From Oribacterium sp. WCC10 (GTDB lineage: Bacteria > Bacillota > Clostridia > Lachnospirales > Lachnospiraceae): 37,592 nucleotides of DNA. The position numbers and the translations under genes are program-made. The first letter of the stretch is position 1; the number at the start of each line of letters is the position of its first letter. Of this stretch, positions 1 to 37,592 are shown in pieces. The notes beneath the pieces are model-generated. The model had not been told where the DNA came from. It ran no database searches and worked only from the letters and a program-made list of their open reading frames with translations. Where the stretch lies: assembly GCF_900113415.1 (NCBI RefSeq), contig NZ_FOPH01000024.1:1-37592 (forward strand), read 5' to 3'.

Positions 1-58
1 GGGGCAGACTGTAAATCTGTTGTCACTGACTTCGGTGGTTCGAATCCACCCCCATCCA
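1..58 (+). tRNA. tRNA-Tyr (GTA), 5' end outside window
   Basis: The 3' part of a tRNA is visible: an anticodon arm with GTA (reads tyrosine codons), a long variable arm as expected for bacterial tRNA-Tyr, a T arm GGTGG-TTCGAAT-CCACC and a 3' acceptor strand CCCATCC followed by A. The 5' acceptor and D arm lie before base 1. It is the first of three closely spaced tRNAs, so the window begins inside a tRNA operon. Confidence 0.9.
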
Positions 59-101
59 TTGGAAACTCTGTATGAGTTTCACAGTTGTATTTCAACTGAA
101 T

Positions 102-174
102 GGGGTCTTAGCTCAGCTGGGAGAGCATCTGCCTTACAAGCAGGGGGTCACAGGTTCGAGCCCTGTAGGCCCCA
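102..174 (+). tRNA. tRNA-Val (TAC)
   Basis: This is a complete 73-nt cloverleaf without encoded CCA. The acceptor strands GGGGTCT and AGGCCCC pair, the D arm has the usual AGCTCAGCTGGGAGAGC form, the anticodon loop CTTACAA carries TAC (valine), and the T arm CACAG-GTTCGAG-CCCTGT closes. It sits 43 nt after tRNA-Tyr. Confidence 0.95.
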
Positions 175-206
175 TTATCTTTTGAAAAGACAACATAATG
201 GAATAT

Positions 207-280
<74 letters not shown>

Positions 281-286
281 TTTAAA

Positions 287-318
287 AGAACTTTGAGTAT
301 ACTCAAAGTTCTTTTTTT
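287..318 (+). terminator. intrinsic terminator of the tRNA operon
   Basis: A perfect inverted repeat (AGAACTTTGAGTA / TACTCAAAGTTCT) is followed by a run of seven T. It lies 6 nt after the initiator tRNA and would end tRNA operon transcription. Confidence 0.9.
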
Positions 319-383
319 AGGTGGATTTCTTAGTAAAATTTATTCTCCGTTGGTTGGCTTAGAGTGAAAAAACAATACATATG

Positions 384-1364
384 TTACCTCTTTCTTGACC
401 TTGCAAGATGTTCATAAGGCAAAATAACCCTTCCGGCATAGAAACCACAGCCATCATTAATTTTGGAATTATCACAAGCGTTAAACATGTTTACATTGAT
501 TTTTGCAAGTTCAAGATTTCTTAGTTCAATTATACGGTTATAAGCTTCGTCAAAGTAAATACATTCGCCAACTGGGATAGTATTACGCTGAACAAGCGGG
601 TTTTCCTGCTTTTTTTCATAGAAATAATGATTAGCTGTTCCAATTTCGGCGAAATCATCCATATCTTTTGTCCGTAGCTGAAGTTCTGTGAAGCTTCTGG
701 AAATATTGTCATAAAAGGTTATATGAAGTGATCTGTAACCTGATGAACGGGGATTAGTGATGTAATCCCTATAATAAGGTATAACTGCAGGAGAAAGAAG
801 AGGAGAAACATTTTCCTGCTTCATGCCTGAAAATTCTGCTGTGAAGCCGCGCTGTTCAAGGAATTCAGGAAGTACATTGGCTATTTCATATAGATAGGAC
901 AGCTCATCTTCAGTTATGTCATGGCCTTCAATCTGATTACTTTGAGGAAGGGATAAGACTATTCTGTAAGCAATAAGATCTCTAAAGCTGTTAACTTTTG
1001 CCTTTATAGATGAAATAGGCGGATAAGTATGATGCTGTCTGTAGTAATCATAGATAAACTGGACAATGTATCCGTTAAACTTCTTTTCGGCTCGCAAAAG
1101 TGATTTTATTCGACCTTTGAAATTAAATGATAAAAAAGGATACTTATCAGCCATATAAAGATAAAAATCCTGTATTCGCTGTGATTCTGAAGTGAGAAAT
1201 TCATTATGTTCAAGAATTTCGGCAAATTCAATCAAAAAATTACAATGGGCGATATCTATCTGATTATGAGTGGAAATTGCGCTTTCTTTCAAATCCTGAC
1301 TGTATTTTCTGAGTATTTCTATAACAGTGTATCCATCGTATAAATAATCGTTAAGCTTAATCAT
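384..1364 (-). CDS. RelA/SpoT-domain protein, candidate (p)ppGpp synthetase
   Basis: The 326-aa product carries the recognisable motifs of the RelA/SpoT nucleotidyltransferase domain: RIKSLLRAEKK at residues 85-95 (substrate-binding R/K/S), FRDLIAYRIV at 127-136 (with the metal-binding Asp129), GYRSLH at 209-214 (the guanine-stacking Tyr) and ELQLRT at 227-232 (catalytic Glu). No HD hydrolase, TGS or ACT domain is visible, so it resembles small alarmone synthetases and would make rather than degrade (p)ppGpp or a related alarmone in the cytoplasm. It is longer than typical RelP/RelQ (about 210-260 aa), has about 80 residues between the Asp and GYRSLH motifs, which looks like an insertion, and has an extra C-terminal tail. 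The Shine-Dalgarno sequence is weak. It could also be a toxic synthetase, but no antitoxin gene is adjacent. Confidence 0.8.
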   Translation of the reverse strand: MIKLNDYLYDGYTVIEILRKYSQDLKESAISTHNQIDIAHCNFLIEFAEILEHNEFLTSESQRIQDFYLYMADKYPFLSFNFKGRIKSLLRAEKKFNGYIVQFIYDYYRQHHTYPPISSIKAKVNSFRDLIAYRIVLSLPQSNQIEGHDITEDELSYLYEIANVLPEFLEQRGFTAEFSGMKQENVSPLLSPAVIPYYRDYITNPRSSGYRSLHITFYDNISRSFTELQLRTKDMDDFAEIGTANHYFYEKKQENPLVQRNTIPVGECIYFDEAYNRIIELRNLELAKINVNMFNACDNSKINDGCGFYAGRVILPYEHLARSRKR

Positions 1365-1478
1365 AATATTTGTTAAATTGTAAAAGGAAATTGTTATTAC
1401 TATGGTATATATGTATTATAAATATAATGTGTGATAAATGAAAGGAACTTAATAAAATTAGTAATTGGACGATAATAA

Positions 1479-1513
1479 GAGGTGAGGGGCAAATACTTTT
1501 GACACTCACGTCA
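1479..1513 (+). repeat. right-end remnant of the 270-bp structured repeat
   Basis: The 35 bases match the right end of the full-length elements described below (ending TACTTTTGACACTCACGTCA). No left part is present. It lies in the 244-bp gap between the divergent RelA/SpoT-like and EAL genes; the rest of that gap is AT-rich and presumably holds their promoters, but I cannot place them with confidence. Confidence 0.75.
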
Positions 1514-1608
1514 TATTTTTATATTTACAACATATTAATGCATTTTATGCTATTTCTGTTTGATATTACCTACGGTTCACTTTTGTTCATGTTTTTTCAA
1601 TTAATTGT

Positions 1609-3291
1609 ATGTATATGAGAGAGATTACAGAAGAAAGAATTAATAAATTGAATACAATATTTGACTCTTATGAGATGGTTGCTGAGGGAACGGATGTATA
1701 TGTCTGCGATATGCGATATGACTATTCCAGATGGGCAAGGACAGCTGTTGAGTTGTATGGACTTGAGAGTGAATATATGTATGCAGCCGATGATATATGG
1801 GAAGATCATATACATCCTGATGACAGAAAAATGTATCGTGACAGTATAAAGGAGTTATTTGAGAATGGATATGGTATGCACGATGTTCAATACAGGGCCA
1901 GAGACATATCGGGTCAGTATTATACCTGCACCTGCAGAGGTATTATTATTAAGGATGATAATGATGAGCCTGAGTATTTTGTAGGGATGATAAGAAATCA
2001 TTCCATCAATGAAAGTGTAGATAATATCACCGGACTGAGAAATAAAAATGGCTTCTTTTACGATATAAACAGATATCTCAAAAGCCATATACCTATAAGG
2101 ATAGTAATGTATGGATCGACCAATTACACCAGAATCAATGATTTGTTCGGTTATGATTTTGGAACGAGAATCTTTCAACATTGCATAAGGTATGTTCTTG
2201 ATCATAATCAAAAAATCGGTGATTTATATAGACTTGATGGAATCAGAGTGGCTTTGATAAGCAGGACTGCGACTATAGAAGAACTTAGGGATAACTATGA
2301 GCATTATCAGAGTATACTGGAAAGGCCTTTCCTGTTTGAAGGTGAGCAGGTGATAATCAATATTAATGCCGGTGCCATAGCTGTAGATCGTTTTGATATT
2401 AATGCTGATACTGTATTATCATGTCTTACCCAGGCATATCAGGAATCTAAACATAATAATCAGGGTAAGTTCTGTTTCTTTGAGAATGGCGTAAACAAGA
2501 ACGGCATTCATAAACTTGAAAGAATAAACCGGATAAGGAATTCTGTGGCTGAAGGATGTGATAATTTTGTTGTTTATTATCAGCCGGTTATTGATGCCAA
2601 GACCGGAAAACTGAGCGGGGCTGAAGCACTGATCAGATGGAAAGATGAAAGCGGAAATATCGTTATGCCAAATGACTTTATACCCGTTTTGGAGAATGAT
2701 GCTCTTTTTCCGTCTCTTGGAGAATGGATTTTGAAGCATTCTATGGAAGAATGTCTGCCTGTTTTGAAAAAGTGTCCTCAGTTTATGCTTAATGTAAATC
2801 TGTCTTATGCACAGCTTCAGCAGTTGGATTTTGTGAATGTAGTAAAACGTGCTATAAAGGATACCGGATATCCTGCAGCCAATCTATGTCTTGAGATGAC
2901 TGAAAGGTGCAGATTTATAGACATGGATCAGCTTAAAGTGATTACTTCAGGACTGGAACAGGAAGGTATAAAGATTGCATTAGATGATTTCGGTACAGGA
3001 TTCTCATCGTTGGAGATACTTCAGAATCTTCATATAGATATCGTTAAGATAGACAGACAGTTTGTGAAGAATATCTCTGAGGATAGCAGGCAGATTGCTA
3101 TAGTGAAAATAGTGAATGAGCTTGCTGAAGTCTATAACGCCATCACTTGTGCTGAGGGGGTTGAGACTGAGGAAATGCGGGATATTCTGAGAAACTGCGA
3201 TGTACATACCATGCAGGGCTATCTCTATTCAAAACCTATTCCTTTTGAACAGTTTACAGAAAAGTTTGTAAAAAGCAATGAATGTATTTAG
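1609..3291 (+). CDS. PAS / degenerate GGDEF / EAL c-di-GMP phosphodiesterase
   Basis: The 560-aa soluble protein has a PAS-like N-terminus (about 20-130), a GGDEF-like domain (about 135-295) and an EAL domain (about 305-553). The GGDEF active-site loop is replaced by RLDGIRV at 208-214, so diguanylate cyclase activity is unlikely. The EAL domain keeps its catalytic set: EAL at 339-341, Asn397, the EMTE motif at 429-432, DDFGTG at 459-464, Lys480, the EGVET Glu, and MQGY near the end. I infer that it hydrolyses c-di-GMP. No membrane segment is present. A PilZ-bearing cellulose synthase at 25286 is a possible downstream target. The start could be ATG 1609 or ATG 1615; neither has a strong ribosome binding site. 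Confidence 0.88.
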   Translation: MYMREITEERINKLNTIFDSYEMVAEGTDVYVCDMRYDYSRWARTAVELYGLESEYMYAADDIWEDHIHPDDRKMYRDSIKELFENGYGMHDVQYRARDISGQYYTCTCRGIIIKDDNDEPEYFVGMIRNHSINESVDNITGLRNKNGFFYDINRYLKSHIPIRIVMYGSTNYTRINDLFGYDFGTRIFQHCIRYVLDHNQKIGDLYRLDGIRVALISRTATIEELRDNYEHYQSILERPFLFEGEQVIININAGAIAVDRFDINADTVLSCLTQAYQESKHNNQGKFCFFENGVNKNGIHKLERINRIRNSVAEGCDNFVVYYQPVIDAKTGKLSGAEALIRWKDESGNIVMPNDFIPVLENDALFPSLGEWILKHSMEECLPVLKKCPQFMLNVNLSYAQLQQLDFVNVVKRAIKDTGYPAANLCLEMTERCRFIDMDQLKVITSGLEQEGIKIALDDFGTGFSSLEILQNLHIDIVKIDRQFVKNISEDSRQIAIVKIVNELAEVYNAITCAEGVETEEMRDILRNCDVHTMQGYLYSKPIPFEQFTEKFVKSNECI

Positions 3292-3368
3292 ATAATTTGT
3301 ATTTATAAAAATTCTCTATAAATTATATAAATGTGATATAATGATTTCGATAGAAAATATTTCAAGCT

Positions 3369-3407
3369 AAAGGAATCCTCAGATCCTGGTGATCTGGGGA
3401 TTCCTTT
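3369..3407 (+). terminator. hairpin terminator after the EAL gene
   Basis: A 17-bp stem (AAAGGAATCCTCAGATC paired with GATCTGGGGATTCCTTT, one G-T wobble) with a short loop begins 78 nt after the EAL stop codon. The A-run before and the short T-run after allow it to act in either direction. Confidence 0.7.
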
Positions 3408-3472
3408 GTATATATAGGTCTGATGGTGTTCTATGGGAGTCAAATTGAAACTATACGAAAACATCTTTAATA

Positions 3473-3745
3473 TGATGTAAGGAACAATGGTACCAAAGCA
3501 TGCATGTGTCTGAACGTTTATATGTGACTTTATGACCAACCCGAATACAAATAATGTAGTTGTATTACACAAAAAAAGGACTTAAGTTTGAGCGTTCGGT
3601 AGTTCAACTGCCTTCGATTTTAATCGAAGGAGCCAGGTGACTTTGGGTGCTTCAAAGGAATCTGTGAGGCTCCTTTCTCAACCAGGCACGAATGTGTGCG
3701 TTGGCACTAATCAGTGAGTGGCAGATACTTATGACATTCATATCA
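3473..3745 (+). repeat. MITE-like structured repeat, copy A (diverged)
   Basis: This 273-bp copy shares its whole layout with copies B and C (left end TGATGTAAGG, hairpin series, right end) but has many substitutions. It keeps the CCTTCGATT/AATCGAAGG hairpin and the CTTTG-GGTGCTT-CAAAG hairpin. The flanking 5-mers TAATA (3468-3472) and TAGAA (3746-3750) match at four of five positions, as expected for an old target duplication. It encodes no protein. The 3292-4312 interval contains no gene and is largely made of copies A and B plus hairpins. Confidence 0.8.
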
Positions 3746-3762
3746 TAGAATTCAATTGAAAT

Positions 3763-3806
3763 AAAACTCTCATTTTGCAGGTTTATCCGGCAAGATGGGA
3801 GTTTTT
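3763..3806 (+). terminator. hairpin, candidate intrinsic terminator
   Basis: AAAACTCTCATTTTGC pairs over 16 bp (with G-T wobbles) with GCAAGATGGGAGTTTT, followed by further T. It lies 18 bp past copy A. No protein gene ends nearby, so it may terminate a transcript running through copy A, or act on the minus strand. The following 150 bases hold a short GTTGAAC/GTTCAAC inverted repeat (3818-3834) and nothing else I can identify. Confidence 0.6.
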
Positions 3807-3963
3807 GATATTTTGTTGTTGAACCCGGTTCAACTTATGCAATTAAAAGTCAGCCGGTTAAAGTATTTTCTCAGATAACAAAACGATATATTGAGGTGAA
3901 TATTAAATGATTGTACTAGGGGAGGAACAGGATTATAATCAGCTTGTATTAACCATTATTTAA

Positions 3964-4232
3964 TGATGTAAGGGTCAAAAGTACCAAATAACGTGCTTGT
4001 ACGTTGATTTGAGACTTTATGACCCGCCTGAACACGAATAACGTAGTCGTTTTGCATAGCAAAAGGACCCAAGTTTGAGTGTTCAGCAGCACATCTGCCT
4101 TCGATTTTTAATCGAAGGAGCTACGCGGCTTTGAGCGCTTCAAAGGAATCTGTAAGGATTCCTGCTCATTGCACAAGAATTTGTGCGTTAGCGCTAATCA
4201 GTGAGTGGCAAATACTTTTGACACTCACGTCA
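3964..4232 (+). repeat. MITE-like structured repeat, copy B
   Basis: This 269-bp element starts TGATGTAAGGGTCAAAAGTA and ends with TACTTTTGACACTCACGTCA; the reverse complement of the end matches the start at 17 of 20 positions, giving terminal inverted repeats. It is flanked by a perfect 5-bp direct repeat TTTAA (3959-3963 and 4233-4237), the signature of a transposition target duplication. Internally it contains at least five hairpins and no ORF of note. It lies just upstream of the AGCS gene, so it could affect that gene's leader. Confidence 0.9.
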
Positions 4233-4312
4233 TTTAATAATTTTGGCTTATGTATCAATCTGTAAGAGGTTAACAATTACGGGGTGACACTGCGGCCGAC
4301 GGGGGATCATTT

Positions 4313-5866
4313 ATGGAAGGTTTACTGGCGTTTATCACAGCAGTCTGTGGCAGGATTCAGGTTGTATCTGATTTGTTTTGGGATTTTCCAACAAATTTCG
4401 GATGGTACTCTTCAATTCCAGTTATAGGCAATTTTTCATTGGCCATCATTTTACTTATCGGATCGGGAATTTATTTTACAGTTAACTTAAGATTCGTACA
4501 GTTGAGGAAATTCAGGTATGGAATCGAGGTGCTTAAGAACAGCAAGGCAAAGACCGGTATCACTCCGCTGGCTTCATTCTTTCTGTCAACAGCAATGCGA
4601 GTTGGTCCGGGTAATATCCTTGGTGTAACAGGTGCGGTTTCAGTCGGAGGTCCGGGGGCACTTCTCTGGATGTGGATTTCTGCATTTTTCGGAATGGCAA
4701 CTGCATTTGTGGAGTCGACATTATCCCAGATTTTCAAAGAGAAGAAGGATGATGAGTATCTGGGAGGTATGGCTTTTTATGGAAGAAAGCTTCTTAAGAA
4801 CTCAGCGATAGTCGGTGTGGTTCTTTCGATGATGTATATCATATATGCTATTCTCTGCTTCCCGGCTCAGGGCTTCAATACTGTATCGGCTATGGGACAG
4901 ATCGCAAGCATCATAAGTGGTACAGAGCTTCCGACAACCCATGCGGTATATTGGGTGGGATTTGCATTGGTCATTCTTGCCACATGTATGGTTTCATTCG
5001 GTGGTACAAAGAAGATTTCCAGGGTAACAGATGTACTTGTTCCTGTTATGGCTATCGTATATGTATGTACTGTTGTGCTTCTTGTCGTGATGAACCTTGC
5101 AAGGATTCCATGGTTCTTCTATGCAATATTCACAGAGGCATTTAAGCCGGAAGCAGTATTCGGAGGTGCTTTCGGAACTGCACTTATGCAAGGTGTCAAG
5201 AGAGGACTTATGTCCAATGAGGCAGGTCAGGGTACCATCACCATGCCGGCAGCAGCTTCTGATGCTGCACATCCTTGCGATCAGGGTTGTGTTCAGGCTT
5301 TGGGAGTTTTTCTTGATACTATCGTTATTTGTACACTTACAGGTTTCGTGGTTATCATGGGACGTGTATGGCTTACAGAAAACGGTGCAGCATGGATGGA
5401 GCTGGGAAAACTGCCAAAGTATCTTGCGTCGGTTGCGGAGCTGACTCCGGGAACAGCGTTTAACAGTGTTGTAACACTTATGGTTTCATTGTGTTTTGGT
5501 TTGTTTGCATTTACATGTCTTCTCGGATTTATGTCATTTTCAGAGATATGCGCAAACAGAATCAGTAGAAACAAAGTGTTTATAAATGCCATCAGAGTTA
5601 TCGATATTGCAGTTATCTGTTTTGGAATGCTCACATCTATAGTTGGTCTTGATCTTGGTGCACTTTGGGATCTTTCTGATTTTGCAAACATTCTTATCGC
5701 TTACTGCAATATCCCTCTTCTCTACATCGGATTCAAGTATGTAAAGAAGGCAGAAGCCCATTTTGAACTTAATGACGGCACACCGTTTACTTCAAAGGTT
5801 GTAGGTGTTGAAGTACCTGTATGGGATGAAAAGGCAAAAGAGAATGATGTTGCCGAATCTGCATAA
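4313..5866 (+). CDS. AGCS-family alanine/glycine:Na+ symporter
   Basis: The 517-aa integral membrane protein has about ten hydrophobic segments and motifs of the alanine or glycine:cation symporter family: IYFTVNLRFVQLRKF near residues 52-66, the glycine-rich stretch RVGPGNILGVTGAVSVGGPG (about 96-115), and GLMSNEAGQGT in the second half (the family's SNEAG motif). It would import alanine, glycine or a related small amino acid with sodium. Family variants with GQGT in place of the usual GMGS exist, so the exact substrate is unclear. The start has a GGGGG ribosome binding site about 8 nt upstream. The gene is monocistronic, bounded by structured repeats and a strong terminator. Confidence 0.9.
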   Translation: MEGLLAFITAVCGRIQVVSDLFWDFPTNFGWYSSIPVIGNFSLAIILLIGSGIYFTVNLRFVQLRKFRYGIEVLKNSKAKTGITPLASFFLSTAMRVGPGNILGVTGAVSVGGPGALLWMWISAFFGMATAFVESTLSQIFKEKKDDEYLGGMAFYGRKLLKNSAIVGVVLSMMYIIYAILCFPAQGFNTVSAMGQIASIISGTELPTTHAVYWVGFALVILATCMVSFGGTKKISRVTDVLVPVMAIVYVCTVVLLVVMNLARIPWFFYAIFTEAFKPEAVFGGAFGTALMQGVKRGLMSNEAGQGTITMPAAASDAAHPCDQGCVQALGVFLDTIVICTLTGFVVIMGRVWLTENGAAWMELGKLPKYLASVAELTPGTAFNSVVTLMVSLCFGLFAFTCLLGFMSFSEICANRISRNKVFINAIRVIDIAVICFGMLTSIVGLDLGALWDLSDFANILIAYCNIPLLYIGFKYVKKAEAHFELNDGTPFTSKVVGVEVPVWDEKAKENDVAESA

Positions 5867-5940
5867 GTATTGAGTGTTGTGAAGTTAATTCTGAGAGGCA
5901 TAGATTTCAGATTGATATACACATCGTTATATATCAAGGA

Positions 5941-5980
5941 AAAGCCCTGTTCCGTTAAACCGGAACAGGGCTTTTGTTGT
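5941..5980 (+). terminator. strong intrinsic terminator of the AGCS gene
   Basis: A perfect 15-bp stem (AAAAGCCCTGTTCCG / CGGAACAGGGCTTTT) with a 6-nt loop lies 74 nt past the AGCS stop and ends in a T-rich tract. Confidence 0.92.
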
Positions 5981-5991
5981 GATGATATTAT

Positions 5992-6262
5992 GATGTAAGG
6001 GTCAAAAGTACCAAATCACGTGCTTGCACGTTGATTTGAGACTTTATGACCCGCCCGAACACGAATAACGTAGTCGTTTTGCATAGCAAAAGGACGTGAG
6101 TTATGAGTGTTCAGCAGCACAACTGCCTTCGATTTTTAATCGAAGGAGCCACGCGGCTTTGAGCGCTTCAAAGGAATCTGTAAGGATTCCTTCTCATTGC
6201 ACACGAATGTGTGCGTGCTGCGCATCATCAGTGAGTGGCAAATACTTTTGACACTCACGTCA
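5992..6262 (+). repeat. MITE-like structured repeat, copy C
   Basis: This 271-bp copy is very close to copy B, with the same 20-bp imperfect terminal inverted repeats. It is flanked by the perfect 5-bp duplication TATTA (5987-5991 and 6263-6267). Hairpins seen from left to right: ACGTGC/GCACGT inside a longer GGGTCA/TGACCC closing stem; AACG-TAGT-CGTT and TTTTGC-ATA-GCAAAA inside GAACAC/GTGTTC; CCTTCGATT/AATCGAAGG; TTTGA/TCAAA; GGAATC/GATTCC; GCACAC-GAAT-GTGTGC; and a final GTGAGTG/CACTCAC. Confidence 0.9.
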
Positions 6263-6270
6263 TATTATTA

Positions 6271-6329
6271 TGATGTAAGGGTCAAAAGTACCAGAGTGAG
6301 TGACAATTCTTTTGACATTAAAACCATCA
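6271..6329 (+). repeat. 59-bp internally deleted derivative of the repeat, copy D
   Basis: The left 22 bases are identical to the left end of copies B and C. They join directly to a sequence resembling the right-end hairpin region (AGTGAGTG ... CTTTTGACA ... CATCA). It begins 8 bp after copy C, with TATTA again immediately before it. It looks like an element that has kept only its ends. Confidence 0.7.
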
Positions 6330-6340
6330 GTGAACAGAGG

Positions 6341-6832
6341 TTAATAAGCGATGTTTTTGGGGAAGTCATCGTAAAACAGAGACATCTCAAAAGGCTTTCC
6401 GTGTATTCCAAGTTCATTCATGATATTTTTGTAGATTTCATCAATTCTTGCCTGGTCGATGAGCTTGTCATCATCTGTCATTTCCCATGGATATTCGGGC
6501 TGCCACAGCAGGCAGTCGTCAAAGCCTTCTTCCCCCACCATGCCAAGAAAACCGGTGGTTCCAAGTTCAACATTGAGAACAAGACCTACTATATAAGGGA
6601 AATAATCCATTCCGTGGTCAAAGATGATCATATCGTAGTCATCTGATCCTATTTTGTTTGCACGGTACAGACATCCAAGCATATCATCCATTTCGGATTC
6701 AGGATAGAGGCTTTGTACTATATCTCTGTGTTTGGTGATGAAACTGATGACATTTCCGCAGTTCAGATTGTTCAGCAGAATTCCATATCCGTATATGACA
6801 CCTTTACCGAAATCACGTTTGTTGATTCCCAT
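6341..6832 (-). CDS. hypothetical protein, 163 aa
   Basis: I do not recognise this family. The product is acidic, apparently soluble, without signal peptide or membrane segment, and rich in aromatic and Asp residues (for example DDYDMIIFDHGMDYFPY in the middle and EYPWEMTDDDKLID later). The start is supported by a strong GGGAGGA ribosome binding site about 6 nt upstream. It is transcribed alone on the minus strand, ends just inside the repeat-rich zone, and is divergent from the aminotransferase operon. An immunity-type or SMI1/SUKH-like role is possible from size and composition but is only a guess. Confidence 0.65.
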   Translation of the reverse strand: MGINKRDFGKGVIYGYGILLNNLNCGNVISFITKHRDIVQSLYPESEMDDMLGCLYRANKIGSDDYDMIIFDHGMDYFPYIVGLVLNVELGTTGFLGMVGEEGFDDCLLWQPEYPWEMTDDDKLIDQARIDEIYKNIMNELGIHGKPFEMSLFYDDFPKNIAY

Positions 6833-6969
6833 TTGTTCCTCCCGATCAATGATGATTCTTTAGTACGCATTTCTAATCCCTATATCGAACAAAAATTCAT
6901 AAAATATTACTGTTGTGGATACTAAATAAAAATAAGATGATGCTCCTTGGGGGATGAATGCTGCCCGGT

Positions 6970-7000
6970 ACGCACACATTAGTGTTCGGGCGGGTCATAT
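6970..7000 (-). repeat. inverted remnant of the structured repeat
   Basis: On the minus strand these bases read TATGACCCGCCCGAACAC then AATGTGTGCGT. This joins a left-internal piece of the repeat to a piece of its GCACAC-GAAT-GTGTGC hairpin, so the middle has been lost. An outer TGCCCGGT/ACCGGGCA inverted repeat (6962-6969 and 7017-7024) surrounds it. Confidence 0.55.
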
Positions 7001-7074
7001 AATGAGATATAAAAAGACCGGGCAAAAAGTATAATAATTATGCTTAAAAAGATAAGTTTGTATGTTTCTTACTG

Positions 7075-7083
7075 TGGTATAAT
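7075..7083 (+). promoter_or_regulatory. extended -10 promoter of the six-gene operon
   Basis: TGGTATAAT is a consensus TATAAT (7078-7083) preceded by an extended TGn motif. No good -35 box is present, which is common for extended -10 promoters. It lies about 60 nt before the aminotransferase start. A second TATAAT occurs at 7030-7035. Confidence 0.55.
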
Positions 7084-7143
7084 TTTATCAAATACGCTTA
7101 TTAAAGTATTAATGAGTATAGAAACCATAAGGAAAAAACGAAA

Positions 7144-8304
7144 ATGAAATTTGCTTCACGTCTTGATCGGTTTGGCCAAGATATATTCACAATTCTTGAC
7201 GAGAAAAGAATTGCTGTCGGACAATCAGGTAAAAAAATATACAATTTGAGTATAGGTACACCGGACTTTGAGACTCCGGATTATGTGAAAGAAGCATTAA
7301 AGAAAGCTGCAGATGAACCGGATGCATGGAAGTATCCGCTGCATGACCTGCCGGAATTGAAAGAGGCTCTTTGTTCATATTATAAAAGACGATTTGGAGT
7401 TGAGTTGGCCCATGACGAGATGATGAGTACTTCAGGAACTCAAACCGGACTGGGATATATATTTCTCACATGTTGTAATCCCGGAGATGTTGTACTTTTA
7501 CCGGATCCCTGTTATCCCGGATTTGAGGCTGCAGCCTATTTAACAGACTGTTCCATAAACTACTATCCATTATTGGAAGAAAATGATTTTGTTCCGGAAC
7601 TTGATTCAATAGATGACGACATTGCGAAGAAAGCAAAACTTATCATAGTGAACTTTCCCTCCAATCCGACAGGTGCAATTGCGGATGACAGTTTTTATGA
7701 AAAACTCATAACGTGGGCGAAAAAGAATGATGTTCTTGTTGTTTTTGATAATGCTTACACAGACATTGTTTTTGATGGAAATGAAGGAAAGAGCTTTTTA
7801 TCCTATGAGGGAGCAAAGGATGTGGGAGTGGAGTGCTTCTCTTTGGCCAAATCTTTTAATGTTACCGGAGCAGGAATTTCATTCCTGACAGGGAGAAGAG
7901 ATGTTATTGAAGCGGTACGACTGCTCCGTGAACATGTGAATTTTGGGATGTTTATACCTTTACAGCGGGCGGCGATAGCGGCACTTACCAAAGAGGATGG
8001 AGATCTGGAAAAGCAGTGTGCCATCTACGAAGAACGGAGAAATGTATTTTGTAAAGGCCTCAGAGATATCGGCTTGAAAATGACAGATGTCAGGGGCGGA
8101 ATGTTCGTTTGGGTTCAAATCCCTGAGAGGTTTCATGACAGCATGGAATTCTGTTTTGAACTTCTGGAAAATGCAGGAGTTCTTTGTACCCCGGGCTCGG
8201 GTTTTGGCCCACATGGTGAAGGGTATGTTCGTTTTGCACTGGTTATGGATAAAGAGGAATTAAAAGGTGCTGTTGAAGCAATAAGAAGAAGTGGATTGAT
8301 ATAA
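7144..8304 (+). CDS. PLP-dependent class I/II aminotransferase
   Basis: The 386-aa protein has the fold-type I aminotransferase signature: NLSIGTPDFETP at 34-45, NFPSNPTGA at 170-178, DNAY at 202-205, the PLP-binding lysine Lys236 in SLAKSFNVTG, and a C-terminal Arg in GYVRFAL expected to hold the substrate carboxylate. It resembles the AspC/LL-diaminopimelate and aromatic aminotransferase subgroup; the amino donor and acceptor cannot be told from sequence. It is the first gene of a tight operon, 27 nt before a 2-hydroxyacid dehydrogenase. That pairing can interconvert an amino acid, its 2-oxo acid and its 2-hydroxy acid. An AAGGA ribosome binding site precedes the start. Confidence 0.88.
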   Translation: MKFASRLDRFGQDIFTILDEKRIAVGQSGKKIYNLSIGTPDFETPDYVKEALKKAADEPDAWKYPLHDLPELKEALCSYYKRRFGVELAHDEMMSTSGTQTGLGYIFLTCCNPGDVVLLPDPCYPGFEAAAYLTDCSINYYPLLEENDFVPELDSIDDDIAKKAKLIIVNFPSNPTGAIADDSFYEKLITWAKKNDVLVVFDNAYTDIVFDGNEGKSFLSYEGAKDVGVECFSLAKSFNVTGAGISFLTGRRDVIEAVRLLREHVNFGMFIPLQRAAIAALTKEDGDLEKQCAIYEERRNVFCKGLRDIGLKMTDVRGGMFVWVQIPERFHDSMEFCFELLENAGVLCTPGSGFGPHGEGYVRFALVMDKEELKGAVEAIRRSGLI

Positions 8305-8331
8305 GATTCCTTACGGAGGCGTAAATATTTT

Positions 8332-9312
8332 ATGTCAAAGATTGTTTTATTTTTACTGAAAAATACAAGAGGCGGTGATGAAATGACTCGCCGTATAGAG
8401 TCGTTGGGTATTCAGGCAGAAGTGGTTTACGATGCGGATCCTGAAGAGACCATTGCTTCCTGCAGAGGGGCGGATGCAGTACTCACTGTACTTACACCAT
8501 TTACACGTGAAATCATATCGTCACTTGATACTACTGTTAGAGCTATCATTGTTGCAGCTATGGGATTTGATCATATCGATGTTACAGCGGCAAAAGAACG
8601 AGGCATTGATGTGTACAATGTTCCTGATTATGCGGTTCAGGAGGTGGCAGTTCATCAAATATCGCTGATGCTTGCTTCATTGAGAAAGCTCAATATCTAT
8701 GACAGGTTCATGCATGAAGGTAACTGGAGGTCACCTGACTATATCATAGGAGCTCCGGTACATCGCTTATCTACACTGACCTATGGTCTTTTAGGTTTTG
8801 GAAGGATATCAAGAGAAGTTGCAAAATACGCAATTGCATTTGGAATGCGTGTTATTGCTTACGATCCTTTTGTCGAAAAGATAGATATAGAAAAGAGCGG
8901 GGTGGTATGTGCGGATGACAGGAATGAAGTATTCAGATGCTCAGACATCATATCACCGAATGTGCCATTGTCAGATTCATCACGGTATTTGATAGATGAA
9001 AACGCTATTTTGCACATGAAGGATGGCGTTATCATAGTTAATACCGGACGCGGGGCGCTTATTCATGAACAGGCGCTTATCAAAGGATTACAAAGTGGGA
9101 AGGTCAGTGCTGCGGCGTTGGATGTTTTTGAAAAAGAACCGTTTTTTGATAAAACCAGTCCATTGATGAACATGGATAATGTTATTCTGACACCGCATAT
9201 CGCATATCACAGCGATGAGTCGGAAAAGGAAGTTATGATGCGTGCAGTGGATGGTGCAATTGCTGTCACAAGGGTAGAGAAGCCTCTTGGGATATCAAAG
9301 GTGACAAAGTAA
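8332..9312 (+). CDS. D-isomer-specific 2-hydroxyacid dehydrogenase
   Basis: The 326-aa protein belongs to the NAD-dependent 2-hydroxyacid dehydrogenase family. It has a Rossmann motif GLLGFGRISREVAKYA (152-167) followed by YDPF, the catalytic Arg240 in VNTGRGALI, a Glu in ALDVFEKEP (263-270) and His289 in LTPHIAYHS. The substrate loop reads AAMGFDHID rather than the more usual RxGxGxDNID, so the substrate may be atypical. It reduces a 2-oxo acid or oxidises a 2-hydroxy acid in the cytosol. GGAGG lies upstream with a rather long spacing of about 12 nt. It is 27 nt after the aminotransferase and 19 nt before the phosphatase gene. Confidence 0.88.
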   Translation: MSKIVLFLLKNTRGGDEMTRRIESLGIQAEVVYDADPEETIASCRGADAVLTVLTPFTREIISSLDTTVRAIIVAAMGFDHIDVTAAKERGIDVYNVPDYAVQEVAVHQISLMLASLRKLNIYDRFMHEGNWRSPDYIIGAPVHRLSTLTYGLLGFGRISREVAKYAIAFGMRVIAYDPFVEKIDIEKSGVVCADDRNEVFRCSDIISPNVPLSDSSRYLIDENAILHMKDGVIIVNTGRGALIHEQALIKGLQSGKVSAAALDVFEKEPFFDKTSPLMNMDNVILTPHIAYHSDESEKEVMMRAVDGAIAVTRVEKPLGISKVTK

Positions 9313-9331
9313 GTAAAAAAGGAGTAGTCCA

Positions 9332-11119
9332 ATGACAGGAACAAAAAGGGAATCATTACTTACAAAATTCGTTGTATTCTTTGCCATATTTATTGTGGTG
9401 ACTGTTATAAGCAGTGCTGTTGCCACGTATTCACTGCAGACAAAGCATTATCATGAACAGTATCAGGATCTTCTTGAGAAGGTAAACCGCAATATAGAGG
9501 ATGAAATCAAGGAAAATCTTTCAGACTTCGTTTACCTTCAGAGCTGGTTTGATGAACATTACGATGAGCTTGAGATTCCTTTTAATTACCCTGACAGTGC
9601 TTACGATGCAAAGCAGAATTTTGACAGGGCATTCGTTCGTGAGTATCCCGGAAAGATGTTTGGAGAGGATGTTACCTTTGAAGGTCTGAATGATGAAGTG
9701 AAACTGCTCTATGCAAGATATCTGTACCTTTACTGGCTGACCACTTTTGATCGAATGATAAGGGACTATGACCTTGAATATGCATATTATATTTATCCGA
9801 CAGGCGAAGATGATACAATGTGCTTCATGTTTGACGGACCTCGCGAGGAAGAGGTTGTTGACGGAAAATCACAGCTTCTTCTGGCCTATAAAGCTCATCA
9901 GGACCGTAGTATTCACTACAATATGTGGAAGACCTACGAGACAGGACAGACCACGGGAGAAATGGACGGGTATGATAATGAGTACGGACATGTCTATACT
10001 TATGCCACTCCACTTAATTATAACGGAAAGACCATAGGCGTTATCCTGACAGATGTAAGCTATGACTTTGTAAAGTCAAAGATACGAATGACAGTCCTTG
10101 GAATAGTAGGTATTTTTGTAGTAGTACTTGGGTTGTGTTCCGCCGGAATGATCACTTTTGTAAAACGTGGAATACTCGAGCGTATACTTGGACTTGAAAA
10201 ACAGGTAGCAGATTATACCGAAACCAAGAATCCCGAGCTGGCACAGACTATAGCTTCAGAAAATCACATAAAAGATGAGATAGGCTCTCTTGCAGGCGGA
10301 TTCTCCGGCATGATAACGGAACTTCATGAATACATGGACAATCTGACTGCCGTGACCAAGGAGAAGGAGAGAATAAGTGCGGAACTAAATGTAGCCACAG
10401 AAATTCAGGCATCCATGCTTCCACGTATATTCCCACCGTTCCCGGATAGAAAAGAGTTTTCATTGTTTGCTTCCATGGATCCGGCAAAGGAAGTCGGAGG
10501 AGATTTCTACGATTTCTTTATGGTTGATAATGATCACATTGCACTTGTAATGGCAGACGTATCAGGTAAGGGCATTCCTGCTGCCCTGTTTATGGCCATT
10601 TCAAAGGTATTGATCAAAGACAGCGCTCAGGAGCTGAAGGATCCTGCAGCGATTCTTGCGCACACAAACGAACAGCTCTGCGAAGAAAACGATGCAGAAC
10701 TTTTTGTGACTGTATGGCTTGGAATAGTGGATTTGAAGACAGGTATCCTGACATTTGCCGATGCGGGACATGAATATCCTGTACTTATACATGCTGATGG
10801 AAGTCAGGAACTTATCAAGGCGGCTAAAAAGCGTCCACCTGTGGCTACACTTGAAGGTATCAAATATCAGAATAACGAGTTACAGCTTAAGACCGGGGAT
10901 ACGGTTTTCCTGTATACCGACGGTGTTCCTGAGGCTACGAATAAGGACAATGAGCTTTATGGTATGGAGCGCACGCAAAAGGCATTAACCGGACTGGAAC
11001 ACACAGATGTTAAGGAAATGCTGTCGCTGGTTCGTAAGGATGTGGATGCCTTCGTCGGTGATGCGGTTCAGTTTGATGACCTGACCATGCTTGCCTTCCG
11101 TTTGGAGGAATTGGAGTAA
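9332..11119 (+). CDS. membrane sensor SpoIIE/RsbU-type PP2C phosphatase
   Basis: The 595-aa protein has a first membrane segment (about 12-31), an extracytoplasmic region of about 215 residues, a second membrane segment (about 250-275), a short HAMP/coiled region and a C-terminal PP2C-like SpoIIE domain (about 355-593). Metal-site motifs are intact: EVGGDFYDFF, MADVSGKGIPAALFMA, FADAGHEYP, LYTDGVPEA and FDDLTMLAFR. Family members dephosphorylate anti-sigma-factor antagonists, here in response to an outside signal. No antagonist (RsbV/SpoIIAA) or anti-sigma kinase gene is in the window, so the target is unknown. An AAGGAG site precedes the start, and the stop overlaps the next start. Confidence 0.92.
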   Translation: MTGTKRESLLTKFVVFFAIFIVVTVISSAVATYSLQTKHYHEQYQDLLEKVNRNIEDEIKENLSDFVYLQSWFDEHYDELEIPFNYPDSAYDAKQNFDRAFVREYPGKMFGEDVTFEGLNDEVKLLYARYLYLYWLTTFDRMIRDYDLEYAYYIYPTGEDDTMCFMFDGPREEEVVDGKSQLLLAYKAHQDRSIHYNMWKTYETGQTTGEMDGYDNEYGHVYTYATPLNYNGKTIGVILTDVSYDFVKSKIRMTVLGIVGIFVVVLGLCSAGMITFVKRGILERILGLEKQVADYTETKNPELAQTIASENHIKDEIGSLAGGFSGMITELHEYMDNLTAVTKEKERISAELNVATEIQASMLPRIFPPFPDRKEFSLFASMDPAKEVGGDFYDFFMVDNDHIALVMADVSGKGIPAALFMAISKVLIKDSAQELKDPAAILAHTNEQLCEENDAELFVTVWLGIVDLKTGILTFADAGHEYPVLIHADGSQELIKAAKKRPPVATLEGIKYQNNELQLKTGDTVFLYTDGVPEATNKDNELYGMERTQKALTGLEHTDVKEMLSLVRKDVDAFVGDAVQFDDLTMLAFRLEELE

Positions 11120-12567
11120 TGCAACAGATTATTTCTGCCTGTCGCGAGAGAAATGCAACTATAGATACGATGATGTCAAAGGGAGATATGACTCTTATAG
11201 ACTGGATAGAGGGCGAGAAGGATAAGCTTTTGTCCAACATGACACAGGAGACACTTGAAAAAAAGGATGATCTCATAGACCTTTTGGGTGAGTATATGGA
11301 AAACCATATCTCAAGGGAAGCGGCAGATAATGTGACAGAAGTTATGCAGAGGGGCATCCTTTTTACAGCTAACCATCTGGGCGGGCTATATTCGGCACAG
11401 TCATTTCAGGGGGATTTATGCTATATGCGACTCCTTAAAATGCTGGACAGAAACATTCCCTGTGTTCCGATGCTTTCCTTTGGACTGGTACCGTTAAACA
11501 GCTCTACCTTTGCAAGAGGGCTGATCACCTATACAAAAACAAGTGAAGCCGAGCATTTTCCCATATTTCCGAAGTCTCCTACAAATGCGGCAGCATCCCT
11601 GACTGAAAGTTATACTGCTGAAATGGCACGGAGAACCAGAGATAAAGCCATAAATGAAGTCCGGAGTTTTCTTGTCAGAAAACAGGTACGTGAGTTGATG
11701 GACAAGGTTTACCTTAGGAAAGATGTGCTGTCAAAAAAGCGTTATCCGGATCAGATACTGTTTCTCGGAGAAGGGATTTATAAACAGATTTCTCCTATGA
11801 CCGGAGTAAACAGTTTCTATCATATGGAGGCAGAGACGGTTTTTGCAAAGCTTTTTCTAAATGAGTTTCAAAAAAAAGACGGACTTTTGAGACAGATTAT
11901 GTGTGATTCAAAGTTCATTCAGATACTGAATGATACTGAAGATACAGAAGGACGGGCTTTTTCTTCGCTTCTTTTTCTTGGATGCGCCAACAAAAGATGC
12001 TTTAATATCAATCTTTTCCCTGATGGTTATCTTAGAGGAAAGGATGTAAAAGGTAACACTGTAGAGATACATGTGGATGAGGAGAGTCTGAAAGAGGCAT
12101 TTACATCCATGCATATACTGCCTCACGTTTATCTCAGCTGGCTGATGTCCGGATTTTTCCGTGGGTTCAGCTGGTACGGAGGCATATTACAGTCACAGTA
12201 TCTTCAGGTATGGCATAAGAAAACATGTGAAATGTTCCGCCTGGCCGGTTTAAAGAAGGAATCCGTAAAAAGAGAGAATTACGATTGTTCGGGTTATCTG
12301 AGCGGACCGATATACATGTTGTTTGATACAGGAGATGGTGCCGTAAATGCGGGACCGCTGGAGTGTATGGCTAAAAAACCGGCTCCGGAAGTGCTGGAAC
12401 GACTGTTTACAGAAACAAAGATAAAAGACGCCCATGAAATGGGAATGTTTGAATTTTACAATGATTTATTGCTTCCGAATGAAAAAAAGGAGAGATGGTA
12501 TGAAACGATCTCATATTATTGTAAACAGCATTATGAAGCTCATACACTTCAAAGTCTTTCTGTCTGA
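11119..12567 (+). CDS. conserved-looking protein of unknown function, 482 aa
   Basis: I do not recognise this protein. It is apparently cytoplasmic, with no signal peptide and no clear membrane segment. Features that look structured include FTANHLGGLYSAQSFQGDL (about 82-100), LDRNIPCVPMLSFGLVPLN, FLGEGIYKQISPMTGVNSFY in the middle and YDCSGYLSGPIYMLFDTGD toward the C-terminus. The repeated Gly/His/Ser-rich loops suggest an enzyme rather than a scaffold. Its ATG overlaps the phosphatase TAA by one base, so it is translationally coupled to the sensor. Its 3' end overlaps the next gene's start by 68 nt. Function is most likely tied to the small molecule handled by this operon, but nothing in the sequence names it. 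Confidence 0.8.
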   Translation: MQQIISACRERNATIDTMMSKGDMTLIDWIEGEKDKLLSNMTQETLEKKDDLIDLLGEYMENHISREAADNVTEVMQRGILFTANHLGGLYSAQSFQGDLCYMRLLKMLDRNIPCVPMLSFGLVPLNSSTFARGLITYTKTSEAEHFPIFPKSPTNAAASLTESYTAEMARRTRDKAINEVRSFLVRKQVRELMDKVYLRKDVLSKKRYPDQILFLGEGIYKQISPMTGVNSFYHMEAETVFAKLFLNEFQKKDGLLRQIMCDSKFIQILNDTEDTEGRAFSSLLFLGCANKRCFNINLFPDGYLRGKDVKGNTVEIHVDEESLKEAFTSMHILPHVYLSWLMSGFFRGFSWYGGILQSQYLQVWHKKTCEMFRLAGLKKESVKRENYDCSGYLSGPIYMLFDTGDGAVNAGPLECMAKKPAPEVLERLFTETKIKDAHEMGMFEFYNDLLLPNEKKERWYETISYYCKQHYEAHTLQSLSV

Positions 12568-13753
12568 AATAGCATCTTTTGGGGGACAAATAAAGAAAAC
12601 GGCCGGGAGGATAGTTTGTATCATTCTTTCTCTGATGCTTACATTTTCTTTCACAGGTTGCAGATCCCGGGATGTAGTCGAGGTGAATCTCGAAAAACAG
12701 GATCATGATTTTTTGCTGACTCCATGTAAAAAGGAAAATGGAGAGGCTTTCACCATTGCTTTCATGGACCTGGGACCTCCTATAGAAAGTTCTTATCTTT
12801 GTCTGAAAGGGCTTGCAGAGGGACTTCAGGATAGCGGTTATATCGATGCAGATGTACCGTTGTCTCTGGCACCTCAGGATTTCTTTGAGTACTATGATGT
12901 TTTGGTCAATTCTGATCTCGGCGGGTATATAAAATTCTGTGAAGAGCCATACATGATAGATGAGGGAGATAATAAGGATATTGCAAAAGAGCTGATTGAA
13001 AAAACAAATAACGGCACTATAGATGTGATTGTTGCCACCGGAACAGATCCGGGGTTGTTTTTAAAGGGACTGGATCTGCCTGTTCCTTTTTTGGTATGTC
13101 TTGCTACAGATCCGGTTGCATCAGGAATTATTGATTCGGCTGATGATACCGGAGATCCGGATATCTGGGCGCTGGTGGAACCGAATCCATATAAAAGACA
13201 GTTTGAGGGGTACTATCGGATGCTTGAATTCGATAAGATTTTACTGGTGACTGTCAACGGAATGGATACCATCACGGGCAATCCTCTGTATCGGGAGGCT
13301 GCAGATGAACTTGGCGTAAATATTCTGGAACTCAATTTTGAAGAATCAGATATGCATGCAAATGATTATGAGGATAAGATAGCAAACGGCATCAGGGATG
13401 CAAATCTGACGGGAATTGATGCTGCTCTGTTTGCCTATGGAACAATGGATGATGATAATGCTGATATGCTGTCTTCCATGCTGGCAAGGCGAGGAATACC
13501 TTCATTGGTTGGAGACGGTGACTCTATATGTGAAAATGGAGCGATGATGTGTCTTTCCTGTTTTGATTACGAAGGTTACGGTAACTATGCATCAATGGTG
13601 CTTTCCAACATTTTCCATGGAAGAAAAGCAGGGGAGCAGCCTTGCCGCTATACCAGTTCACCTCATGTGGTTCTGAATATGAATACAGCGGAGCAGACAG
13701 GATTTAAGTGTACCTTTGGTTTTTTGCAGGGTGTAGATAGGATTTACAGATAA
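12500..13753 (+). CDS. lipoprotein ABC-type solute-binding protein (TrpX-like fold)
   Basis: The chosen ATG has an AAGGAGAG ribosome binding site 5 nt upstream; the frame is open further back, but earlier starts lack a site. The 417-aa product has a long N-terminus, a hydrophobic segment and a lipobox FSFTGC, so it should be lipid-anchored outside the membrane. The mature part resembles ABC_sub_bind (the tryptophan/tyrosine TrpX-type family): AFMDLGPPIESSYLCLKGLAEGL, VIVATGTDPGLF, VPFLVCLATDPVASGI, and a second lobe ending in VLSNIFHGRKAGEQP. No ABC permease or ATPase is adjacent, so it may deliver ligand to the sensor phosphatase or to the next gene's sensor domains instead of to an importer. 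Confidence 0.78.
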   Translation: MKRSHIIVNSIMKLIHFKVFLSEIASFGGQIKKTAGRIVCIILSLMLTFSFTGCRSRDVVEVNLEKQDHDFLLTPCKKENGEAFTIAFMDLGPPIESSYLCLKGLAEGLQDSGYIDADVPLSLAPQDFFEYYDVLVNSDLGGYIKFCEEPYMIDEGDNKDIAKELIEKTNNGTIDVIVATGTDPGLFLKGLDLPVPFLVCLATDPVASGIIDSADDTGDPDIWALVEPNPYKRQFEGYYRMLEFDKILLVTVNGMDTITGNPLYREAADELGVNILELNFEESDMHANDYEDKIANGIRDANLTGIDAALFAYGTMDDDNADMLSSMLARRGIPSLVGDGDSICENGAMMCLSCFDYEGYGNYASMVLSNIFHGRKAGEQPCRYTSSPHVVLNMNTAEQTGFKCTFGFLQGVDRIYR

Positions 13754-13763
13754 GGAAACAACT

Positions 13764-15986
13764 ATGAGGAATTTTTTTCGTCAATACATAGTACTGTTTC
13801 TGATCACTTTGATATCGGCAGCAGGTTTTTGTGCATTAAGTTATCTGACGGTGCTTCAGTTTTCCATTCAGAGTGAAGAACAGTACATCTCAACCTGTAA
13901 CTCAGGTCTGATAAATGAAATAGAAACATCATTAACCTTTGGTAAAAAGCTATCGAACTATTATGGTCTTTCTCAGGTTCTATCCAAGGCACAGACTCTT
14001 TTGCCCGAAGGAACCATCCTTACCATGACAAGTTTTGATAATGGTGTTCTGGCAACTACCAAAGGTGAGGAACACTTTATAGTTTCTCTTGAAGATTACG
14101 GAACAGTTGAACAGACCATACATGATGACAATAATGCAGAGGTTGGAGTCCTTACCACCTATTATGACAAGCAGGCTGTAAAAAACAGAATAATACCTGT
14201 AATGAGAACGTCTGTGATAGTCAGTATTGCAATTATATTTGCGGCCTTTATCATCATTTTCCTGATAAGTATAAAGGTAAGTCTTGATTCCAATCGTGTA
14301 GCGGCGATACTGACAACAGTTATCATGCTGCAGGGTGCATTTCTGACAGTGAATTACTCCGATGCTTTCGAAGAAACTGCTAATCAGAGCATAAAAAGCG
14401 TAGCTTCCTATGTGAGTATGTCAGTCAACAATGTGCTGGATAAAGGAGTACATATCGATGAGATAGAAGGTCTGGATACATTCTTAAATAATGTAAAAAG
14501 AGAAAACACTTTTATAAAGGATATCAGAATTGAAAAACGAAGCACATTATCAGACTCGGAAACCTATGTTGTCGGCATCAATGAGACCCGGAATGATATG
14601 GTGATTGCTTTCGATGTATCTGAAGAAAATATCCGCATGATCATTATTCAGATGGTCCTTATGTTTGCTGCAACAAGTTTCCTTTCCATAATAGTGATGA
14701 AGGAATCGCTGACGCTTCATGATATGATCGCCTTCCGGCACAGTAAGGATTTCAATACGGAGACGAACGAACAGTTTGACATAATTGCGAAGTCAATCCG
14801 TTATGGAAACTACCTGACATTGACATTTGACTACATGTGTCTGTCATTTGCTGCTCTTCAGATAAAAGAATGGAACCGGGGATTTATGTCAATGCCTCCG
14901 GCCATGGCGGCTGCCCTGTCTATTTCCATATGTCAGATAGCGGATCTCATGGGTATGTTTGCCATGCCGTCTTTGGGAAAAAAGATAAAGGCACAGTACA
15001 TCATGACTGTATCTTCGATACTTCTAATATTTGCTAATGCAAACTGTTTTTTCACTCATTCGGTTATGATCATAATTCTGATGAGATTTCTTTCGGGAGT
15101 AGGAGCGGCAGGGCTGAAACAGGTGAGAAATATGATTATTTCTCAGGGCTATGCCAATGAAAAACAGTTGAACCAGAATCTTCAGGCAAGTAATAACGGC
15201 ATTATCGCAGGGCTTTTGTGCGGTATGGGTCTTGGTGGTGTCATAGCGGTAGGATTCGGATATCAGACAACATTTCTGGTGGCAGGGATCGGATACATAG
15301 TATACCTGATATTTGCAGCTTACTGCATTCCGTGGAAATTGTTGTCACAACGTAAGTCAGGATCAATGGCTGATGAGGAAGAAGGAAATCTTCTCATACG
15401 TATATTCTCTATATTCAGGTCGGTTTCTGTCTGGCGTACGATATTTATGATTGTGGTTCCGCAGTATTTCATGTTGATGATCATCGTATGCCTGATTCCG
15501 GGACGTATTCAGAGACTGGAACTGCCCGGCGTTGTGCTGACTTATTCCAATCTTCTGAATGGTGTTGTAGGTCTGTATGTCGGTGAGCGTCTGTACAAAG
15601 TATTTCAGCGAGTTATAAAAAGTAACCTTCGAATATATATCGTTATGCTTATAACCGGTGCAGGTACATTGTTTATGCTTGACATCCCTGTTTATCAGAC
15701 ATTCATCATCCTTCTGGCGGCATCTCTGGTCGGAATAGTCGATGGAGTCGGTTCTCCGGTGGCAACTGATCTTTTTATGGGTAATGCTTATGTAATGAAA
15801 TATCTGAATGATACGGAAGTTCTGATGCTGTATTCAGTGATCGGAAGCGCAGTCATGGCTGTGGCTCCGTTTATGCTTGAGCTCTGTGAAAAGAGTATCC
15901 CGTGGATGTACGGAACAGGTCTGATACTCCTTGTATTTGTGGTACTGCTGCTTCCGAGCGTTGGAACACAGAAGGCGAAGAAATAG
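13764..15986 (+). CDS. extracytoplasmic sensor segments fused to an MFS-like transporter
   Basis: The 740-aa protein begins with a membrane segment (about 5-30), an extracytoplasmic region (about 31-150), two membrane segments (about 151-197), a second extracytoplasmic region (about 198-293) and another membrane segment. From about 345 to the end are roughly ten more hydrophobic segments with MFS-like features, for example LMRFLSGVGAAGLKQVRNM and the internal glycine-rich LLCGMGLGGVIAVGFGYQTTF. MFS transporters usually have 400-450 residues and 12 segments, so the N-terminal 340 residues are an added module. It follows the solute-binding gene by 10 nt. It could be an exporter or an importer gated by ligand binding. 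The substrate is unknown. Confidence 0.75.
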   Translation: MRNFFRQYIVLFLITLISAAGFCALSYLTVLQFSIQSEEQYISTCNSGLINEIETSLTFGKKLSNYYGLSQVLSKAQTLLPEGTILTMTSFDNGVLATTKGEEHFIVSLEDYGTVEQTIHDDNNAEVGVLTTYYDKQAVKNRIIPVMRTSVIVSIAIIFAAFIIIFLISIKVSLDSNRVAAILTTVIMLQGAFLTVNYSDAFEETANQSIKSVASYVSMSVNNVLDKGVHIDEIEGLDTFLNNVKRENTFIKDIRIEKRSTLSDSETYVVGINETRNDMVIAFDVSEENIRMIIIQMVLMFAATSFLSIIVMKESLTLHDMIAFRHSKDFNTETNEQFDIIAKSIRYGNYLTLTFDYMCLSFAALQIKEWNRGFMSMPPAMAAALSISICQIADLMGMFAMPSLGKKIKAQYIMTVSSILLIFANANCFFTHSVMIIILMRFLSGVGAAGLKQVRNMIISQGYANEKQLNQNLQASNNGIIAGLLCGMGLGGVIAVGFGYQTTFLVAGIGYIVYLIFAAYCIPWKLLSQRKSGSMADEEEGNLLIRIFSIFRSVSVWRTIFMIVVPQYFMLMIIVCLIPGRIQRLELPGVVLTYSNLLNGVVGLYVGERLYKVFQRVIKSNLRIYIVMLITGAGTLFMLDIPVYQTFIILLAASLVGIVDGVGSPVATDLFMGNAYVMKYLNDTEVLMLYSVIGSAVMAVAPFMLELCEKSIPWMYGTGLILLVFVVLLLPSVGTQKAKK

Positions 15987-16000
15987 TGTTTTTGGAAATA

Positions 16001-17089
16001 TCAAAGCTTCATGTCGCCTTCTTTTACCCAGCCTATCTTTGCAAGGTACATGTTGAATACAGGACAGAAAACTGCCGGAAGTATGAAGCATATAAGTATC
16101 ATGCCGAGCCAGTCGAGGGAAGTGATTGCCGGTTTTACGCCGGAGGCGATGTCACTTAGCCATCCGGAATAAACACCGATCTGACCTACGAAACCGCATG
16201 TTCCCATACCGGAAGAGATAGGAGTTCCGTTCATCTGCATCTTGAAAATACAGGTTGCAAGGGGGCCGGTAATGGCTGAACAGAGTATAGGTGCGATCCA
16301 GATACGCGGGTTCTTTACGATATTGCCCATCTGAAGCATGGAAGTTCCTATGCCCTGAGATACAAGGCCTCCGAAGCCGTTTTCCTTAAAGCTCATAAAT
16401 GCAAAACCCACCATCTGAGCGCAACAGCCTGCAACCGCAGCACCACCGGCGAGACCTGTGAGACTCAATGCTGCACAGATGGCAGCAGATGAAATAGGTA
16501 AGGTAAGTGCAATTCCAACGATGACGGATACAAGGATACCCATAAAGAAAGGCTGCTGACCTGTTGCCCACATGATAAGTGTTCCGGTCTTCATAGCAGC
16601 TTTTCCCAAAGCCGGAGCCCAAAGAGCAGACAGGAAAATACCTACTCCAATGGTAACGAGAGGAGTTATAAGAATATCAATTCTTGTTTCTTTGGAAACT
16701 GCTTTGCCGATTTCAGATGCAAAGATGGCTACAAAGAGAACCGCAAGAGGACCACCGGCACCACCCAGGGCATTGGAAGCAAAACCTACCGTGATGAGAG
16801 AAAACAGAACAAGTGGGGGACAGTGAAGTGCATAGCCGATAGCAACAGCCATAGCCGGGCCGCTCATAGCAGAAGCAAGATTTCCGACTGTATAGTCGAT
16901 TCCTGCCACTGTGGCTACGGTTTCGGTAAGAAAAGGTATATGGAACTGTGCACCTACAGTGTTGATGATGGTTCCGATGAGAAGGGATGCAAATAGGCCC
17001 TGAGCCATGGCACCGAGTGCATCTATAAGATATCTTTTGACAGAAATCTCAATGTCTTTTCGCTTCAAAAATGCTTTAAACTTTTCCAT
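16001..17089 (-). CDS. PfoR-like PTS EIIC-family membrane protein
   Basis: The 362-aa polytopic protein matches the PTS_EIIC_2/PfoR type: KRYLIDALGAMAQGLFASLLIGTII at the N-terminus, GYALHCPPLVLFSLITVGF, GGAGGPLAVL and PISSAAICAALSLTGLAGGAAVAGC. It is a single EIIC without fused EIIA or EIIB, and no other PTS gene is nearby. Members of this family were described as regulators (perfringolysin O regulator PfoR) or as orphan sugar permeases; the role here is open. A GGGGAG site precedes the start. It converges on the MFS-fusion gene with only 14 bp between stop codons and no obvious terminator hairpin. Confidence 0.82.
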   Translation of the reverse strand: MEKFKAFLKRKDIEISVKRYLIDALGAMAQGLFASLLIGTIINTVGAQFHIPFLTETVATVAGIDYTVGNLASAMSGPAMAVAIGYALHCPPLVLFSLITVGFASNALGGAGGPLAVLFVAIFASEIGKAVSKETRIDILITPLVTIGVGIFLSALWAPALGKAAMKTGTLIMWATGQQPFFMGILVSVIVGIALTLPISSAAICAALSLTGLAGGAAVAGCCAQMVGFAFMSFKENGFGGLVSQGIGTSMLQMGNIVKNPRIWIAPILCSAITGPLATCIFKMQMNGTPISSGMGTCGFVGQIGVYSGWLSDIASGVKPAITSLDWLGMILICFILPAVFCPVFNMYLAKIGWVKEGDMKL

Positions 17090-17225
17090 AATTCTCCCCT
17101 TTTTTAAAATTAATTTATGGCATGTTTAAAAAATAACAACGAACATGATCCATTTTACACTATTACAGGAATATATAAAATATAAGAAAAGTGCATAAAA
17201 TTTAATTTTGAACGAGCCGAATTTA

Positions 17226-17254
17226 TTGCAATATTTTATAGAAAGTATTAAAAT
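17226..17254 (+). promoter_or_regulatory. sigma-A-type promoter for the 71-aa gene
   Basis: TTGCAA (17226-17231) and TAAAAT (17249-17254) are separated by 17 bp in a very AT-rich 270-bp gap. It would give a leader of about 100 nt before the start at 17360. Confidence 0.5.
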
Positions 17255-17359
17255 ATATTATATAAAACGATAAATTGGTCGACAATTTATTAGAAGGAAA
17301 GGTTTGCAGTTGTACATGCAGACAGAACGTGAATTATAAAAAAGAGAGGGGGAATAGAC

Positions 17360-17575
17360 ATGGTAATTGACGAGACCAGAATCTACAAGAGCAATTCAGA
17401 CGGAAAGCACGCAGCCGTTATCAGTGAAGAAGGCGGCATGATCACATTGATCACAGGCATGGCTAATATTTTCACTGTTACAGCTAAAGAATTGACATCA
17501 GCATTTACGCCGACTCATAACACATTTTCACTTGAAAATATGGATCTCTGGCAATTGCAGGTGCTTGACAGATAA
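17360..17575 (+). CDS. small hypothetical protein, 71 aa
   Basis: The 71-aa product is not recognised. It has no membrane segment or signal; it begins MVIDETRIYKSNSDGKHAAV and has a central hydrophobic stretch GGMITLITGMANIFTVTA followed by a Phe/Thr-rich tail, suggesting a small beta-rich soluble protein. It is likely a real gene: it has a GGGGG ribosome binding site, a plausible promoter, and an intrinsic terminator whose stem begins within its stop codon, making a complete monocistronic unit. Confidence 0.65.
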   Translation: MVIDETRIYKSNSDGKHAAVISEEGGMITLITGMANIFTVTAKELTSAFTPTHNTFSLENMDLWQLQVLDR

Positions 17576-17612
17576 GACGGTCACCTACGACGGGGGACCG
17601 TCTTATTTTTTT
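17574..17612 (+). terminator. intrinsic terminator
   Basis: AAGACGGTC pairs with GACCGTCTT, followed by A and seven T. It begins inside the TAA stop of the 71-aa gene and separates it from the HAD gene. Confidence 0.9.
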
Positions 17613-17672
17613 GCCGCAAAATCTGCCAAATATGCTATGATACAACGAAAAGTAAGATTCGAGGTTTTTCTG

Positions 17673-18467
17673 ATGATTAAGATGATAGTAACTGATGTAG
17701 ACGGTACGCTGGTCAAAGATGGAACTCATGATATAAATCCTGAGTATTTTGATGTTATCAAGAAACTCATAGAAAAAGGCATTAAGGTTGTTATAGCAAG
17801 CGGCAGATCCTATTCCAGCGCTTCACAACTGTTTGGTGAACTGGCAGATAAGCTTTACTTCATCTGCGATGGAGGAACCATGATAAGAACCAGTTATGAG
17901 ATACTAAAGATTTATCCAATGGAAGAGGAACTCTGGAAGGGGATATACCGTTCAGCAAAGACACTGCCGGGAATTGACATTTGCATTTCTACAGAGAAAG
18001 GCGGTTATGCCGAGGACACTGACAGTCAGATGTATCATTGGCTGGTTGATTCATACAAGTTTAATATGTCGGGGATAAGAGATATAGATGAGATTACAGA
18101 GAATGTAGTCAAGATCTCAGTTTATCATCCTGAGGATTGTGAGGCGGTCTGTCGAGACAGCTTTATCCCTATGTGGAATGGTAAGGCAAAGCTTGCCTCT
18201 GCCGGAAGTGCCTGGATGGATTGTGTAAATAAAGATGCCGATAAGGGCACGGCACTTCAGTGGCTTCAGCAGTACCTTGGGGTTCAAAAGGAAGAAACTA
18301 TGGCGTTTGGAGATAACATTAACGATATGGAGATGCTTCAGAATGCAGGACAGGGTTATGCTGTTGGAAATGCAAGAGAAGAATTGAAAAGTGTAGCAGA
18401 TGAGGTGATCAAACCATATTGGGAGTATGGTGTTCTGGAAGTGATGAAAACTTTCATTCAGAGATGA
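17673..18467 (+). CDS. Cof-type HAD-IIB family phosphatase
   Basis: The 264-aa product has the haloacid dehalogenase motifs: DVDGTLV at 7-13 (nucleophile and acid Asp), IASGRSYSSA (motif II) and AFGDNINDMEML (motif IV) near the C-terminus, with a C2-type cap between. Such enzymes dephosphorylate sugar phosphates, flavin or PLP-type phosphates in the cytosol; the substrate cannot be assigned. The ATG at 17673 is chosen because GAGG lies 8 nt upstream; the open frame extends back to 17532, but that would run through the preceding terminator. Confidence 0.88.
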   Translation: MIKMIVTDVDGTLVKDGTHDINPEYFDVIKKLIEKGIKVVIASGRSYSSASQLFGELADKLYFICDGGTMIRTSYEILKIYPMEEELWKGIYRSAKTLPGIDICISTEKGGYAEDTDSQMYHWLVDSYKFNMSGIRDIDEITENVVKISVYHPEDCEAVCRDSFIPMWNGKAKLASAGSAWMDCVNKDADKGTALQWLQQYLGVQKEETMAFGDNINDMEMLQNAGQGYAVGNAREELKSVADEVIKPYWEYGVLEVMKTFIQR

Positions 18468-18497
18468 TGGCAATATAAAATAAAAATTATTTCCACA

Positions 18498-18526
18498 TTG
18501 ACTTGTTGTATGAAAATACGTACAAT
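18498..18526 (+). promoter_or_regulatory. sigma-A promoter driving the tandem-hairpin RNA
   Basis: TTGACT (18498-18503) and TACAAT (18521-18526) are spaced by exactly 17 bp, close to consensus. A perfect 8-bp inverted repeat, GACTTGTT (18500-18507) and AACAAGTC (18530-18537), brackets the -10 box and the expected start near 18533, and could be a repressor operator. Confidence 0.75.
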
Positions 18527-18532
18527 ATAAAC

Positions 18533-18638
18533 AAGTCAAGAAGATGTGGCGAGTGCTTCACAGATTCAAAGCGATTCGTGAGAGAAGAACGGTAGACGAC
18601 ATGGCGGGTGCTTCATGGAGTCGAGGTTCTTTTTTTTG
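18533..18638 (+). ncRNA. candidate structured RNA with two matching hairpins
   Basis: The stretch between the promoter and terminator has no ORF and holds two hairpins of the same design. Hairpin 1 (18540-18567) is GAA-GA-TGTG, a 10-nt loop GCGAGTGCTT, then CACA-GA-TTC. Hairpin 2 (18595-18622) is GAC-GA-CATG, loop GCGGGTGCTT, then CATG-GA-GTC. Each has 3 bp, a tandem G-A/A-G internal loop and 4 bp; the paired bases differ between the two copies yet pairing is kept, while loop and GA motif are almost unchanged. Hairpin 2 also lies inside the terminator stem. It may be an independent small RNA or a cis-acting attenuator for the exopolysaccharide operon 210 nt downstream. I cannot match it to a known Rfam class. 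Confidence 0.7.
18586..18638 (+). terminator. terminator built on hairpin 2 of the RNA
   Basis: AGAAC (18586-18590) pairs with GTTCT (18626-18630), enclosing hairpin 2, and is followed by a run of T from 18631. Confidence 0.75.
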
Positions 18639-18704
18639 TGCCATAAAAGTGTAATTATACGGAGTTATTATCCTTTTGGATTTCAATTATGTATTTTTTA
18701 TTTG

Positions 18705-18733
18705 ACCTGTGACGTGAGATGCCACAGGTTTTT
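18705..18733 (+). terminator. leader hairpin, possible terminator or attenuator
   Basis: ACCTGTG pairs with CACAGGT around an 11-nt loop, followed by TTTTTATT. It lies between the candidate RNA and the first gene of the exopolysaccharide operon, so it could attenuate read-through. The rest of the 380-bp intergenic region (18468-18847) is AT-rich; I cannot place a second promoter with confidence. Confidence 0.5.
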
Positions 18734-18847
18734 ATTATGTTGAAAGTTCAAATTGAGAACAGAAATACAGATTCATTGTTTTTTAAGTATTGAATAGTTA
18801 TAGGGGCAATAATTGAACCGATAAAAATATAAGACAAGGAGGGTTTT

Positions 18848-19441
18848 ATGTTTGAGGCAGTTAAAAGTGAGTTTATTCTGCATATTCCCGAAGCGACTTT
18901 GGATAATTATTTCACACCGGATGTTGTGGTACTTGTCATGAAGGTGGTTATTCTTGTCGCAGGTCTTTGCCTGATATTTTTAGGTTACAGATATGTTTTT
19001 ACAATTGCTGCCATCCTTTTCGGTTGTCTTGCAGGATATATCGGGATTCGTTTTCTCGATGGAAGAATCACCCAGCCACCGCTTCTCATGTTCATGTTTG
19101 TGATGTTTGTATTTCTGATGGAATGCTTTTTATACGGTATTTATTCTCTGGGAGTGACTCTGTTAAGGGATTTCAGACTAAGCGGATTAGGAAAAAGTCT
19201 TCGGAAGAGATTGAAGTTTCTTAATACGGATACTCCGGTTAATGATGTGTTGGCTTACATATCCCCGTTTGTGGGAAGTGCGATTGTTTTTTATATGGTT
19301 AGTCAGTACATATACAGAAATATGATGGTTTGCGGAATTGTTTCTGTGGGACTCGCGATAACGGGATTTTTTTATCAGAAAAAGAAGAAACGGTTTAAAA
19401 GGGTATTCCATACCTATGATGATATATATTTTGATAGATAG
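18848..19441 (+). CDS. hypothetical multi-pass membrane protein, 197 aa
   Basis: The product has about six hydrophobic segments in two groups (about 26-75 and 78-105, then 133-175), separated by a basic cytoplasmic loop (RLSGLGKSLRKRLKFL), and a basic tail KKKKRFKRVF. The first segments loosely recall DUF4203/TMEM198-type proteins, but I do not assign the family. It has an excellent AAGGAGG site and is the first gene of the exopolysaccharide operon, 17 nt before the VTC-type gene's chosen start. Confidence 0.75.
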   Translation: MFEAVKSEFILHIPEATLDNYFTPDVVVLVMKVVILVAGLCLIFLGYRYVFTIAAILFGCLAGYIGIRFLDGRITQPPLLMFMFVMFVFLMECFLYGIYSLGVTLLRDFRLSGLGKSLRKRLKFLNTDTPVNDVLAYISPFVGSAIVFYMVSQYIYRNMMVCGIVSVGLAITGFFYQKKKKRFKRVFHTYDDIYFDR

Positions 19442-19458
19442 ATTTCAGGAGAATGCAT

Positions 19459-20142
19459 ATGCTTGATGTAAGCCGTAAAGAACTGAAATACATGATAGGG
19501 ACGGATGAAGTTTACTACTTGCGTAAACGTATTGAAAGGCTGATGGAGGCAGATTCAAATAATGATCTTTACGGGTATACAGTCAGATCCCTATATTTTG
19601 ATACCTGGAAAGACAATGATTATCAGGAAAAACTTGATGGGCTTAATAACAGAAAAAAGATACGTATGAGAATCTATAACGGTTCCCGGGATTATATAAA
19701 GCTTGAACTTAAAGCAAAAGAAGGTGATTTTCAGAGGAAGAGATCATTAAAGCTTAATGTTGATGAAGCAGAAAGAATGATTGACGAAGACTATACTTTT
19801 CTTCTTGAAAGACCTGAGGGATTCGCTCATGGGCTTTATACAATGATTTCAACCAAAGGGTATAGGCCGAAATGTATCGTTGAGTATGACAGAATTGCAT
19901 ATATGAATGAGTTCAATGATATAAGAGTGACCTTTGATATGCGGCTGAGGGCTCTGGAAGACCCGTACGAGTTCTTTTCCGGAAACATTGAGGCATACCC
20001 TGTGGCAGATTCCTCAGAGACTACTTTGGAGGTTAAGTATAACGGTTTCCTGTTTTCGTATATCAAGCATGCACTTGATCTTGTTGACAGGCCACGTATT
20101 TCCAATAGTAAGTATGTTAGGGCCAGAGCATTTTTGAGATAG
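19459..20142 (+). CDS. VTC-domain (polyphosphate polymerase-like) protein
   Basis: The 227-aa soluble protein resembles the VTC catalytic domain, a triphosphate-tunnel fold: RKELKYMIG at the N-terminus, RSLYFDTWKDNDYQEKLDGL, RKKIRMRIYNG, YIKLELKAKEGDFQRKRSL and a late TLEVKYNGF. The alternating basic and acidic strands are typical of this fold. In eukaryotes VTC makes polyphosphate; bacterial homologues are repeatedly found with CotH and DUF4956 genes, and their function is poorly defined. The ATG at 19459 is chosen over 19453 because AGGAG is properly spaced only for the former. It is followed 16 nt later by the DUF4956 gene. Confidence 0.85.
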   Translation: MLDVSRKELKYMIGTDEVYYLRKRIERLMEADSNNDLYGYTVRSLYFDTWKDNDYQEKLDGLNNRKKIRMRIYNGSRDYIKLELKAKEGDFQRKRSLKLNVDEAERMIDEDYTFLLERPEGFAHGLYTMISTKGYRPKCIVEYDRIAYMNEFNDIRVTFDMRLRALEDPYEFFSGNIEAYPVADSSETTLEVKYNGFLFSYIKHALDLVDRPRISNSKYVRARAFLR

Positions 20143-20158
20143 TTTGAGGAGAAGTTTC

Positions 20159-20845
20159 ATGAAGGAGTATTTATATAATGGACTTGTAGAGACCACCGGA
20201 TCACTTACTATAAACGAAGTTATCCTGAATTTTGTGGCTGCCGGTATTCTAAGTGTGCTTATCTATATTTCCTACAGAATCTCACACTCAGGGGCAGTTT
20301 ACAGCAGAAAGTTTAATGTATCTCTTGTGATGCTTACTTTTGTGACAACTCTTGTCATGAATGTTATAGGAAATAATATAGCACTTTCTCTTGGTATGGT
20401 CGGCGCACTTTCGATCGTAAGATTCAGAACAGCCATAAAGGATCCCAGAGATACGGCATATATATTCTGGTGCATAGCAGTAGGCATCACCTGCGGTGTA
20501 TCGGATTATCTGATTGCCGGAATTGGTACATTTATAATATTCATTTTCCTCGTTATCTTTGGAGTGGTACGTGATAATGACAGAATAATGATAGTGATGA
20601 AAACCGATGTGGAAAAGATTGAAGAGATCGACAGGGCAATAGTCGGTTTCTTTAACGGTAAAGCCATAATGCGTGTTCAGAATGCCAATAAGGAAAAAGG
20701 ACAGGCTGAACTTATATATGAAATCTCAGAGAATTATCTGAAGAAAAGAGAAAAAACAGAAGGGTCATTTGTTCCTAAATTTTCGGAGAAAGAAGGAGTC
20801 AGAAACATAAGTCTTGTAAGACAGGATGAGGAGATCAATCAGTAG
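20159..20845 (+). CDS. DUF4956 membrane protein
   Basis: The 228-aa protein has an N-terminal membrane part with about four segments (about 15-135) and a cytoplasmic C-terminus. The stretch SLGMVGALSIVRFRTAIKDP followed by RDTAYIFWCIAVGITCGV is the hallmark of the DUF4956 family, here between membrane segments. Its association with VTC and CotH proteins is recurrent in bacteria. ATG 20159 is chosen since GAGGAG lies 8 nt upstream; the upstream TTG at 20144 overlaps that site. Confidence 0.87.
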   Translation: MKEYLYNGLVETTGSLTINEVILNFVAAGILSVLIYISYRISHSGAVYSRKFNVSLVMLTFVTTLVMNVIGNNIALSLGMVGALSIVRFRTAIKDPRDTAYIFWCIAVGITCGVSDYLIAGIGTFIIFIFLVIFGVVRDNDRIMIVMKTDVEKIEEIDRAIVGFFNGKAIMRVQNANKEKGQAELIYEISENYLKKREKTEGSFVPKFSEKEGVRNISLVRQDEEINQ

Positions 20846-20853
20846 CCGGAGGT

Positions 20854-22518
20854 ATGATCTTGAAAGATAAGATATTAAGATATGAAAAAATATATCTTAT
20901 AAGTATTTTTGCCGGTATATTGCTGTTTTTAGGATTGTTTTGTGTTATGAGAGGAAGATTAAGATTCTCTCAGCATCCCATGGGAACCTATAGTACACTT
21001 CAGCCGTGTGATATCACAGAGGATCCTCTCGAGTATATCGGGGAGGATTTTACTGTGATGGATGGATTTCATACCAATCTGCCTATAGTAATTCTGTCAC
21101 TTGACACGGACCTTCCTGACTATAAAACATTTAAAGATTCTTCAGAGGTAGTATTCGAAGGAGTAGACCCATATACTACCGGACATATAAGCATTATAGA
21201 TACGGGACTTGGAGACAATACCCTGGCTGATCCTGTTATTTATGACAGTATGATAAAGATAAAGATAAGAGGACATTCTTCATACAACTACGATAAGAAG
21301 CAGTACAAGATAAAAGCTTATCATGAGAATGGAAACGAAAATCAGACAGGTATTCTTGGTATGGGAGAAGGATCGGAATGGATCATTAACGGTAGTCTTG
21401 CGGATAAAAGCATGATGAGAAACTATCTCGCCTATAGAATAGCATCAGAGATTGACGGTAATAATATGGCTCCGGATTCAAGATATTGTGAAGTACTCAT
21501 TCGAAAAGATGATAATCTTAAATATCAGGGAGTATTTCTCATTATGGAAAGTGTTAGCAGGGGGAAAGACAGGGTAAAAATCGATAAATATAATCCGAAG
21601 AAAAAGTATTCAAGTTATATAGTACGACGTGACAGAAAAACAAACTTTGATATCATGCTGGATACTTACGGAAGGCAAACAGGTATTGTCTTCACAGATG
21701 ACATTGAAGATACAGTAAAAGAAAATGATAACTGGATAGGCTTAAAGTATCCGGGTAAAACGAATATTACAGATGAAACCATTGAATATATAACAAAGGA
21801 TTTTTCAAAAACCGAGAAAGTTTTATATTCTAAAAATATCAATCTGTTCAGAACTTACGAAAAATATATTAATGTTGAATCTTTTGTTGATTATTTTTTG
21901 ATCAATGAATTCTTTGGCAATTATGATGCGGGTGAGCATTCAACCTATATGCATAAGAATTCAGGTGATGTGTTATATATGGGACCGGTATGGGACTTTG
22001 ATCAGGCTATGAATAATTATCTGGTTGAAGAATTGAAGGCAGAAGATCTTGCATTTGAGATGCAGCCGTTTTTTAAGGAACTATGTAATGATAAGAAGTT
22101 TGTTAGAAAACTTCAGAAGAGGTATGCAGAACTCAGGAAAAGATATCTGTCAGAAGATTATGTCTTTAATCTGATAGAAGAAACAGAAAATTATCTGAAG
22201 TGTGCTCAGGTTCGTGAATGGTACAGATGGGCAGCAGATTATCTTGATGATACAGGACTGAATCCTCACAACTACAACCTGAATGATATAGTTGTAGCCG
22301 GCGTAACACTTTCAAGATTTACCGATGAGTATTCGGATGAAATATATGTAATAAAGAAATATATACATGAGCATGGAAATATGATTCAGAGAGATCTGAC
22401 CGGTATCCTTAACGGTGCAAAGTGGGATACGACTATAGGTGGTATCAGGGAGCTTATTTTTATAGCAATGATTACACTTGTACTTTTGCCATCCTATATC
22501 ATCCAGAGAAAGGGTTAG
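20854..22518 (+). CDS. CotH-like kinase family protein, membrane-anchored
   Basis: The 554-aa product has an N-terminal membrane segment (about 13-31), a large extracytoplasmic CotH domain and a C-terminal hydrophobic segment (about 529-548). Family motifs include KIKIRGHSSYNYDKKQYKIK (Gly-His-Ser and Lys of the nucleotide site), EWIINGSLADKSMMRNYL, YQGVFLIMESV and MGPVWDFDQAMNN (the Asp-containing metal motif). CotH proteins are atypical protein kinases; here it probably modifies a cell-surface component of the polysaccharide system. GGAGG lies only 1 nt before the ATG, so the TTG at 20860 (7 nt from the site) may be the true start. The next gene follows after 2 nt. Confidence 0.87.
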   Translation: MILKDKILRYEKIYLISIFAGILLFLGLFCVMRGRLRFSQHPMGTYSTLQPCDITEDPLEYIGEDFTVMDGFHTNLPIVILSLDTDLPDYKTFKDSSEVVFEGVDPYTTGHISIIDTGLGDNTLADPVIYDSMIKIKIRGHSSYNYDKKQYKIKAYHENGNENQTGILGMGEGSEWIINGSLADKSMMRNYLAYRIASEIDGNNMAPDSRYCEVLIRKDDNLKYQGVFLIMESVSRGKDRVKIDKYNPKKKYSSYIVRRDRKTNFDIMLDTYGRQTGIVFTDDIEDTVKENDNWIGLKYPGKTNITDETIEYITKDFSKTEKVLYSKNINLFRTYEKYINVESFVDYFLINEFFGNYDAGEHSTYMHKNSGDVLYMGPVWDFDQAMNNYLVEELKAEDLAFEMQPFFKELCNDKKFVRKLQKRYAELRKRYLSEDYVFNLIEETENYLKCAQVREWYRWAADYLDDTGLNPHNYNLNDIVVAGVTLSRFTDEYSDEIYVIKKYIHEHGNMIQRDLTGILNGAKWDTTIGGIRELIFIAMITLVLLPSYIIQRKG

Positions 22519-22520
22519 GT

Positions 22521-23954
22521 ATGCTGTTTTCAAGTATTCCGTTTATACTGTATTTTTTTCCGACAGTTCTTGTTGGTTACTATTTATTGTTCTTTTCCAG
22601 ACTTCTGCAGAATGTGTGGCTGTTGTTCGCAAGTCTTCTTTTTTATGCATGGGGAGAGCCGGTATACGTTCTTCTTATGATTTCATCCATAATGGTAAAC
22701 AGTATCGTGGCCATTGTCATAGGTGGAATGAAAAAAGGACAGGTGAGAAAGGCAGTATTCATCTTATCTGTGGTATTCAACATAGGAATGTTATTTGTTT
22801 TTAAGTACCTTGGTTTTGTATTGTCTTTTTTTGGAGAATGGGGTAATGCTCTGTATTCGAAGTTGAATATATCGCTTCCCATAGGCATCTCATTTTTTAC
22901 GTTTCAGGCATTATCATATGTTGTAGATGTATACAGGGGAGAGGTTAGGCCGGAGAATCCATTTTATGTAGGACTTTATATTTCATTTTTTCCTCAGCTT
23001 ATAGCAGGACCTATAGTTCAATACAACTATATAGCTGAACAGCTGAGGAACAGAAAAAGCAGTATAGATAAATTTTCATTGGGAATGTGCAGATTTGCAG
23101 CAGGATTTGGAAAAAAGATACTTTTGGCCAATACATTTGCTTCTCTGGCAGACCATGTGTTTTCCTGGTCACAGATAGGCAGCGATAAACTGGCGGTTCC
23201 GGCTACTCTGGCATGGTTTGGAAGTATAGCATATTCACTACAGATATACTTTGATTTTTCTGCTTATTCGGATATGGCTATCGGACTTGCTTTATGTTTC
23301 GGTTTCAAACTTAAAGAAAATTTCAATTATCCATATATTGCCACTTCTGTCACTGATTTTTGGAAAAGGTGGCATATATCGCTGACAGACTGGTTCAGAG
23401 ACTATGTATATATTCCTCTTGGCGGAAACAGGAATGCCAATAAGGATCTGGTTGTCAGGAATCTCCTTGTAGTCTGGACACTTACGGGAATATGGCATGG
23501 TGCAAACTGGACATTTATTTTTTGGGGATTGTTCTATTTTATATTACAGTTGATTGAGAGGTTTTCTGACTTCGAAAAAAACTGCCACAATACTTTGATC
23601 AGGAGGACATATACACTTATTACAGTTAATTTCCTTTGGGTTTTATTCAGATCGGAAGATATTTATCAGGCAGGTCGGTTCTACTTGAATATGTTTGGAG
23701 TTAACAACAATGGTTTTCTAAGTGATACCGCCTTTATGCTTTTGAAAGAGAATATTTTTTTTATTCTGGCCGGGATATTGTTGTCGACACCGGTTGTGCC
23801 AATGTTTAACAAATGGATATATGAACATCAAAAGAGCAAAGTATCATATGTTTTTTCGTTTATATATCCCGTTACCATGATATGTATGATCATTTGTTGC
23901 ATAAGTTATCTTATCATTGGAAGCTATAATCCGTTTATCTATTTTAATTTTTAG
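22521..23954 (+). CDS. MBOAT-family O-acyltransferase (AlgI/DltB-like)
   Basis: The 477-aa polytopic membrane protein has MBOAT features: the N-terminal LFASLLFYAWGEPVYVLLM, LPIGISFFTFQALSYVVDVY, the FWKRWHISLTDWFRDYVY-IPLGG block, and LTGIWHGANWTFIFWGLFY with the conserved histidine. Proteins of this type (AlgI, PatA, DltB) pass acyl groups across the membrane to sugars. With the following DHHW/AlgX-like gene and the synthase, it is expected to O-acetylate the exopolysaccharide. ATG 22521 is chosen because the longer frame would overlap the CotH gene by about 100 nt and the hydrophobic start fits. Confidence 0.92.
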   Translation: MLFSSIPFILYFFPTVLVGYYLLFFSRLLQNVWLLFASLLFYAWGEPVYVLLMISSIMVNSIVAIVIGGMKKGQVRKAVFILSVVFNIGMLFVFKYLGFVLSFFGEWGNALYSKLNISLPIGISFFTFQALSYVVDVYRGEVRPENPFYVGLYISFFPQLIAGPIVQYNYIAEQLRNRKSSIDKFSLGMCRFAAGFGKKILLANTFASLADHVFSWSQIGSDKLAVPATLAWFGSIAYSLQIYFDFSAYSDMAIGLALCFGFKLKENFNYPYIATSVTDFWKRWHISLTDWFRDYVYIPLGGNRNANKDLVVRNLLVVWTLTGIWHGANWTFIFWGLFYFILQLIERFSDFEKNCHNTLIRRTYTLITVNFLWVLFRSEDIYQAGRFYLNMFGVNNNGFLSDTAFMLLKENIFFILAGILLSTPVVPMFNKWIYEHQKSKVSYVFSFIYPVTMICMIICCISYLIIGSYNPFIYFNF

Positions 23955-23972
23955 AGATTTGGAGGGGCTGAA

Positions 23973-25202
23973 GTGAATTATTTTTTCAGAAAAAGAGCAT
24001 TTGCATTAATATTCACTCTGCTTATTATGATCTTCAGCGGGTATAACTTATATATAAATGGCGAAAATGTTTTTTCTGTTGTGAAAAACCAATATGAAAA
24101 TCAGTCTGTCAGTACATCTGAAATAGAAGACAGTATGCTTGAAAACATTATTTACAAGAGAGGACTGGTTGAAGTATACGGTCTTACCCAAAAGATGTTA
24201 TTAAAGAATGAATACAATGATTTTGATTATATTAAAGATGAAAAAGGATTTTTGAATTATGCCAGATTTTATTCAGAAGATACAAAAGATATATTTGATT
24301 ATGCACTCAGAGTAAAGAGACTTCAGGATTATGTTTCTGAATATGGTACCAGGGTACTTTTTGTCATAACCCCATCAAAGTATATTAGAGGAACATCCAG
24401 ATTTGAAATAGGAATGCCGATTAGCGATCCTGATCATGAAATAAATGAACTAATGGTTTATCTGAATCGTCTTGGAGTGAAAACTCTTAATATGGGAGAA
24501 TACTTTCCGCTTGAAGACTTAAGTTATGAAGAGACATTTTTTAAAACAGATCATCATTGGACTGTGCCTGCGGCATTCAGGGCAACAGGAATTCTTGTAG
24601 AAGAGATAAAGAAAAAGTTTGGCGATGATCTTGATCCGACGGGATATTATACATCTACGGATGCGTATAGAGAAGAAACCTATTATGGTCATATGTTCGG
24701 AGCGCTTGGAAGAGATACGGGAATCATATATGCAGGACTTGATGATTTCACTGCGCTGTATCCAAAGTATGCCGGGAATTACATAAGAGAGTATACATAT
24801 GGCAGTGGTAATATCTTTAGGAAAGAGGGATCTTTTGAGGAAACTTTTCTGGATAAATCTGTATTGGCAGATGATATAGATCTATATGAAGAATCTCAAT
24901 ATTCATTATATATCAATCAGGTTAGAGAAATTGAGAATATAGAGAATTTAGATAATGTTGACGGGAAAAATATTTTTATGATCAGAGATTCCTACTTCGG
25001 ACCTGTCATTACATTTATGGCTCCTATGTGTAAAAGAATAGATGCAGTTTATGCCCTTATGCATGACAATGATCCCAACCTGTCAGTGTCAGATTATCTT
25101 AAGGATAGATATGACGAGGGGTATAGATATGATTACGTGATAATAGAAATATATCCATACAACATCGAAGATAATGCATTCAGGTACTTTAGAGTCGACT
25201 AG
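23973..25202 (+). CDS. DHHW/AlgX-like SGNH acetyltransferase partner
   Basis: The 409-aa product starts with GTG, 7 nt after a GGAGGGG site. It has an N-terminal signal anchor (about 8-28) and an extracytoplasmic SGNH-like domain with the KTDHHWT motif (Asp-His) in the middle and MIRDSYFG near the C-terminus supplying the likely nucleophile serine. Related proteins (AlgX, AlgJ, DHHW proteins) accept acetyl groups from an MBOAT partner and move them to the polymer. Its place directly after the MBOAT gene (18 nt) agrees with that. Confidence 0.87.
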   Translation: MNYFFRKRAFALIFTLLIMIFSGYNLYINGENVFSVVKNQYENQSVSTSEIEDSMLENIIYKRGLVEVYGLTQKMLLKNEYNDFDYIKDEKGFLNYARFYSEDTKDIFDYALRVKRLQDYVSEYGTRVLFVITPSKYIRGTSRFEIGMPISDPDHEINELMVYLNRLGVKTLNMGEYFPLEDLSYEETFFKTDHHWTVPAAFRATGILVEEIKKKFGDDLDPTGYYTSTDAYREETYYGHMFGALGRDTGIIYAGLDDFTALYPKYAGNYIREYTYGSGNIFRKEGSFEETFLDKSVLADDIDLYEESQYSLYINQVREIENIENLDNVDGKNIFMIRDSYFGPVITFMAPMCKRIDAVYALMHDNDPNLSVSDYLKDRYDEGYRYDYVIIEIYPYNIEDNAFRYFRVD

Positions 25203-25285
25203 GGAAACATTGCCAAAATACAGCATTATCAGATGGGGATAATAAAAATGAACAGGTTTTTGAAGTGTTCATTTGGGAGACTGAT

Positions 25286-27595
25286 ATGTGGAAGGATAAG
25301 GTGCTTTTTTATCTGAATACTTTTTTTTCCATCGTATATATAATATGGCGAATATTTTTCACCATACCCTTTGGCTGCGGAATTATAGCAGTTTTATCCG
25401 GAATTTTTCTCCTTGTGGTTGAAGGACTTGGTATGGTGGAAGCTTTTATTCATTTCATGAACATGAGGTCTGCAAATCAGTATAGGCTCCCTGTGGTTCC
25501 GGAAGACAGATTTCCTCATGTAGATGTATTTATTGCAACCTATAGTGAGGAACCTGAGCTGCTTTATAAGACGATCAACGGATGTAAAAGGATGGAATAT
25601 CCTGATAAAAGCAAGGTTCATATATATCTTTGCGATGATAACAGAAGACCGGCAATGGAGGAACTTGCAAGGAAAACAGGGATTAATTATCTGAAAAGAC
25701 CTGATAACAGAGGAGCGAAGGCAGGAAATCTGAATAATGCTCTGAAACATTCTTCATCTCCGTATGTAGTGACGTTCGACGCAGACATGATACCACAAAG
25801 AAGATTTCTGATGTGTATCATGCCGTATTTTGTTGATGCAGAGATATGGAACGAAAAACGCAAGGATTCTGAGAAAATAAAGATGGGATTTGTACAATCA
25901 CCTCAGAACTTCTATAATCCGGATTTGTTTCAGTTCAATCTTTTTTCGGAAGGCCGCATACCAAACGAACAGGACTACTTCTATAAGGATATACAGGTTG
26001 CAAGAACCAGAACCAACAGTGTTATATACGGTGGCTCCAATACAGTCATCTCAAGAGAAGCACTGGAAAAAGTAGGCGGCTTTTTTACTGATGCCATAAC
26101 CGAAGATTTTGCCACGGGTATCCTCATACAGAAAGCAGGTTATGTGACATTGGGAATCTCAGATCCTTTGGCATCGGGGATGTCACCAACTGATCTTCCT
26201 AATCTTATACAGCAGAGAATCCGATGGGGAAGAGGTGTTATCTCCACAGGAAGAAAGATGCATCTGTATACTTCAAAAGATCTGTCTTTCGGACAAAAAC
26301 TCAATTATTGGGCATCGGTATATTACTGGTATGCACCTGTAAAGAGACTGATTTATATCATGTCTCCGCTTATGTATGCTACATTTGGATTTACTATTTT
26401 CAAGTGTACATTACCTCAGGTACTTGCCTTTTGGCTGCCTATGTACGTAACTACGAGTCTGTCTCTCAGTAAACTGTCTGGAAATATCAGATCCACAAAG
26501 TGGACAGGTATTTATGAAACAATAATGTTTCCATTCATGATTTTGCCGATAATGCTTGAGACCTTTGGAATATCATTGAAGAAATTTAAGGTGACCAGGA
26601 AGGTGACAATCAGTGGTAAACAGCATTATGGATTGTATATGGTGCCGTTTATTATGCTCATATTTCTATCGCTTATTGGTGTGGTCAGATGTATTATGGT
26701 GATATTTGATGGCGGTAATATGGGACCGATAGTGGTTTTGTTCTGGATGATAATGAACATGTACTATATGATCATGGCGATAATGTTCATTGACGGAAGG
26801 GCAGCGTACAGGAAATCGGAACGAGTTCCACTTACTGTTCCTTGTACTTTTGTTATAGACGGTATGGAGAGAGAAGGGACAACGGTTGATGTTTCTGAAG
26901 AAGGCCTGGCTGCAAGATTTATAAGACCTTACTATCTTGAAGCGGGAAGGGAGATACCGGTACGTCTGAAATGGGAAATATATTCTGTTGATCTGATAGC
27001 AAAGCTTGTTTATGTAAAACAGCAGGGAGATACATGGATGTATTCCATGTCTATAACTGATTACAGGGATAGTTACGATGACTGGCTATGTATCATACAT
27101 GACAGAATACCGCCGTTACCATCTACAATAAAAAAAGACAGCGGAAGTTTTGAAGATCTTAAACTAAATACAACAAAGAGACTTGCTACTCCGTTTTTTC
27201 AGAAAAGACTTTATCCAAGGATACTTTTGGATGAAGAAGCCAATGTGGTAGACGGTGAAATAGATAAAGTTCATGTGAAAGATTTCAATTATCTTTACTT
27301 CAACATATCAATTATAGAAGGACCAAAGAATCTTAAGATTGCTCTTTTGGATGATATTGTTTTTGATACGACATTTGAACATCAGATTCATGGAGCCGGT
27401 AGTTTGTACAGAGTAAATAATCTGGAAGAAATCATTCATGATGAAACTAAGTATTATGAACTTAGAGAGTATCTTGTTAAAACTAATATTAAAGCTCAAA
27501 AAGATGTGTCTCTGATTGCTCTTAATCATGAGAGGGAGCAGAGAGAGGCGCAGAAGGCTGAAAGAGTAGTATTTGACGAAACAAAACTTGTATGA
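25286..27595 (+). CDS. BcsA-like cellulose synthase with PilZ domain
   Basis: The 769-aa protein (ATG 25286, with GGGAG 6 nt upstream; GTG 25265 is less likely) is a family 2 glycosyltransferase with about seven membrane segments. Catalytic motifs: DVFIATYSEEP, CDDNRRP, FDADM at 164-168, TED at 272-274 and QQRIRW at 309-314. The PilZ domain has RKSER at 509-513 and DVSEEG at 535-540, both needed to bind c-di-GMP, so polymer synthesis and secretion should be switched on by that messenger. A C-terminal extension of about 150 residues follows PilZ. No BcsB, BcsC or BcsZ gene is nearby. The product is probably a beta-1,4-glucan or close relative. Confidence 0.9.
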   Translation: MWKDKVLFYLNTFFSIVYIIWRIFFTIPFGCGIIAVLSGIFLLVVEGLGMVEAFIHFMNMRSANQYRLPVVPEDRFPHVDVFIATYSEEPELLYKTINGCKRMEYPDKSKVHIYLCDDNRRPAMEELARKTGINYLKRPDNRGAKAGNLNNALKHSSSPYVVTFDADMIPQRRFLMCIMPYFVDAEIWNEKRKDSEKIKMGFVQSPQNFYNPDLFQFNLFSEGRIPNEQDYFYKDIQVARTRTNSVIYGGSNTVISREALEKVGGFFTDAITEDFATGILIQKAGYVTLGISDPLASGMSPTDLPNLIQQRIRWGRGVISTGRKMHLYTSKDLSFGQKLNYWASVYYWYAPVKRLIYIMSPLMYATFGFTIFKCTLPQVLAFWLPMYVTTSLSLSKLSGNIRSTKWTGIYETIMFPFMILPIMLETFGISLKKFKVTRKVTISGKQHYGLYMVPFIMLIFLSLIGVVRCIMVIFDGGNMGPIVVLFWMIMNMYYMIMAIMFIDGRAAYRKSERVPLTVPCTFVIDGMEREGTTVDVSEEGLAARFIRPYYLEAGREIPVRLKWEIYSVDLIAKLVYVKQQGDTWMYSMSITDYRDSYDDWLCIIHDRIPPLPSTIKKDSGSFEDLKLNTTKRLATPFFQKRLYPRILLDEEANVVDGEIDKVHVKDFNYLYFNISIIEGPKNLKIALLDDIVFDTTFEHQIHGAGSLYRVNNLEEIIHDETKYYELREYLVKTNIKAQKDVSLIALNHEREQREAQKAERVVFDETKLV

Positions 27596-27638
27596 GGTTG
27601 TATGAATTTGATGAAGTTCTCAAACGACAGGAGGATAT

Positions 27639-28745
27639 ATGAATAAGCGTTCGGCATCTTTGCTTATAGTTATTTTGTTCATTGTTGTACTGTCAGTGGG
27701 ATATCTGATATTTGGCGGGAAGATAAAGAGAATATATGAGATGGAGCAGAATATGAAGTTTGTAAAATCTTTGGGAGCCGGAATAAATATCGGCAACGAT
27801 TTGGATGTTTACAATATTCGTGGATATATAGAAAATCCATCCATCTATGATTATGAGACCGCATGGGGGAATCCTCCTGCCGAAAGAAATACATTTGCAG
27901 CAGTTAAAAGTTCAGGGTTTAACACAGTACGCTTGCCTGTTACCTGGAGTGAACATTTGGACAGCGACGGAAATATAGATGATGAATGGATGAAAAGAGT
28001 AAAAGAAGTTGTAGACACGGCTCTTTCCGAGAATCTTTTTGTTATTATAGATACACATCATGAAGCTTTCATTATTCCGACTTATGAGAAAGAAGCTGAG
28101 ACAACAGAAAAGCTCGTGAAAATATGGAAACAGATTGCAGAGAATTTCAATGACTATGATGAGAGACTTATGTTTGAGGGAATGAATGAACCGAGACTCA
28201 TCGGAAGCGACGAAGAGTGGACAGATGGCACGAAGGAATTGAGAACAGTTGTTAACCGTTTGAATTCTGCTTTTATAAAAACGGTAAGAGAGACAGGTGG
28301 GAATAATAAAAAACGGGTTTTGTTTATCTGCGCCTATGGGTCAAATTACAGAACTCATGCTCTTCAGGAACTTGAGATACCGGATGATACACATATAGCT
28401 GTTTCTGTACATGCATATCTTCCATATAAGTTTATCGATGCTTCACAAGGAAAGAACAAGTGGAAAGAGGATCAGGAGTCCTATACATCAAAGATTCTGG
28501 AATTGAAAGATACTATACAAAGATGCTTTCTCAGTAATAGAATTCCGGTTGTTATAACCGAGTTTGGATGTGAGGAAAAAGAGTCGGAAGAAGAAAGAAT
28601 TAAATGGGCTGATTATTATCTCAGGCAGTTTTCGGAGATAGAAGTCCCGTGTATATGGTGGGATAACGGTGATGAATATGGAGTGTTTGACAGAAAGACC
28701 GGTGAGATAACACATGAGGAACTGGTTAACAGGTTGGTGAGATGA
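27639..28745 (+). CDS. membrane-anchored GH5 glycoside hydrolase (endoglucanase)
   Basis: The 368-aa protein has an N-terminal membrane anchor (about 7-26) and a GH5 domain: LGAGINIGNDLD (45-56), the VRLPVTW strand, IIDTHHE (137-143), acid/base Glu184 in EGMNEPR and nucleophile Glu308 in VITEFG. It would cut beta-1,4-glucan at the cell surface. Cellulose operons commonly include such an enzyme (BcsZ in Proteobacteria, GH5 in Firmicutes), needed for proper polymer export or length. An AGGAGG site precedes the start. Its stop overlaps the following gene's ATG. Confidence 0.92.
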   Translation: MNKRSASLLIVILFIVVLSVGYLIFGGKIKRIYEMEQNMKFVKSLGAGINIGNDLDVYNIRGYIENPSIYDYETAWGNPPAERNTFAAVKSSGFNTVRLPVTWSEHLDSDGNIDDEWMKRVKEVVDTALSENLFVIIDTHHEAFIIPTYEKEAETTEKLVKIWKQIAENFNDYDERLMFEGMNEPRLIGSDEEWTDGTKELRTVVNRLNSAFIKTVRETGGNNKKRVLFICAYGSNYRTHALQELEIPDDTHIAVSVHAYLPYKFIDASQGKNKWKEDQESYTSKILELKDTIQRCFLSNRIPVVITEFGCEEKESEEERIKWADYYLRQFSEIEVPCIWWDNGDEYGVFDRKTGEITHEELVNRLVR

Positions 28746-30484
28746 TAAAAATTTTATTCAAGGCTTTGGGTTTATCCTTAATCTGTATGTTGCTTTTGAC
28801 GTCCTGTGATGATGGAACCCCCGTAAGTGAAAACATCAGTGTCAGTGAAATAAATGCCGGTGTGACAGGATGGGATGTTTCAGATGATACATTAATTAAA
28901 GACGGAGATTATAAACCTGCTGCATTTACATGGTCAGGCGGATCCGGGAAGATAAACATAAGTTGTGACAATGTTTATATATCCGGTGGAGACGCCATTG
29001 CAACTCTTACATTTTCAAGCCCGAAGTATGAATATGTAAGGATCGGAGATGATAAGATTTACGGAGAACATACAGACAACAGTTCGATATTTCAGGTACC
29101 GGTTGACCTTGATAAGGAGATGGAACTTATCGGATGCACCACTGCCATGTCGACACCACATGAGATAAGTTATTCCGTATTTATTTCCGTTAAAGACGGT
29201 GAAACGGGTACAGGAATGACTGACGATGGCAGCAAGATAGACGCTAATGACAGTAGCACCGGGAATGATGCTAAAGATACTTCGGATCATTCGGCTACAG
29301 ATGGAACGAATACGTTAAAAAAAACAGGTGATTCAGCCAAAAACATAACTGATGATTCATCAGAACTGAGAGGTCGAATAAAGGATGCATTAGCCCAAAA
29401 TGAGGTGAATCTGTCAGCAGAGCCGCCGGTGATCGAAGGACTTCGATACAGTTATTCCATGGAACTTCGATATGCAAGGTGTTTTGCGGTTCACTATTAT
29501 GATGGCGGTTATAAAGTGGTTTCTGTTATTGATGGGAATAATTATCTGATCGTTCCCGAAGGAAAATCTGTACCAGAGGGATGGACTGATGATGAAAATA
29601 TTTCCGGCAGACAGACTGTCATAAGGCAGCCTTTATGTAATATTTATCTTGCAGCCACAAGTGCCATGTCACTTTTTGATGTTTTAGGTGATATCAGTAA
29701 AGTCAGATACACAGGTACGGATAAGTCAGGATGGTATATAGATGCACCGGTAAATGCGCTTTCCTCCGGAGAGATGACATTTGCAGGAAAGTACAGTGCT
29801 CCGGATTATGAGATGCTTATAGCGGGAGGATGCGATCTTGCAATTGAATCCACTATGATACTTCATTCACCGGAGGTCCGGGAACAATTGGAAACTCTTG
29901 GAGTTCCGGTGCTTACAGACTGGTCCAGCTACGAAACAAGTGCACCGGGACGAACCGAATGGGTAAAGCTGTATGGTGCGCTTATGGATAAGGACTCCGA
30001 GGCGGCAGATTTCTTTGAAAAAGAGATTACATTATCCGGTGGTGAACAGGGATTTCCCAAGACGGACAAAACCGTTGCTTTCTTCTACATCAATTCCGGA
30101 GGGCTTGCGGTTATCAGAGATTCCGAAGATTACATTTCAAAGCTTATCCGTATGGGGGGAGCAGACAACATTTTTGATTCTTCAAATACATCACTTACAG
30201 GCGGTGTTTCTTCGGATATATCCATGGAGGAGTTCTATGCGGCAGCTCACGATGCGGACTACATCATCTATAACGGAAGCATCGATACGTCAGTGAATTC
30301 AATTAAGGATCTTATCAGGAAGAGTGGTCTTATATCTGAGTTCAAGGCTGTAAAGGCAGGTAATGTTTACATAGTTGATAAAACATTTTATCAGTCAACA
30401 GACAGGATTTCGGAATTTGCAAGAGATGTGCATCTGATGCTGTATGGAGAGGAAGGGATGTCGTTCCTTAGGAAGATGGATTGA
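28742..30484 (+). CDS. FecB/BtuF-type solute-binding lipoprotein with extra N-terminal domain
   Basis: The 580-aa product has a lipoprotein signal (LLLTSC, Cys at 22), an N-terminal domain (about 54-151), a Ser/Thr/Asp/Gly-rich linker (about 152-205) and a C-terminal periplasmic-binding fold of the iron-siderophore/heme/cobalamin class (about 215-575). That fold shows YARCFAVHYYDGGYKVVSV, GNNYLIVPEG, CDLAIESTMI and VYIVDKTFYQ. The N-terminal domain resembles the C-terminal domain of the CbiK-like protein at 32847. The ATG overlaps the GH5 TGA (ATGA), so it is co-translated with the exopolysaccharide operon. It would present a chelated metal ligand to the permease at 30568. Confidence 0.85.
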   Translation: MIKILFKALGLSLICMLLLTSCDDGTPVSENISVSEINAGVTGWDVSDDTLIKDGDYKPAAFTWSGGSGKINISCDNVYISGGDAIATLTFSSPKYEYVRIGDDKIYGEHTDNSSIFQVPVDLDKEMELIGCTTAMSTPHEISYSVFISVKDGETGTGMTDDGSKIDANDSSTGNDAKDTSDHSATDGTNTLKKTGDSAKNITDDSSELRGRIKDALAQNEVNLSAEPPVIEGLRYSYSMELRYARCFAVHYYDGGYKVVSVIDGNNYLIVPEGKSVPEGWTDDENISGRQTVIRQPLCNIYLAATSAMSLFDVLGDISKVRYTGTDKSGWYIDAPVNALSSGEMTFAGKYSAPDYEMLIAGGCDLAIESTMILHSPEVREQLETLGVPVLTDWSSYETSAPGRTEWVKLYGALMDKDSEAADFFEKEITLSGGEQGFPKTDKTVAFFYINSGGLAVIRDSEDYISKLIRMGGADNIFDSSNTSLTGGVSSDISMEEFYAAAHDADYIIYNGSIDTSVNSIKDLIRKSGLISEFKAVKAGNVYIVDKTFYQSTDRISEFARDVHLMLYGEEGMSFLRKMD

Positions 30485-30495
30485 ATTTATTGTTG

Positions 30496-30547
30496 ACGCA
30501 CGAATGACTTACCACTAAAGTGAAGTGGTAGTTTTCGTGCGTTTTTT
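30496..30547 (+). terminator. hairpin between solute-binding and permease genes
   Basis: ACGCACGAA pairs with TTCGTGCGT, with an inner ACCACT/AGTGGT stem, and the 3' side runs into six T. It starts 12 nt after the binding-protein stop. It could partially terminate so that the binding protein is made in excess over the permease, or be an RNA-stability element. Confidence 0.8.
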
Positions 30548-30567
30548 ATTAATGGAGACAGGACTTG

Positions 30568-31614
30568 ATGAATAAGACCGGCTTTAAAACTGAAACAGCA
30601 AATGAAAGAACAGTAAGGTTCTTTGTCGTTTATGCGTTTCTTGCAGCAGCTTTAACCATGGTTTTAGTCCTTAATATTAATACCGGTAATGTCAGTATTC
30701 CGCTGACAGAACTTCTTCAGATTCTGAGCGGCAAGGGAAAAGAAAGTACGGCATACAGCATCATATGGATGATCAGACTTCCGAGGATTCTGGAGGCTCT
30801 GATACTTGGAGGTGCATTGGCGGTTTCCGGATTTTTACTTCAGACTTTTTTCGGGAATCCCATAGCGGGACCGTTTGTTCTGGGCATTTCTTCCGGAGCC
30901 AAATTTTCCGTGGCTTTGTATATGATATTTTTTATGAGCATATCCCGGAACATAACATCCTGGTCTATGATATTTGCAGCGTTCATCGGAGCGCTCATCT
31001 CGACCGGATTTATTCTTTTGGTTTCGACCAAAGTAAAAGATGCAGCAGGGCTGCTTGTTGCCGGCATCATGATAGGCTATATCTGTTCTGCGGCTACGGA
31101 TTTTCTTATGACTTTTGCGGAAGACTCGGATATAGTCAATCTTCGTGGGTGGTCATTGGGAAGCTTTTCGGGAATGTCATGGAATAATGTTTACGTTTCG
31201 GCTATAGTGGTGGGAATCGTATTCGCTGTTACACTTATGATGTCGAAACCCATCGGAGCACTTCAGCTTGGTGAAAACTATGCCAAAAGTATGGGTGTAA
31301 ATGTACGAATGTTCATGGTGGTTCTGATAGTTCTGTCAAGCATTCTTTCAGCAACCGTTACAGCATTTGCCGGCCCCATTTCCTTTGTTGGAATCGCTGT
31401 TCCGTTTCTTGTGAAGCAACTTTTCAGGAGTTCAAAGCCTTTGGTCGTGATTCCGGCTTCATTTCTTATGGGAGCGGTATTCTGCATGGCATGTGATCTC
31501 ATAGCCCGATGTGCATTTGCACCGATAGAACTGAATATAAGTACTGTGACGAGTATATTTGGCGCCCCGATAGTGATTTTTATGCTGATGAACAGAAAGA
31601 AAAAATCCGCGTAG
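30568..31614 (+). CDS. FecCD-family ABC permease (iron/heme/cobalamin type)
   Basis: The 348-aa polytopic protein has BtuC/FecD features: SIIWMIRLPRILEALILGGALAVSG, LLQTFFGNPIAGPFVLGISSGA (the family's N-P-L-A-x-P-x-x-L-G-I-x-x-G block), LRGWSLGSFSGMSW, and AGPISFVGIAVPFLVKQLF, the loop that contacts the ATPase. It imports a chelated metal or tetrapyrrole across the membrane. It follows the binding protein after a terminator-like hairpin. The ATG at 30568 is used rather than TTG 30565. No ATPase gene follows; the nearest is on the opposite strand at 34608. Confidence 0.9.
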   Translation: MNKTGFKTETANERTVRFFVVYAFLAAALTMVLVLNINTGNVSIPLTELLQILSGKGKESTAYSIIWMIRLPRILEALILGGALAVSGFLLQTFFGNPIAGPFVLGISSGAKFSVALYMIFFMSISRNITSWSMIFAAFIGALISTGFILLVSTKVKDAAGLLVAGIMIGYICSAATDFLMTFAEDSDIVNLRGWSLGSFSGMSWNNVYVSAIVVGIVFAVTLMMSKPIGALQLGENYAKSMGVNVRMFMVVLIVLSSILSATVTAFAGPISFVGIAVPFLVKQLFRSSKPLVVIPASFLMGAVFCMACDLIARCAFAPIELNISTVTSIFGAPIVIFMLMNRKKKSA

Positions 31615-31675
31615 AATATCAATCTGTGAACGCTTAAGTTCATGATCGATGTCCTGCGCGGATTTCGTATTATCT

Positions 31676-31704
31676 ATGGAAACACTGATTATCAGTATTT
31701 CCAT
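31676..31704. terminator. bidirectional hairpin between convergent genes
   Basis: ATGGAAACACTGA pairs with TCAGTATTTCCAT at 12 of 13 positions around a 3-nt loop. It lies between the permease (plus) and the coiled-coil gene (minus). Its left arm recurs at 32449-32468. Confidence 0.55.
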
Positions 31705-31709
31705 AAAGA

Positions 31710-32423
31710 TCATTCCTTGAATCTCAGTGTAAGCTTTGCAGCATTGACTGATAAAGTATTGATAATGTTGTCAACGTCACTGATGGCTTCAGAAAGCTTT
31801 CTGCCGCTTTTAACTTCGGCAACTATGATATTGGAGAGAATATCCATCATCATATTGTTGATATCATCCGGTGTGAATGAGATCTTTCCGTCTTTATCCA
31901 CCCTTGCCTTCATCTGAAAAGCCTTACCATGAGGTATCAGTCCTCCCATGGGCTGAGGACCGGGGATCCCGCCAAGTCTCTCACGAAGGGCTTCTATGAT
32001 GTGTCTGCCGAGAGGAGACTGCATATCAATCTCCTCGATGCTCTTGATGTCTATGGCATCAGAAAGATCGTTCTTGATCTTCTGTGCTTTCTTATCGAGC
32101 TCTGCTTTGGAATCATTGTATGCTTTGTCAAGCTGCTTAAGATCTCTATCGAACTCGGCTATCTTATCATTAGTGCACTTTACAACGGATTCGGTAAGTT
32201 TGTCATAAGTTGAAACAAGCGAATGATCGAGAATCTGGTCCTCGATATAGGTGATGAAGGTATCCATCACCTGAAACCTCTCATCCGGTGACTTGTTGAG
32301 AAGCACCAGCAGATCCTCATCTGTTTTTCCGATATAAGCAAAGTAGATTTTCTCATCGGAATCATACATATATAAAACATAATGGTCCTCATGACCATTT
32401 ATTTTTTTCTTTATAACTTCCAT
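31710..32423 (-). CDS. hypothetical protein with coiled coil, 237 aa
   Basis: This family is not recognised. The soluble product has an N-terminal alpha/beta part (MEVIKKKINGHEDHYVLYMY onward), a charged central coiled coil (about 85-130, KIAEFDRDLKQLDKAYND and following), a Gly/Pro-rich loop RLGGIPGPQPMGGLIPHG, and a C-terminal helical part. There is no signal or membrane segment. A GGAG site about 9 nt upstream supports the start. It is the last gene of the minus-strand series after the ATPase, chelatase and 56-aa protein, but separated from them by about 180 bp, so co-transcription is uncertain. Confidence 0.7.
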   Translation of the reverse strand: MEVIKKKINGHEDHYVLYMYDSDEKIYFAYIGKTDEDLLVLLNKSPDERFQVMDTFITYIEDQILDHSLVSTYDKLTESVVKCTNDKIAEFDRDLKQLDKAYNDSKAELDKKAQKIKNDLSDAIDIKSIEEIDMQSPLGRHIIEALRERLGGIPGPQPMGGLIPHGKAFQMKARVDKDGKISFTPDDINNMMMDILSNIIVAEVKSGRKLSEAISDVDNIINTLSVNAAKLTLRFKE

Positions 32424-32523
32424 AATTCAGTCTCCTCAAGCTTCAACATCTGTGGAAATACTGATTATACCAATAATTTCCGAACTGTCCAAGTTCCTTC
32501 TCAAACAAGTTTGATGCCCCGTG

Positions 32524-32548
32524 AAAATGCTTCGCATAATGCAAAGCA
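32524..32548 (-). terminator. weak hairpin terminator after the 56-aa gene
   Basis: On the minus strand TGCTTTGCAT pairs with ATGCGAAGCA (one mismatch) and is followed by TTTTC. It lies about 50 nt past the small gene's stop and would end the chelatase transcript. Confidence 0.45.
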
Positions 32549-32599
32549 AAAGATTGCTCTCAATGTTATATTCGGCATATTTTGTTAAACAGATAAATG

Positions 32600-32770
32600 C
32601 TACATCCAATATAAAAATATTGCAAAGAGCAGAATACCGAAGATACAGACAGCAACTGTCGGTTTAAATGAAGTTTTATTGAATATGGCATGATGAATCA
32701 TCAGTATAACCAGACTGAAAATAAATGCGAGAACTATAACCAACGCATATAAAGCAATAGTAGTATTCAT
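32600..32770 (-). CDS. small two-span membrane protein, 56 aa
   Basis: The reading frame begins MNTTIALYALVIVLAFIFSL and ends AVCIFGILLFAIFLYWM. It has two hydrophobic segments (about 5-26 and 39-55) joined by a short loop with HH and basic residues (MIHHAIFNKTSFKPT). A GGGA ribosome binding site lies about 6 nt before the ATG. It follows the CbiK-like gene by 76 nt on the same strand, so it could be a small partner of the chelatase/ABC system. Family not recognised. Confidence 0.65.
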   Translation of the reverse strand: MNTTIALYALVIVLAFIFSLVILMIHHAIFNKTSFKPTVAVCIFGILLFAIFLYWM

Positions 32771-32846
32771 ATTTTATCCCAATATACCGATCCGTGCTCA
32801 TAATTTATCGTACGGTCATATATCATAGCATAGATTTCAGAAAAAG

Positions 32847-34478
32847 TTACTTGTTTATGGAAACCTTTACCTTATGGTCATACCATTTTCCCTTTGTTCC
32901 GAGGATTGCAAGATCAAACTCTGAATCAAGTGAAGAAACCGGAATGTCAAAACCGTAAACTTCCTCTGTAGCTCCGTCAGAATATTTTACGGTATCGGTT
33001 GTTGGCTGAAGGAGTTCTGCGCCATCCTTTGCGGCATCCTCTGCGGTACCCACAAAGAGGTTTACTATATTCTTTGATACCAGTGAAACATGAATATTCA
33101 TCTCACCGTCTTTGACTGTGAGTACACCTTTGCCATCATTTGCTTCGTTTACATGAAACATTCCGCTATCGGTTGTAAATGCCGCGTCATAGGTGCCATC
33201 TGATAATTCAGCAGCTGTTTCAGCTTTTTTACTGGTTGCTGTTTCTCCGGAAACAGAATCTATAGCGACACCGGCATGATCTACATATACGGCCTGAACT
33301 GCTTCGATACCGCCAAGACCGGAGATCTGTGTGTCTACTTCATCAAATGCTCCTGAAGCTGCGAACTGACTCTTCCAGGAATCTTCCTCATCACCTGCCA
33401 TGTCATTATTGGCGTGATCACCGGCAACTACCATAAGAGGTCTGAGGATGACCTTTCTGAAACCTTTGGATTTTACTTTTTCAATGACATTTTCACAGGA
33501 AGTATCCGCAGGCTTTCCCTCAACTGTGCCGATGAAAACATTATCATAGCCCAGTTCAGACATCTGTGCCTGCATCTGGCTGTAGGTTACACTTGCGGCA
33601 TGTGATGTACCGTGACCCATGAAAACAAATGCTGTGCTGTCATCTGAGGCCAGCTTTACATCCTGATAACCGGCAGTCTTTACGGCCTCTTCGGTTATGG
33701 CTTCTGCAACAGTCTTCTTGTCTTCATTAACAGAGTCGGCTGCTTCGCCAACTTCACCAAGGAGAGGTTCTGCAATGACAACACTTGTGAACTTGTCTCT
33801 ATATGACTCTACAGTGTCCGAAAGCTCGTCATATTCAGCTCCGTGCATAAGGTGAGTAGGCTGAATGACAAGATTCTTAACTCCATTCTTCACAGCTCTT
33901 TCAAGTGCCTGCTCAACATTATCTATCTTCTCATCATCGCGGGCCTGGACATGGTTTATGATAATCTGGGCTGTAAATGCACGGCGTACCGACCAGTCAG
34001 GATAAGCCTTGATGAGAGCCTTTTCGATGCCGCCGATATCAGTGGCTCTTGAGTCATTAAATGAGGTTCCGAAGCTTACTACGAGAAGTTCGTTTTCACC
34101 TATATCGTCAGCATTTAAAGGATCATCTTTTGAAGCATCTCCCGTGTCACGTCCGAAATAGTCAGGATCGGCCTCTTCACCTGAAACCAGCTCTTTTTGA
34201 GCATCTGTGAGAGAATCCCATGCATCCTTTGCTTCTTTACACCGGGCGTCTGTATCCTCAGTCCACTGCTGAACATAGATGGCATCGATCAGTTCTGCAA
34301 CATGATCTGCAGCTTCCTGATCACTCTGACCATCAGAGGTCTCTGTCTGGGCCTCTGTTGAAAGTTCTTCCTGTGCTGCCTGAGAAGAAGCTTCCGGAAT
34401 TGCATTACTTCCGCATGCTGCAAAAGCTATAGATGTAAGAGCGGTGGCAAAAATTAAAGCAATTTTTCTCTTTTTCAT
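32847..34478 (-). CDS. lipoprotein CbiK-type sirohydrochlorin/tetrapyrrole chelatase with extra domains
   Basis: The 543-aa protein has a lipoprotein signal (AFAAC, Cys at 22), a Ser/Glu/Gln-rich linker, a short helical region (about 57-100), a CbiK domain (about 128-410) and a C-terminal domain (427-543). CbiK motifs are intact: LLVVSFGTSFNDSR, QPTHLMHGAEY, FMGHGTSH (His289), GTVEGKP (Glu320) and VAGDHANNDM (His355), the metal-binding residues of anaerobic cobaltochelatases. Classical CbiK is cytosolic; this one should sit outside the membrane, where it could bind, load or remove metal from a tetrapyrrole. The ATPase gene lies 129 nt upstream on the same strand. A GGAGG site marks the start. 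Confidence 0.88.
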   Translation of the reverse strand: MKKRKIALIFATALTSIAFAACGSNAIPEASSQAAQEELSTEAQTETSDGQSDQEAADHVAELIDAIYVQQWTEDTDARCKEAKDAWDSLTDAQKELVSGEEADPDYFGRDTGDASKDDPLNADDIGENELLVVSFGTSFNDSRATDIGGIEKALIKAYPDWSVRRAFTAQIIINHVQARDDEKIDNVEQALERAVKNGVKNLVIQPTHLMHGAEYDELSDTVESYRDKFTSVVIAEPLLGEVGEAADSVNEDKKTVAEAITEEAVKTAGYQDVKLASDDSTAFVFMGHGTSHAASVTYSQMQAQMSELGYDNVFIGTVEGKPADTSCENVIEKVKSKGFRKVILRPLMVVAGDHANNDMAGDEEDSWKSQFAASGAFDEVDTQISGLGGIEAVQAVYVDHAGVAIDSVSGETATSKKAETAAELSDGTYDAAFTTDSGMFHVNEANDGKGVLTVKDGEMNIHVSLVSKNIVNLFVGTAEDAAKDGAELLQPTTDTVKYSDGATEEVYGFDIPVSSLDSEFDLAILGTKGKWYDHKVKVSINK

Positions 34479-34607
34479 AATTTTCCTCCAATATGAATGT
34501 TCTCTGGAATATAATAATGCAGGTTAATGTTCAGAAGTTATGAATCATGGTTTATAAAAATATCTGAGATCACATAGCCTTATAATTCAGGAACAATTTT
34601 CTCAGAA

Positions 34608-35399
34608 TTATAACATGCATCCAATGGATTGCAAAAGCATATCATAGTTCTCATCACTAATATCGTAGAGCTCCTGCAATGTGGTTCTGTCAAGTATATC
34701 TTCGGGAGTCCCGGCTTTGTAAATGTTGTCGTCTTTAACGCATACTATGGTGTCAGATATAATCCTTGCAAGCTCAAATTCATGCAGAGACATTATAATG
34801 GAAATATTTTTCTCCGAAGCAAGTACACGGAGCATTTTCAGAAGGTCAAGTTTGTACTTTATGTCAAGATAGGATGTTGGCTCGTCCAGTATGAGTATTT
34901 CGGGAGTCTGTGCTATGGCCCTCGCCAGAAGTACGCGCTGCTTTTGTCCGTCACTGAGTTCCCGATAGTACTTATCCGCAAGTTTTGAAATATTGCAAAG
35001 GTTTACGGTTTCTTCTACTATCCGGTGATCTTCATCACTCAGGATACCCATATGTCCTGTAAAAGGATACCTGCCGGATTCGACAATATCTCTTGCGGTC
35101 ATAAGTTCAGGATTTATACGATCCGTTAAAAGTATGGAAATCTTTTGTGCGAGCTCCCTGTAGGAGACCCGGGCAATATCTCTGCTGTCAATGTATACAG
35201 ATCCGGAGACAGGTTCCAGCTGTTTTGAGATGGTTTTCAATATAGTGGATTTGCCGGCGCCGTTAGGCCCGATAAGAGTGACTATCTCGCCGGGTGTTAC
35301 ATTAAACGAAATATCCGTGAGAATAGTTTTTTCGCGGTATCCCACAGACAGTTTCTCAAGGTGTACTTTGGATTCGATTGATAAAAGCTGTTCAGTCAT
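34608..35399 (-). CDS. ABC transporter ATPase (FecE/BtuD type)
   Basis: The 263-aa protein has Walker A GPNGAGKST, a Q-loop region around ISILLTDR, signature LSDGQKQRVLLARA, Walker B ILILDEPTSYLD and an H-loop SLHEFELA. It belongs to the iron/heme/cobalamin import class and is the likely energy source for the FecCD permease at 30568, although the two are on opposite strands about 3 kb apart. It is 129 nt upstream of the chelatase gene on the same strand. GAGGA precedes the start at about 10 nt. Confidence 0.92.
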   Translation of the reverse strand: MTEQLLSIESKVHLEKLSVGYREKTILTDISFNVTPGEIVTLIGPNGAGKSTILKTISKQLEPVSGSVYIDSRDIARVSYRELAQKISILLTDRINPELMTARDIVESGRYPFTGHMGILSDEDHRIVEETVNLCNISKLADKYYRELSDGQKQRVLLARAIAQTPEILILDEPTSYLDIKYKLDLLKMLRVLASEKNISIIMSLHEFELARIISDTIVCVKDDNIYKAGTPEDILDRTTLQELYDISDENYDMLLQSIGCML

Positions 35400-35519
35400 A
35401 AGTTTACAATCCTCATTGAATACATAGATAGTATATTGTATCTCAATTCAAATGAATCATAAAGAAATTATAAATAAAGATAAGTGATGTTAAAAATCCC
35501 GTAAAAGTATATAATCGAA

Positions 35520-35592
35520 TGATATAAAGGGCAAAAGTCACAAATCAGGCGGATACGTAATGATTTGACACTTAATACCCGCCCGAATAGGA
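35520..35592 (+). repeat. left-half remnant of the structured repeat
   Basis: TGATATAAAGGGCAAAAGT, a CAAATCA/TGATTTG hairpin and ACCCGCCCGAA match the first quarter of copies B and C in order. The rest of the element is missing. It lies just upstream of the citrate lyase gene; the remaining gap (35400-35519) is AT-rich with a TATAAT at 35510-35515. Confidence 0.65.
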
Positions 35593-35629
35593 AGAGACAT
35601 TTTGTAAGAGCTTAGATGGGGGGAGAGTT

Positions 35630-37204
35630 ATGATTAATGCTGTTTTTAGAGACATACCTGACGAGATACTTGAACGATATGGCAAAGAGCCGTTCAGAGG
35701 CTCTCACTACAGAGACAATAAACCTTATAAAAAGGCAGAAGTTTCAGCTCATGGAATTGTAGATCCAAACAGAAAAAAGCTTGTATCATCCATAAAAGAA
35801 GCACTTCAGAAATGCGGAGCCCATGATGGAATGGTGTTTTCATTTCATCATCATTTCCGGGATGGTGACTATATCGTGAATATGGTCATGCAGACAGCTT
35901 ATGAGATGGGACTTAAGGACCTGACGGTATGTGCAAGTTCTTTAGGTGCTGCTCACAGCGTGGTAGCTGACATTATAGAAAAGGGCATAGTTACGGGTAT
36001 CCAGACTTCCGGAATTCGTGACCGCATAGGAGAAGCAGTGTCTTATGGAAAGCTCAAGACTCCTGCTATCATACGTTCTCATGGCGGCCGTGTCAGAGCC
36101 ATCGAAGAGGGAGATGTGCATATAGATATTGCATTTATCGGAGCACCAACAGCGGATGAATACGGAAATCTGAGAGCTGTAGGCGGAAAGAGCGATTGCG
36201 GTGTACTTTCTTATTCTGTTGTTGATGCGAAGTATGCGGACTACACTGTTGCAATCACAGACACACTTGTGCCGTTTCCTAACTTCCCGCCATCTGTTTC
36301 CATGACAGATGTGGATTATGTCTGTGTAGTGGATGAGATAGGAAACCCGGGAAAGATAGCAAGTAATGTTATCAGAATGACTCAGGATGTGAGAGAACTG
36401 AAGATGGCAGAGGACTGTGCGAAGGTTATGGCTGCCACACCATATTTTAAGGATGGATTCTCTTTCCAGACGGGGGGAGGCGGAGCTTCCCTGGCGGTTA
36501 CAAGATTCCTTGAGCCGCTTATGTCGGAGAGAGACATTAAGATGTCCTTCGCTATCGGGGGTATCACCAAGCCCATGTGTGATCTTCTGGAAAAGGGCTA
36601 TATCAGGACTATAGTTGACGCACAGTGCTTTGATAAGACGGCCATCGAGTCCATAAAGAATAATCCGAGACATTATGAGATATCAACTTCAGAATATGCC
36701 AATCCGCTCAATAAGGGAGCATTTGTCAACAAGCTTGATTTTGTGATCCTGGGAGCCCTGGAGATAGATACCGCGTTTAATGTCAATGTAACAACCGGCT
36801 CAGATGGTGTACTTCGTGGGGCACCGGGAGGACATCCTGATACAGCAGCAGGCAGCAAATGTTCCATCATAGTAGCTCCGCTTATACGAGGACGTATACC
36901 GACAGTGGTTGAAAATGTGGTTAATGTTACCACACCGGGAGAAGCTGTTGATGTACTGGTTACGGACTATGGTGTTGCTATCAATCCGAGAAGACAGGAT
37001 CTTATCGAGTATCTTTCAAAATCGGGGCTTCATATAGTGAAGATACAGGAACTTCTGGAGATTGCAACAGGCATTACAGGAAAGCCCGAGCCTATTCATT
37101 TTGAGGATGAGATAGTCGGAATCATCGAGAGTCGGGATGGAACTATCATGGATGTGGTGAGACGTGTTAAACCTCAGACTGAGATACACGAAATCATAGG
37201 TTAA
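35630..37204 (+). CDS. citF: citrate lyase alpha subunit (citrate CoA-transferase)
   Basis: The 524-aa protein is full length for CitF and shows family features: VFSFHHHFRDGDYIVNMVM, CASSLGAAHSVVADIIE, HGGRVRAIEEGDVHIDIAFI, FQTGGGGASLAVTRFLEP, FAIGGITKPMCDLLE and LRGAPGGHPDTAAGSKCSI. It exchanges the acetyl of the acyl-carrier prosthetic group for citrate in the citrate lyase complex (CitD, CitE, CitF). No citC, citD, citE, citX or citG gene lies next to it in the window. The 5' side is intergenic repeat and the 3' side a transposase, so the gene may be separated from its partners. GGGGGGAG precedes the start. Confidence 0.93.
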   Translation: MINAVFRDIPDEILERYGKEPFRGSHYRDNKPYKKAEVSAHGIVDPNRKKLVSSIKEALQKCGAHDGMVFSFHHHFRDGDYIVNMVMQTAYEMGLKDLTVCASSLGAAHSVVADIIEKGIVTGIQTSGIRDRIGEAVSYGKLKTPAIIRSHGGRVRAIEEGDVHIDIAFIGAPTADEYGNLRAVGGKSDCGVLSYSVVDAKYADYTVAITDTLVPFPNFPPSVSMTDVDYVCVVDEIGNPGKIASNVIRMTQDVRELKMAEDCAKVMAATPYFKDGFSFQTGGGGASLAVTRFLEPLMSERDIKMSFAIGGITKPMCDLLEKGYIRTIVDAQCFDKTAIESIKNNPRHYEISTSEYANPLNKGAFVNKLDFVILGALEIDTAFNVNVTTGSDGVLRGAPGGHPDTAAGSKCSIIVAPLIRGRIPTVVENVVNVTTPGEAVDVLVTDYGVAINPRRQDLIEYLSKSGLHIVKIQELLEIATGITGKPEPIHFEDEIVGIIESRDGTIMDVVRRVKPQTEIHEIIG

Positions 37205-37262
37205 GGCTGGGACTGAGATATGAGAATCAGTATAAAGTAATGACATTTACATCATAGTATGA

Positions 37263-37283
37263 GTCGCCCGACAAATGGGGCGC
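37263..37283. terminator. GC-rich hairpin after citF
   Basis: CGCCC pairs with GGGCG around a loop of about 8 nt, 59 nt past the citF stop. It lacks a T-run. It may be a citF terminator or belong to the left end of the adjoining insertion sequence. Confidence 0.35.
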
Positions 37284-37358
37284 TAGAACCTTAAAAACCT
37301 AATACATTACCTTTTCTAAATAGTATAATAGAGATAGGATCTGTTGGAGGTATAGTTT

Positions 37359-37592
37359 ATGTCATTTGCAACAAATTCATCTCAGCAAATCAGCTTGTTT
37401 GATTCTACTTCTAATTTAACCCAAAGAGAAGTAAAAATGCTTGAAAAATCATGGGCTAAATTTTTTTCTGAAAATATTTTTCCAGCTATAGATGAAGAGC
37501 CTTTCCGAGTATTGTACAGTGATCAGCCTTCACGCCGTAACACTCCGATTAACGTAATTATAGGTGCTCTTATTATAAAGGAGATGTTTCAG
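37359..37592 (+). mobile_element. IS1182-like transposase, N-terminal 78 codons
   Basis: The frame starts at ATG 37359 after GGAGG and stays open to the window end. The product begins MSFATNSSQQISLFDSTSNL and includes FRVLYSDQPSRRNTPINVII then GALIIKEMF, the N-terminal pattern (LYSD-x-x-SRPNTPVNVIVGAL type) of IS1182/DDE_Tnp_1-like transposases. The catalytic DDE region lies beyond the window, so intactness cannot be judged. A TATAAT at 37324-37329 may be its promoter. The left inverted repeat should lie between 37205 and 37340 but cannot be found without the right end. Confidence 0.8.

Follow-up and report, generated by a model that had tools for sequence, protein, structure and literature searches.

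The window analysed here, a 37,592-nt stretch of contig NZ_FOPH01000024.1 (GCF_900113415.1) from Oribacterium sp. WCC10, carries at 18498-18640 of its forward strand the locus of a small RNA that is almost certainly a member of a genuine family of stand-alone RNAs. The family has a patchy distribution within its GTDB family, and its members share a hairpin that is under selection and occurs in variable number, with a promoter and a terminator in most of them. By analogy with known systems, there is an even chance that the RNA acts by titrating a protein. It is sponge-like in anatomy and belongs to none of the families tested; the hairpin code and the family are new, while the kind of system is known.

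At this locus (Table 1), direct reading confirmed the near-consensus promoter with 17-bp spacing, the coordinates and base pairs of the two hairpins, the T-run that follows them and the compensated changes between their stems (A-T to C-G, TGTG/CACA to CATG/CATG) that had been noted in a preliminary description of the DNA. The extent given there (18498-18638) is also real, but it leaves out a second terminator-like stem and a possible tiny ORF further downstream.

Table 1. Features of the RNA locus, in window coordinates.
Feature	Position	Strand	Description and basis
Promoter	18498-18526	+	-35 TTGACT (18498-18503), 17 bp, -10 TACAAT (18521-18526); direct reading and recurrence in the family
Hairpin 1	18540-18567	+	GAA/TTC, tandem G.A, TGTG/CACA, GC(GAGU)GC with UU bulge; covariation and model R3
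Hairpin 2	18595-18622	+	GAC/GTC, tandem G.A, CATG/CATG, GC(GGGU)GC with UU bulge; covariation and model R3
Terminator 1	18585-18637	+	Stem AAGAAC (18585-18590)/GTTCTT (18626-18631) around hairpin 2; T8 at 18630-18637
Putative tiny ORF (weak)	18660-18705	+	CGGAG at 18660, TTG start at 18676, TGA at 18703-18705, 9 codons; stop abuts terminator 2
Terminator 2 (terminator-like stem)	18706-18733	+	Stem of 10, loop of 3, then T5; stem/T-run scan

Hairpins 1 and 2 form a 29-nt direct repeat with 76% identity and lie 55 bp apart, the second being nested in the stem of terminator 1, whose fold (18585-18638) has a predicted energy of -16.1 kcal/mol (z = -2.26). In the window, GCGRGTGCTTCA is matched with zero mismatches at the two hairpin sites only, and with up to two mismatches at eight sites against 2.5 expected; genome-wide it has seven sites, every one inside copies of the RNA, and the reversed pattern has none. 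With filters off, model R3, whose own rows include the window hairpins, scores hairpin 1 at 42 bits (E 1.5e-10) and hairpin 2 at 38.7 bits (E 1.6e-9), and beyond the hairpins of the RNA it finds no site in the window below E 1.3. The folding energy of the 111-nt window RNA has a z of -1.33, and in its minimum-energy fold a competing pairing displaces hairpin 1. Since folding energy alone fails to show the structure, the claim for an RNA structure is founded on covariation and conservation. In the competing fold, loop 1 pairs with the downstream linker AAGCGATTCG (within 18549-18580), which could be a switch or an artefact. A separate observation, made by eye, concerns the promoter, where the -35/-10 spacer and the -10 element (18506-18526) form a dyad resembling ATTGTAT-N8-ATACAAT. 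Dyads of this kind recur in a number of Oribacterium copies as well as in G332, G724 and G343, and may be operators.

Homologues with conserved hairpins were sought by blastn and with covariance models, and both approaches found them. Among 61 genomes (the bacterium's own and 60 relatives), blastn returned 23 matches in eight genomes, all of them from the genus of the window, and the own genome was found to hold six copies of the RNA; R1, a covariance model of 21 copies, has matches in 11 of the 17 genomes of the genus. Most copies carry a promoter and a T-run terminator. The promoter is missing, and the upstream sequence different, in the C26 copy of the own genome (L221 ~5034, G000:C26) and in its G015 orthologue, both of them perhaps decaying, and in the G003 copy hairpin 2 is not followed by a T-run. 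A scan of named genomes for the double-hairpin pattern gave at least 113 stretches, and by eye at least 35 of those listed are family members, the remainder being chiefly GC-rich coding or repeat sequence. R1 was run on 84 of 117 pattern loci, comprising 80 of the 113 stretches listed and four viral loci (L137-L169 were omitted), and at E <= 1 it had 29 matches, with doubt over the weakest. A viral or plasmid origin was considered and rejected, as none of the four viral stretches with the double-hairpin pattern resembles the RNA on reading, R1 has no match there, and plasmid and phage collections contain nothing that matches the window copy.

The members bear the labels of Oribacterium spp. 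(C9, P6A1, NK2B42, KHPX15 and UBA4274), Lachnospiraceae (JC7, NK4A144, MC2017, KH1T2, KH1P17 and XBD2001), the MAGs RUG214, RUI004, RUI302 and RUI482, one Lachnospira, one Butyrivibrio and one Eubacteriales MAG, and two MAG contigs labelled uncultured Bacteroides (L072 and L097), labels that are probably wrong. Under strict filters, R2, a single-hairpin model, matches 12 of the 397 GTDB-family genomes searched, the own genome among them; the single, weak matches in G112, G385 and G426 are treated as due to chance, and these three genomes are counted as doubtful bearers. R3, again under strict filters, has matches in eight of 392 genomes of the order, the one in G728 being weak and single, and in three of 341 genomes of the class, namely the own genome and two with single matches that resemble coding sequence and were judged to be due to chance; in searches of more than 40 genomes the stricter filters lose weak matches, and absences are not firm.

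The view that this is an unannotated and novel RNA agrees with the database searches. In the window and 16 loci, Rfam 15 gave no match over the RNAs at the gathering score; permissive E-values gave nothing on the RNA, and 18603-18736 returned sub-threshold noise only (rseX at 23.5 bits against 50, MIR397, snoR11 and OmrA-B). A literature search with the exact loop string and the topic, in which subscription journals are thinly covered, yielded no description of the RNA.

The sets of RNAs used for the counts that follow (30 for GGA, 20 for the ORF, 33 for folding, 35 for promoters and 37 for spacing) were picked by eye from the fetched loci and include related members. Where a locus has at least two hairpins (37 loci), their number is two in 28, three in three, four in one, five in three, six in one and seven in one; in two genomes, G332 and G724, the RNA has a single hairpin. 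The pair of binding sites originally proposed therefore represents the commonest number, and other members have one or three to seven. Start-to-start spacing of the hairpins ranges from 39 to 113 nt, with 42 of 60 values within 54-65, and a -35/-10 pair scoring at least 9.5 of 12 precedes 26 of the 35 RNAs, against 3.3 expected from shuffles. Two layouts are observed. In Oribacterium, KH1P17, MC2017, NK4A144 and KH1T2, hairpin 2 lies within the terminator stem, and in others a separate terminator-like stem follows the hairpins. A coding interpretation, in which TGG CGN GTG CTT CAY, present in both hairpins, would specify WRVLH with the variable base at the wobble position, was rejected on account of a spacing that is not a multiple of three and of the existence of other loops (GAGA, GAT and GAAG).

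Evidence for selection on the hairpin comes from three alignments. The first (A1) spans the whole Oribacterium-group RNA in 21 of its 23 copies, two with identical cores having been omitted; its row ends were placed by hand, and row L009 ends before the terminator arm. Nine pairs in this alignment are changed on both sides, no shuffle out of 500 matches it on any measure, and all slid controls are exceeded; in helix 2, the stem of terminator 1, 100% of cells are paired and five of six pairs are changed on both sides. The second (A2) consists of 65 ungapped hairpins from 27 loci picked by eye. Each of them contains GGCGNGNGCTTCA and lies no more than 130 nt from a neighbor; selection on this pattern accounts for the 11 invariant columns of A2, whereas the stems were left free. 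Columns 13/28 hold 33 G-C, 27 A-U and 3 C-G pairs and columns 8/33 hold 30 A-U, 30 G-C and 2 C-G pairs, and the covariation score of 0.385, against at most 0.110 in slid controls, is reached by none of 500 shuffles, although on two of the five measures, the pairs with changes on both sides and the further pair types, 46 and 90 of the 500 match it. The third (A3), with 67 hairpins (52 of the 65 in A2 and 15 of 17 variants), scores 0.422 against at most 0.115 in slid controls; zero or one of 500 shuffles attains any of the five measures, and none the score. The shuffle tests ignore kinship, whereas the slid controls account for it. In A3, 37 G-U pairs have the G on the 5' side and one has the U there, a bias that argues for selection as RNA on this strand. 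The covariation thus upholds the earlier proposal of a selected RNA structure with equivalent repeated sites.

The covarying fold also redefines the apex of the hairpin. The 10-nt sequence formerly described as an open loop is there, but in the RNAalifold structure two further pairs form below a loop of 4 nt and UU is bulged out, and compensatory variants support these inner pairs, with C-G replaced by U-A in GGTGTGAACTTC and G-C by A-U in AGCGATGCTTT; in another variant, GGCGATGCTTC, the loop is reduced to GAT. From its base, the consensus hairpin has a stem, an internal loop rich in purines and 3-4 bp; above these come a G-C or A-U pair, UU bulged on the 3' side, and two pairs capped by a small G-led loop. 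UU is present in all 67 rows of A3, an invariance imposed in part by variant search strings that also contained CTTC or CTTA. Across 97 hairpins, the apical loops in this fold are GAGA (42), GTGT (17), GAGT (12), GAT (12), GAAG (5), GTGA (4), GAGC (2) and three singles, that is, loops of 3-5 nt that are mostly tetraloops with some triloops. Thermodynamic prediction is less favorable: across 33 RNAs, the predicted probability of the outer core pair exceeds 0.5 for 36 of 88 hairpins, and predicted energies often favor other folds.

Apical loops of this size are small for base pairing, which was counted in favor of a protein as the titrated partner. An alternative is a base-pairing sRNA family akin to the Qrr paralogues, in which single-stranded linkers would pair with mRNAs and the hairpins would serve as scaffold or for stability. 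Multiple copies, a length of about 100 nt, an intrinsic terminator and a linker, ACGATTCGTGA, that is well kept among the Oribacterium copies would all suit such a family. Between genera, however, the linkers vary in sequence while the hairpins remain alike (by eye), linker length is variable, and the linker of the window copy pairs with loop 1 in the energy fold, so that base pairing appears a somewhat unlikely primary role.

The genomic context of the RNA suggests action in trans. In the window, the RNA lies on the strand of, and about 210 bp upstream of the first gene of, an operon-like run (19453-28745) encoding VTC, DUF4956, CotH, MBOAT, AlgX-like, GT2 with PilZ and GH5 proteins, a c-di-GMP-type exopolysaccharide set. 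This position and the nesting of hairpin 2 in the terminator speak for a cis-acting riboswitch or attenuator of the downstream operon, yet such a role is highly improbable. A second terminator-like stem separates the RNA from the operon, the downstream gene is opposed in four of the six copies of the own genome and co-directional in two, and the other five copies have other neighbors (by eye). Two ORFs on each side of 21 loci, read by eye, revealed no recurring downstream gene, and only L228 and L236, which are from the same genus, share neighbors. Because downstream genes differ between copies, the exopolysaccharide operon is a neighbor and not an evident target, and the connection drawn between the two in the preliminary description is not supported. 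Its choice between a trans-acting sRNA and a riboswitch or attenuator is likewise narrowed, the riboswitch being unsupported and action in trans being probable, given that promoters recur and no downstream gene does.

The same scatter of copies could point to a dispersed intergenic repeat devoid of regulatory function. Flanks mostly differ, one copy and its orthologue lack the promoter, and VOC-type genes are found within about 1.1 kb of four Oribacterium-group copies (L025, L024, L027 and L017); these genes, which we take to belong to the VOC superfamily, may perhaps mark common insertion hot spots, and VOC-superfamily-like genes number 24 in G000, G011, G015 and G016 together. Against a mere repeat, most copies retain promoter and terminator, compensatory changes extend across genera, some copies occupy the same place in two species, with others at unique places, and the window copy has no match in plasmid and phage collections, all of which makes this explanation very hard to credit.

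A second recurrent element is found at the 3' end of some members. Among 20 RNAs with a separate stem, nine have an ORF of 5-9 codons that starts behind a Shine-Dalgarno (SD) match of 4 nt or longer and stops no more than 3 bases from the stem, against 0.84 expected from shuffles; with an SD of at least 5 nt the count is eight against 0.37, and where a T4 run lies within 60 nt of the stem it is eight of 17 against 0.64 (stems L235, L229 and L223 have no T4 run within that distance). Because the choice of stems was made by eye and examples had been seen before the rule was devised, the counts are not blind, and the independent cases are fewer than nine because G332 and G724 are close relatives. 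The encoded peptides are mostly unlike one another (MEEPGK in two related genomes, MGPTDQ, MGYRSPNDQ and others), and their shortness and dissimilarity imply that translation, rather than the peptide, may be the conserved feature. This module of ORF stop and terminator is new, beside a new hairpin family, and its occurrence in some members suggests a role in or near translation. A reading centered on it would make the RNA a translation-linked decoy, whose hairpins and 3' SD/tiny ORF would attract or sense ribosomes, or a factor bound to them, with a ribosome at the stop controlling the adjacent terminator or 3' end. The excess of ORFs abutting stems, the weaker but similar tail of the window copy, which lies outside the 20-RNA set, and the short, dissimilar peptides speak for it. 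Eleven of the 20 RNAs, however, have no ORF by the rule, a scan of 22 Oribacterium-group copies found the tail pattern in the window copy alone (under the rule applied to the 20 RNAs, an ORF is present in the G003 copy), and the rule itself is post hoc, which leaves the decoy an unlikely account of the family.

The favored explanation is a modular sponge RNA. The RNA would be made from its own vegetative-type promoter and would usually end at an intrinsic terminator, as its sequence suggests, displaying one to seven copies of the same hairpin. Each hairpin would most likely be a binding site for one RNA-binding protein, which the RNA would titrate from other clients, as CsrB and RsmZ do CsrA and EutX does EutV, with a capacity set by hairpin and gene copy number. 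We infer a protein partner and its sequestration from the combination of six copies in the own genome, covariation, variable hairpin number, recurring promoters, the lack of a recurring downstream gene, and linkers that diverge while the hairpins remain alike. Several observations run counter to titration: the single-hairpin RNAs of G332 and G724, predicted energies that favor other folds, the measures of A2 matched by shuffles, the tiny ORFs and the VOC neighbors. In the own genome, moreover, 12 of 14 matches to GGCGNGNGCTTC and, under strict filters, all 12 R2 matches at E <= 0.01 fall inside the RNAs themselves, and because nearly all of these matches lie in the RNAs, no mRNA client with the same hairpin can be recognized. 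A complete circuit of Gram-positive gut bacteria, in which an RNA-binding protein would read the UU-bulged, G-led hairpin, hairpin and gene copy number would set capacity, and in many members the stop of a minimal ORF, touching the terminator, would tie the 3' end or lifetime of the RNA to translation, is offered tentatively.

Sponge RNAs with several hairpins are familiar chiefly from the Csr/Rsm systems of proteobacteria, in which they bind CsrA. Like CsrB/CsrC and RsmX/Y/Z, the RNA described here appears, by sequence, to be stand-alone, with a variable number of repeated hairpins and several RNAs per genome. The GGA that characterizes CsrB/RsmZ loops, in contrast, is found in none of 82 hairpin cores (30 RNAs), although the pattern used to define the core hardly admits it, and whole RNAs (30) contain 104 GGA against 130.9 expected from shuffles. 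Absent from the cores and unenriched in whole RNAs, GGA provides grounds for rejecting a GGA-type CsrA sponge. CsrA itself was found in 20 of 22 bearers, the exceptions being G003 (completeness 72%) and G008 (93%); across the GTDB-family sample, 210 of 397 genomes have it. It is present in all nine credible bearers among these 397 (P 0.003 by genome and 0.012 by genus, with kinship ignored); inclusion of the three doubtful bearers, none of which has it, gives nine of 12 (P 0.10, with kinship ignored).

A precedent within the Firmicutes is EutX/Rli55, reported to be an sRNA with antiterminator-type hairpins that sequesters the ANTAR protein EutV. ANTAR targets are defined by hexaloops with A1 and G4, and lengthening of their linker by 20 nt is reported to abolish antitermination (PMC8934654). 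By comparison, the RNA differs in having no A1/G4 hexaloop among 97 hairpins, a spacing of 39-113 nt and no match to an Rfam riboswitch. Of the 22 bearers, 21 were found to encode ANTAR proteins, with none detected in G005, a count that covers bearers alone; an ANTAR target was rejected, as the defining hexaloop is absent. LoaP genes often lie near polysaccharide operons. The LoaP protein is reported to bind a hairpin of the UNCG type within the leader of its target operon (PMC12691694). As in the binding proposed here, the target is a small RNA hairpin bound by a regulator; unlike that hairpin, the RNA has small G-led loops, a UU bulge and no operon, and a LoaP hairpin was rejected on its loop type, which differs from UNCG.

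Six copies in a single genome and up to seven sites per RNA, together with a hairpin code peculiar to the family, point to an uncharacterized RNA-binding regulator in the Lachnospiraceae, and the 29-nt hairpin provides a ready bait for this partner, with a UU-bulge mutant as control; if confirmed, the sponge would amount to a new RNA-based regulatory circuit in this family of gut bacteria.

Other structured RNAs occur near members of the family. In G343, a TwoAYGGAY RNA (RF01731, 60.9 bits; L196 1679-1835, minus strand) lies just downstream of a two-hairpin RNA, on the opposite strand. Clostridiales-1 RNA (RF01699) is, like the RNA described here, a small RNA of Clostridia, in its case an Rfam family, but it differs in sequence, with no gathering-score match on this RNA or on its scanned relatives. 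The window contains two copies of it, 2 kb apart at 3964-4096 and 5991-6142 (50.3 and 58.2 bits), and a start sequence resembling it was also seen by eye downstream of the RNA in NK4A144 (L152).
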